Shown: in pieces, positions 1 through 36,856 of the stretch
How positions within the stretch are numbered: position 1 is the stretch's first letter
Layout of the letters: each line of letters opens with the position of its first letter
Source: Clostridia bacterium
GTDB lineage: Bacteria > Bacillota > Clostridia > Christensenellales > Borkfalkiaceae
Length of the DNA stretch: 36,856 bases
Assembly (NCBI GenBank): GCA_017545865.1
Contig: JAFWXO010000027.1
Coordinates: 1 to 36,856, forward strand
Direction of reading: 5' to 3'
Translations under genes and position numbers: made by a program
The notes under the pieces: generated by a model
What the model was told of the DNA's origin: nothing
Database searches by the model: none
Seen by the model: only the letters and a program-made list of their open reading frames with translations

Positions 1-511
1 CGTCTTCTTCCTCTTCATCTTCCTCTTCTTCATCGTCAAGGAAATCTTCTTCGTTCACGGTAACGTAATCAAAATCGTCGTCATCGTCGTTACCTTTAAC
101 CTTTTCGTTAGTATACGGATCGATATCATCGTCTTCAATGAAGTCTTCATCCATCATTTCTTCTTCTTGAATTTGAGATAAGGAAACCATTTCTTCTTCA
201 TCGTCACTCTTGCTTGCGATAACTTCCTTTTCATCATCGTCTAAGAACTTTCTCCACTCGTCACCATCGTCAAGCTCGTCGGTATCCTTAACGTATTGAG
301 ATTGTTCACGGCATTGTTCGCACATTTCTTCCCCTTCGTCAATATAATTATGCTTACAAATGGGGCATAAAACTTGGTCTTTAACGTCACCGTCAACGGA
401 GAACATAAGTTGCGGTCCGATTTTAAGTTCCGCTTTGCAAACGTCACAATAATCTTCGCCTTCTAAAATATAATTAAGTTCACATCTTGGGCATAAAACG
501 TATTTCGCCAT
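1..511 (-). CDS. Zinc-ribbon protein with long acidic tail (3' end beyond window)
   Basis: The frame opens at ATG 509-511 and stays open to the left edge, so the C-terminus is missing; 170 codons are visible. Residues 1-60 hold two CxxC pairs of zinc-ribbon type: CPRC then CDVC, and CPIC then CEQC. After about residue 75 the protein becomes very acidic, with repeated runs of D and E (e.g. DDEEEEDEEEE near the edge). An AAGGAG ribosome-binding site lies 7 nt before the ATG, and a TTTACA-17-TACAAT promoter lies upstream, so this is a real expressed gene. I do not recognise the family. Zinc ribbons often bind nucleic acid or RNA polymerase, but no function follows from that here. It is downstream of spo0A in the same direction but has its own promoter. 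Confidence 0.8.
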   Translation of the reverse strand, partial: MAKYVLCPRCELNYILEGEDYCDVCKAELKIGPQLMFSVDGDVKDQVLCPICKHNYIDEGEEMCEQCREQSQYVKDTDELDDGDEWRKFLDDDEKEVIASKSDDEEEMVSLSQIQEEEMMDEDFIEDDDIDPYTNEKVKGNDDDDDFDYVTVNEEDFLDDEEEEDEEEED

Positions 512-561
512 TTTGTTACTCCTTATAGTGTTACAATTCGATATTTTCTATATCGTTTTAT

Positions 562-590
562 ATTGTAATCACAATAAGTTATTTTGTAAA
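562..590 (-). promoter_or_regulatory. Promoter of the zinc-ribbon gene
   Basis: On the minus strand the -35 is TTTACA (585-590) and the -10 is TACAAT (562-567), 17 bp apart. A small perfect hairpin, CGATAT with ATATCG, lies in the predicted 5' leader at about 539-555. Confidence 0.6.
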
Positions 591-634
591 CACTTTTTAG
601 CAAAAAATTTTATATTTTTTTAATTTTTTTATAG

Positions 635-1390
635 TTATGCGCCTTCTAAAAGCATTTTGTCGGCAATAAGCGCGATAAATTCGCCGTTAGTTGGTTTATC
701 ACTCGCGGAATACGCGCGAATTCCAAGTAGCGTGTTTATAGTTTCTATCCTACCCCTATTGCAAGCAACTTCAATGGCGTGGCGAATAGCACGCTCAACT
801 TTTGACGCTGTCGTTTGAAACTTTTCGCCTATCATAGGGTAAAGTTTTTTGGTTATGTTATTGATAATTTCAGGGTTTTCTACCGCCATCTTTACCCCTT
901 CTCTAAGATAATAGTACCCCTTTATGTGCGGTGGAATTCCAACGGCAATAAAGATTTTGCTAATTCTCTCGTCTAAAGTGTTTTTTCTCTTTTCTATTCC
1001 CGCGCTCTCTTTGATTTCGCCCTTTCCGGAAAGTTCTAAAAGCCTATTTTTAATAATTTCTTTCTTAAAAGGCTTTGCTATGTAATACACTGCGCCAGAT
1101 GACAACGCCCTTGAAATAACGTTCTCGCTCGTAAATGAACTAACAACGAGTATTTTTGGCTTTTGTTCGTTTTTGCAAATGCTTTCCATAACGCCAAACC
1201 CGTCAACGTTTTTTAAAACTATCCCTAAAATAACGAACTCAGGCTCAACGCTTTTTATAATCTCTATTCCCTTCTCACCGTCGGTTGACGCGCCAACCAC
1301 TTCAAACCCGTCAAGTTCGCTTATCGCGCCCTTTAACGCCTCGATTGACAAATCGTTATCTTGTAAAATTACCACTTTATTTTGCGCCAT
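635..1390 (-). CDS. spo0A: Spo0A-type sporulation master regulator with degenerate receiver pocket
   Basis: 251 aa, close to the usual Spo0A length. Residues 1-120 form a response-regulator receiver and about 145-251 the Spo0A DNA-binding domain. The recognition-helix region TASKVERAIRHAIEVA and the C-terminal NGEFIALIADKMLLE are very like known Spo0A. Numbering matches Bacillus subtilis Spo0A without gaps in the receiver: Lys106 is kept in KPF, Asp11 is kept and Ser84 replaces Thr84. However, position 10 is Gln (normally Asp) and position 56, the phosphoacceptor, is Gly (codon GGG, + strand 1223-1225 ccc). Spo0A normally acts on DNA as the phosphorylated dimer that starts sporulation; this copy cannot be phosphorylated at the standard site. 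It may be constitutively active, controlled in another way, or a paralogue of a normal Spo0A elsewhere. The GGGAGAAG site before the ATG is a good RBS. Confidence 0.93.
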   Translation of the reverse strand: MAQNKVVILQDNDLSIEALKGAISELDGFEVVGASTDGEKGIEIIKSVEPEFVILGIVLKNVDGFGVMESICKNEQKPKILVVSSFTSENVISRALSSGAVYYIAKPFKKEIIKNRLLELSGKGEIKESAGIEKRKNTLDERISKIFIAVGIPPHIKGYYYLREGVKMAVENPEIINNITKKLYPMIGEKFQTTASKVERAIRHAIEVACNRGRIETINTLLGIRAYSASDKPTNGEFIALIADKMLLEGA

Positions 1391-1413
1391 AATTCTTCTC
1401 CCTTTTTGGTATG

Positions 1414-1487
1414 ATTATATTTTAACACTTTTTTCGTACAAAATAAAGTATTTTTGTGCGAAAATAAAAGATTATTTTGTATGAAAA
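1414..1487 (-). promoter_or_regulatory. spo0A promoter region with three operator-like repeats
   Basis: The -10 TATAAT (minus strand) is at 1414-1419. Three copies of a 13-mer, TTTTGT[AG][CT]GAAAA, lie upstream: 1431-1443 (minus orientation, covering the -35 position), 1452-1464 (+) and 1475-1487 (+). Their centres are 21 and 23 bp apart, about two helical turns. The motif resembles an 0A box (TGTCGAA) with one extra base, which suggests autoregulation, but this is inference. Confidence 0.5.
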
Positions 1488-1536
1488 TGTCGCATTATGG
1501 CGGAAATGCAGTTTAATTTGAAAAAACGGCAAAAAC

Positions 1537-1561
1537 AAAAACGCATATCAAATGCGTTTTT
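1537..1561 (-). terminator. Rho-independent terminator after the fucosidase gene
   Basis: The stem is ACGCAT (1541-1546) with ATGCGT (1552-1557), extended by flanking A and T runs on both sides. Read on the minus strand it follows the fucosidase stop and ends in a T run. The symmetry would also let it work on the plus strand. Confidence 0.7.
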
Positions 1562-1586
1562 GTATGAATTTATTAAATTTTGTCAA

Positions 1587-2915
1587 TTACAAGTCAGCAA
1601 CGATAACCGCTTCATTTTTAAATATTGCCGATTTTGAATATTCGTTATAGTCAGTTGCGTCTTCAATAATATCGGTTACCTTTTTGTCGTAAGTAATTTC
1701 GATAACGGTATCGATTTCTTGGCGATACTTAGAAGGAACGGATATTGCAAGCAAGCCGTTTTTCTTAGTAACGGTAACGGGCGCGCCCGTTAAGCATTTT
1801 ACCTTAGCATTTTCAACGTCGGGAACGTAAATTTCGTCGCTGATCCAATCGAAAACGTGGAAATAAAGTTTGTTATCTTTATTTGCAGTACCGCCCCAAT
1901 CGTCAACTTTTATCGGGCCACCGCGAGTGCCGTAAATAGATTCGCCGTATTTTTCAAGCCAAGCGCCAACTTCTTTAAGCCTTGCAATCTCGTTTTCTTC
2001 AAAAGAACCGTCAAACTTGGGCGCAACGTTTAAAAGTAAGTTACCGCCGTTACATACGACTTTTGCAAGAAGTTGAATACAGCTTCTAAGCGAACGGATA
2101 GGCGCGCCGGGGTGATAACCCCAGCCGTTAGTCATCGTATCACAAGTTTCCCAAGCCTTTTGGGTATTATATTCGCCTATTTTTTTCTCAGGAGCAAAGT
2201 AGTCGCCGTAAGTTTTATCGCCGATACGGTCGTTACAGATAATTCCCTTTTGATTAGTTCTAATCATTTTGTCAAGTTTTTCCATATCCCAGAAATCTTT
2301 AACTTGCGGATTAGTTTTGAAATCTGCAGGGCGACCAAACTTGTGCATGTGAATACCGTGACCAAGCCAGTAGTCTTCACCGCCATCATACCACATAAGG
2401 TCTACCCTGCCGTAGTTAGTGGTGAGTTCTTCAAGTTGCTTGTGCGCTTGTTCTCTAAGTTCGTTAGCGCTCCTTTTATACATTTGGGGGAAGAAGAACC
2501 CCGGGAATCTCCAGTCGAGCGGAGAGTAATATAAACCAGTGAGTAAACCACCCTTATGACAAGCGTCGGTAAACTCTTTAACGAAGTCACGCTTTGCAGG
2601 GCAGTTTAAAGAGGTGTGGTTATCTTTGCACGCCTTACTGTCCCAAAGCGAAAACCCGTCGTGATGCTTGGTTATCATAACCATATATTTCATACCGGCA
2701 GATTTAGCAAGGTCCACCCACTCTTCAGCGTTAAATTTATCGCCTTTAAAATCTTTCGCTCTCTCGGCGTATTCGTCAATATCGATAGGATTACAGTACA
2801 TTGACCACTCACCTATATCACCCTTAGAGTATAAACCCCAGTGGATAAACATACCGAACTTTTGGTCTTGCCAGTTTTTCATATTTTGTTGATTGTCGTT
2901 AATAGTTTTAGGCAT
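1587..2915 (-). CDS. Alpha-L-fucosidase, glycoside hydrolase family 29
   Basis: 442 aa. GH29 enzymes release terminal alpha-L-fucose from glycans by a retaining mechanism. Visible signatures are the N-terminal FGMFIHWGLYS (about 20-30), the substrate-binding KHHDGFSLWDS (83-93), and VDLMWYDGG, where Asp177 fits the family's catalytic nucleophile. The acid/base residue of GH29 is poorly conserved and I do not assign it. There is no signal peptide, so the enzyme is probably cytoplasmic and acts on short imported oligosaccharides. The gene stands alone between two terminators, with no fucose transporter or catabolic gene beside it. An AAAGGAG site precedes the ATG. Confidence 0.9.
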   Translation of the reverse strand: MPKTINDNQQNMKNWQDQKFGMFIHWGLYSKGDIGEWSMYCNPIDIDEYAERAKDFKGDKFNAEEWVDLAKSAGMKYMVMITKHHDGFSLWDSKACKDNHTSLNCPAKRDFVKEFTDACHKGGLLTGLYYSPLDWRFPGFFFPQMYKRSANELREQAHKQLEELTTNYGRVDLMWYDGGEDYWLGHGIHMHKFGRPADFKTNPQVKDFWDMEKLDKMIRTNQKGIICNDRIGDKTYGDYFAPEKKIGEYNTQKAWETCDTMTNGWGYHPGAPIRSLRSCIQLLAKVVCNGGNLLLNVAPKFDGSFEENEIARLKEVGAWLEKYGESIYGTRGGPIKVDDWGGTANKDNKLYFHVFDWISDEIYVPDVENAKVKCLTGAPVTVTKKNGLLAISVPSKYRQEIDTVIEITYDKKVTDIIEDATDYNEYSKSAIFKNEAVIVADL

Positions 2916-2955
2916 AATTTTACTCCTTTATAGTTTTTAAAACCTCTATGCTACA

Positions 2956-2984
2956 AATATATCATAACTGAAAAGTCATTTCAA
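2956..2984 (-). promoter_or_regulatory. Promoter of the fucosidase gene
   Basis: On the minus strand, TTGAAA (2979-2984), 17 bp, then TATATT (2956-2961), with a TG at the extended -10 position. No convincing operator is visible nearby. Confidence 0.55.
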
Positions 2985-3055
2985 TAGAAAAAGTAAAAAA
3001 GTTTATATATTTTAAATTGAAAATATCAAACGATAACGATTGTAAACAAAACAAA

Positions 3056-3082
3056 AAAAGATGGTATAAAATACCATCTTTT
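3056..3082 (-). terminator. Terminator of the rplM-rpsI operon
   Basis: A perfect 12-bp stem, arms 3056-3067 and 3071-3082, with a 3-nt loop. It lies just after the rpsI stop on the minus strand and is followed by a T run. Confidence 0.85.
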
Positions 3083-3098
3083 CGTTTGAAATTTGAAA

Positions 3099-3512
3099 TT
3101 AACGCTTGGAGAATTGAGGAGCGCGACGAGCCTTTTTAAGACCGTATTTCTTTCTTTCCTTCATTCTCGGATCTCTCGTTAAGAAGCCTGCTTTCTTAAG
3201 CGCTGCTCTAAGTTCAGGTTCGCTAACGATAAGCGCTCTTGCAATACCGTGACGGATTGCGCCCGCTTGACCAGTGAAACCACCGCCAACAACGTTTACA
3301 AATACGTCGTACTTAGTTAAAGTATCGGTTAAAACAAGGGGTTGTTTAATGATGAGTTTAACGGTTTCAAGATCGCAGTAATCATCAATGCTTCTCTTGT
3401 TGATAACGATGTTACCTGCGCCACCCGGAATAAGTCTAACTCTTGCAATTGCCTTTTTTCTTCTACCAGTTCCCCAGAATTGAAGTTTCTTTTTGCTTGC
3501 TACTTTAGCCAT
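3099..3512 (-). CDS. rpsI: 30S ribosomal protein S9
   Basis: 137 aa, usual size. S9 sits in the head of the small ribosomal subunit, and its basic C-terminal tail reaches toward the P-site tRNA. Typical sections are [14 protein letters not shown] near the N-terminus, [19 protein letters not shown] in the middle, and the end [20 protein letters not shown] finishing in FSKR. It lies 12 nt after rplM, the pairing found in almost all bacteria. Confidence 0.98.
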
Positions 3513-3524
3513 GATTTAACCTCC

Positions 3525-3959
3525 TTACTTACCGAGCTTTAACTCAACAGGCATTTGAGCTTGTTGGTTGTGCTCTGCACCTTTGTATACTCTAAGTTTA
3601 GTGAGCATCTTTCTACCAAGGCTGTTCTTGGGAAGCATACCCTTAACTGCTTCGTATACTGCAAGGTCAGACTTTTCAGCCATCATCTTGCTGTAAGGAA
3701 TTTGCTTTAAACCACCGATATAACCGGTGTGGTAAGAATAAAATTTCTTTTCGAGTTTTTTACCCGTTAAGATAACCTTATCAGTGTTTATAATAATAAC
3801 GTGATCGCCACAGTCAACGTTGGGAGTGAAAGTAGGTTTATTTTTACCTCTAAGCACTGCTGCTACTTGAGATGCAAGTCTACCAAGCGCCATACCGCTT
3901 GCGTCAACAACGTACCACTTTCTTTCAACTTGACCGGCTTTTGCCATGAAAGTTTTCAT
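3525..3959 (-). CDS. rplM: 50S ribosomal protein L13
   Basis: 144 aa, usual size. L13 is an early-assembly protein of the large subunit. Family sequence is clear: [19 protein letters not shown] near the start, then [18 protein letters not shown] and [24 protein letters not shown] site precedes the ATG. It is the first gene of a two-gene operon with rpsI and has its own strong promoter and an 84-nt leader, unlike many Firmicutes where it is read through from truA. Confidence 0.98.
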
Positions 3960-4043
3960 TTCGTTTCTCCTAAAAAATCTTATATAGTACCGCGCGTTTT
4001 ACCATCTGAGGGGCTAATTCATCGGGGAAAACCGAGTACCGCA
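3960..4043 (-). promoter_or_regulatory. 5' leader of rplM, candidate L13 autoregulatory leader
   Basis: The transcript from the promoter at 4050-4078 has an untranslated leader of about 84 nt. It contains a GGTAC near each end and a small TCGG/CCGA hairpin. Firmicutes are known to have an L13 leader RNA bound by L13, and position and length fit, but I cannot confirm the fold by eye. Confidence 0.4.
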
Positions 4044-4049
4044 TTGACT

Positions 4050-4078
4050 ATTTTATATAAAAACTCGACTATTGTCAA
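4050..4078 (-). promoter_or_regulatory. Promoter of rplM-rpsI
   Basis: On the minus strand, TTGACA (4073-4078), 17 bp, then TAAAAT (4050-4055). The -35 is consensus, as expected for a ribosomal protein operon. Confidence 0.8.
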
Positions 4079-4106
4079 GCAATTTAACGGGGTTTTTTGA
4101 TAATAA

Positions 4107-4841
4107 TTATTTATAATTAACGTTATAAAGGGTTAAGCCTTTTGCGGGCATCGTTACGATTTTGTTTTGGCGCTCGCCCATGAGCAAAATTTCATTAAGT
4201 CCGTCAAGCGACAGTTTGCCTTCGCCAACCTTAACTAGCGCGCCCGCTATCATACGCACCATATTGTATAAAAAGCCGTTGCCCGTAACGAAAATATCGA
4301 TAAACCTGCCCTTTTTAACAACCTTTATAGAGTAAACCGTTCTAACCGTATCTTTAACCGAACTTCCGCTCGCTAAAAAACACTTAAAATCGTGCTCGCC
4401 TTCTATCAAAGCGCCAGCCTTTTTCATAAGGCTTATATCGGGAGTAAAGTTTATCAAAGTTTTATACCTTTGGTATAAAGGCTCTTCAAAATCGCCCACG
4501 TATAAAGAGTATCTATAAGTTTTTTTCTTAGCCGAATAACGAGCGTTAAAATCGGCGCTTACCTTCTTGCTTGATATAACCTTAACGTCGGGCGGGAGAA
4601 GGGAATTAAGGGCGTTTTTAAACTTTTCGGGCGGGATAGAAAAATTAGTATCGAAATGCACTTTTTGGCAAAGGGCGTGAACACCGCTATCCGTTCTACC
4701 GCTCGCGATAGATTTCACTTTTTCTCCCGTGAGTTTTTCAATCGCCGTGTTTAAAACTTCTTCAACCGTTCTGCCGTTTGGTTGAATTTGATAACCGCAA
4801 AAATCTGTTCCGTCGTAAGAAACGGTTAAAAGTATTCTCAT
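4107..4841 (-). CDS. truA: tRNA pseudouridine synthase A
   Basis: 244 aa. TruA makes pseudouridine at positions 38-40 of the tRNA anticodon arm. The catalytic motif GRTDSGVHA is present with Asp51 as the expected nucleophile. Other family parts are the N-terminal YDGTDFCGYQIQ and the later GNGFLYNMVRMIAGAL. The start overlaps the end of ecfT by 4 nt, so the two are translationally coupled. It is the last gene of the metK-ecf run; rplM beyond it has its own promoter. Confidence 0.97.
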   Translation of the reverse strand: MRILLTVSYDGTDFCGYQIQPNGRTVEEVLNTAIEKLTGEKVKSIASGRTDSGVHALCQKVHFDTNFSIPPEKFKNALNSLLPPDVKVISSKKVSADFNARYSAKKKTYRYSLYVGDFEEPLYQRYKTLINFTPDISLMKKAGALIEGEHDFKCFLASGSSVKDTVRTVYSIKVVKKGRFIDIFVTGNGFLYNMVRMIAGALVKVGEGKLSLDGLNEILLMGERQNKIVTMPAKGLTLYNVNYK

Positions 4842-5644
4842 ACTCCCACCCCTAAAACTCTAAGGGTTACAACTGCGCCGAACACCAAAAGTGAAATAAC
4901 GCCTGCAATTATATCGCGGTAAGAGAACTTGAGTTTTCTATATTTGGTGCGCTTTTTAGAAGAACTGTAACACCTGCTATCCATCGCGTCGCCAAGTTCT
5001 TCAGCTCTACGGAAAGCACTTATTAAAAGGGGGATTAAAACGGGAATCATAGCCTTTGCTTTTTTGAAGATATTGCCCGTATCAAAATCTGCGCCACGCG
5101 CCTTTTGAGCCATAATAATTCTATCGGCTTCGTTCATTAAAATGGGAATAAAGCGAAGGGCTATGCTCATAACGAGCGCAATCTCGTGCACGGGGAACTT
5201 GATAAACTTTAAGGGATACATTAAACTTTCAAGCCCGTCGGTAAGCGCAACGGGAGTGGTGGTATAAGTAAGCAACACGCTCGCCATAACTAAGGTTATG
5301 AGCCTTACCGCCATAAACGCCGAAAAGATAAGCGATTCCTTAGTTATTATCCAAAATAAAACCGTTTCCGTTTCGCTCGTGTGGAAGAAGATATTTAAAA
5401 TTACCGTGAAAACTATTATAAAGAGCACCGCTCTTAAACTTCTGAGCATTTGAAGAATAGGAACTTTTGAGAAAATTATCGCAACGACGAGAAAAAGCGC
5501 AAGCGCAAGAAGCCCGTAGAAAGAATTTGCTACGAACACCATTACAACGAACGCAATAAGCGATAAAATTTTAAAGCGGGGATCAAGCCTGTGAATAAAC
5601 GATTCGGCTTGATAATACTGCCCAAAAGTTAAGTCTGAAAGCAT
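4838..5644 (-). CDS. ecfT: Energy-coupling factor transporter transmembrane subunit EcfT
   Basis: 268 aa with five or more hydrophobic segments. EcfT is the membrane scaffold that links the two ATPases to exchangeable substrate-binding S subunits for vitamins and metals. The coupling motif is visible as QKARGAD (around residue 180), and a second conserved piece is AMDSRCYSS near 223. It follows ecfA2 with 6 nt between, so the core ECF module is complete. No S subunit is encoded here, which fits a group II module whose S subunits lie elsewhere. Confidence 0.96.
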   Translation of the reverse strand: MLSDLTFGQYYQAESFIHRLDPRFKILSLIAFVVMVFVANSFYGLLALALFLVVAIIFSKVPILQMLRSLRAVLFIIVFTVILNIFFHTSETETVLFWIITKESLIFSAFMAVRLITLVMASVLLTYTTTPVALTDGLESLMYPLKFIKFPVHEIALVMSIALRFIPILMNEADRIIMAQKARGADFDTGNIFKKAKAMIPVLIPLLISAFRRAEELGDAMDSRCYSSSKKRTKYRKLKFSYRDIIAGVISLLVFGAVVTLRVLGVGV

Positions 5645-5650
5645 AGTTTT

Positions 5651-6532
5651 TTATAAATTTTTATATTTTTCGGTTACCTTTTCAATAAAGTCGTTTACCT
5701 TAAAGTTGCTGTCAATTTCAATGCCTTTTTCAAAAAGTTTTTTGCTTGCAAACGCCGTTACGGGAAGCCCTAAGCGTTTAACTGCCGGGTGGTCGGATAA
5801 GAAAAGTTCCTTTGGCGTGCAAACCATAACGGCTTTACCGCCTGAAAAAAGCGCCACCCTTTCAACGTTTTCGGAAATCTCGTCCATATCGTGTGAAACG
5901 ATGATTATAGTTTTAACGATTTTCATGTCGTGAAGGGTATGAAGTAAAGCCATAAGGCGTTTTTTACCAACTGGGTCAAGCCCTGCAACAGGCTCGTCAA
6001 GAACTAAAATTTCAGGCTCTGAAACTAAAATTCCAGCGTTTGCTACCCTTCTTTTTTGACCGCCCGATAGTTCGAACGGAGATTTGTTTTTAATTTGTTC
6101 GTAATCAAGCCCAACCGTTTCTATCGCCTTTCTAACTCTTTCTTCCCTTTCTTCATCACTAATTTCTGGGTGGAAGTTTTTAAGCGCGAAAGCAACGTCT
6201 TCTTTTACCGTTTCTGCAAACAGTTGATATTCTGGGTATTGAAATACCATACCAACTTTGTATCTAAGTTCTTTAAGGCGTTTTTTAAGCGCCTTTTTTT
6301 CTTTTTTATCCTTTACCGCAAGGTTAACGTCGCCAACGGTGAGTTCACCGCCTTCAACAAAGATAAGCCCGTTTAAATGCTGAATAAAGGTGGACTTACC
6401 ACTCCCCGTTTCGCCAACTATGCCGAAAAACTCGCCTTCGTTAATAGTTAAGTCAACGCCGTTTAAAGCGTGCTTTTTAAAGTCGGTTTTTCTATTGTAG
6501 GTAAAGGTTAAGCCTTTTGAAATAATCTGCAT
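5651..6532 (-). CDS. ecfA2: Energy-coupling factor ATPase EcfA2
   Basis: 293 aa ABC ATPase. Walker A is GETGSGKST (about 40-48), the signature is LSGGQKRR and Walker B is ILVLDEPVAGLDP. EcfA2 pairs with EcfA1 to power vitamin uptake through EcfT. The C-terminal extension of about 50 residues beyond the ATPase core is usual for Ecf ATPases. Its start lies inside the 3' end of ecfA1 (25-nt overlap), so the two are coupled. Confidence 0.95.
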   Translation of the reverse strand: MQIISKGLTFTYNRKTDFKKHALNGVDLTINEGEFFGIVGETGSGKSTFIQHLNGLIFVEGGELTVGDVNLAVKDKKEKKALKKRLKELRYKVGMVFQYPEYQLFAETVKEDVAFALKNFHPEISDEEREERVRKAIETVGLDYEQIKNKSPFELSGGQKRRVANAGILVSEPEILVLDEPVAGLDPVGKKRLMALLHTLHDMKIVKTIIIVSHDMDEISENVERVALFSGGKAVMVCTPKELFLSDHPAVKRLGLPVTAFASKKLFEKGIEIDSNFKVNDFIEKVTEKYKNL

Positions 6533-7341
6533 AATTCCTCCGCTAAACCTTCCGCCGTTAAAATCCCGTCCTTTATCGGAAGACCGTTTTCTTTTAAAGC
6601 GTTGGCTATTTTGGTTGCCCTTGGAACGTCTAACCCGTAGGCTTTTAGTTCGCCTTGGCGTTTAAATATCTCGGCGGGAGTTCCTTCCATAACGAGTTCG
6701 CCGTTAGAAAGCACCGCCACCTTGTTGGCGTTAACAACTTCGTCCATATAATGCGTTATGCAAATAACGGTCATACCGCCGTCGTTTAACTTTTTAACAA
6801 CGCCCATAACTTCTTCACGACCGAGTGGATCGAGCATTGAAGTAGACTCGTCAAGTATCAAAATTTCAGGAAGAACGGCAAGCGCCCCTGCGATTGCAAC
6901 CCTTTGTTTTTGCCCACCGCTTAGGCGTTGCCCTGCCGAATAGCGATATTTTTGCATATCGACGGCATCGAGAGCAAAATCAATTCTCTTGCCTATCTCT
7001 TCAGACGGAATGCCTAAATTTTCGGGCGCAAAGGCAATATCGTCTTCAACGATAGTTGCAACCATTTGGTTGTCTGGGTTTTGGAATACCATACCCACTT
7101 TTTTTCTTATTTCTTTAACGGACTTTTTGTCGCTCGTTGATAAAGAATAAACTTCAACGCTTCCGTCAGTTGGCGTTAAAAGACCGTTTATAAGGCGTGA
7201 AAGCGTTGATTTACCACTGCCGTTTTCTCCGAGCACACACAAAAAATCTCCCTTGTCAACAGACAAGGAAAGATTTTTAATAACGAAGGGTTTATCTTCG
7301 TCGTATCTAAAAGAAACGTTTTTTATATCAATCACTTTCAT
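6508..7341 (-). CDS. ecfA1: Energy-coupling factor ATPase EcfA1
   Basis: 277 aa ABC ATPase. Walker A is GENGSGKST (38-46), the Q-loop VFQNPDNQ (85-92), the signature LSGGQKQR (140-147) and Walker B ILILDESTSMLDP. The DES in place of DEP is typical of EcfA1 rather than a defect. It starts 11 nt after metK with no promoter visible between, so SAM synthesis and vitamin uptake are probably transcribed together. Confidence 0.95.
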   Translation of the reverse strand: MKVIDIKNVSFRYDEDKPFVIKNLSLSVDKGDFLCVLGENGSGKSTLSRLINGLLTPTDGSVEVYSLSTSDKKSVKEIRKKVGMVFQNPDNQMVATIVEDDIAFAPENLGIPSEEIGKRIDFALDAVDMQKYRYSAGQRLSGGQKQRVAIAGALAVLPEILILDESTSMLDPLGREEVMGVVKKLNDGGMTVICITHYMDEVVNANKVAVLSNGELVMEGTPAEIFKRQGELKAYGLDVPRATKIANALKENGLPIKDGILTAEGLAEELCRLFQKA

Positions 7342-7352
7342 AGTTTTTTATC

Positions 7353-8522
7353 TTATTTTGCGTATTTTTTAAGATCTTCTACTCTGTCTAAACGCTCCCA
7401 TGGGAATTCAGACCTTCCGAAATGGCCGTAAGACGCAGTCTTTTTATAAATGGGCGCTCTTAAACCAAGGGTTTTGATGATAGAATACGGGCGAAGATCG
7501 AATTCTTTAGAAACGATATCTGCAAGTTCACCGTCACTTAAAACACCCGTGCCTTCGGTGCTAACAAATACCGAAATGGGTTTTGCAACGCCGATAGCGT
7601 AAGAAAGTTCGAGAGTACACTTTTTAGCAAGACCTGCCGCTACTAAGTTTTTGCAGATGTAACGCGCCATATACGCCGCGCTTCTATCAACCTTAGTTGG
7701 ATCTTTACCAGAGAAAGCGCCACCGCCGTGAGGGCAACTGCCACCGTAAGTATCAACGATAATCTTTCTACCTGTTAAACCGCTATCGCCGTGAGGTCCA
7801 CCGATTTCAAATCTACCGGTTGGGTTGATAAAATACTTGGTGTTTTCATCTAAAAGGTTTGCAGGAAGAACTGCTTTTATAACCTTTTCTAAAATATCGG
7901 CGCGAAGAGTTTCGGTTGTAACTTCATCAGAGTGTTGAGTGGAAACGACAACCGTGTCAATACGCTTAACTTCGTTCCCGTCATACTCAACGGTAACTTG
8001 GCTCTTACCGTCTGGGCGAAGGTAAGTTAAAACGCCTTGCTTTCTAACTTCGCTAAGTTTTTTGGTGAGCTTGTGCGCGAGAGTTAAAGCAATAGGCATA
8101 TATTCTTCAGTTTCATCAGTTGCGTAACCAAACATCATACCTTGGTCGCCTGCGCCAACCATATCGGCAATATCACCGCTTTCACGATGTTCAACGGAAC
8201 TGTTAACGCCGAGCGCAATGTCGGCAGATTGCTCGTTGATAGTGGTAATAACACCGCAAGTAGACGCGTCAAAACCGTATTTTGCTCTCGTGTAGCCTAT
8301 CTCTTCAACCGTTTGGCGAGCGATTTTTTGAATATCAACGTAACAATTAGTTGAAATTTCGCCCATAACGAGAATAAGACCGGTACAGCAAGCGCACTCG
8401 CAAGCAACACGGGCTTCGGGGTCTTTTTCCAAAATCGCGTCTAAAACCGCGTCGGAAATCTGGTCGCAAATTTTATCGGGGTGACCTTCAGTCACGCTTT
8501 CACTTGTAAAAAACTTGTTCAT
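7353..8522 (-). CDS. metK: S-adenosylmethionine synthetase
   Basis: 389 aa, usual size. MetK joins ATP and methionine to make S-adenosylmethionine. Visible motifs are [20 protein letters not shown] at the start, the family hexapeptide region [12 protein letters not shown] (about 121-132) and the P-loop-like [16 protein letters not shown]. It is the first gene of the run metK-ecfA1-ecfA2-ecfT-truA. The leader is only about 27 nt, too short for a SAM riboswitch. SAM made here would feed radical SAM enzymes such as the divergent neighbour and NrdG. Confidence 0.98.
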
Positions 8523-8555
8523 AATGCACCTAAAATTATTTTATAAAGTAAAGTT

Positions 8556-8584
8556 ATTATATAATCTTTTAAAACAATTGTCAA
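8556..8584 (-). promoter_or_regulatory. Consensus promoter of the metK operon
   Basis: On the minus strand, TTGACA (8579-8584), 17 bp, then TATAAT (8556-8561): a perfect consensus in both boxes and spacing. Its -35 overlaps the -35 of the divergent promoter. Confidence 0.85.
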
Positions 8585-8606
8585 CAAACTAAATAAGTGT
8601 TATTAT
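8578..8606 (+). promoter_or_regulatory. Divergent promoter of the PflX-like gene, predicts leaderless mRNA
   Basis: TTGTCA (8578-8583), 17 bp, then TATTAT (8601-8606). The ATG at 8613 begins 7 nt after the -10, where transcription itself should start. There is no ribosome-binding site. Confidence 0.65.
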
Positions 8607-8612
8607 TGAAAT

Positions 8613-9488
8613 ATGAGTGATAAAATTATGAGCAAATGCAACCTTTGCCCAAACTTTTGCGGAGTTAACCGCGAAAACAGCATGGGCGCTTGTGGGGTGG
8701 ACAATAAAATATCTATCGCTAAATACGGGCTTCACTACTACGAAGAACCGATAGTTTCGGGTACGCAAGGCTCGGGAACGGTGTTTTTTACGGGATGTTC
8801 TTTAAAGTGCGCTTTTTGCCAAAATTACGATCTTTCAAGGGCTAACCGCGGTAAGGTTATAACGCCCTTAGAACTTTCCGATATTTTTAAAATTTTAGAA
8901 GATAAAGGGGCGCACAATATAAACTTGGTAACCCCAACGCACTTTGTTAAAGAGATTGTAAAGGCGTTTGAAATCTACCGCCCAAGTATTCCCGTTTTAT
9001 ACAACACTCACTCCTACGAAACGGTTGAAACACTTAAAATTATCGACCCATACGTTGATATTTACCTACCAGACCTTAAATTTTGCTCTCCCTTTATCTC
9101 CGAGCGTTACACTAAAAAATCAAACTATTTTGACGTTGCAACAAAGGCAATAGAATTTATGATGCAATCAAAAAAGACCGTGATAAAAAGCGGTCTTATA
9201 AAGTCGGGAGTTATCGTTCGCCACCTTATTCTTCCAACTTGCCAAAACGATAGTTTAAAGGTTTTAGACTGGTTTTCGAGTTGCGCTAAAAACGGCGCGT
9301 ATTTATCCATTATGGCGCAGTTTACTCCACTTGTAAAGCAAGAAAAACTCCATGAACTCAACCGCAAAATAACCAAAAAAGAATACCAAAAGGTTGCTAA
9401 CTATGCGGAGAGTTTAAACCTTGAAAACGTGTTCTTGCAAGAACTGTCGTCTGCTAGCGAAGAGTATATTCCTGAGTGGGATTATTGA
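8613..9488 (+). CDS. Radical SAM protein, PflX-like (COG1313 type)
   Basis: 291 aa. The radical SAM cluster motif CxxxCxxC is Cys62, Cys66 and Cys69 in FFTGCSLKCAFCQNYDLSR. A second cysteine group at the N-terminus, Cys9, Cys12, Cys16 and Cys27 (CNLCPNFCGVNR then GACG), is typical of the PflX family. This family is related to pyruvate formate-lyase activase but its substrate is not firmly known. The start at 8613 is accepted because the promoter places transcription initiation on this ATG; an in-frame ATG at 8628 would also keep all cysteines. No pyruvate formate-lyase gene is adjacent. Confidence 0.88.
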   Translation: MSDKIMSKCNLCPNFCGVNRENSMGACGVDNKISIAKYGLHYYEEPIVSGTQGSGTVFFTGCSLKCAFCQNYDLSRANRGKVITPLELSDIFKILEDKGAHNINLVTPTHFVKEIVKAFEIYRPSIPVLYNTHSYETVETLKIIDPYVDIYLPDLKFCSPFISERYTKKSNYFDVATKAIEFMMQSKKTVIKSGLIKSGVIVRHLILPTCQNDSLKVLDWFSSCAKNGAYLSIMAQFTPLVKQEKLHELNRKITKKEYQKVANYAESLNLENVFLQELSSASEEYIPEWDY

Positions 9489-9490
9489 TT

Positions 9491-9616
9491 TTATTTCTTT
9501 TTTGATTTAAGTTTTTTTAAGTGGAAATACTCTTTTAGTATTCCACCCACTTCACTTGGCTCGGCGTAAGTTAACTTGTTTAAAACTTGCTCGTAATCTT
9601 TATCTCTTTTTCTCAT
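9491..9616 (-). CDS. Possible 41-aa basic protein
   Basis: An open frame from ATG 9614-9616, starting MRKRDKDYEQ and ending in KKLKSKKK; 41 aa, highly charged. The longer frame reading back into proC is unlikely because the proC terminator lies between. I see no ribosome-binding site and no good promoter, so it may be chance. It would run convergent to the PflX-like gene. No family recognised. Confidence 0.3.
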   Translation of the reverse strand: MRKRDKDYEQVLNKLTYAEPSEVGGILKEYFHLKKLKSKKK

Positions 9617-9640
9617 AGAGATATTTTGAGTTAAAATATT

Positions 9641-9671
9641 AAAAAAATGCGTACCAAACGGTACGCAATTT
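9641..9671 (-). terminator. Terminator of proBAC
   Basis: Stem GCGTACC (9649-9655) with GGTACGC (9660-9666), loop of 4. On the minus strand it begins 5 nt after the proC stop and is followed by seven T. Confidence 0.85.
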
Positions 9672-10460
9672 TTATTTGCCAAGTTCTTTACTACGCTCTG
9701 CGCAACGAGTAGCGCAATCGTCAATAATCTTTAAAAGGTTTCCTTCTTCAAAAGCGGAAAGCCCAGCGAGTGTCGTGCCACCTTTAGAGCAAACGTCGGA
9801 TATAAGTTCGTTTATATCTCTATCGTCGTTTTCAATCATTTTTGCCGAGCCTATTATACTTTGAACTAAAAGTTTTTTAGCCACGTCAAACGGAACGCCA
9901 CGCTTTAAACTGCTTTCCAAAAAGCCTTTGTAGAAATAATACTCAAACGCCGTGAAACTACCGCCTATGGGAATAACGTCGTCCATAAGATCTTCTGAAA
10001 TTTCAACTACTTTGCCTATCTCGTTCATAATATTGATAGCAAGTTGTTTATCGCTTTCACTAGTTAAAGAGTTAAAACAAATAACGCTACTTGCTTCACC
10101 TATAAGCGCGGCGGTGTTTGGCATAACCCTTGCAACCCTAACGCCTTTAATAGCGTTTTCAATAGTAGCAATTTTAATGCCTGCCGCAATAGTTATTATA
10201 AGTTTGTTTTTAGCAACGCTACTAATAGAAGATAAAAGCGCGTTGAAATCTTGTGGCTTTATAGCCAAGATAATAACGTCAACTTTTTCGCACAGTTCAA
10301 AAACGGTTGAACAAACGAAAACGCCTTGTTCTTTAAGTGATAAAACAACCTTTTCATTAAGTTCGTAAACGAAAATATCTTCAAGCGGAAAAACTTTGTT
10401 TTTGATTTTGGATAAAATGCTTCCGCCCATTTTACCGCATCCTATAAAACCTATTCTCAT
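9672..10460 (-). CDS. proC: Pyrroline-5-carboxylate reductase
   Basis: 262 aa. ProC carries out the last step of proline synthesis, NAD(P)H reduction of pyrroline-5-carboxylate. The N-terminal dinucleotide-binding stretch is MRIGFIGCGKMGGSI. Later family parts are RVMPNTAALIGEASSV and the C-terminal SKGGTTLAGLSAFEEGN. It overlaps the end of proA by 4 nt, so proB, proA and proC form one operon that takes glutamate to proline. Confidence 0.96.
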   Translation of the reverse strand: MRIGFIGCGKMGGSILSKIKNKVFPLEDIFVYELNEKVVLSLKEQGVFVCSTVFELCEKVDVIILAIKPQDFNALLSSISSVAKNKLIITIAAGIKIATIENAIKGVRVARVMPNTAALIGEASSVICFNSLTSESDKQLAINIMNEIGKVVEISEDLMDDVIPIGGSFTAFEYYFYKGFLESSLKRGVPFDVAKKLLVQSIIGSAKMIENDDRDINELISDVCSKGGTTLAGLSAFEEGNLLKIIDDCATRCAERSKELGK

Positions 10461-11677
10461 CTAATTTCACCGTTTCCTTCGATAACGTATTTATAAGAAG
10501 TTATTTCTTTAAGCCCCATAGGACCGCGCGCGTGAAGTTTTTGAGTGCTAATTCCTATCTCAGCGCCCATGCCAAAACAACCGCCGTCACTAAACCTTGT
10601 TGACGCGTTTGCATACGCGCAAGCGCTGTCAACCGAACTTAAAAACTTATCAATAACCGCCTTATCGCTTGATATTATGCACTCGGAGTGCTTAGTTGAA
10701 TACTTTGCGATATGATCGAGCGCATCATCTAATCCGCTAACCACTTTAACGGATAAATCAAGAGCGTTGTACTCTATAAAGTAACCATCTTCATCAATAA
10801 TTTCGCCGTTTAAATAACGAGCCGTTTCTTTATCAACGTGGAGCGTAACGCCCTTATTTTTAGCAAAATCTTCAACGAGCGGACAAAAACTTTTTGCAAT
10901 TTCACGATCAACTAAAAGCGTTTCAAGTGAGTTGCAAACTGCGGGTTTTGACGTTTTAGCGTTATCGATAATTTTAATCGCCATATCAAAATCAGCAGAA
11001 CTATGAACGTAAGTATGGCAAACGCCTGCGCCCGTTTCAATAACGGGAACAACGGCATTTTCAACAACGTGATTGATAAGGTTTTTGCTACCCCTTGGAA
11101 TAATAAGATCAACGTAGCCTTTTGCTTTTAAAAGTTCATCGGCTTCATCACGCCCAGAAAGGAGCATAATTGAAGTTTCAGGGATATACGGCGCGATTGC
11201 CTTTTTGATAATTTCAACTAAAATTTCGTTGGTGTTTTTGGCTTCTTTACCGCCCTTTAACACACAAGCATTGCCCGTTTTGAAACATAAAACTGAAACG
11301 TCAACGGTAACGTTTGGGCGCGCCTCGTAAATAACGCCGATGACGCCGAGCGGAACTCTTATCTTTTTAATTTTAAGCCCGTCACGAGAAATAAAATCTT
11401 CTAAAACGTCGCCAACGGGGTCACTCAGGTCAACCACCTTTAAAACGTCACTTGCGATTTGCTCGATTTGTTCCTTTTTTAAAGTGAGCCTTGCAATCAT
11501 ACTCTCTTTAATGCCGTTGGTTTTGGCGCACGCTAAGTCCTTTTCGTTTTCTTTAACGATAACGTCAATATTTTCTATAAGGGCGTTAGAAATTGCTTTT
11601 AACGCTTGGTTTTTAACCGCCGTTGGCGTTTGAGATAACACTCTTGACGCCGAACGAATACTTGAAAAATCTATCAT
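10457..11677 (-). CDS. proA: Glutamate-5-semialdehyde dehydrogenase (gamma-glutamyl phosphate reductase)
   Basis: 406 aa. ProA reduces gamma-glutamyl phosphate from ProB to glutamate semialdehyde, which cyclises for ProC. The catalytic cysteine of this aldehyde-dehydrogenase family fits Cys248 in SKPAVCNSLETLLVD. Other matches are VPLGVIGVIYEARPNVTVD (108-126) and IPRGSKNLI (193-201). An AAAGG site sits between the proB stop and the proA ATG, which are 1 nt apart. Confidence 0.97.
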   Translation of the reverse strand: MIDFSSIRSASRVLSQTPTAVKNQALKAISNALIENIDVIVKENEKDLACAKTNGIKESMIARLTLKKEQIEQIASDVLKVVDLSDPVGDVLEDFISRDGLKIKKIRVPLGVIGVIYEARPNVTVDVSVLCFKTGNACVLKGGKEAKNTNEILVEIIKKAIAPYIPETSIMLLSGRDEADELLKAKGYVDLIIPRGSKNLINHVVENAVVPVIETGAGVCHTYVHSSADFDMAIKIIDNAKTSKPAVCNSLETLLVDREIAKSFCPLVEDFAKNKGVTLHVDKETARYLNGEIIDEDGYFIEYNALDLSVKVVSGLDDALDHIAKYSTKHSECIISSDKAVIDKFLSSVDSACAYANASTRFSDGGCFGMGAEIGISTQKLHARGPMGLKEITSYKYVIEGNGEIR

Positions 11678-11678
11678 A

Positions 11679-12746
11679 TTAACCTTTGATAATGCTAATG
11701 TTATTTGCGTGAATTACAAGTTGCGCTTGAAGTTCGCTATTTGCCCTTAAAGCCTTTAACGTATCGCTACCAAACGCAACGATGCCCTTTGCGATCACTG
11801 CTCCGTCCAAAGAGCAAATTTCAACAACGCTACCGCTTGCAAAAGTGCCCTTTAAGTCAGTTATACCGCAAGATAATAAACTTTTGCGGTTAATAATAGC
11901 CTTTTCCGCTCCACCGTCAACGAAGATTTTACCGCTAACGTTAGCGCACGATAAAAGCCAGTTTTTTCTTACGGGCATATTGCCTGACGGCATAAATAAC
12001 GTGCCTAAATTTTCACCTGAAACAACCTTTGACAAGTCTTTTATTTTGCCGTTGCCAACGATCATCATACTAATTGCTGAATTACCGCAAATAGTGCCTG
12101 CTCTAAGTTTGGTTATCATACCGCCCGTTCCAACTTTTGACGACGGGGCTTTTGCTAAACCCATAACGCCACTATCAATTTTTTCAACAATAGAAATAAG
12201 CTTAGCGTCTTTATGCTCGGAGGGGTTTTTATCGTAAAGCCCGTCAACGTCAGAAATAATAACGAGCATATCAGCGCCGATATTGAGCGCAATCATAGCG
12301 GCAAGCGTGTCGTTATCGCCAACCTTAATCTCTTCAGTGGCGAGCGCATCGTTCTCGTTGATGATAGGCAAAACGCCGTAATCAAAAAGCGCGGTTAAGG
12401 TGTTGTTTAAGTTAACCATACGGTTGCGATTACCAAAGTCATCGTGCGATAAAAGTATTTGAGCGGGCTTTATGGAAACCTTTTCAAAAATCTCTTCATA
12501 CTTTTCCATAAGATACATTTGACCTATCGCCGCAAGCGCTTGCTTTTTGGGAAGTTCAGTAGGCTTAGACGAAAGCGCTAAATTTTGCATACCCGTTGCA
12601 ATAGCGCCCGAAGTTATAAGGCACACTTCAACGCCTAAATCTCTTATTTTTTTAATTTCACTTGCAAGTATTTCAATCTCTTTTTCGGCAAAATTGCCAT
12701 TAGAAAAGAGTGAAGACGAGCCGATTTTTAAAACTAACCTTTTCAT
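11679..12746 (-). CDS. proB: Glutamate 5-kinase
   Basis: 355 aa from ATG 12744-12746 (MKRLVLKIGSSSLF). A longer frame opens further upstream, but that part overlaps the promoter and the dut terminator, so the shorter start is right. ProB phosphorylates glutamate, the first and usually proline-inhibited step. The amino-acid kinase domain covers about 1-250 (SGAIATGMQ, NENDALATEEIKVGDND, ISDVDGLYDKNPS), and the last 100 residues fit the C-terminal PUA domain seen in full-length ProB. There is no ribosome-binding site and transcription is predicted to begin on the A of the ATG. Confidence 0.95.
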   Translation of the reverse strand: MKRLVLKIGSSSLFSNGNFAEKEIEILASEIKKIRDLGVEVCLITSGAIATGMQNLALSSKPTELPKKQALAAIGQMYLMEKYEEIFEKVSIKPAQILLSHDDFGNRNRMVNLNNTLTALFDYGVLPIINENDALATEEIKVGDNDTLAAMIALNIGADMLVIISDVDGLYDKNPSEHKDAKLISIVEKIDSGVMGLAKAPSSKVGTGGMITKLRAGTICGNSAISMMIVGNGKIKDLSKVVSGENLGTLFMPSGNMPVRKNWLLSCANVSGKIFVDGGAEKAIINRKSLLSCGITDLKGTFASGSVVEICSLDGAVIAKGIVAFGSDTLKALRANSELQAQLVIHANNISIIKG

Positions 12747-12753
12747 AGAAATA

Positions 12754-12782
12754 ATTTTATCACTAAAAAAGCCATAAGTCAA
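12754..12782 (-). promoter_or_regulatory. Promoter of proBAC, predicts leaderless mRNA
   Basis: On the minus strand, TTGACT (12777-12782), 17 bp, then TAAAAT (12754-12759), then 7 nt to the ATG. The sequence before the ATG (TTATTTCT) has no Shine-Dalgarno. Confidence 0.7.
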
Positions 12783-12811
12783 TAAAAAAACTTGAAGCAA
12801 ATTGCTTCAAG
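12781..12811 (-). terminator. Terminator after dut
   Basis: Stem CTTGAAGC (12791-12798) with GCTTCAAG (12804-12811), 5-nt loop, followed on the minus strand by a T run. The next promoter (proB) begins directly after it. Confidence 0.85.
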
Positions 12812-12825
12812 TTTGATTATATATA

Positions 12826-13269
12826 TTATTTATTACCCGTTGAGCCAAACCCGCCTGCGCCACGCTCGGTTTCGTCCAAAACGTCCGCTTCTTCGTAATT
12901 TACCGCAAAATACGGAGTGATTACCATTTGAGCAATTCTCTCGCCTTCGGCTACCGTTTGCGAAACTGTGCCGTGATTGTGGAGCGCAACTTTAATTTCC
13001 CCACGATAGTCGCTATCGATAACGCCAACTTTGTTTGCGGGGGCTAAGCCTTTTTTGCACGCAAGCCCACTTCTAGCGTAAATAAGACCAACCGTTCCAA
13101 CGGGGATAGCGGTAGATAAACCAGTGCCTATAAACTTAGTTTCGCCCGGGGCAATAACAATTTCGCCTTCGGCGCTATAAAGGTCTGCACCGGCGGAAAA
13201 TTCCGTTCCAAAAGTTGGAGTTTTCGCCTTATCGCTTAATTTTTTAAATTTAACCGTTATTGAGTTCAT
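12826..13269 (-). CDS. dut: Deoxyuridine 5'-triphosphate nucleotidohydrolase (dUTPase)
   Basis: 147 aa, usual trimeric dUTPase size. It splits dUTP to dUMP and pyrophosphate, which keeps uracil out of DNA and supplies dTMP synthesis. Conserved motifs are GADLYS, YARSGLACKKG, GVIDSDYRGEI, GERIAQMV and the C-terminal glycine-rich RGAGGFGSTG. Its start overlaps the end of nrdG by 20 nt. Together with nrdD and nrdG it makes a nucleotide-supply group. Confidence 0.97.
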   Translation of the reverse strand: MNSITVKFKKLSDKAKTPTFGTEFSAGADLYSAEGEIVIAPGETKFIGTGLSTAIPVGTVGLIYARSGLACKKGLAPANKVGVIDSDYRGEIKVALHNHGTVSQTVAEGERIAQMVITPYFAVNYEEADVLDETERGAGGFGSTGNK

Positions 13270-13780
13270 GTAAAACTATTTCCCCTTTTTCAAGTGATTG
13301 TTTAACTAAAATAATGCGTTGATTTTCAGAGCCCCTAAAATTTAAAGAGATGTTTTTTTGGCTTTCGATAAACCTACCGTCAACCAAAACGTCAATAAGT
13401 GAAAGCATATCTAAAGTAATATCCGTTTTCGCCCTACTTTCGTTTAACAGTTCTTTATCAAAAAGATAGCCGGTGTAACACCAAATATCTTTGTTTGGAT
13501 AAATCTCTTTAACACGCTTTAAAAAAGGATATAACGCCTTTTGATTTTCAGGCTCGAAAGGTTCGCCACCGAGTAACGACAACCCGTCAATAAAATCACT
13601 ATCAAGCGATTTTATGATTTTATCTTCAATTTCTTTAGTGAAAGGCTCGCCGTAATTAAAATCCCACGCTTCGCTATTAAAACAACCTTTGCATTTATGA
13701 GTACAACCCGAAACGAAGAGTGAAGTTCTCACTCCCGTTCCGTTTGCTATATCGTTAAATTTTATAGTTGCAAAGTTCAT
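13250..13780 (-). CDS. nrdG: Anaerobic ribonucleotide reductase activating protein
   Basis: 176 aa radical SAM enzyme. It uses SAM and a [4Fe-4S] cluster to place the glycyl radical on NrdD. The cluster motif is Cys26, Cys30 and Cys33 in SGCTHKCKGCFNSEAW, and LLGGEPFEPEN follows. There is no clear ribosome-binding site before the ATG, and 193 nt separate it from nrdD, most of it a structured repeat. Its translation or transcription may therefore be uncoupled from nrdD. Confidence 0.95.
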   Translation of the reverse strand: MNFATIKFNDIANGTGVRTSLFVSGCTHKCKGCFNSEAWDFNYGEPFTKEIEDKIIKSLDSDFIDGLSLLGGEPFEPENQKALYPFLKRVKEIYPNKDIWCYTGYLFDKELLNESRAKTDITLDMLSLIDVLVDGRFIESQKNISLNFRGSENQRIILVKQSLEKGEIVLHELNNG

Positions 13781-13850
13781 ATTAGCGAATAATTAAAAAT
13801 TGATTTTGTTTTTTATTGATAAAAATATTTTATGATATTAGTTTGATAGA

Positions 13851-13983
13851 ACACTTTAAGCCGTTAGTTGCAAGCAAGACAAGGCTCGCAAAGTGTTTTG
13901 GATGAAATAGACCTTTTGGTCATTGAAGTCAAAACACGAAGCAGTAACGCAGTATTGCGCCGCAAATAACGTCTTAAAGGTGT
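13851..13983. repeat. Structured repeat copy 1, between nrdD and nrdG, with inverted ends
   Basis: A 133-bp element bounded by imperfect inverted repeats (13851-13871 and 13962-13983, 19 matches with one gap and two mismatches). Inside, GTGTTTTG (13893-13900) pairs with CAAAACAC (13930-13937) around GACC-TTTT-GGTC (13910-13921). It ends in GCAGTAACGCAGTATTGCG plus CCG (13941-13962), which contains a CGCA/TGCG hairpin. The core 13910-13962 recurs at 31980-32033. The right end covers the last codons and stop of nrdD. Confidence 0.75.
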
Positions 13984-16151
13984 AAAACTCTTTCTTTAAT
14001 TTCCTGAGTCCTACCTTGGTTCCAGTATTGAGTGCCGATGTAACCACAGGTTCTACGAGCAACGTTCATCTTGGTTTGATCACGGTTGCCACAATTTGGG
14101 CATTCCCAAACGAGCTTACCGTCAGCATCGGTTACGATTTGAATTTCGCCGTTGTAACCACAGTTTTGGCAATAGTCACTCTTAGTGTTGAGTTCCGCAT
14201 ACATTATGTTTTCATAGATAAATTGCATAACTTTTAATACCGCGGGGATATTGTGTTGCATGTTGGGAACTTCAACGTAACTGATTGCGCCACCCGGGGA
14301 TAACGCTTGGAATTCCGCTTCTTCTTTAAGTTTAGTGAACGCGTCAATCTCTTCGGTAACGTGGATATGATAACTGTTAGTGATGTAGTTTTTATCGGTA
14401 ACGCCTTCGATTATGCCAAAGCGTTGTTGAAGGGCTTTAGCGAACTTATAAGTGGTGCTTTCAAGCGGAGTGCCGTATAACGAATAGTCAACGTGTTCGG
14501 CTCTCTTCCACTTAGCAGTGTATTCGTTAAGCGTTTTCATAATTTTAAGACCGAATTCTTTGCCTTCGGGCTCGGTGAGTTTTTTACCCGTCATAGCGTA
14601 AACGGTTTCCCAAAGACCAGCGTAACCGAGAGAAATAGTAGAATAACCACCGTGTAAAAGCTTATCGATAGTTTCGCCCGGTTTAAGCCTTGCAAGAGCG
14701 CCGTGTTGCCATAAAATAGGAGCAGCGTCTGACACAGTTCCCGATAAACGTTCGTGACGGCATTGTAACGCTTCGTGGCAAAGTTCCATACGTTCAGCGA
14801 ACACCTTCCAGAATAAGTTCATATCGCGTTTAGCAGAAAGGGCAATATCAACAAGGTTTACAGTTACTACGCCTTGGTTAAATCTTCCGTAGTATTTGGG
14901 CTTACCGTCTTCGTCAACGTAAGGCGTTAAGAAGGAACGGCAACCCATACAGGTATAGCAGTGACCTTCGCCGTTTTTATCCTTTTTGAGTTCGAGCATA
15001 ATCTTTTCAGAAATATAGTCGGGAACCATGCGCTTCGCAGTACATTCAGCGGCAAGTTTGGTAAGATAGAAATAAGGCGTGCCTTCTCTAACGTTTTGTT
15101 CTTCTAAAACGTAAATAAGTTTGGGGAAAGCAGGCGTAATGTAAACGCCGTTTTCGTTCTTAACACCGCGAATTCTTTGAACGAGAGTTTCTTCAATCAT
15201 AATAGCAAGGTCTTGCTTTTCACGTTCGTTCTTCGCTTCGCCAAGATACATAAACACAGTGATAAACGGCGCTTGGCCGTTAGTGGTCATAAGAGTTACA
15301 ACTTGGTATTGAATAGTTTGAATACCCCTTCTAACTTCTTCACGAACGCGCTTTTCAACGATTTTAGCAAGCGCTTCATCGGAAACTACAACGTTAGCGT
15401 CTTTAAACTCTTCCTTTACTTCGTTAGTGATTTTTTCACGAGAAATTTGAACGAAAGGCGCTAAGTGAGTAAGAGATATACTTTGACCACCGTATTGAGA
15501 AGACGCTACTTGCGCGATAATTTGGGTTGCTATGTTACAAGCAGTTGAAAAACTGTGCGGTTTTTCAATCATAGTGCCGGAAATTACCGTGCCGTTTTGA
15601 AGCATATCTTCAAGGTTAACAAGGTCACAGTTGTGCATCCTTTGAGCGTAATAATCGGCATCGTGGAAGTGAATAACCCCGTCTTCATGCGCGGTTACGA
15701 TATGCTGAGGAAGAAGAATACGCTTAGTTATATCTTTTGAAACCTCGCCCGCCATATAGTCGCGTTGGACGCTGTTAACGGTGGGGTTTTTGTTAGAGTT
15801 TTCTTGCTTAACTTCTTCGTTATTACAATCGATGAGCGATAAAATTCTATCGTCAGTCGTGTTGGCTTTACGAACGAGTTGACGCTTATAACGGTAAGTT
15901 ATGTAAGTTCTTGCTAAGTTGAACGCTCCAAGACGCATAATTTCATTTTCAACAAGGTCTTGAATTTCTTCAACGCTTAAAGAACGCGTTCTTGACGCGC
16001 AAATATCCGCAACCCTTTTTGCAATGTCACGTATTGCGTCTTCTGAAATTCTATCGTCTTCAATAACTTCGTTGTTCGCCTTGATAACAGCGCCCAAAAT
16101 CTTGTCTAAATTAAAATCTACTTCTTTTCCGCTTCTTTTGATTATCTTCAT
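13974..16151 (-). CDS. nrdD: Anaerobic ribonucleoside-triphosphate reductase
   Basis: 725 aa, complete. This class III glycyl-radical enzyme makes dNTPs without oxygen. An ATP-cone regulatory domain fills about residues 1-95. The catalytic domain follows, then a zinc site made of two CxxC pairs (CQNC and CPNC). The radical site is Gly703 in RRTCGYIGTQYW near the C-terminus. A GAGG ribosome-binding site precedes the ATG. An NrdR-like box lies about 110 nt upstream, and the 3' end runs into the structured repeat. Confidence 0.98.
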   Translation of the reverse strand: MKIIKRSGKEVDFNLDKILGAVIKANNEVIEDDRISEDAIRDIAKRVADICASRTRSLSVEEIQDLVENEIMRLGAFNLARTYITYRYKRQLVRKANTTDDRILSLIDCNNEEVKQENSNKNPTVNSVQRDYMAGEVSKDITKRILLPQHIVTAHEDGVIHFHDADYYAQRMHNCDLVNLEDMLQNGTVISGTMIEKPHSFSTACNIATQIIAQVASSQYGGQSISLTHLAPFVQISREKITNEVKEEFKDANVVVSDEALAKIVEKRVREEVRRGIQTIQYQVVTLMTTNGQAPFITVFMYLGEAKNEREKQDLAIMIEETLVQRIRGVKNENGVYITPAFPKLIYVLEEQNVREGTPYFYLTKLAAECTAKRMVPDYISEKIMLELKKDKNGEGHCYTCMGCRSFLTPYVDEDGKPKYYGRFNQGVVTVNLVDIALSAKRDMNLFWKVFAERMELCHEALQCRHERLSGTVSDAAPILWQHGALARLKPGETIDKLLHGGYSTISLGYAGLWETVYAMTGKKLTEPEGKEFGLKIMKTLNEYTAKWKRAEHVDYSLYGTPLESTTYKFAKALQQRFGIIEGVTDKNYITNSYHIHVTEEIDAFTKLKEEAEFQALSPGGAISYVEVPNMQHNIPAVLKVMQFIYENIMYAELNTKSDYCQNCGYNGEIQIVTDADGKLVWECPNCGNRDQTKMNVARRTCGYIGTQYWNQGRTQEIKERVLHL

Positions 16152-16190
16152 AATTTACCTCTAATTATCTTCTTTTCGTGGTGCTTTATT

Positions 16191-16273
16191 AGTATAGCAT
16201 AATTCCTTTATAATAACTGTTGCAAAAACCACAATTTGAAAAATATTTTTAAAAAAAACACAATATCTTGTGG
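16191..16273 (-). promoter_or_regulatory. nrdD promoter and NrdR-like box
   Basis: On the minus strand an extended -10, TGC-TATACT, lies at 16191-16199. The box ACACAATATCTTGTGG at 16258-16273 matches the NrdR box pattern (acaCwATATaTwGtgt) well. NrdR normally uses two boxes about three helical turns apart; the candidate partners near 16226-16241 and 16290-16305 are weak. Confidence 0.5.
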
Positions 16274-16430
16274 TTGTGCAATTTCGTGCACCACATTTGG
16301 TTTTTTGACGATTATACACAAAAAACGCATTTTTTGCGATAGAATAAGGCTTTTTGCATTTACCGAAAAATAAACGCTAAATTTTCATCTATTTATATAT
16401 AGATAAGGGAAGGGAAATTTGCAAACAAAA
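16274..16430. other. AT-rich spacer with small inverted repeats
   Basis: This is the rest of a 317-nt gap between the lipoprotein gene and nrdD. It holds an imperfect inverted repeat TGTGG...CCACA (16270-16295), a CGCA/TGCG hairpin at 16326-16338 and an ATCTAT/ATAGAT palindrome near 16387-16404. I see no gene or known RNA in it. Confidence 0.4.
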
Positions 16431-16455
16431 AACCCAACGGAGTTACCGTTGGGTT
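16431..16455 (-). terminator. Terminator after the parvulin-like lipoprotein gene
   Basis: Perfect 10-bp stem AACCCAACGG / CCGTTGGGTT with a 5-nt loop, followed on the minus strand by a T run. Confidence 0.9.
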
Positions 16456-16468
16456 TAGATTTTAGAAA

Positions 16469-18508
16469 TTATTTATCTTCTTTCATTAAATCTTTATAGG
16501 TTTTTTCAAAGTATTCAACGCTTGAATCAAGATTGTCTTTAAAGAACTTGCTTGTAATCTTGCTTGCGTTATCAGCAACGAGCCTTGCCTTTTGATATTC
16601 TTTGAAAAGATAAGGAATAGAATCTTTAACTAAAAGGTCTGCAATAAACTTAGTTTCAGTAATAGCAGTCGTAGTGGGTTCGATAACTTTTGAGCAAAGC
16701 ATAATGTGGTAACCGAACTCAGTTGCAACTACGGTATAAGCGCCAACGCCTTGGTTAACTATTTGCTTAGCGCCGTCGGCAAACTCTTTAACGTAAGTGG
16801 TCTTAGAAGTCTTTGGAGAGTAAACGTAACCGTCGTTATCTTGTAAAGAACCGGGGTCGGTTGAGAAAGCGAACATTAAGTCTTTAAACTTAGCAATCTC
16901 GTCTTCCCCGCAAGTTGCAAGCACGCCGTTTCTACCCGTGAAGCCCATGATTTGAGATACGATATTTGCATAGAAGGGGTCGAAAGGCATTTCAGTCGCC
17001 TTTACTGCTTCGTAAGAATAAGCCGTCTTTTCGTCGTCGTAAGAGTCGTGATAAACGTAACTCTTAGCGCCGTAAATATCGCCGTTAAAGGTTTTAAGAG
17101 CGGGAGTTTTGCAGTAGGTATCAGATACGATAAACTTGCCCGTTTCTTCGTCGTAATCACCGTAGTTTGCTTGTACCCAAGAAGATCTTTGGTCCTTAGC
17201 GGTTAAGGTCATCAACACGTCTTCCCTAGCCTTTTCTTTTTGAGCCTTGGTAAGTTTAGCGTTACCTTCAATGGACGTAATCGCTGCGGTTTGTTCAGCG
17301 TTAAAGCCGATTAAAAGATTTAATACGTAACCGTAAGAATCATCGCCTTCAACGGTGGGGTTATATAATACTAAGTTAGAATTGCTTGCGTTTTCAAGCG
17401 CAGTTTCGTAAGCAGTGTAATCTTTATCAAACTTAACTTGTTGAGCGTTGAACATATTAACGTAAGCATCGTAAAGCGCTTCGTCGCTCGCTAACATCTT
17501 TTCTTGTTCGTTTTGAAGAGCAAGATCATACTTATCGATAAGCATATTTTCGTACTGGATATTGAGCGCGTCTTCAAAATAAGTTAAGTCTAAGATTTCT
17601 TCTTTAGTAACGGGAGTTTTTCTCGACGCTTCGTCAGAAGTGATAAAGCCGAGTTTTTTAAGATCTCTAATAATTTTGTTAAGTTCCGCTCTATCGTCAA
17701 CTAAAGTAAAGTTTTGAACGTACGCCTTGTAAACTGCAAGCGCTAAATCGTATTTAGTGGTGTAAACGGAAAGATCGAGATTAAGTTTCGCGTCTTTATT
17801 GATTTTTGCTAAGGTCTTATAGAAATCACCGTCTTTATCAACAACTTTGATTTCTTCATCGTAGAGCATTTCCCACTCGTTGCCAGATTCTTCATTAGAA
17901 GCGGTAAGAGTTGCTCTAACTTCGCCTTGGAAGGTTTCATAAGCATCGTGCTTATGCTCGTCTTCCTCTTCCTTATAACCGTCAACAAGCGCTCTTATTG
18001 AACTTAAAACGTCGTATTGAATAGAGTAATATTCAAACTCGGTCATAAATTGATCGAGAGAATCAGTCTTAGTAACGTCAACAAATTTTTTGCCAGACCA
18101 GTTGTTGCCGGATAAAACGTGATCGTAACTTGACTTATCAGTATCCAAAACGGCGTTTGCTTGAGCAAAGTAACCAACGGTGTTAATGGAAGTTGCGCCT
18201 GTGAAAGCAAGTTTTGCTTGTTGTTTTAAAATTCTATTCTTAACGATATCTTCAAGCATGGTTTCATAAGCTTCTTGCTTAGTCATGCCTTGATATTCAA
18301 CGTAATAATAACCTTGAGAATTGTATGCGGAAACGAGTTCACGCTTATAAACGTCTTCCTTAAGGGCTTCGTCTACCGCTACGGTAGCAATAACTTGCGC
18401 CATATCTCTTTCAGTGTTAGTGGTTATCAATGCGCAACCGTTGAGTACGAATAACGCCATAACCGCCGCCAAGGCGCAAGATAATATTTTAGCAAAAAAC
18501 TTTTTCAT
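16469..18508 (-). CDS. Large PrsA/SurA-like lipoprotein (parvulin-type foldase candidate)
   Basis: 679 aa from ATG 18506-18508 (MKKFFAKILSCALAAVM). A further upstream start is less likely because GGAG stands just before this ATG and the signal peptide begins here. The lipobox is LNGC (Cys near 25), so the mature protein should be anchored outside the membrane. The first third is a helical SurA-N-like region. Near the C-terminus, VVATEFGYHIMLCSKV resembles the end of a parvulin prolyl isomerase domain. PrsA proteins fold exported proteins; at about twice the usual PrsA length this is an enlarged or divergent member, and isomerase activity is uncertain. Confidence 0.75.
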   Translation of the reverse strand: MKKFFAKILSCALAAVMALFVLNGCALITTNTERDMAQVIATVAVDEALKEDVYKRELVSAYNSQGYYYVEYQGMTKQEAYETMLEDIVKNRILKQQAKLAFTGATSINTVGYFAQANAVLDTDKSSYDHVLSGNNWSGKKFVDVTKTDSLDQFMTEFEYYSIQYDVLSSIRALVDGYKEEEDEHKHDAYETFQGEVRATLTASNEESGNEWEMLYDEEIKVVDKDGDFYKTLAKINKDAKLNLDLSVYTTKYDLALAVYKAYVQNFTLVDDRAELNKIIRDLKKLGFITSDEASRKTPVTKEEILDLTYFEDALNIQYENMLIDKYDLALQNEQEKMLASDEALYDAYVNMFNAQQVKFDKDYTAYETALENASNSNLVLYNPTVEGDDSYGYVLNLLIGFNAEQTAAITSIEGNAKLTKAQKEKAREDVLMTLTAKDQRSSWVQANYGDYDEETGKFIVSDTYCKTPALKTFNGDIYGAKSYVYHDSYDDEKTAYSYEAVKATEMPFDPFYANIVSQIMGFTGRNGVLATCGEDEIAKFKDLMFAFSTDPGSLQDNDGYVYSPKTSKTTYVKEFADGAKQIVNQGVGAYTVVATEFGYHIMLCSKVIEPTTTAITETKFIADLLVKDSIPYLFKEYQKARLVADNASKITSKFFKDNLDSSVEYFEKTYKDLMKEDK

Positions 18509-18569
18509 AAAATTCTCCGTGTTAACAAAAGGGCATAAAGCCACTTATATTTATAATAATAGCGTTTCT

Positions 18570-18598
18570 ATTATACAAAATAATTAGTGTTATTGCAA
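18570..18598 (-). promoter_or_regulatory. Promoter of the parvulin-like lipoprotein gene
   Basis: On the minus strand, TTGCAA (18593-18598), 17 bp, then consensus TATAAT (18570-18575). The leader is about 55 nt. Confidence 0.7.
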
Positions 18599-18656
18599 TA
18601 GTTTTTTAATAACTTTCAAAAAATAATTGCCTAAATTTTCTTAAAAACTCCAAAAT

Positions 18657-21600
18657 TTAATCGTCAAAAGTCAAAAACTCGATTACCGCGCGAATTTCAT
18701 CTTCAGGTTTCCCGCTCGGCTCGTTGAAAACGAGAACGGGGCGCTCGTCGAAAGTAAGGGTTACTTTGCCTTTATTTTGATTGAGTTTTTTAGTGATTTT
18801 CCCGTCTTTTAAACTGTCTAAATTTTTAAGCGTTAAACGGCAGTTTTTCATCGATACTTGAAGTTTAATGCCTTCAACCGCAACGGCTTTTATCTTGACG
18901 GTTGCGATATCGATAAGAGTTAAAACCGCCTTTGGAATTTCGCCGAATTCTTCGGTTAACGAGTTGATAACCCTTACCCTATCCCCATCTGAACTTATCT
19001 CGGCGATAAGTTTATACGCTTCCATACGGGTTTTCTCGCTTTCGATATAACTTTCGGGGATATACGCATCTGCCTTAATTTCAAGTTCGAGTTCGGCGTT
19101 TTTGGTAAGTTCGCCAAGTTCTTCTTTTAAAAGTTTACTGTAAAGTTCGTAACCAACCCTATCTAAATGCCCGTGCTGTTCCCTACCTAAAACGTTGCCC
19201 GCGCCCCTAATTTCCAAATCTCGCATAGCGATTTTGTAACCGCTACCCATTTCGGTATACTCCATAAGGGCGGACAAGCGCTTGTAAGACGCGTCCGTTA
19301 AAATTTTACCTTCAGTATAGGTAAAGTAAGCGTAAGCCATCAAATTACCGCGACCAACTCTACCTTTCAACTGATAAAGAGTGGAAAGACCAAGCCTATC
19401 GCTACTTTCAACGATTAAGGTGTTGGCGCGTGGAATATCGATGCCGTTTTCAATAATGGTGGTAGCGATTAAAACGTCGCCCTCGCCGTTGTAAAAACGC
19501 ATAATGCTATCTTCAAGTTCCCTTTCGGGCATTTGCCCGTGCGCAACTATTATTCTTGCGCTCGGAACGATACTTCTAACCTTATCGGCGAAAAGGTAAA
19601 TATCTTCAACTCGGTTGTAAAGTATAAACGTTTGACCGTTTCTTGAAAGTTCTCTATAAATCGCGTCTTTAATCAAACTGTCGGTAAGTTCGGAAACGAC
19701 GGTTTGAACTGGAATTCTTTGCTTGGGCGGAGTATTTATCGTGCTTATATCTCTAATTCCAGATAACGACATGTGAAGCGTTCTCGGTATCGGCGTAGCC
19801 GATAAAACGAGAGTGTCGACGTTTTCTTTTAAAAGTTTTAACTTTTCTTTATGCTCAACGCCAAACCTTTGCTCTTCGTCAATTACCAAAAGCCCAAGGT
19901 CTTTAAACTTTATATCTTTCGAAAAAAGCCTGTGCGTTCCGATAACCAAGTCAACGTCACCACTTTCGATTTTTTGAACGAGTTCGCGCTGTTGTTTTGC
20001 CGTTCTAAACCTGTTTAAAACGCCTATTCTAACGCCGAAACCTTCAAAGCGGTTTTTAGCCGTTAAATAATGTTGCTCGGTAAGTATGGTGGTGGGCGCA
20101 ATCATGGCAACTTGCTTGCCGTCCATAATCGCTTTAAAGCAAGCCCTGAGCGCAACTTCGGTTTTGCCAAAGCCAACGTCACCGCAAAGAAGCCTATCCA
20201 TAACCTTTGCGCTTTCCATATCCTTCTTAATCTCGTCAATAGAAGCGATTTGGTCTTCGGTTTCTTCAAAGCCGAAAGAGTTTTCAAACTCTAAAGTCAA
20301 AGCGTTGTCTTCAGAAAAGGCAAAGCCTTTAAGTTCACGGCGCTCGTTGTAGAGTTTTTTAAGGTTGATAGTCATTTTGGCTATCGCTTGCTTAACCCTT
20401 TCTTTTATCCTTTCAAATTCGCCGTTGCCTATCTTGTTTAAAGTGGGTGTTTCGCTACCGCCGAGATATTTTGAAAGCCTATCCATTTGGTCGGTGGAAA
20501 CGTAAAGCCTATCGCCACCAGCGTATTCAAGTTCAACGTAATCTTTTCCGCCCTCAACGGTGTTTATTCTCTTAACCCCTTTAACAAGCCCAACGCCAAA
20601 GCGTTCGTGAACGGCAAAACCGCCAACTTCGGGCGCGGTAAACACGTCGCCACGCTTTTTCTTAACCGACTTGCTTTGAGATTTTTTAACGAACATATCG
20701 CCCGTTCCGATAACTGCTAAATTCGTATCGTGAGAGATAAAACCGCTATCGAGAGATAACGTGGTTACGATAACGCCAGTCATATCACCACTTACGTCTT
20801 CGGTAAATTTAACGGGGATTTTTTGTTCTAAAAGTTTATAATAAACTTTTTCCGCTTGAGTATAATCGCCAGCGCAAAGAATAACGGTGTAGCCGACTAG
20901 CGACCAAGCCTTAACGTCACGGCACAAATCGTCCGCCTTTAAAAAGTATCTTTCAACGGGGGTTGAACGGATATTATAAGTTTTTATAGGACTGAAAAAT
21001 GGAACTTTCGCCGTGAGCGATTGCACCGCCAAGCACCTATATTCAGATAGAAGTTCAATAACGTACTCGTCGCCCGCTAACTGATTAGAGATAAAATCAA
21101 ACCCGTCGCCAGAGCGCAAAAGCCCGTCAACTCGTTCAAGTTTTTCCTTGTGGTGATAGGTTAAGTTTTCGTAAGTTATTTTGCTCTCGTCAAAAACAAC
21201 GACGGTATCTTTACTAAAAATTTTAGTAAAATCGTGGGTTGAGTTTTTGATAAGCGGAAAAATATATTGCAAAGATTGATCGAAAAGGTCAGATTCAAGT
21301 TTATAGGCTATTTTGCTATACAAAACCTTTGCTTTTTCGCCAACGAGCAAGTTTCCGTATTTTTTAAGCGATTTTTTAAGGCTATCTTTGATACCTTCAA
21401 CTTCATCATCTTCAATCAAAACGTCAGTCGCTTGCATAACGGAAAGGGAGTTTACTTCTTGCCCGTCAACCCTAATAGATTCAAGCGTGTCGCCAAAAAA
21501 ATCAAGCCTAAAAGGTTTTTCGCTATTTATGGGGAACACCCTTAAAACGTCCCCCCGTAAACAGAAAGAGCCTTGAACTTCGCACACTTCATCTCGGCTA

Positions 21601-22055
21601 TAACCGAGTTTAACAAGCGAAGAAACGGTGGAGTTTAAATCGTATTCCAAATCTTTTTCAAACGTTAAAATTTGCGATTTTAACGGAAATAATTGCATTA
21701 ACGCTTCAAAGGTAGTAACGGTTATTTTTGCTCCATTAAGTATTTCGTAAACGGCGGTGAGCCTTTTATATAAATGCTCTTTATCAAAAGCGGATTTAAA
21801 CAAAAGCCCATCGTCTTTCGCGGGGAGATAAACGGCTTTTTCGCCTGTTATTTGCGAAATCTCTTGCGCGAATTTTTTAGCGGAAATTCCATCTCTAACA
21901 ACGAATAAAACGGGGGTGTTAAAAGAACTAACGAGCCTTGATTTCTCGCTAAAATTAACGCCGAAAACTGCGGTGGGTAAACCACCGCAGACGCTTGATA
22001 CTATTTGATTGTATTCCCCTCCGAAACGCTCGGAGCAAATCAAACTTTTTAACAT
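18657..22055 (-). CDS. mfd: Transcription-repair coupling factor
   Basis: 1132 aa, usual Mfd length. Mfd pushes stalled RNA polymerase off DNA damage and recruits UvrA. In order: a UvrB-like N-terminal module; the CarD-like RNA-polymerase interaction domain at about 485-560 (GGFAVHERFGVGLVKGV); helicase domains with Walker A GDVGFGKTE (about 625-633) and the DEEQ box in VIDEEQRFGVEHKEKL; RIRGAGNVLGREQHGH in the translocation region; and the C-terminal TRCF domain. It starts 2 nt after pth, an operon pairing common in Firmicutes. Confidence 0.98.
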   Translation of the reverse strand: MLKSLICSERFGGEYNQIVSSVCGGLPTAVFGVNFSEKSRLVSSFNTPVLFVVRDGISAKKFAQEISQITGEKAVYLPAKDDGLLFKSAFDKEHLYKRLTAVYEILNGAKITVTTFEALMQLFPLKSQILTFEKDLEYDLNSTVSSLVKLGYSRDEVCEVQGSFCLRGDVLRVFPINSEKPFRLDFFGDTLESIRVDGQEVNSLSVMQATDVLIEDDEVEGIKDSLKKSLKKYGNLLVGEKAKVLYSKIAYKLESDLFDQSLQYIFPLIKNSTHDFTKIFSKDTVVVFDESKITYENLTYHHKEKLERVDGLLRSGDGFDFISNQLAGDEYVIELLSEYRCLAVQSLTAKVPFFSPIKTYNIRSTPVERYFLKADDLCRDVKAWSLVGYTVILCAGDYTQAEKVYYKLLEQKIPVKFTEDVSGDMTGVIVTTLSLDSGFISHDTNLAVIGTGDMFVKKSQSKSVKKKRGDVFTAPEVGGFAVHERFGVGLVKGVKRINTVEGGKDYVELEYAGGDRLYVSTDQMDRLSKYLGGSETPTLNKIGNGEFERIKERVKQAIAKMTINLKKLYNERRELKGFAFSEDNALTLEFENSFGFEETEDQIASIDEIKKDMESAKVMDRLLCGDVGFGKTEVALRACFKAIMDGKQVAMIAPTTILTEQHYLTAKNRFEGFGVRIGVLNRFRTAKQQRELVQKIESGDVDLVIGTHRLFSKDIKFKDLGLLVIDEEQRFGVEHKEKLKLLKENVDTLVLSATPIPRTLHMSLSGIRDISTINTPPKQRIPVQTVVSELTDSLIKDAIYRELSRNGQTFILYNRVEDIYLFADKVRSIVPSARIIVAHGQMPERELEDSIMRFYNGEGDVLIATTIIENGIDIPRANTLIVESSDRLGLSTLYQLKGRVGRGNLMAYAYFTYTEGKILTDASYKRLSALMEYTEMGSGYKIAMRDLEIRGAGNVLGREQHGHLDRVGYELYSKLLKEELGELTKNAELELEIKADAYIPESYIESEKTRMEAYKLIAEISSDGDRVRVINSLTEEFGEIPKAVLTLIDIATVKIKAVAVEGIKLQVSMKNCRLTLKNLDSLKDGKITKKLNQNKGKVTLTFDERPVLVFNEPSGKPEDEIRAVIEFLTFDD

Positions 22056-22057
22056 TT

Positions 22058-22621
22058 TTACCCGTTAAATTTGTTCATTACAATATCGATTTTTTCGCCT
22101 TTAATAAAGGATAAAGCGCTTTCCGCCGCCCTATCAATCGCCCTTTCAAAATCGGGCAACCTGTCTTTTGGAAGGTTAGACAAAACGTAATCTATAATAT
22201 CCCCTTTAAACCCATCGGGCTTAGCGCCTATTCTTATTCTTGGAAAAAGTGTGCTTGAAAGCATATTCACAACGCTTTTCATACCGTTGTGAGTTCCAGC
22301 CGAGCCTTTAGCCCTTATTCTAATCGAGCCGATTTCAATATCTAAATCATCGTAAATAACTAAGATGTTTTCATCGGGGATTTTATAAAAACTTGCTATG
22401 CTTTGAACGCTTTCGCCACTTAAATTCATATAGGTGTGCGGTTTTAACAAAACGACCTTTTCCTTGCCTACTTGAACGGTGGAATAAACGCCTTTATGCC
22501 CTTTTTTATCAAAGGAAACGCCGAGTTTATCGGCAAGCGCGTCAACAGCCATAAAGCCAAGGTTGTGAATATTGTTTTTATATTTTGCATCGGGATTGCC
22601 GAGCCCTACTACTAAGAACAT
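22058..22621 (-). CDS. pth: Peptidyl-tRNA hydrolase
   Basis: 187 aa. Pth frees tRNA from peptidyl-tRNA dropped by ribosomes. Family motifs are VGLGNPDAKYKNNIHNLGF (the His in NIHN fits the catalytic His), PHTYMNLSGESVQS, VIYDDLDIEIG and GSAGTHNGMKSV. An AGGAG site is 5 nt before the ATG. It leads the pth-mfd operon. Confidence 0.97.
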   Translation of the reverse strand: MFLVVGLGNPDAKYKNNIHNLGFMAVDALADKLGVSFDKKGHKGVYSTVQVGKEKVVLLKPHTYMNLSGESVQSIASFYKIPDENILVIYDDLDIEIGSIRIRAKGSAGTHNGMKSVVNMLSSTLFPRIRIGAKPDGFKGDIIDYVLSNLPKDRLPDFERAIDRAAESALSFIKGEKIDIVMNKFNG

Positions 22622-22644
22622 AATTTCTCCTATACTTAAGTAAA

Positions 22645-22673
22645 ATTATACCTTAATTGCGTTTTTTTTGCAA
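22645..22673 (-). promoter_or_regulatory. Promoter of pth-mfd
   Basis: On the minus strand, TTGCAA (22668-22673), 17 bp, then TATAAT (22645-22650). Confidence 0.7.
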
Positions 22674-22680
22674 GTAATCG

Positions 22681-22709
22681 TTTACATTATTGAAAATAAA
22701 TGTTAAAAT
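22681..22709 (+). promoter_or_regulatory. Promoter of the galactokinase gene
   Basis: TTTACA (22681-22686), 17 bp, then TAAAAT (22704-22709), divergent from the pth promoter. Confidence 0.65.
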
Positions 22710-22736
22710 ACTTGTACTACATAGTTGGAGATTTTT

Positions 22737-23957
22737 ATGGATTTAAAAGTTCTTTACGGCGAAAATTGTAAAATTGAAGAAAAAGTTAACAGAATTGAAA
22801 AGTTAAAACAAACCTTTATTGGTTGCGAAGGGGAAAAACCCACTCACATATTCTCGTCATCTGGGCGCGCGGAAATTTTAGGCAATCACACCGACCACAA
22901 TCACGGCATGGTTATGGTTGCAAGCATTTCTTGTGACGTTATTGCCGCAGTTGCCAAGAGAACTGACGGTATCGTTAAAATTTGTTCGGAAGGCTATCCC
23001 CCCGTTCAAATCGACATTAGAGATTTGGAAGTTAAAAAGGAAGAGTTCGGCAAGTCGGATGCGCTTGCAAGGGGCGTTACCAAAGCAATTTGCGACCGTG
23101 GGTTTAAAGTTAACGGTTTTACCGCTTACACCACGAGCAATATCTTTAAGGGCGCAGGCGTTTCTTCATCCGCCGCTTTTGAAGTTTTGGTTGCCGAAAT
23201 TTACAACACTTTGTATTTAGACGGAAAACTTACCGATATTGATAGAGCCGTTATTTCTCAATACGCTGAAAACGTTTATTTTGGAAAACCCTGTGGGCTT
23301 CTTGACCAAAGCGGTATTTCTATCGGCTCACTCGTTAAACTTGATTTCTTAAAACCCACCGAGCCAACCGTTAAAAAACTTCAAGCGCCAAAGGGATACA
23401 CTTTAGTTTTAACTAACACGGGCGGAAACCACGCCGCTCTTACCGAGCATTACGCCGCTATTAGAAGTGAGATGGAAGAAGTTGCAAGTTTCTTTGGCAA
23501 GAAAGTTCTTCGTGACGTTCCGAAAGTTGATTTTGACAAAATGCTTCCCACTTTAAAACGCCGTTTCTCAGGTAGAGCAATTCTTAGAGCGCTCCACTTC
23601 TATCAAGAAAACGAGAGAGTTATAAAAGCGGAAAAGGCTTTACTTGGCGGAGATACGCAAGGTTTCTTGCAAGCGGTTAACGATTCGGGAAGATCAAGCC
23701 TTACCCTTCTTCAAAACTGCTACGTTCCAGGTGACGTTAAGCAACCCGTTGTTTTAGGCATTGAAGTTTCAAGAGATTTTATTAAAGACGGCGCTGTTAG
23801 AGTTCACGGCGGTGGATTTGCAGGCTCAATTTTAGCGTTCGTTAGCGATAAAGAAGTTAAAGGCTATATGAGCCTTATGAAAAAACTTTTCGGCGACAAT
23901 AACGTTTTTGAAGCAACCGTTCGCTCGGTTGGAACAACGCTCGTTGAAAAAATCTAA
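22737..23957 (+). CDS. galK: Galactokinase (GHMP kinase)
   Basis: 406 aa from ATG 22737, chosen because TTGGAG stands 6 nt before it; an in-frame TTG at 22725 lies inside that ribosome-binding site. Galactokinase phosphorylates galactose at C1 in the Leloir pathway. Motifs are GRAEILGNHTDHNHG (sugar binding, near 47-61), the GHMP ATP loop FKGAGVSSSAAFEVL and the C-terminal VHGGGFAGSILAFV. No galT or galE is adjacent, so a related sugar kinase (e.g. N-acetylgalactosamine) cannot be excluded. Confidence 0.88.
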   Translation: MDLKVLYGENCKIEEKVNRIEKLKQTFIGCEGEKPTHIFSSSGRAEILGNHTDHNHGMVMVASISCDVIAAVAKRTDGIVKICSEGYPPVQIDIRDLEVKKEEFGKSDALARGVTKAICDRGFKVNGFTAYTTSNIFKGAGVSSSAAFEVLVAEIYNTLYLDGKLTDIDRAVISQYAENVYFGKPCGLLDQSGISIGSLVKLDFLKPTEPTVKKLQAPKGYTLVLTNTGGNHAALTEHYAAIRSEMEEVASFFGKKVLRDVPKVDFDKMLPTLKRRFSGRAILRALHFYQENERVIKAEKALLGGDTQGFLQAVNDSGRSSLTLLQNCYVPGDVKQPVVLGIEVSRDFIKDGAVRVHGGGFAGSILAFVSDKEVKGYMSLMKKLFGDNNVFEATVRSVGTTLVEKI

Positions 23958-23973
23958 CAATTTATTTTATAAA
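23944..23973 (+). promoter_or_regulatory. Candidate promoter upstream of spoIIE
   Basis: TTGAAA (23944-23949), 18 bp, then TATAAA (23968-23973), overlapping the end of galK. If used, the spoIIE transcript starts near 23980 and carries the hairpin described next in its leader. Confidence 0.35.
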
Positions 23974-23996
23974 AAGACTATAAAACTCAAAATATT

Positions 23997-24024
23997 ACCA
24001 CCTTACTAATGCTAAGGTGGTTTT
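23997..24024 (+). terminator. galK terminator that also holds the spoIIE ribosome-binding site
   Basis: Perfect 9-bp stem ACCACCTTA (23997-24005) with TAAGGTGGT (24013-24021), then TTTTATT and the spoIIE ATG at 24028. The 3' arm contains AAGGTGG, the only ribosome-binding site for spoIIE, 7 nt before the start. Confidence 0.75.
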
Positions 24025-24027
24025 ATT

Positions 24028-26286
24028 ATGAAGAAAATTAAGTTTACCTATAAAACCGTTGTTAAACTAACGGCGCTAACCGCTTTATCTATACTTTTAA
24101 ACTGCGCTACTAAAAATTCGTTTATGAGCGTTCCACTATTTTTGTCAACGCTGTATTTAGGGTTTAACCCCTTTTTATCGGCAGTGGCGTTTACGTTATC
24201 GTTTGCAATACCTTTCCGCCTTTTATATTTGTTTTGCTCGGCCGTTACTGCGGTTTTACTTTGCCCTGCTTTTGCAGTTCTTAGAAAAAAGAAAAAAGGC
24301 GTTGGCGCTAAGATAATTCCGCTTTCCATAATAGCCGTTATCCCGTTTACAATAATAGGGCAAGCGATAACGGTTGAAGCCTTTTTGCAAGGCGGACTTT
24401 CGGTTTTGCTAACGCTCGTTTTCATATCTTCATCAAGGGTTATTTTTATAAAAAACTTTAACTATAAATGCGCCGTTGAAGAAATCGTTTGCCTATCCGT
24501 TTTTACCTTTATAATAGGCGTTGGGTTTATAAACCTTTTTGGCTTTAACGCCTACCGAGCGGTTGCTATTTTTATAATACTTTCTTGCTCGCTTATTTTT
24601 TCAAAGGGCGTTTCCGTTGCAATTTCAACGGTTTTGGCGTTTGCGCCCACCTTTTTAAGTTTTAGTTATTCGTTTTTTATGGCGCTACCAACCCTTGCGC
24701 TCGTTTGCGCGCTATTTTCTTCCCGTTCAAAGTTTTTAGTTGCGTTAACGGGAATACTTTTCGACCTTTTCACCGTTGCCGTTTTAAAAGTTTACGGCGA
24801 GTTTTATTATACCGACGCGCTTTACAGCGTTTTCGCTTCCTGCGCCTTTTTGTTCTTGCCAACTAAACTTTATTCTCACCTTAAAACTAAAGTTTTAAGC
24901 CTTAACGAAAACACCCTTTCAAAACACGCCGTTAATAGAACTCGGCTTGCCCTTTCGCAAAAACTTTACGAACTTGCAGGGGTTTTTAGCCAAATGAAAA
25001 GCGGTTTTGAATCGCTAAAACGAGAAGAAATCTCAACCGATAAACTTTGCTCTCGCATGGCAGATGAAATAATTATGAACGTTTGCGAATCTTGCCCAAG
25101 TTTCCCTTCGTGCAAGCAAAAAAATCTTCCTGACACCGAAGAACTTAAAAACATTATCTCAGTTGGCGTTGCAAAAGGGAGAATTTCACTAATTGACCTA
25201 ACTAAAAACTTCGTTTCTAAATGCAGTTACTGCAACTCCGTTATATCCGAAGTTAATTCGCTTATCGCAAGGTATAAAGATAAAACTCGCAAGAGCGAAG
25301 AAATTGAAAACGGAAAAGAACTTATCACTATGCAAGCGGGCGGTGTTTCAAGCGTGTTAAAAAGTTTGGCGCTCGACTACTCTAAAAGTTTAACCGTGGA
25401 TAGCCAAATTGAAAAAAACGTTGGCGAAACTCTTAGAAAAAACGGCGTTACTTATAGAGAGATTATGGCGCTTCAAAACGACTTTTCAATAGAAATTATT
25501 CTCACTTTGGATAGTGGCGGGCTTGACGTTAGCAAAATAGAGAAAATAGTTTCTAAATCGCTTGGGCAAAAAATGAACGTTTGTTATAAAACCGCTTTAT
25601 CGCTTAACACTTGCTCGTTAAGTTTAAGACCTGCGCCCGTGCTCGACGCTTCTTTTGGGTTATCTTCCACCAAAAAGTTCGGCTCTACGGCGAGCGGAGA
25701 TACCCACTCTTTGCTTAAAATAGACGAGGGAAAGTTTATAGTTTGCCTATCCGACGGTATGGGTAGCGGAGAACAAGCGTTAAAAACTTCAGGAACTGCC
25801 GTTTCGCTTATAGAATCGTTTTACAAAGCGGGTATAGACGGAGAGTCCGTTCTCGGTATGGTTAACAAAATTCTCACTATCGGAGCGGAAGAAAGTTTTT
25901 CCGCAATAGATATTTTAACGGTAAACCTATTTAATTTATCGTGCGATTTTGTGAAAATAGGCTCGCCGTCAAGCTATCTAATAACGGATAAAAGCATTAG
26001 AATTATAGAAGGAAACACCCTTCCGCTTGGAATACTTGACGATTTAAAACCAACCGCCGTTTCCCTTCCCTTAACCGAAGGGGCAACCGTTTTAATGGTA
26101 ACCGATGGAATATCCGATGCCTTCGGCTCGTCAACCGATATTATAAGTTATCTTAAAACCTTAAAATCTTTAAACCCCCAAAAACTTGCCGACGACGTTT
26201 TAAATTACGCCTTAAAGCAAGAAAACGGCAAGCCGAAAGACGATATGACCGCCGTCTGCATAAGAATTTTCAAAAAAGCGTCATAA
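24028..26286 (+). CDS. spoIIE: Stage II sporulation protein E, membrane-bound PP2C-type phosphatase
   Basis: 752 aa, somewhat shorter than the B. subtilis protein. SpoIIE dephosphorylates the anti-anti-sigma factor SpoIIAA in the forespore, which releases sigma-F. The first 290 residues are strongly hydrophobic with about ten membrane segments. A central region carries the cysteine cluster CESCPSFPSCK and CSYC seen in this family. The C-terminal 200 residues are the PP2C domain, with metal-site Asp in CLSDGMGSGEQA and MVTDGISDAFG and a final DDMTAVCIRIF. Its ribosome-binding site is inside the upstream hairpin. Confidence 0.95.
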   Translation: MKKIKFTYKTVVKLTALTALSILLNCATKNSFMSVPLFLSTLYLGFNPFLSAVAFTLSFAIPFRLLYLFCSAVTAVLLCPAFAVLRKKKKGVGAKIIPLSIIAVIPFTIIGQAITVEAFLQGGLSVLLTLVFISSSRVIFIKNFNYKCAVEEIVCLSVFTFIIGVGFINLFGFNAYRAVAIFIILSCSLIFSKGVSVAISTVLAFAPTFLSFSYSFFMALPTLALVCALFSSRSKFLVALTGILFDLFTVAVLKVYGEFYYTDALYSVFASCAFLFLPTKLYSHLKTKVLSLNENTLSKHAVNRTRLALSQKLYELAGVFSQMKSGFESLKREEISTDKLCSRMADEIIMNVCESCPSFPSCKQKNLPDTEELKNIISVGVAKGRISLIDLTKNFVSKCSYCNSVISEVNSLIARYKDKTRKSEEIENGKELITMQAGGVSSVLKSLALDYSKSLTVDSQIEKNVGETLRKNGVTYREIMALQNDFSIEIILTLDSGGLDVSKIEKIVSKSLGQKMNVCYKTALSLNTCSLSLRPAPVLDASFGLSSTKKFGSTASGDTHSLLKIDEGKFIVCLSDGMGSGEQALKTSGTAVSLIESFYKAGIDGESVLGMVNKILTIGAEESFSAIDILTVNLFNLSCDFVKIGSPSSYLITDKSIRIIEGNTLPLGILDDLKPTAVSLPLTEGATVLMVTDGISDAFGSSTDIISYLKTLKSLNPQKLADDVLNYALKQENGKPKDDMTAVCIRIFKKAS

Positions 26287-26307
26287 TCTCTTTAAAAAGC
26301 GAAAATC

Positions 26308-26502
26308 GTGGTTTATACTACTATTGCGTCTGGAAATTTTTTAGGGGTGTTGGTTGTGACTACGTTAATTTTAAAGTCGAACTATCTAAAAAGGGTTCAA
26401 CGCGCAAAATCGGCTGTAACGGCTATAAGCCAACATCCGAAAGGACTGCGCTATGGACGATTTCCTTCTTATCCTATCGTTTTTGCAAAATTACGGGATT
26501 GA
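26308..26502 (+). CDS. Possible 64-aa membrane-anchored protein (GTG start)
   Basis: An open frame from GTG 26308 with a hydrophobic N-terminus (VYTTIASGNFLGVLVVTTLI) followed by a basic stretch. It fills the gap after spoIIE and overlaps the next gene by 50 nt in another frame. There is no good ribosome-binding site and I know no family, so it may be chance. Confidence 0.3.
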   Translation: MVYTTIASGNFLGVLVVTTLILKSNYLKRVQRAKSAVTAISQHPKGLRYGRFPSYPIVFAKLRD

Positions 26503-26971
26503 CGTTATAGTTTTGGGCGTTTTAGTCTGTATTTTCACGGGGCTTGTTAAAAAGTTTATTCCTAAATCTTTAAAGAGCGTAAACTCTCTTTTGCCGTTTG
26601 CTTTCGGCTTGATTTTTTACGGCTTGTTCTCGCTACTTCTATCTAAAAGCATTATCACTTACGAGATTGTTAACAAAGGCGTTCAAACGGGCGCGATAGC
26701 AACGCTTATTTACGCTTTTGCAAAGCAAATTAGATTTTCCGGCGGAAGTTTTTATAATTCCGTTTCCGAACTTCTAACGGGCATATTATCTTCAAAAACG
26801 ATAAGCGAAGTGGTTAAAGTTATAAAAGAGCATTGCCACTCTACCGCAACAGAAGAAGAAAAACTCAAAAGAATTAGTGAAGTTTTAAACGAAAACGAAG
26901 AAATCCCCGAAGATATTAAAGACGTGGTTATAAAACTTATCTTACAAACGCTTTCTCAAAATAAAAAGTAA
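26453..26971 (+). CDS. Hypothetical membrane protein
   Basis: 172 aa with three likely membrane segments (about 14-32, 46-64 and 77-93) and a charged helical C-terminal half (about 100-172) that should be cytoplasmic. An AAAGGA site lies 8 nt before the ATG. The size and three-helix head recall holin-like proteins, but I do not recognise the family. It lies between spoIIE and the ger operon in the same direction, which suggests but does not show a sporulation link. Confidence 0.75.
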   Translation: MDDFLLILSFLQNYGIDVIVLGVLVCIFTGLVKKFIPKSLKSVNSLLPFAFGLIFYGLFSLLLSKSIITYEIVNKGVQTGAIATLIYAFAKQIRFSGGSFYNSVSELLTGILSSKTISEVVKVIKEHCHSTATEEEKLKRISEVLNENEEIPEDIKDVVIKLILQTLSQNKK

Positions 26972-26985
26972 TTTTGAAAAACGGG

Positions 26986-27011
26986 GGCGGAGAGCAATCT
27001 CCGCCTTTTTT
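26986..27011 (+). terminator. Terminator before the ger operon
   Basis: Stem GGCGGAGA (26986-26993) with TCTCCGCC (26998-27005), loop GCAA, then six T. It separates the membrane protein gene from gerA. Confidence 0.92.
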
Positions 27012-27012
27012 C

Positions 27013-27041
27013 GTATAATTTTTTTCAAATTAAAGATATTA
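27013..27041 (+). promoter_or_regulatory. Candidate forespore-type (sigma-G-like) promoter of the ger operon
   Basis: GTATA (27013-27017), 17 bp, then GATATTA (27035-27041). This fits the known sigma-G pattern (GYATA and CATnnTA) except for one base. Ger receptor operons are commonly sigma-G dependent. The ATG at 27047 lies where transcription should begin. Confidence 0.4.
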
Positions 27042-27046
27042 ACTCT

Positions 27047-28495
27047 ATGAAACTTTCAACCGTTTTAACTGAAAATATAGAAAAAATAAAATCGATTATT
27101 TTAGCAGACGACGTTATCTTTTACGAGTTTACCGCCTGCCAAAAATCCGCAGTTATGATTTACGCGGAAGATTTGTCCGATAAAGTTATGATAGGTAAAC
27201 TCGTTGTTAGCCCCTTGCAAAACGCTCAAACGCTTTCAAACTTTAACGATTTTAAAAAGGTGGTAAACCTTCCTGAAAGCGATGAACTAACCACCACCGA
27301 AGAAGTTGTTGAAAAGATTTTAGCGGGCGACGGGGTTTGCCTTGTTGACGGCATTGATAAAGGCGTTTCCGTTGCAACGAGAAAGCCCGCTTCAAGAGCG
27401 GTTACCGAACCGCCAACCGCTTCTATTTTAAAAGGACCGAGAGAAGGGTTTGTTGAAAACGCTCAAATCAATATGAGTTTAGTTCGCCAACGGATAAAAA
27501 CGCCCAACCTAAGATATGAAAAACTAACGGTTGGAAAACTTAGCAAAACCACCGTTGGAATTGTTTATATAAAAGACGTTGCAAACCAAAAAACCGTTGA
27601 TGAAATCAAGGGGAAAATTAGCAAAATTTGCGTTGACGGAATAATTGATAGTTCCTATATTATAAAGAATATTTCCGATAAGAAAACTTCAATGTTCAAG
27701 CAAGTTGGTAGCACCGAAAAACCGGATATTTTTTCCGCCAAACTTTTGGAAGGCAGAGTGGGAATTATCGTTGACGGCTCGCCTATTGCGCTCACCGTTC
27801 CATTTATTCTTCTTGAAGACTTTCAGTCAAGCGAAGATTACTATATAAACGCCTATAGGGCGAATTTCTCACGAATTTTAAGGCTTTTGGCAGTTGTTAT
27901 AAGCATAATGCTACCAGCCTTTTTCGTGGCTTCGGAACTGTTTCACTTGCAGTTTATTCCGCTTGCGTTTTTATTAACAATAGTTGGTAGCATAAAAGGT
28001 ATTCCCCTATCTCCAAGCGTTGAAATGTTCGTTACGCTACTTATATTTGAAATACTAAACGAAGCAAGCATTAGGATGCCGAGATACGTGGGTATTGCGA
28101 TGAGCGTTGTAGGCGCGCTCGTTCTTGGCGAAACGGCGGTAAACGCAGGCATCGTTTCAACGCCGACTATTATGATAATCGCGCTATCTGGAATTTGCTT
28201 TTACGCCGTGCCAGACCTTAACGAAACGCTTTCCGTTCTCCGCTTGATGTTTTTAACGATTGCGGGGTTTATGGGCGGTTACGGAATAATACTTCTATGC
28301 GCGGGGCTTTTAACTTATCTTGCGGGATTTGATAGTTTTGGAACGCCTTATCTATCCCCTTACGCACCGCTTAATCTTAACGATTTGCAAGACGGGTTTA
28401 TTATGGGGTTTTACGCCGAGCAAGAAAAACGCCCAAACTTTTTAAAGGGCAAGAATAAAAGGAGAAAGAACTTTGACGAACTTGAAAAAAATTAG
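27047..28495 (+). CDS. Spore germination receptor subunit A (GerA family)
   Basis: 482 aa. GerA-type subunits sit in the spore inner membrane and, with B and C subunits, respond to germinants. The N-terminal soluble half holds the family stretches GPREGFVENAQINMSLVRQR and VGIVYIKDVANQKTVDEIK; the C-terminal half has several membrane segments (from about residue 275). The N-terminal domain is on the short side. No ribosome-binding site precedes the ATG; translation may be leaderless. The gene overlaps the next by 23 nt. Which paralogue (gerA, gerB, gerK) it is cannot be told. Confidence 0.93.
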   Translation: MKLSTVLTENIEKIKSIILADDVIFYEFTACQKSAVMIYAEDLSDKVMIGKLVVSPLQNAQTLSNFNDFKKVVNLPESDELTTTEEVVEKILAGDGVCLVDGIDKGVSVATRKPASRAVTEPPTASILKGPREGFVENAQINMSLVRQRIKTPNLRYEKLTVGKLSKTTVGIVYIKDVANQKTVDEIKGKISKICVDGIIDSSYIIKNISDKKTSMFKQVGSTEKPDIFSAKLLEGRVGIIVDGSPIALTVPFILLEDFQSSEDYYINAYRANFSRILRLLAVVISIMLPAFFVASELFHLQFIPLAFLLTIVGSIKGIPLSPSVEMFVTLLIFEILNEASIRMPRYVGIAMSVVGALVLGETAVNAGIVSTPTIMIIALSGICFYAVPDLNETLSVLRLMFLTIAGFMGGYGIILLCAGLLTYLAGFDSFGTPYLSPYAPLNLNDLQDGFIMGFYAEQEKRPNFLKGKNKRRKNFDELEKN

Positions 28496-29570
28496 CGTTA
28501 GACAACTTTGTTTTATAATAATTCCGCTTTTTTCCGTTTGCAAATTTTACGTTTTGCCAGCGCTCGTTTCCGGCGTTTCGTTAGAAGGCGGTTGGACGGC
28601 GGTTCTTTTGAGTTTTATCTTTGATTTTATAATACTTTTAGCATCTATTTTCACGATTAAAAACTTAGAAAAACCACTATATAACTCATCGGTTGAAATA
28701 TTTGGCAAAACGCTTACTAATATTACTTTTATTTTATACGCCGTTTACTTTTTCTTAAAAGCGTTTATTCCGCTCGTTGAACAAAAAAACACGATAAGTT
28801 TAACCTTTTACGAAAGCCAACCCACCCTTTTGATTTTTATGCCATTTTTCGTTGTGGCGTTCTATATTGTAAAAAGGGGCGTAACGGCGTTTGCAAGGAG
28901 CGTGGAAATTATAATTTGGCTATTTCTTTTTTCAATGCTAATTATCTTTGCGCTATCCGTTCCCGCGGGAAGTTACGGCGCGTTACTTCCGCTATTTAAC
29001 TCACCGAGAAAAATTTTAGCGGGCTCTTATTCAATTTTATTGTGGTTTGGCGATCCCGTTTACCTTTTATTTTTGGGAAGTTATCTAAAAAGCAAAGAAA
29101 AACTATACAAAAAAACGATTATCTCTTACGCAGTTGCCGCTATAATAACCGTTTTTTTAGTTGCGGTTTTCTATTCGATATTTTCAAGCGTGAGCGAACG
29201 GCAATACTACGCGCCGATTAAAATGAGCAAGTATTCAATAACCCTATCAAACATCGGTAGGCTTGACTATCTTGGCTCGGTTATACTCTCGCTCGTTAGC
29301 GTTTACGCTATTTGTATGCCTCTTATACTTTGCTACGACTCGATAAACAACGTTTTTTCATTTAAAGGCGACAACGTGATTATTCCATTTTTAGTGGTGT
29401 TTTTTGAAGCCGTTTTAATTTACTTTTGCCAAAACGAAATTTTTGAAAGTATAAAATTCGTTCAACGGTATTTCGTTCCAGTGTTTATCGTTTTTGCTTA
29501 CGTTTTACCGCTTGTTTACGCTTTTGCGACCTTAATTCACAAGCGGAAAAAGGAGAAATTAAATGTTTAA
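28473..29570 (+). CDS. Spore germination receptor subunit B (GerAB/endospore permease family)
   Basis: 365 aa with about ten membrane segments, of the amino-acid/polyamine/organocation transporter fold. B subunits are thought to hold the germinant-binding site. The start is TTG 28473, with an AGGAG 8 nt upstream, inside the 3' end of the A gene. It overlaps the C subunit gene by 8 nt, so all three subunits are made from one coupled message. Confidence 0.92.
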   Translation: MTNLKKISVRQLCFIIIPLFSVCKFYVLPALVSGVSLEGGWTAVLLSFIFDFIILLASIFTIKNLEKPLYNSSVEIFGKTLTNITFILYAVYFFLKAFIPLVEQKNTISLTFYESQPTLLIFMPFFVVAFYIVKRGVTAFARSVEIIIWLFLFSMLIIFALSVPAGSYGALLPLFNSPRKILAGSYSILLWFGDPVYLLFLGSYLKSKEKLYKKTIISYAVAAIITVFLVAVFYSIFSSVSERQYYAPIKMSKYSITLSNIGRLDYLGSVILSLVSVYAICMPLILCYDSINNVFSFKGDNVIIPFLVVFFEAVLIYFCQNEIFESIKFVQRYFVPVFIVFAYVLPLVYAFATLIHKRKKEKLNV

Positions 29571-30759
29571 AAGGGCTAAATTTTACCTTATTATATTCGC
29601 CATAATTTTCGTTAACTTTTTAACCTTAGACTTTTTGCTTATAGACGTTGAAAAAACCGCTTTAATAGTTGCGCTCGGCGTTGATAAAGTGGATAGCGGT
29701 TACGAAGTAACCGCGCAAATAGCCGTTCCTGAAGCCACAAACCAGTCAACAAAGAGTAACGAAAGCGTAATATACGCCCGCGGTGACACCCTTTACGACG
29801 CTGTTTCTGAAATCGGCAACCGAACGGGTTGGTATCCAAAACTTAGTTTTTGCAACCTTATAATACTTGGCGACTCGGTTTTTGAAGAAAACGTTATGGG
29901 GGTTATAGACTTTTTCGTTAGGTCTTATAAAGTGGAAGACTCGGCTATAATTTGCGCCAGCGAAAAAAGCGCAAAGGAAGTTTTGATGAGTATATCGCCT
30001 CTTGATAATATTTCAAGTTTCGCTCTATCTAAAATTTTCGTTCGCGACCATAATAATGCTAGCGCAATACTCACCACTTCTATCAAAGAATTTTCAACCC
30101 AGTATTATTCACCTTGCAAATCGGGGCTTATGCCAAAAGTTAAAATGATAGATACTAAGGACAAAGGGAATAACACGTCGAGCGCGTCGTCACTCACAAC
30201 TAGCACGGGCGCAAACTCTAACGAAGGGAAAAACACGCCCGTCGTGTACGACGCGGAAACGAGCGTTTTATTTTGCAACGGGTTGAAAGTTGGAGAAATT
30301 TCGGGCGACGAGTGTTTGTTTTTCTCACTCTTTGATAAAAACGCTAAGGACGCGTACTTTACCCTTCCCGTAATTGATAACGATGGAAACGGCGGTAGCG
30401 CCCTTATAAGCATAAAAAAATCACGCGGAAAACTAAGCCTAAAAAAAAGAAACGGCGAATTTATTCTAAGCGGAAAACTAAAACTTAGAATTAAAATTTC
30501 AGATACCGATTTTCCGCAAAGTATGAAGGAAATTGCAACGATAGGTAGGCTTAACGAACAAATGCTTGAGCGCGCTAAAGATTATATTGAAAAAACGCTT
30601 TATCAAACTTTTGAAAAAAGCAAAAACCTAAATTGCGATATTTTTGAAAGCAAATTAAAACTTTATAGAAAATTTAACGATGATTTTTCAGCGCATAGCG
30701 AAAAACTTTTAGATAACTTGAAAGTTGAGTTTAACGTAACTTGCCAAAACTATATATAA
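29563..30759 (+). CDS. Spore germination receptor subunit C (Ger(x)C family), no lipobox cysteine
   Basis: 398 aa. C subunits are normally lipoproteins on the outer face of the spore inner membrane. The typical start of the mature domain is present (VEKTALIVALGVDKVDSGYEVTAQIAVP), and the family C-terminal domain follows. The hydrophobic N-terminus (about residues 6-27), however, has no cysteine where the lipobox should be; the first Cys is near residue 97. The protein is probably held by an uncleaved membrane helix. A serine/threonine-rich low-complexity stretch lies near 205-225. A clear AGGAG site precedes the ATG. Confidence 0.9.
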   Translation: MFKRAKFYLIIFAIIFVNFLTLDFLLIDVEKTALIVALGVDKVDSGYEVTAQIAVPEATNQSTKSNESVIYARGDTLYDAVSEIGNRTGWYPKLSFCNLIILGDSVFEENVMGVIDFFVRSYKVEDSAIICASEKSAKEVLMSISPLDNISSFALSKIFVRDHNNASAILTTSIKEFSTQYYSPCKSGLMPKVKMIDTKDKGNNTSSASSLTTSTGANSNEGKNTPVVYDAETSVLFCNGLKVGEISGDECLFFSLFDKNAKDAYFTLPVIDNDGNGGSALISIKKSRGKLSLKKRNGEFILSGKLKLRIKISDTDFPQSMKEIATIGRLNEQMLERAKDYIEKTLYQTFEKSKNLNCDIFESKLKLYRKFNDDFSAHSEKLLDNLKVEFNVTCQNYI

Positions 30760-30769
30760 ATGTTATAAT
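30741..30769 (+). promoter_or_regulatory. Promoter of the HAD gene, predicts leaderless mRNA
   Basis: TTGCCA (30741-30746), 17 bp, then consensus TATAAT (30764-30769), then 6 nt to the ATG at 30776. It overlaps the end of the gerC-type gene and has no ribosome-binding site. Confidence 0.7.
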
Positions 30770-30775
30770 ATTTTT

Positions 30776-31465
30776 ATGAGATATAATAAGATTTTATTTG
30801 ACCTTGACAATACGCTTATCGACTTTGATCACTCTGAAAAAAACGCTTTGAAACTCAATTTTGAAGAGTTTTCAATCCCGTACAAGCCTGAATATAACGA
30901 TATTTATCACGAAATTAACGATAAATTTTGGAAAATGCTTGAAAAGGGCGAAATTGAGAGAACTAAACTCAAAACGGAAAGATTTGAAAAACTCTTTTCC
31001 TTACTCGGCGTTACGGGTGTTGACAGCAAGGCGTTTAACGACAGTTATCTTATAAACCTTGGCAAAGGAAGGAAACTTCTTCCAAACGCTTTAGAAACGG
31101 TTAAAGGGGCATACGATCTCGGCGCTAAGTGTTACCTTATTACAAACGGCGCAACGTCCGTTCAAACGGCAAGGCTAAAAGGTCAAGAATTTATGAAATA
31201 CGTGTCTGGCATATGTATTTCGGAATCGGTTGGAGCAAACAAGCCGAGCGCCCAATATTTTAAAAAAGCCGAAGAAATTTTCGGCGAAAAGTTTGACGAT
31301 AAAACCCTTATCGTTGGCGACAGTTTGTCAAGCGATATAAAAGGCGGAGTAAATATCGGCGTTGACACGTGCTACGTTAACGCTAAAAAAACGCCCAACG
31401 GTAGCGGAATTACCCCAACTTACGAGATTGACGAGATTATTAAAGTTTTAGATATAATAAAATAA
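30776..31465 (+). CDS. HAD-family hydrolase, YjjG-like nucleotidase
   Basis: 229 aa. Motif I is FDLDNTLID (nucleophile Asp10), motif II is LITNGATSVQT, and motifs III/IV are the Lys region around KPS and VGDSLSSDIKGG. The cap insert between motifs I and II is helical. The overall pattern fits the YjjG (noncanonical pyrimidine nucleotidase) branch, but HAD substrate calls from sequence are weak. It follows the ger operon but has its own promoter, so a germination role is not implied. Confidence 0.85.
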   Translation: MRYNKILFDLDNTLIDFDHSEKNALKLNFEEFSIPYKPEYNDIYHEINDKFWKMLEKGEIERTKLKTERFEKLFSLLGVTGVDSKAFNDSYLINLGKGRKLLPNALETVKGAYDLGAKCYLITNGATSVQTARLKGQEFMKYVSGICISESVGANKPSAQYFKKAEEIFGEKFDDKTLIVGDSLSSDIKGGVNIGVDTCYVNAKKTPNGSGITPTYEIDEIIKVLDIIK

Positions 31466-31488
31466 CGGAGCATACTCGCTCCGTTATT
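31461..31488. terminator. Bidirectional terminator between HAD and XRE genes
   Basis: Perfect 11-bp stem (31461-31471 with 31478-31488, loop 6). T runs on the + side and A runs on the other let it stop both convergent genes. Confidence 0.88.
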
Positions 31489-31489
31489 T

Positions 31490-31807
31490 TTATTTTTCTA
31501 ATGCCTTTATAAAGCCTATTACTTTATTTTGGTCGTCAGCCGATAACAAGTTGAACGAAGAAAGAAGTCTTGCTTCTGCTCCCGTTAAATTCATATTATC
31601 TGCAACCCTAAAACCACTATCGTTTTCATTTTCAATAAGATAATCTACCGAACAATTAAAAATCTCCGACATCTTAATTAAATCTGATATGGACGGCTCT
31701 CTTCTTCCGTTTTCCCAATCGCATACACACGATTGACTGCGATTTAGTTTGTTCGCCAAATCTTTTTGATTTAACCCACAGTTTTGCCTTAACTCTTTTA
31801 TCCTCAT
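31490..31807 (-). CDS. XRE-family transcriptional regulator
   Basis: 105 aa from ATG 31805-31807, chosen because GAGG lies 8 nt upstream and XRE proteins commonly begin MRIKELR; a GTG at 31816 is also in frame. Residues 1-60 are a helix-turn-helix (LNQKDLANKLNRSQSCVCDWENG). The C-terminal 40 residues are of the type that forms dimers. Such small regulators usually repress their own and a divergent gene; three operator-like repeats upstream support this here. Confidence 0.92.
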   Translation of the reverse strand: MRIKELRQNCGLNQKDLANKLNRSQSCVCDWENGRREPSISDLIKMSEIFNCSVDYLIENENDSGFRVADNMNLTGAEARLLSSFNLLSADDQNKVIGFIKALEK

Positions 31808-31823
31808 ACTCAACACCTCACAA

Positions 31824-31909
31824 ACTTAATTTATCGCAAATTGCCATAAATTACTTGATTTATCGCTAAACGCGTAATATTATTAAAATAAAAATAGCGT
31901 TTCGCGATA
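31824..31909. promoter_or_regulatory. Operator-like repeats and divergent promoter at the XRE gene
   Basis: Copies of TATCGC[ATG]AA[AT][CT]GC lie at 31832-31844 (+), 31861-31873 (+) and 31897-31909 (inverted). The first two belong to a longer 17-bp direct repeat (31824-31840 and 31853-31869, 15 of 17 identical). A + strand promoter, TTGATT (31855-31860), 17 bp, TATTAT (31878-31883), is overlapped by the second copy and followed by the third. Confidence 0.6.
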
Positions 31910-31922
31910 TTTGGAGAGCAAA

Positions 31923-32018
31923 GTGAATAAAGAAAGGAAAAATGCAATATTAAACTATCTTTATCCAACGGCTGAGATTGACCTTGTTGGTCATCGAAGT
32001 CTATCGGCTTTGCAGTAA
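31923..32018 (+). CDS. Possible 31-aa peptide divergent from the XRE gene
   Basis: A GTG-started frame, MNKERKNAILNYLYPTAEID onward, 31 aa, ending inside structured repeat copy 2. It has a good GGAGAG ribosome-binding site 4-6 nt before the GTG and the promoter at 31855-31883, both of which suggest a real gene start. The end looks cut off by the repeat, so it may be the stump of a longer gene. It overlaps the glycosylase gene tail to tail. Confidence 0.4.
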   Translation: MNKERKNAILNYLYPTAEIDLVGHRSLSALQ

Positions 32019-32035
32019 CGCAGTATTGCGCCGTT
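31967..32035. repeat. Structured repeat copy 2, at the 3' end of the glycosylase gene
   Basis: The core 31980-32033 matches 13910-13962: GACC-TTGTT-GGTC, then AT[CT]GAAGTC, a 10-nt variable piece, then an identical 22-mer starting GCAGTAACGCAG. Here the variable piece (TCGGC, 32004-32008) pairs with GCTGA (31971-31975), and AACGG (31967-31971) can alternatively pair with CCGTT (32031-32035). Confidence 0.7.
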
Positions 32036-32846
32036 TATAATGGAACAAATATTGTTGGAAATAGCCTGAATTTTCCTTAAACTCATTTTCAAACCACTCG
32101 CAAATTTTCGCCCTATCGGTTAACGTTCCGTTAAAATCTTCGAGGTAGATTTTATAAATCCAAGTGTCAACTGGGAAAGAGTTAGTTGTAGAAAAGCCGA
32201 AAAGCATAACGCAAGACGCAACTTTATCGCCAACGCCCGTTATTTTAGTTAAACTTTTGTAAAGTTCGCTTTTATCAAGCGATTTTAGTTTGTCAACGGA
32301 AAAGCCGTTTTTTATATCGCTTAAAAGTTTGATAAAATACGTTCCACGATAGCCAAAGCCCATTTCCTTATAGTCGCTTTCGGAAAGATTTGACATCTGC
32401 TTTGCAGTTGGAAAGGCAAAATAGTCGCCAAACGGCGAAGAAATTTTAGCGCCCACTTTTTCACAAAGTTTTTCTATGGTTTGGGTAATTCTTTTAATGT
32501 TGTTGTTTTGCGAAATTATAAAGGAAAAGAGCGTTTCAAACGGGTCTTGCTTTAAAATTCTAATACCCTTGCCTTGTTTTGCCGACAAAGTTAGCGTTTT
32601 ATTGCCGTAAGAAACGGCGGAATTATAAATTAAGGAATAGTCGGTTGAAAGGTCGAAAAAATTATAGAAATAATCTTTATCATCCGTTTCGATTACGATA
32701 GAATTATCGTTTTCATAAAGGTAGCAAACCTTATCTTTTGAAAAGACGAGATAACCGTTATTAAATTGTTTGTATCTAAATATTTGCCCGCAAGAAAGGG
32801 TGTCAAGCGGATTAAAATATTCTTTTTGAAAAACGATTTTATCCAT
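32001..32846 (-). CDS. 8-oxoguanine DNA glycosylase-type HhH-GPD protein
   Basis: 281 aa. Enzymes of the OGG family remove oxidised guanine from DNA and nick the strand. The helix-hairpin-helix is TKITGVGDKVASCVMLFGF, with the expected catalytic Lys208, and the conserved Asp227 is in FPVDTWIYK. The N-terminal 100 residues fit the OGG N-domain. The normal-looking end (QQYLFHYK) is followed by nine residues and a stop encoded by structured repeat copy 2. A terminator-like hairpin sits just before the start codon and I see no good promoter. Confidence 0.88.
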   Translation of the reverse strand: MDKIVFQKEYFNPLDTLSCGQIFRYKQFNNGYLVFSKDKVCYLYENDNSIVIETDDKDYFYNFFDLSTDYSLIYNSAVSYGNKTLTLSAKQGKGIRILKQDPFETLFSFIISQNNNIKRITQTIEKLCEKVGAKISSPFGDYFAFPTAKQMSNLSESDYKEMGFGYRGTYFIKLLSDIKNGFSVDKLKSLDKSELYKSLTKITGVGDKVASCVMLFGFSTTNSFPVDTWIYKIYLEDFNGTLTDRAKICEWFENEFKENSGYFQQYLFHYKRRNTALLQSR

Positions 32847-32859
32847 AATCTTAAAATAA

Positions 32860-32884
32860 AAAGCGTAAAAGATTTACGCTTTTA
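32860..32884 (-). terminator. Terminator-like hairpin just upstream of the glycosylase start
   Basis: An 11-bp stem, AAAAGCGTAAA with TTTACGCTTTT. On the minus strand it is followed by TTTTTATTTT and then, within about 15 nt, the glycosylase ATG. It would stop transcripts coming from the degV side. Confidence 0.65.
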
Positions 32885-32892
32885 GAGTTAAA

Positions 32893-33074
32893 CGTTTGCT
32901 TTGCAAACGCTAAATTACTTCGTAGCTAAATGTTGCTAACGCAACGCTAAATGCAAAACAAAGTTTTGCGCTGTGGATGTTTTTGAGCTAAATGCAACCT
33001 TTGGTTGCGCTAAATTACTTCGTAGCTAAATGTTTGCTGATGCAAACGCTAAATGCAAAACAAAGTTTTGCGCT
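32893..33074. repeat. Array of eight short hairpins joined by a GCTAAAT heptamer
   Basis: Stems (loops in lower case): GTTTGC-ttt-GCAAAC at 32894; TAC-ttc-GTA at 32916; GTTGC-taac-GCAAC at 32932; GCAAAAC-aaa-GTTTTGC at 32953; GCAACC-ttt-GGTTGC at 32994; TAC-ttc-GTA at 33016; GTTTGC-tgat-GCAAAC at 33032; GCAAAAC-aaa-GTTTTGC at 33055. GCTAAAT occurs at 32909, 32925, 32946, 32987, 33009, 33025 and 33048. I know no named element of this form. Confidence 0.85.
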
Positions 33075-33262
33075 ATTGATTGCTTTTTTCATTTTAAGTT
33101 TATTACAACCAAAATAAGACGTTAAAAACAAATAATAGGGTTCCCGAAAATATTTTGTTTAGCAAAAGATTTTTGGGAAAAAGGAGCAACCGCTTTTTAG
33201 TCTTAGCGTTTACCTTTAGGTTAACGCTTGACAATCTATGCGCGTTGCGACGCTATAACGGA
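33075..33262. other. Remainder of the degV-glycosylase spacer, with two larger hairpins
   Basis: No gene is visible. A long imperfect hairpin (33141-33179; 15 of 17 positions pair, loop TTTAG) and a second one (33205-33228; AGCGTTTACC with GGTTAACGCT, one mismatch) stand here. Neither is followed by a clear T run on the degV strand. Confidence 0.5.
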
Positions 33263-34117
33263 TTATTCTCCGTCGTTGTAGTATAAAATACCGAGAGTAT
33301 GTTCACCACAGTGAGCGCAAATGGTGCAACCTGCGGTGGTTTCGTAAATATTTTCAAAGCCTACGTCAGCGATTGCTTCACGAGCGGCTTCAACCATTTC
33401 GGGAGTTGCGGACGAATAAGTAATGAAACAAATGGACTTATCGGGAGTGTTAAACTCATTTAACACGTCTTTACAATATTTTTTGATAAGAGCGGGCATA
33501 TTTCTACCGATATATTTTTTACCGCTGTGCATCTTACCGTCAGTTACCACGATTTGCGGACGGATACCTGCCGCTTTACCGAATAAGAAAGCAGTTGAAG
33601 AACATCTACCGCCCTTGTGAAGATAATCGAGTTTTTCAACGATAAAACTTGCTTGAACGGCGGGAATTCTCTTTTCGATTTTTTCAACAATAACGTCAAC
33701 GTCGGATTCAGTTTCGGTAAGTTTTCTAGCGTACATCGTTTGAATACCAACGCCCGTTGATAAAGACTTACTGTTAATAACTCTAACCTTACCGCCAAAA
33801 TCTTTAGCAGCGGTAACGGCGTTATTATGAGTTGCGCTCATATCGGAAGAAAGGTTGAAGTGGATAACACAGTCGTAACCCTCGTCTAAAATGGCTTGGA
33901 AACGTTCTTTATAAAACTCGGCGTTTGCGGCGTTAGTTTTTGGAAGAACTTTAGTTTCTTCAACGTATTTAAAAACACCTTCGGGAGTAACCGAACCGTC
34001 GTCAAGATAATCTTCACCGCCCAAAACTATGCCAAGGGGGATAACCTTAATATCGTATTCTTTAAGTAAAGCAGGCGTTAAGTCCAAAACGCTATCTGCC
34101 GAAATTGCAATTTTCAT
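33263..34117 (-). CDS. DegV-family fatty-acid-binding protein
   Basis: 284 aa, usual size. DegV/FakB proteins hold a fatty acid and present it to the kinase FakA for phospholipid synthesis. The N-terminal domain starts MKIAISADSVLDLTPALL, with later NLSSDMSATHNNAVTAAKDF and RVINSKSLSTGVG, and KLDYLHKGGRCSST in the second domain. The protein ends CAHCGEHTLGILYYND, a common DegV tail. No fakA gene is in the window. An AAGGAG site precedes the ATG. Confidence 0.95.
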   Translation of the reverse strand: MKIAISADSVLDLTPALLKEYDIKVIPLGIVLGGEDYLDDGSVTPEGVFKYVEETKVLPKTNAANAEFYKERFQAILDEGYDCVIHFNLSSDMSATHNNAVTAAKDFGGKVRVINSKSLSTGVGIQTMYARKLTETESDVDVIVEKIEKRIPAVQASFIVEKLDYLHKGGRCSSTAFLFGKAAGIRPQIVVTDGKMHSGKKYIGRNMPALIKKYCKDVLNEFNTPDKSICFITYSSATPEMVEAAREAIADVGFENIYETTAGCTICAHCGEHTLGILYYNDGE

Positions 34118-34148
34118 AAAAAATCTCCTTGTTAAAAAAAATTAACTA

Positions 34149-34182
34149 ATAGTATTTTACTAAATACTATGCAATTTGTCAA
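34149..34182 (-). promoter_or_regulatory. degV promoter with palindromic operator over the -10
   Basis: On the minus strand, TTGACA (34177-34182), 17 bp, then TAAAAT (34154-34159). A perfect inverted repeat, ATAGTATTT (34149-34157) and AAATACTAT (34162-34170), spans the -10 box, as a repressor site would. Confidence 0.65.
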
Positions 34183-34249
34183 TAACTTAAAATCTTGCTC
34201 CTTCTATTTTCACAAAACCTTTATATTTTGCTTGTAAATATTGTAAATT

Positions 34250-34312
34250 AGTGGTAAAATTATATACAAAAGTGATAAAATTACATATAAAAGTGATAAA
34301 GTTATTTATAAA
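34250..34312 (+). repeat. Three tandem 21-bp repeats upstream of nfnA
   Basis: Units at 34250-34270, 34271-34291 and 34292-34312. Each begins AGTG[AG]TAAA[AG]TTA and ends in AAA. Each contains a GTGAT-AAA-ATTAC-like imperfect palindrome. The 21-bp period puts all three on one face of the DNA. They lie 25-87 nt before the nfnA ATG, where promoter and operator are expected. Confidence 0.75.
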
Positions 34313-34336
34313 GTAATATTTAAAAGGAATTTTACT

Positions 34337-35188
34337 ATGTTTGAAATCGTTTACAAAAAAGTTTTGAACCCGACCGTTACTTTAATGGATATTAAAGCAC
34401 CGCTCGTTGCAAGAAAAGCCGAGCCCGGTCAATTTATTATTTTAAGAGTTGACGAAGACGGGGAACGTATCCCCTTAACCGTTGCAGGTTACGACCGTGA
34501 AAAGGGAACTATCCGCATAATTTTCCAAACGGTTGGCGCAACTACTTATAAACTTTCTCTTAAAGAGCAAGGCGAATATATTCAAGACTTTTGCGGTCCG
34601 CTTGGCAAACCCACTGAACTTGACGGGCTTAAAAACGTTTTAATAGTAGGCGGTGGCGTTGGTTGCGCTATTGCCCTTCCTATCGCAGAAGAACTCAAAC
34701 GCCGTGGCGCTAAGGTTACGAGCGTTATAGGTTTTAGAACGAAAGACCTTTTAATTTTAGAAGATGAGTTTAAAGCGTGCTCGGATAAACTCGTTGTTAT
34801 GACGGACGACGGTAGTTACGGCACTCAAGGCAACGTGTGCGCGCCCATTAACCAAATGTTTGAAAATGGCGAAAAGTTTGATAAAGTTATCACTATCGGA
34901 CCGCTTATTATGATGAAGTTCGTTGTTTCCGCAGTTAAGCCGACTGAAATTCCGTGTGACGTTTCTATGAATCCTATTATGATTGACGGAACTGGCATGT
35001 GCGGTGGTTGTAGACTTACCCTTATTCAAAACGGCGAAAGAGTTACCAAGTTTGCCTGTGTTGACGGGCCTGACTTTAACGGTTACGAAGTTGATTTTGA
35101 CGAGGCTATGGCTCGTGGCGTTATGTATAAAGATTTTGAACGCCACGCTTATGAAGACGCGTGCAATCTTTTCAAGGGGGTAAAGTAA
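34337..35188 (+). CDS. nfnA: NADH-dependent ferredoxin:NADP+ oxidoreductase subunit A (or SudB)
   Basis: 283 aa. NfnAB couples NADH and reduced ferredoxin to make NADPH by electron bifurcation; close relatives are called sulfide dehydrogenase. The FAD domain is at the N-terminus, the nucleotide-binding loop is VLIVGGGVGCAIALPIA (about 98-114), and the [2Fe-2S] site is DGTGMCGGCR with a further Cys in FACVDGP (about 216-240). An AAGGA site stands before the ATG. The partner gene starts 1 nt after its stop. Confidence 0.92.
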   Translation: MFEIVYKKVLNPTVTLMDIKAPLVARKAEPGQFIILRVDEDGERIPLTVAGYDREKGTIRIIFQTVGATTYKLSLKEQGEYIQDFCGPLGKPTELDGLKNVLIVGGGVGCAIALPIAEELKRRGAKVTSVIGFRTKDLLILEDEFKACSDKLVVMTDDGSYGTQGNVCAPINQMFENGEKFDKVITIGPLIMMKFVVSAVKPTEIPCDVSMNPIMIDGTGMCGGCRLTLIQNGERVTKFACVDGPDFNGYEVDFDEAMARGVMYKDFERHAYEDACNLFKGVK

Positions 35189-35189
35189 A

Positions 35190-36602
35190 ATGGCAAAATT
35201 TAACATGAGTTTGAAAAAGAACGAAATGCCTATGCAAGACCCCGTTTTGCGCGGTAAAAACTTTTCTGAAGTTGCGCTCGGTTACACTAAGGAACTCGCG
35301 CTTGACGAGGCAAACAGATGTTTAGAGTGCAAAAACCCCACTTGCGTTCAAGGTTGCCCAGTTAACGTTGATATCCCCGGGTTTATTAAGAAGATTAAAG
35401 AAGACGATATTAAGGGCGCATATGCCATTATCTCTAAAACGAGTTCACTCCCCGCCGTTTGCGGTAGAGTTTGCCCGCAAGAAACTCAATGCGAAGCAAA
35501 GTGCGTTAGAGCAATTAAGGGCGAACCTGTTGGCATCGGTAGGCTTGAAAGATACGTTGCCGATAACGCACTTACTTGCGAGATTGAAAAGCAACCTAAA
35601 AACGGGCACAAAGTTGCAGTAGTTGGCTCTGGTCCGTCTGGCTTAACGTATGCTGGCGACCTTATTAAAATGGGTTACGACGTTACCGTTTTTGAAGCCT
35701 TCCACACCGAAGGTGGCGTTCTTACTTACGGTATCCCCGAATTTAGACTTCCTAAACAAATCGTAAAAGACGAAGTTAATAAACTTAAAAACTTAGGCGT
35801 TATCTTTATGCCGAACGTTGTTATCGGCAGAACGCTCACGATAGAAGAACTTTTTGAAGACGGTTATGAAGCAGTTTTCGTAGGCTCGGGCGCAGGTCTT
35901 CCAAACTTTATGAAAATCCCCGGCGAGTCGCTCAAAGGCGTTTACTCGGCTAACGAATTCTTAACGAGAAGTAACCTTATGAAAGCATACCGCACGAACG
36001 CTACAACGCCTATTATGAAAGGTGGAAAAGTTATAGTGGTTGGCGGTGGCAACGTTGCTATGGACGCGGCTCGTACTGCCCTTCGCTTAGGCGCTGAAAA
36101 GGTTACTATCGTTTACCGCCGTTCTATGAACGAACTCCCTGCAAGGCGTGAAGAAGTTGAAAACGCCATTGAAGAAGGCATTGAATTTAACCTTTTAACC
36201 AACCCCGTTGAAATCTTAGGCTACAATAACCTTGAAGATAGAAGAGATCCGAAAAACGGCTTTGTAACGGGTGTTAAGTGCATTAAGATGGAACTTAGCG
36301 ACCCTGACGAAAAAGGTCGCCGTAGACCCGTTGCAATTCCTAATAGCGAATTTGAAATTGAGGCGGACACCGTTGTTATGTCAATCGGCACTTCTCCAAA
36401 CCCCCTTATCAAGCAAACTACCAAGGGGCTTGAAGTTAACAAATGGGGCGGAATAGTCGTTAACGAAAACGGCTTAACGTCACTTGAAGGCGTTTACGCG
36501 GGTGGCGACGCGGTTACTGGAGCGTCTACCGTAATCTCGGCGATGGGCGCTGGCAAGATTGCCGCAAAGGCAACTGACGAATATATTAAAAGCAAAGCGT
36601 AA
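35190..36602 (+). CDS. nfnB: NADH-dependent ferredoxin:NADP+ oxidoreductase subunit B (GltD-like)
   Basis: 470 aa. The N-terminal 130 residues carry the cysteine-rich iron-sulfur part (RCLECKNPTCVQGCPV and CGRVCPQETQCEAKC). Then come an FAD-binding Rossmann fold (VAVVGSGPSGLTYAGDLI) and an NADP(H)-binding fold (VIVVGGGNVAMDAARTALRL). This layout is shared with the small subunit of glutamate synthase; the adjacent NfnA-type gene and the absence of a large glutamate synthase subunit favour NfnB. The end IGTSPNPLIKQTTKGLEVN and YAGGDAVTGASTVISAMGAG is typical of the family. Confidence 0.93.
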   Translation: MAKFNMSLKKNEMPMQDPVLRGKNFSEVALGYTKELALDEANRCLECKNPTCVQGCPVNVDIPGFIKKIKEDDIKGAYAIISKTSSLPAVCGRVCPQETQCEAKCVRAIKGEPVGIGRLERYVADNALTCEIEKQPKNGHKVAVVGSGPSGLTYAGDLIKMGYDVTVFEAFHTEGGVLTYGIPEFRLPKQIVKDEVNKLKNLGVIFMPNVVIGRTLTIEELFEDGYEAVFVGSGAGLPNFMKIPGESLKGVYSANEFLTRSNLMKAYRTNATTPIMKGGKVIVVGGGNVAMDAARTALRLGAEKVTIVYRRSMNELPARREEVENAIEEGIEFNLLTNPVEILGYNNLEDRRDPKNGFVTGVKCIKMELSDPDEKGRRRPVAIPNSEFEIEADTVVMSIGTSPNPLIKQTTKGLEVNKWGGIVVNENGLTSLEGVYAGGDAVTGASTVISAMGAGKIAAKATDEYIKSKA

Positions 36603-36615
36603 TTAAAAGCATTAA

Positions 36616-36643
36616 AAAAGAGTGGCTGTTTAGCCACTCTTTT
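36616..36643. terminator. Bidirectional terminator after nfnB
   Basis: Perfect 11-bp stem (36616-36626 with 36633-36643), T-rich on the + side and A-rich on the other. It can serve nfnB and the convergent gene at the edge. Confidence 0.9.
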
Positions 36644-36646
36644 ATT

Positions 36647-36856
36647 TTATTTAGTTAATTTTTTCTTTATTAAGCAAGAAAGTTTATCTATGCCGAACAT
36701 CATATAGTACATAACAAGCGCGACTATGCAGAAGCAAATGAAATATAAAACGATAAACAATACTTTCGGCATTAACGGATAGATAATTTCAAGAAGGGGA
36801 AGCGTGCACGGGAAATACGGCCCGATATAGAACATATTAAACGTGTCGCCAAGTTC
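36647..36856 (-). CDS. C-terminal part of a membrane protein (5' end beyond window)
   Basis: The frame is open to the right edge, so the Met at 36835 is internal and not the start. About 69 residues are visible, with two hydrophobic segments (one around LPLLEIIYPLMPKVLF, one VLYFICFCIVALVMYYMM) and a basic tail ending KKKLTK. It may belong to the YwaF-like integral membrane proteins, but too little is seen to be sure. Confidence 0.6.
   Translation of the reverse strand, partial: ELGDTFNMFYIGPYFPCTLPLLEIIYPLMPKVLFIVLYFICFCIVALVMYYMMFGIDKLSCLIKKKLTK

What the first reader, a model, noticed from the sequence alone, without database searches (positions are those of the whole stretch)
32893..33074. 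Array of eight different mini-hairpins joined by the same heptamer GCTAAAT
Between degV and the glycosylase gene, eight short palindromes (stems 3-7 bp, loops 3-4 nt) follow one another, nearly all separated by exactly GCTAAAT (seven copies). The stems differ but the linker does not, the reverse of CRISPR, where repeats are constant and spacers vary. I know no named element of this form. It could be a protein-binding DNA array, a structured RNA, a replication or recombination site, or a repeat that grows by slippage between palindromes.
Basis: seen in the sequence. Interest (0 to 1): 0.85.

Follow-up and report, generated by a model that had tools for sequence, protein, structure and literature searches.

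The report
Hairpin arrays with a constant linker
A gut-type bacterium carries many copies of a small DNA element made of changing hairpins joined by one fixed seven-letter linker; it belongs to a large, modular and apparently mobile family of which one fragment, the unexplained Gut-1 RNA, already has a name.

Summary
The array is real: eight hairpins, 32894-33071, seven GCTAAAT linkers, built as two four-hairpin modules each closed by GCTGTGGAT or GCTATTGAT. It is a dispersed element: 22 overlapping triple-linker hits in this genome, none with the reversed pattern, 0 of 60 relatives. At this site it is absent from all 7 sister species that can be read through. The same architecture occurs across Clostridia, where complete elements have two inverted arms and several linker classes; beside one gene three sister species carry three classes. 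Hairpins co-vary strongly.

A named relative exists: Rfam Gut-1 RNA (RF01706), hairpins joined by GUGAAAU. A GCTAAAT/GTGATAT composite in this genome passes its gathering score (54.8 versus 50); the window array does not. So: a new variant of a known but unexplained kind.

Loops keep a GNA/GNNA polarity without purine preference at position 3, which fits a published DNA rule better than RNA GNRA, though energy models do not separate the two. The ATTTAGC strand is the G-rich strand at 13 of 13 places. I favour a non-autonomous mobile element acting as a folded single strand, probably ssDNA; the mover is unknown.

The parts
32858..32883 (.). terminator-like hairpin at the outer (HP4) end of the array; a similar hairpin lies before the glycosylase gene in sister species G003
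32894..32908 (+). module 1, hairpin GTTTGC-TTT-GCAAAC
32909..32915 (+). linker GCTAAAT (copies also start at 32925, 32946, 32987, 33009, 33025, 33048)
32916..32924 (+). module 1, hairpin TAC-TTC-GTA, recurring in most GCTAAAT arrays of this genome
32932..32945 (+). module 1, hairpin GTTGC-TAAC-GCAAC
32953..32969 (+). module 1, cap hairpin GCAAAAC-AAA-GTTTTGC
32970..32978 (+). cap GCTGTGGAT; the same or a close form ends arrays of other linker classes in this genome
32994..33008 (+). module 2, hairpin GCAACC-TTT-GGTTGC
33016..33024 (+). module 2, hairpin TAC-TTC-GTA
33032..33047 (+). module 2, hairpin GTTTGC-TGAT-GCAAAC
33055..33071 (+). module 2, cap hairpin GCAAAAC-AAA-GTTTTGC
33072..33080 (+). 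cap GCTATTGAT
32001..32846 (-). neighbour gene, OGG_N + HhH-GPD DNA glycosylase
33263..34117 (-). neighbour gene, DegV family; read-through of its transcript would carry the array as the ATTTAGC strand

Best explanation
The array is one copy (two joined modules) of a dispersed, non-autonomous element family of Clostridia that includes Rfam's Gut-1 RNA. Shown: the unit is [constant class-specific linker + a short hairpin of any sequence]; hairpins differ but stay paired; copies occur at many unlinked intergenic sites, often against a terminator-like hairpin, and are absent from the orthologous site in sister species; complete elements elsewhere have two inverted arms round a conserved centre; linker class can differ at one orthologous site. 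Inferred: it acts as a folded single strand whose recognition signal is the linker together with the loop polarity, most likely ssDNA (in this genome the ATTTAGC strand, the G-rich strand and so probably the lagging-strand template), and it is copied or moved by an unidentified factor acting in trans, landing preferentially beside terminator hairpins. A second role in transcripts is possible.
For: Dispersal: 22 triple and 36 pair hits in G000, control 0 (one listed pair, C24, is not a hairpin); 16 BLAST places. Insertion: of 8 sister species 7 can be read through from degV and none has the array; G002's held stretch ends 131 nt after degV. Identical GTTATGA-type arrays at C12 34045 and 34695, each directly after a different terminator-like hairpin. 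Pairing: over 18 two-arm elements, 6 of 7 hairpin positions exceed all 1000 shuffles; orthologous hairpins differ by compensated changes. Loops, ATTTAGC reading: GNA 50 of 92 against 1 reversed, GNNA 36 of 63 against 0 reversed, third base purine 18, pyrimidine 18; GTTATGA class GNA 12 of 21, GNNA 8 of 10, 0 reversed. The polarity is the same relative to the linker in both arms, that is on opposite strands. Skew: 13 of 13 places. Long hairpin at the right end in 15 of 33, left 1 of 33, random 2 of 660. Class swap beside one gene.
Against: No mover found: no Y1_Tnp and no RVT_1 in this genome (it is 94.85% complete). No clean target duplication established. Energy models do not separate DNA from RNA: the ATTTAGC reading is the more stable one in 43 hairpins, less in 10, equal in 109 with RNA parameters, and 49, 8, 105 with DNA parameters; loops with a pyrimidine third base are favoured by both. 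Weinberg et al. list Gut-1 as an RNA (passages). Here arrays are also sense to flanking co-directional genes in 8 of 8 cases, as an RNA role predicts. Two-arm elements show no skew bias (13 positive, 18 negative), and one ATATCAC array on C8 (37038) runs opposite to the GCTAAAT arrays there. One element (L383) is identical to its orthologue over 169 bp where windows around it are 80-93% identical: constraint, not mere parasitism. The loop bias could partly be inherited.
Confidence: 0.45

Rival explanations
1. It is a structured RNA element: Gut-1 is a non-coding RNA or 3'-UTR module, and the window array is a tandem of such RNAs in the degV transcript before its terminator, perhaps binding a protein through the linkers or protecting the mRNA.
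For: Gut-1 is listed as an RNA candidate (passages); a sister array is over its gathering score; the array lies between degV and a terminator-like hairpin; sense orientation 8 of 8 in this genome; compensatory changes; in 14 of 14 two-arm elements folded, the minimum-energy fold pairs linkers arm to arm and is much better than hairpins alone, e.g. L118 -54.1 against -30.3 kcal/mol as RNA (no shuffle control); RNA parameters also favour the ATTTAGC reading.
Against: Loop polarity is tied to the linker in both arms, i.e. to opposite strands, and GNNA loops show no purine preference at the third base; Gut-1 as modelled is the GUGAAAU strand, the reading with the slightly less stable hairpins; single linker changes are uncompensated between arms (15 changes: 0 on both sides, 14 broken, 1 G-U); copies sit by different genes (judged by eye).
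Confidence: 0.33
2. It is a by-product of replication: hairpin-primed template switching makes and perfects palindromes, and microhomology in the linker lets units be copied, deleted and shuffled; no function and no dedicated mover.
For: GNA/GNNA loops; a deletion between hairpins at an orthologous site (L388/L520); long palindromes at right ends, 4 of 32 rows reaching into an ORF end; orientation locked to skew here.
Against: Recurring order of hairpin types and a conserved centre across many families; 169 bp unchanged where windows around are 80-93% identical; matching classes in both arms.
Confidence: 0.16
3. An array of double-stranded protein-binding sites GCTAAAT with arbitrary spacers.
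For: The linker is the only constant sequence.
Against: Spacers are palindromes with compensatory change and vary from 9 to 21 nt, so helical phase is not kept; linker classes differ beside one gene in sister species.
Confidence: 0.06

Closest known systems
Gut-1 RNA (Rfam RF01706)
   Same: Three hairpins joined by a repeated heptamer (GUGAAAU); full-length alignment to the right arm of L118 (25.8 bits); 54.8 bits, over the gathering score of 50, on a GCTAAAT/GTGATAT composite of this genome, and 49.9 on another.
   Different: Rfam models 77 nt, one linker and one strand; the source paper lists it from human gut only. Here: several linker classes, two inverted arms with a centre, up to 12 hairpin units in a run (L157), many copies per genome, MAGs from rumen and other animals; the window array itself is not matched.
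REP / REPIN elements and RAYT transposases (PMC3733652 and PMC3116915, abstracts read)
   Same: Short intergenic palindromic units, inverted doublets, hairpins in ssDNA or mRNA, non-autonomous.
   Different: REPs have a tagged palindrome of conserved sequence and RAYT transposases; here the palindromes vary, the linker is constant, and no Y1_Tnp is found in this genome.
Pneumococcal BOX / RUP / SPRITE repeats (PMC3049150, passages read)
   Same: Modular intergenic repeats, variable module number, stem-loops, MITE-like; SPRITE is terminator-like.
   Different: BOX modules are defined by sequence models; no sequence comparison was made here.
TAACTGA heptamer repeats of Beggiatoaceae (PMC4679880, abstract read)
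   Same: Intergenic direct repeats of one heptamer.
   Different: The abstract describes direct repeats, mostly just upstream of start codons, and mentions no hairpin spacers.

Membership tests
Gut-1 RNA RF01706 | covariance model match at the gathering score, window array | tested here: not met
   none at gathering in the window; no Gut-1 match up to E = 5 in 32840-33270
Gut-1 RNA RF01706 | covariance model match at the gathering score, sister arrays of the same genome | tested here: met
   L064 1434-1509, 54.8 bits against 50, spanning two GCTAAAT and two GTGATAT linkers; one place among the 11 own-genome loci given reaches it; L063 49.9 is just below, others 28-45 or no match
Gut-1 RNA RF01706 | hairpins joined by the heptamer GUGAAAU | tested here: inconclusive
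   same form, but the linker is GCUAAAU in the window
Gut-1 RNA RF01706 | transcribed as an independent RNA | not testable with these tools
   no RNA-seq at hand
REP/REPIN | conserved tagged palindrome (GTAG/CGTC) | tested here: not met
   six distinct hairpins among eight, no common palindrome
REP/REPIN | Y1 transposase (PF01797) in the genome | tested here: not met
   0 in G000; 5 of 21 genomes searched have one
REP/REPIN | inverted doublets as unit | tested here: inconclusive
   two inverted arms in Oscillospiraceae-type genomes, single arms in the window genome
Pneumococcal BOX | sequence similarity to boxA, boxB or boxC | not tested
   no comparison run
CRISPR array | constant repeats of about 23-47 nt with unique spacers (sizes recalled) | tested here: not met
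   7-nt constant part, palindromic and recurring spacers

The most novel reading that the evidence does not exclude
A class of bacterial mobile element whose identity is not a sequence but a grammar: a seven-letter class linker plus any hairpin with a GNA/GNNA loop, mobilised as single-stranded DNA by an unknown factor that reads linker and loop polarity, targeted to terminators, with whole classes replacing each other at the same site; Gut-1 RNA would be a fragment of it, modelled on the complementary strand.
Probability: 0.27. Interest if true: 0.88.

Novelty: new variant of a known kind. Interest (0 to 1): 0.72.

Why it matters
Gut-1 has been an unexplained candidate at least since 2010 (PMC2864571); a search by name and accession in the held library returned only that paper. 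The family turns out to be widespread, multi-copy and modular, with a two-arm form, several linker classes and turnover at orthologous sites, which gives concrete handles (linker-specific binding, empty sites, loop polarity) to find what moves or reads it. If the ssDNA reading holds, it is a mobile element defined by structure rather than sequence, which annotation by sequence similarity would tend to miss.

Tried and rejected
Ladder of four-way junctions, pairing GCTAAAT of one arm with ATTTAGC of the other: favoured by energy and by class-wise matching of the arms, but single linker changes are uncompensated and the window copy has one arm only, so it is not claimed. Y1 transposase or reverse transcriptase as mover: absent in this genome. 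No BLAST match of the window array in phages or of the L118 element in plasmids (the other two combinations were not run). DNA against RNA by nearest-neighbour energies of 162 hairpins: not decisive; because of it I lowered the favoured reading from 0.5 to 0.45 and the novel case from 0.3 to 0.27 and raised the rivals slightly. Cap as integron core site: a recalled resemblance, not tested. Conserved neighbour gene: none seen by eye. Coding origin: one search lists no ORF of 80 aa or more over the array.

Rows dropped: G000 C24:12383 (pair without hairpin) and C29:87189 (weak BLAST place) are not among the 13 places; two of the 13 (C12:50326, C19:25363) have only one or two GCTAAAT linkers, and two share one stretch. 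Weak BLAST matches in G031 and G051 were not looked at. In one search, 10 of 16 chains are judged arrays by a constant linker, 6 look like chance; one shuffle gave 1. In one search, of 27 positive genomes 19 are hairpin arrays as listed, 4 are other repeats (G078, G275, G283, G332), 4 are not listed; 4 of 291 genomes have a single control hit, and G049 has one. Searches stopped at listing limits. One search used 20 of 60 extracted rows, 18 of those 20, 14 of 15 selected; one search kept 33 after removing duplicates and short flanks. In one search, 29 of the 64 strings listed were used, and 13 distinct spacers without a perfect end-anchored stem were set aside. The first degV script found nothing because of its motif; one search replaced it.

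Full report
What is in the window. Between degV (PF02645) and an OGG_N/HhH-GPD glycosylase gene, both on the - strand, lie eight perfect hairpins at 32894-33071 with seven GCTAAAT linkers. They form two modules of four hairpins; each ends in GCAAAACAAAGTTTTGC and a cap, GCTGTGGAT or GCTATTGAT. Six hairpins are distinct. No shuffle of the region, or of 156 kb of array-bearing stretches of this genome, gave such an array.

An element family in this genome. The triple-linker pattern has 22 overlapping hits in the 1.59-Mb genome and none reversed; pairs, 36 and none; 0 of 60 relatives have a triple. Three relatives have one BLAST match each; the best, in G003, is 44 bp at 89%. The copies share module order, often the TACTTCGTA hairpin, and the cap. 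The same genome holds arrays with other linkers: GTGATAT, GTTATGA (with GCTATGA), GTTATAT, ATTAAA/ATGAAA and ATTACATA, some fused to GCTAAAT arrays. Two identical GTTATGA-type arrays follow two different terminator-like hairpins directly; the strict GTTATGA triple pattern does not find them (0 in G000).

Insertion at this site. DegV is found in 9 of 9 genomes of the genus. Reading on from its stop codon, seven of the eight sisters show the start of the glycosylase gene within the 480 nt read (recognised by eye) and no array; in the eighth, G002, the held stretch ends after 131 nt. G004, G006 and G007 have only a short gap with a hairpin, G001 almost no gap; G003, G005 and G008 have other repeats. 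G003 keeps a hairpin like that at 32858-32883.

Orientation. In all 13 places examined (12 stretches, 8 contigs) the GCTAAAT reading has negative GC skew, and contigs C4, C8 and C12 agree as wholes. So the ATTTAGC strand is the G-rich strand; that this is the lagging-strand template is an inference. It is also the sense strand of flanking co-directional genes in 8 of 8 informative cases (simple ORF calls), so replication and transcription are not separated here. One ATATCAC-class array on C8 runs the other way, and two-arm elements of other genomes show no bias.

Outside this genome. In 12 of 12 genomes picked from them there are 4 to 82 triple hits. In an even sample of the class 27 of 291 genomes are positive, of which 19 are hairpin arrays as listed, 4 other repeats and 4 not listed; 4 of 291 have a single control hit. 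Of 178 viral stretches 2 hold such arrays.

The complete element. In Oscillospiraceae-type genomes the array is one arm of a two-arm element: [gctaaat-hairpin]x3, gctaaat, a centre TAAATTCGCC..AGC, then hairpin-atttagc x4. Hairpin types have preferred positions but different sequences. Over 18 elements the outer four base pairs are Watson-Crick beyond all 1000 shuffles at six of seven positions (for example 67 of 68 against a maximum of 53); the outermost right hairpin hardly varies and does not exceed. At orthologous sites of sister species hairpins differ by compensated changes (TGAGCACAGCTCA to TGGGTGAACCCA) and by loop changes; one copy has an internal deletion; one copy (L383/L519) is identical over 169 bp while 100-column windows around it are 80-93% identical. 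Linkers are matched by class between arms, but 15 single changes are not compensated.

Linker classes. Beside a gene ending in glycine-methionine repeats (groEL-like, recalled), G071 carries a GCTAAAT element and G076 a GTTATGA element at the same junctions to within one base. G075 has an ATGATAT element by the same gene, its left flank moved away by some 2 kb; G074 and G077 show none there. The centre changes with the linker. GTTATGA arrays are themselves multi-copy in 5 of 18 genomes, control 0.

Ends. The right end abuts a long, often terminator-like hairpin in 15 of 33 elements, the left end in 1 of 33, random places in 2 of 660; the right-hand gene faces the element in 27 of 37 cases with a gene there. 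In 4 of 32 rows the palindrome reaches into an ORF end, by 1, 3, 6 and 22 nt, which hints at hairpin-primed copying.

DNA or RNA. In the ATTTAGC reading 50 of 92 triloops are GNA (1 of 92 reversed) and 36 of 63 tetraloops GNNA (0 reversed), with the third base purine 18 and pyrimidine 18. RNA GNRA loops have a purine there (established knowledge); d(cGNNAg) is a published class of stable DNA loops (Nakano 2002, title seen in the reference list of PMC8373063, passages read). The GTTATGA class keeps the same polarity. The polarity holds relative to the linker in both arms, so on opposite strands. This speaks for recognition of single-stranded DNA, but it is statistical. Nearest-neighbour energies favour the ATTTAGC reading slightly under both RNA and DNA parameters and do not decide. 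Against the DNA reading stand the RNA listing of Gut-1 and the good predicted RNA fold (no shuffle control).

Known relative. Rfam's Gut-1 RNA aligns full length to the right arm of L118 (25.8 bits, below its gathering score of 50); its consensus is hairpins joined by GUGAAAU. In this genome a composite at L064 scores 54.8, above 50, across two GCTAAAT and two GTGATAT linkers. The window array gives no Gut-1 match up to E = 5, and 18 loci of other genomes gave none at gathering. PMC2864571 (passages read) lists Gut-1 as an RNA, not cis-regulatory, from human gut only. A search by name and accession found only that paper; among the results listed by the other literature searches I saw no description of linker-constant hairpin arrays (capped listings, one open-access library).

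Verdict. Real, not chance, not local; a new and much wider form of a known but unexplained candidate. Mobility is inferred from copies at unlinked sites and absence at the orthologous site. Action as single-stranded DNA is the favoured but unproven mechanism. No mover was found: no Y1 transposase and no reverse transcriptase in this genome.

Noticed in passing
window 33092-33261: A second dispersed repeat of about 150 nt directly beyond the array, with copies at C8:51713, C12:11636 and C9:66059 (86-95% identity); the C8 and C12 copies also lie just beyond GCTAAAT arrays.
   Followed up: partly
L423, L425, L429 downstream of degV: Sister species carry other repeats there with a recurring CGAGCCTTG..CTTG..TCT.A motif.
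   Followed up: no
L189, L420, L528: A roughly 55-60-nt GC-rich insert (TCCTGCCCCTCGGGG... or a close form) takes the place of one hairpin inside arrays at several sites of G071 and G076.
   Followed up: no
L073 around the C8:51458 array: The block of arrays is flanked by near-direct repeats of ATAAAAAAAGCATAGGAA, the second one being the 5' half of an intact terminator-like hairpin: possible target duplication.
   Followed up: no
L462 1200-1400 and 3179-3244: A viral contig with a GCTAAAT element and a separate array with linker ATGAATT.
   Followed up: no
L161 4385-4489: RT-5 RNA (RF03026) over its gathering score in an array-rich genome.
   Followed up: no
L150 2717-3112: A TCGATAT/ATATCGA two-arm element directly beside a GCTAAAT/ATTTAGC one, with a similar TATAAT- or CATAAT-containing segment on both sides of the latter.
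   Followed up: no
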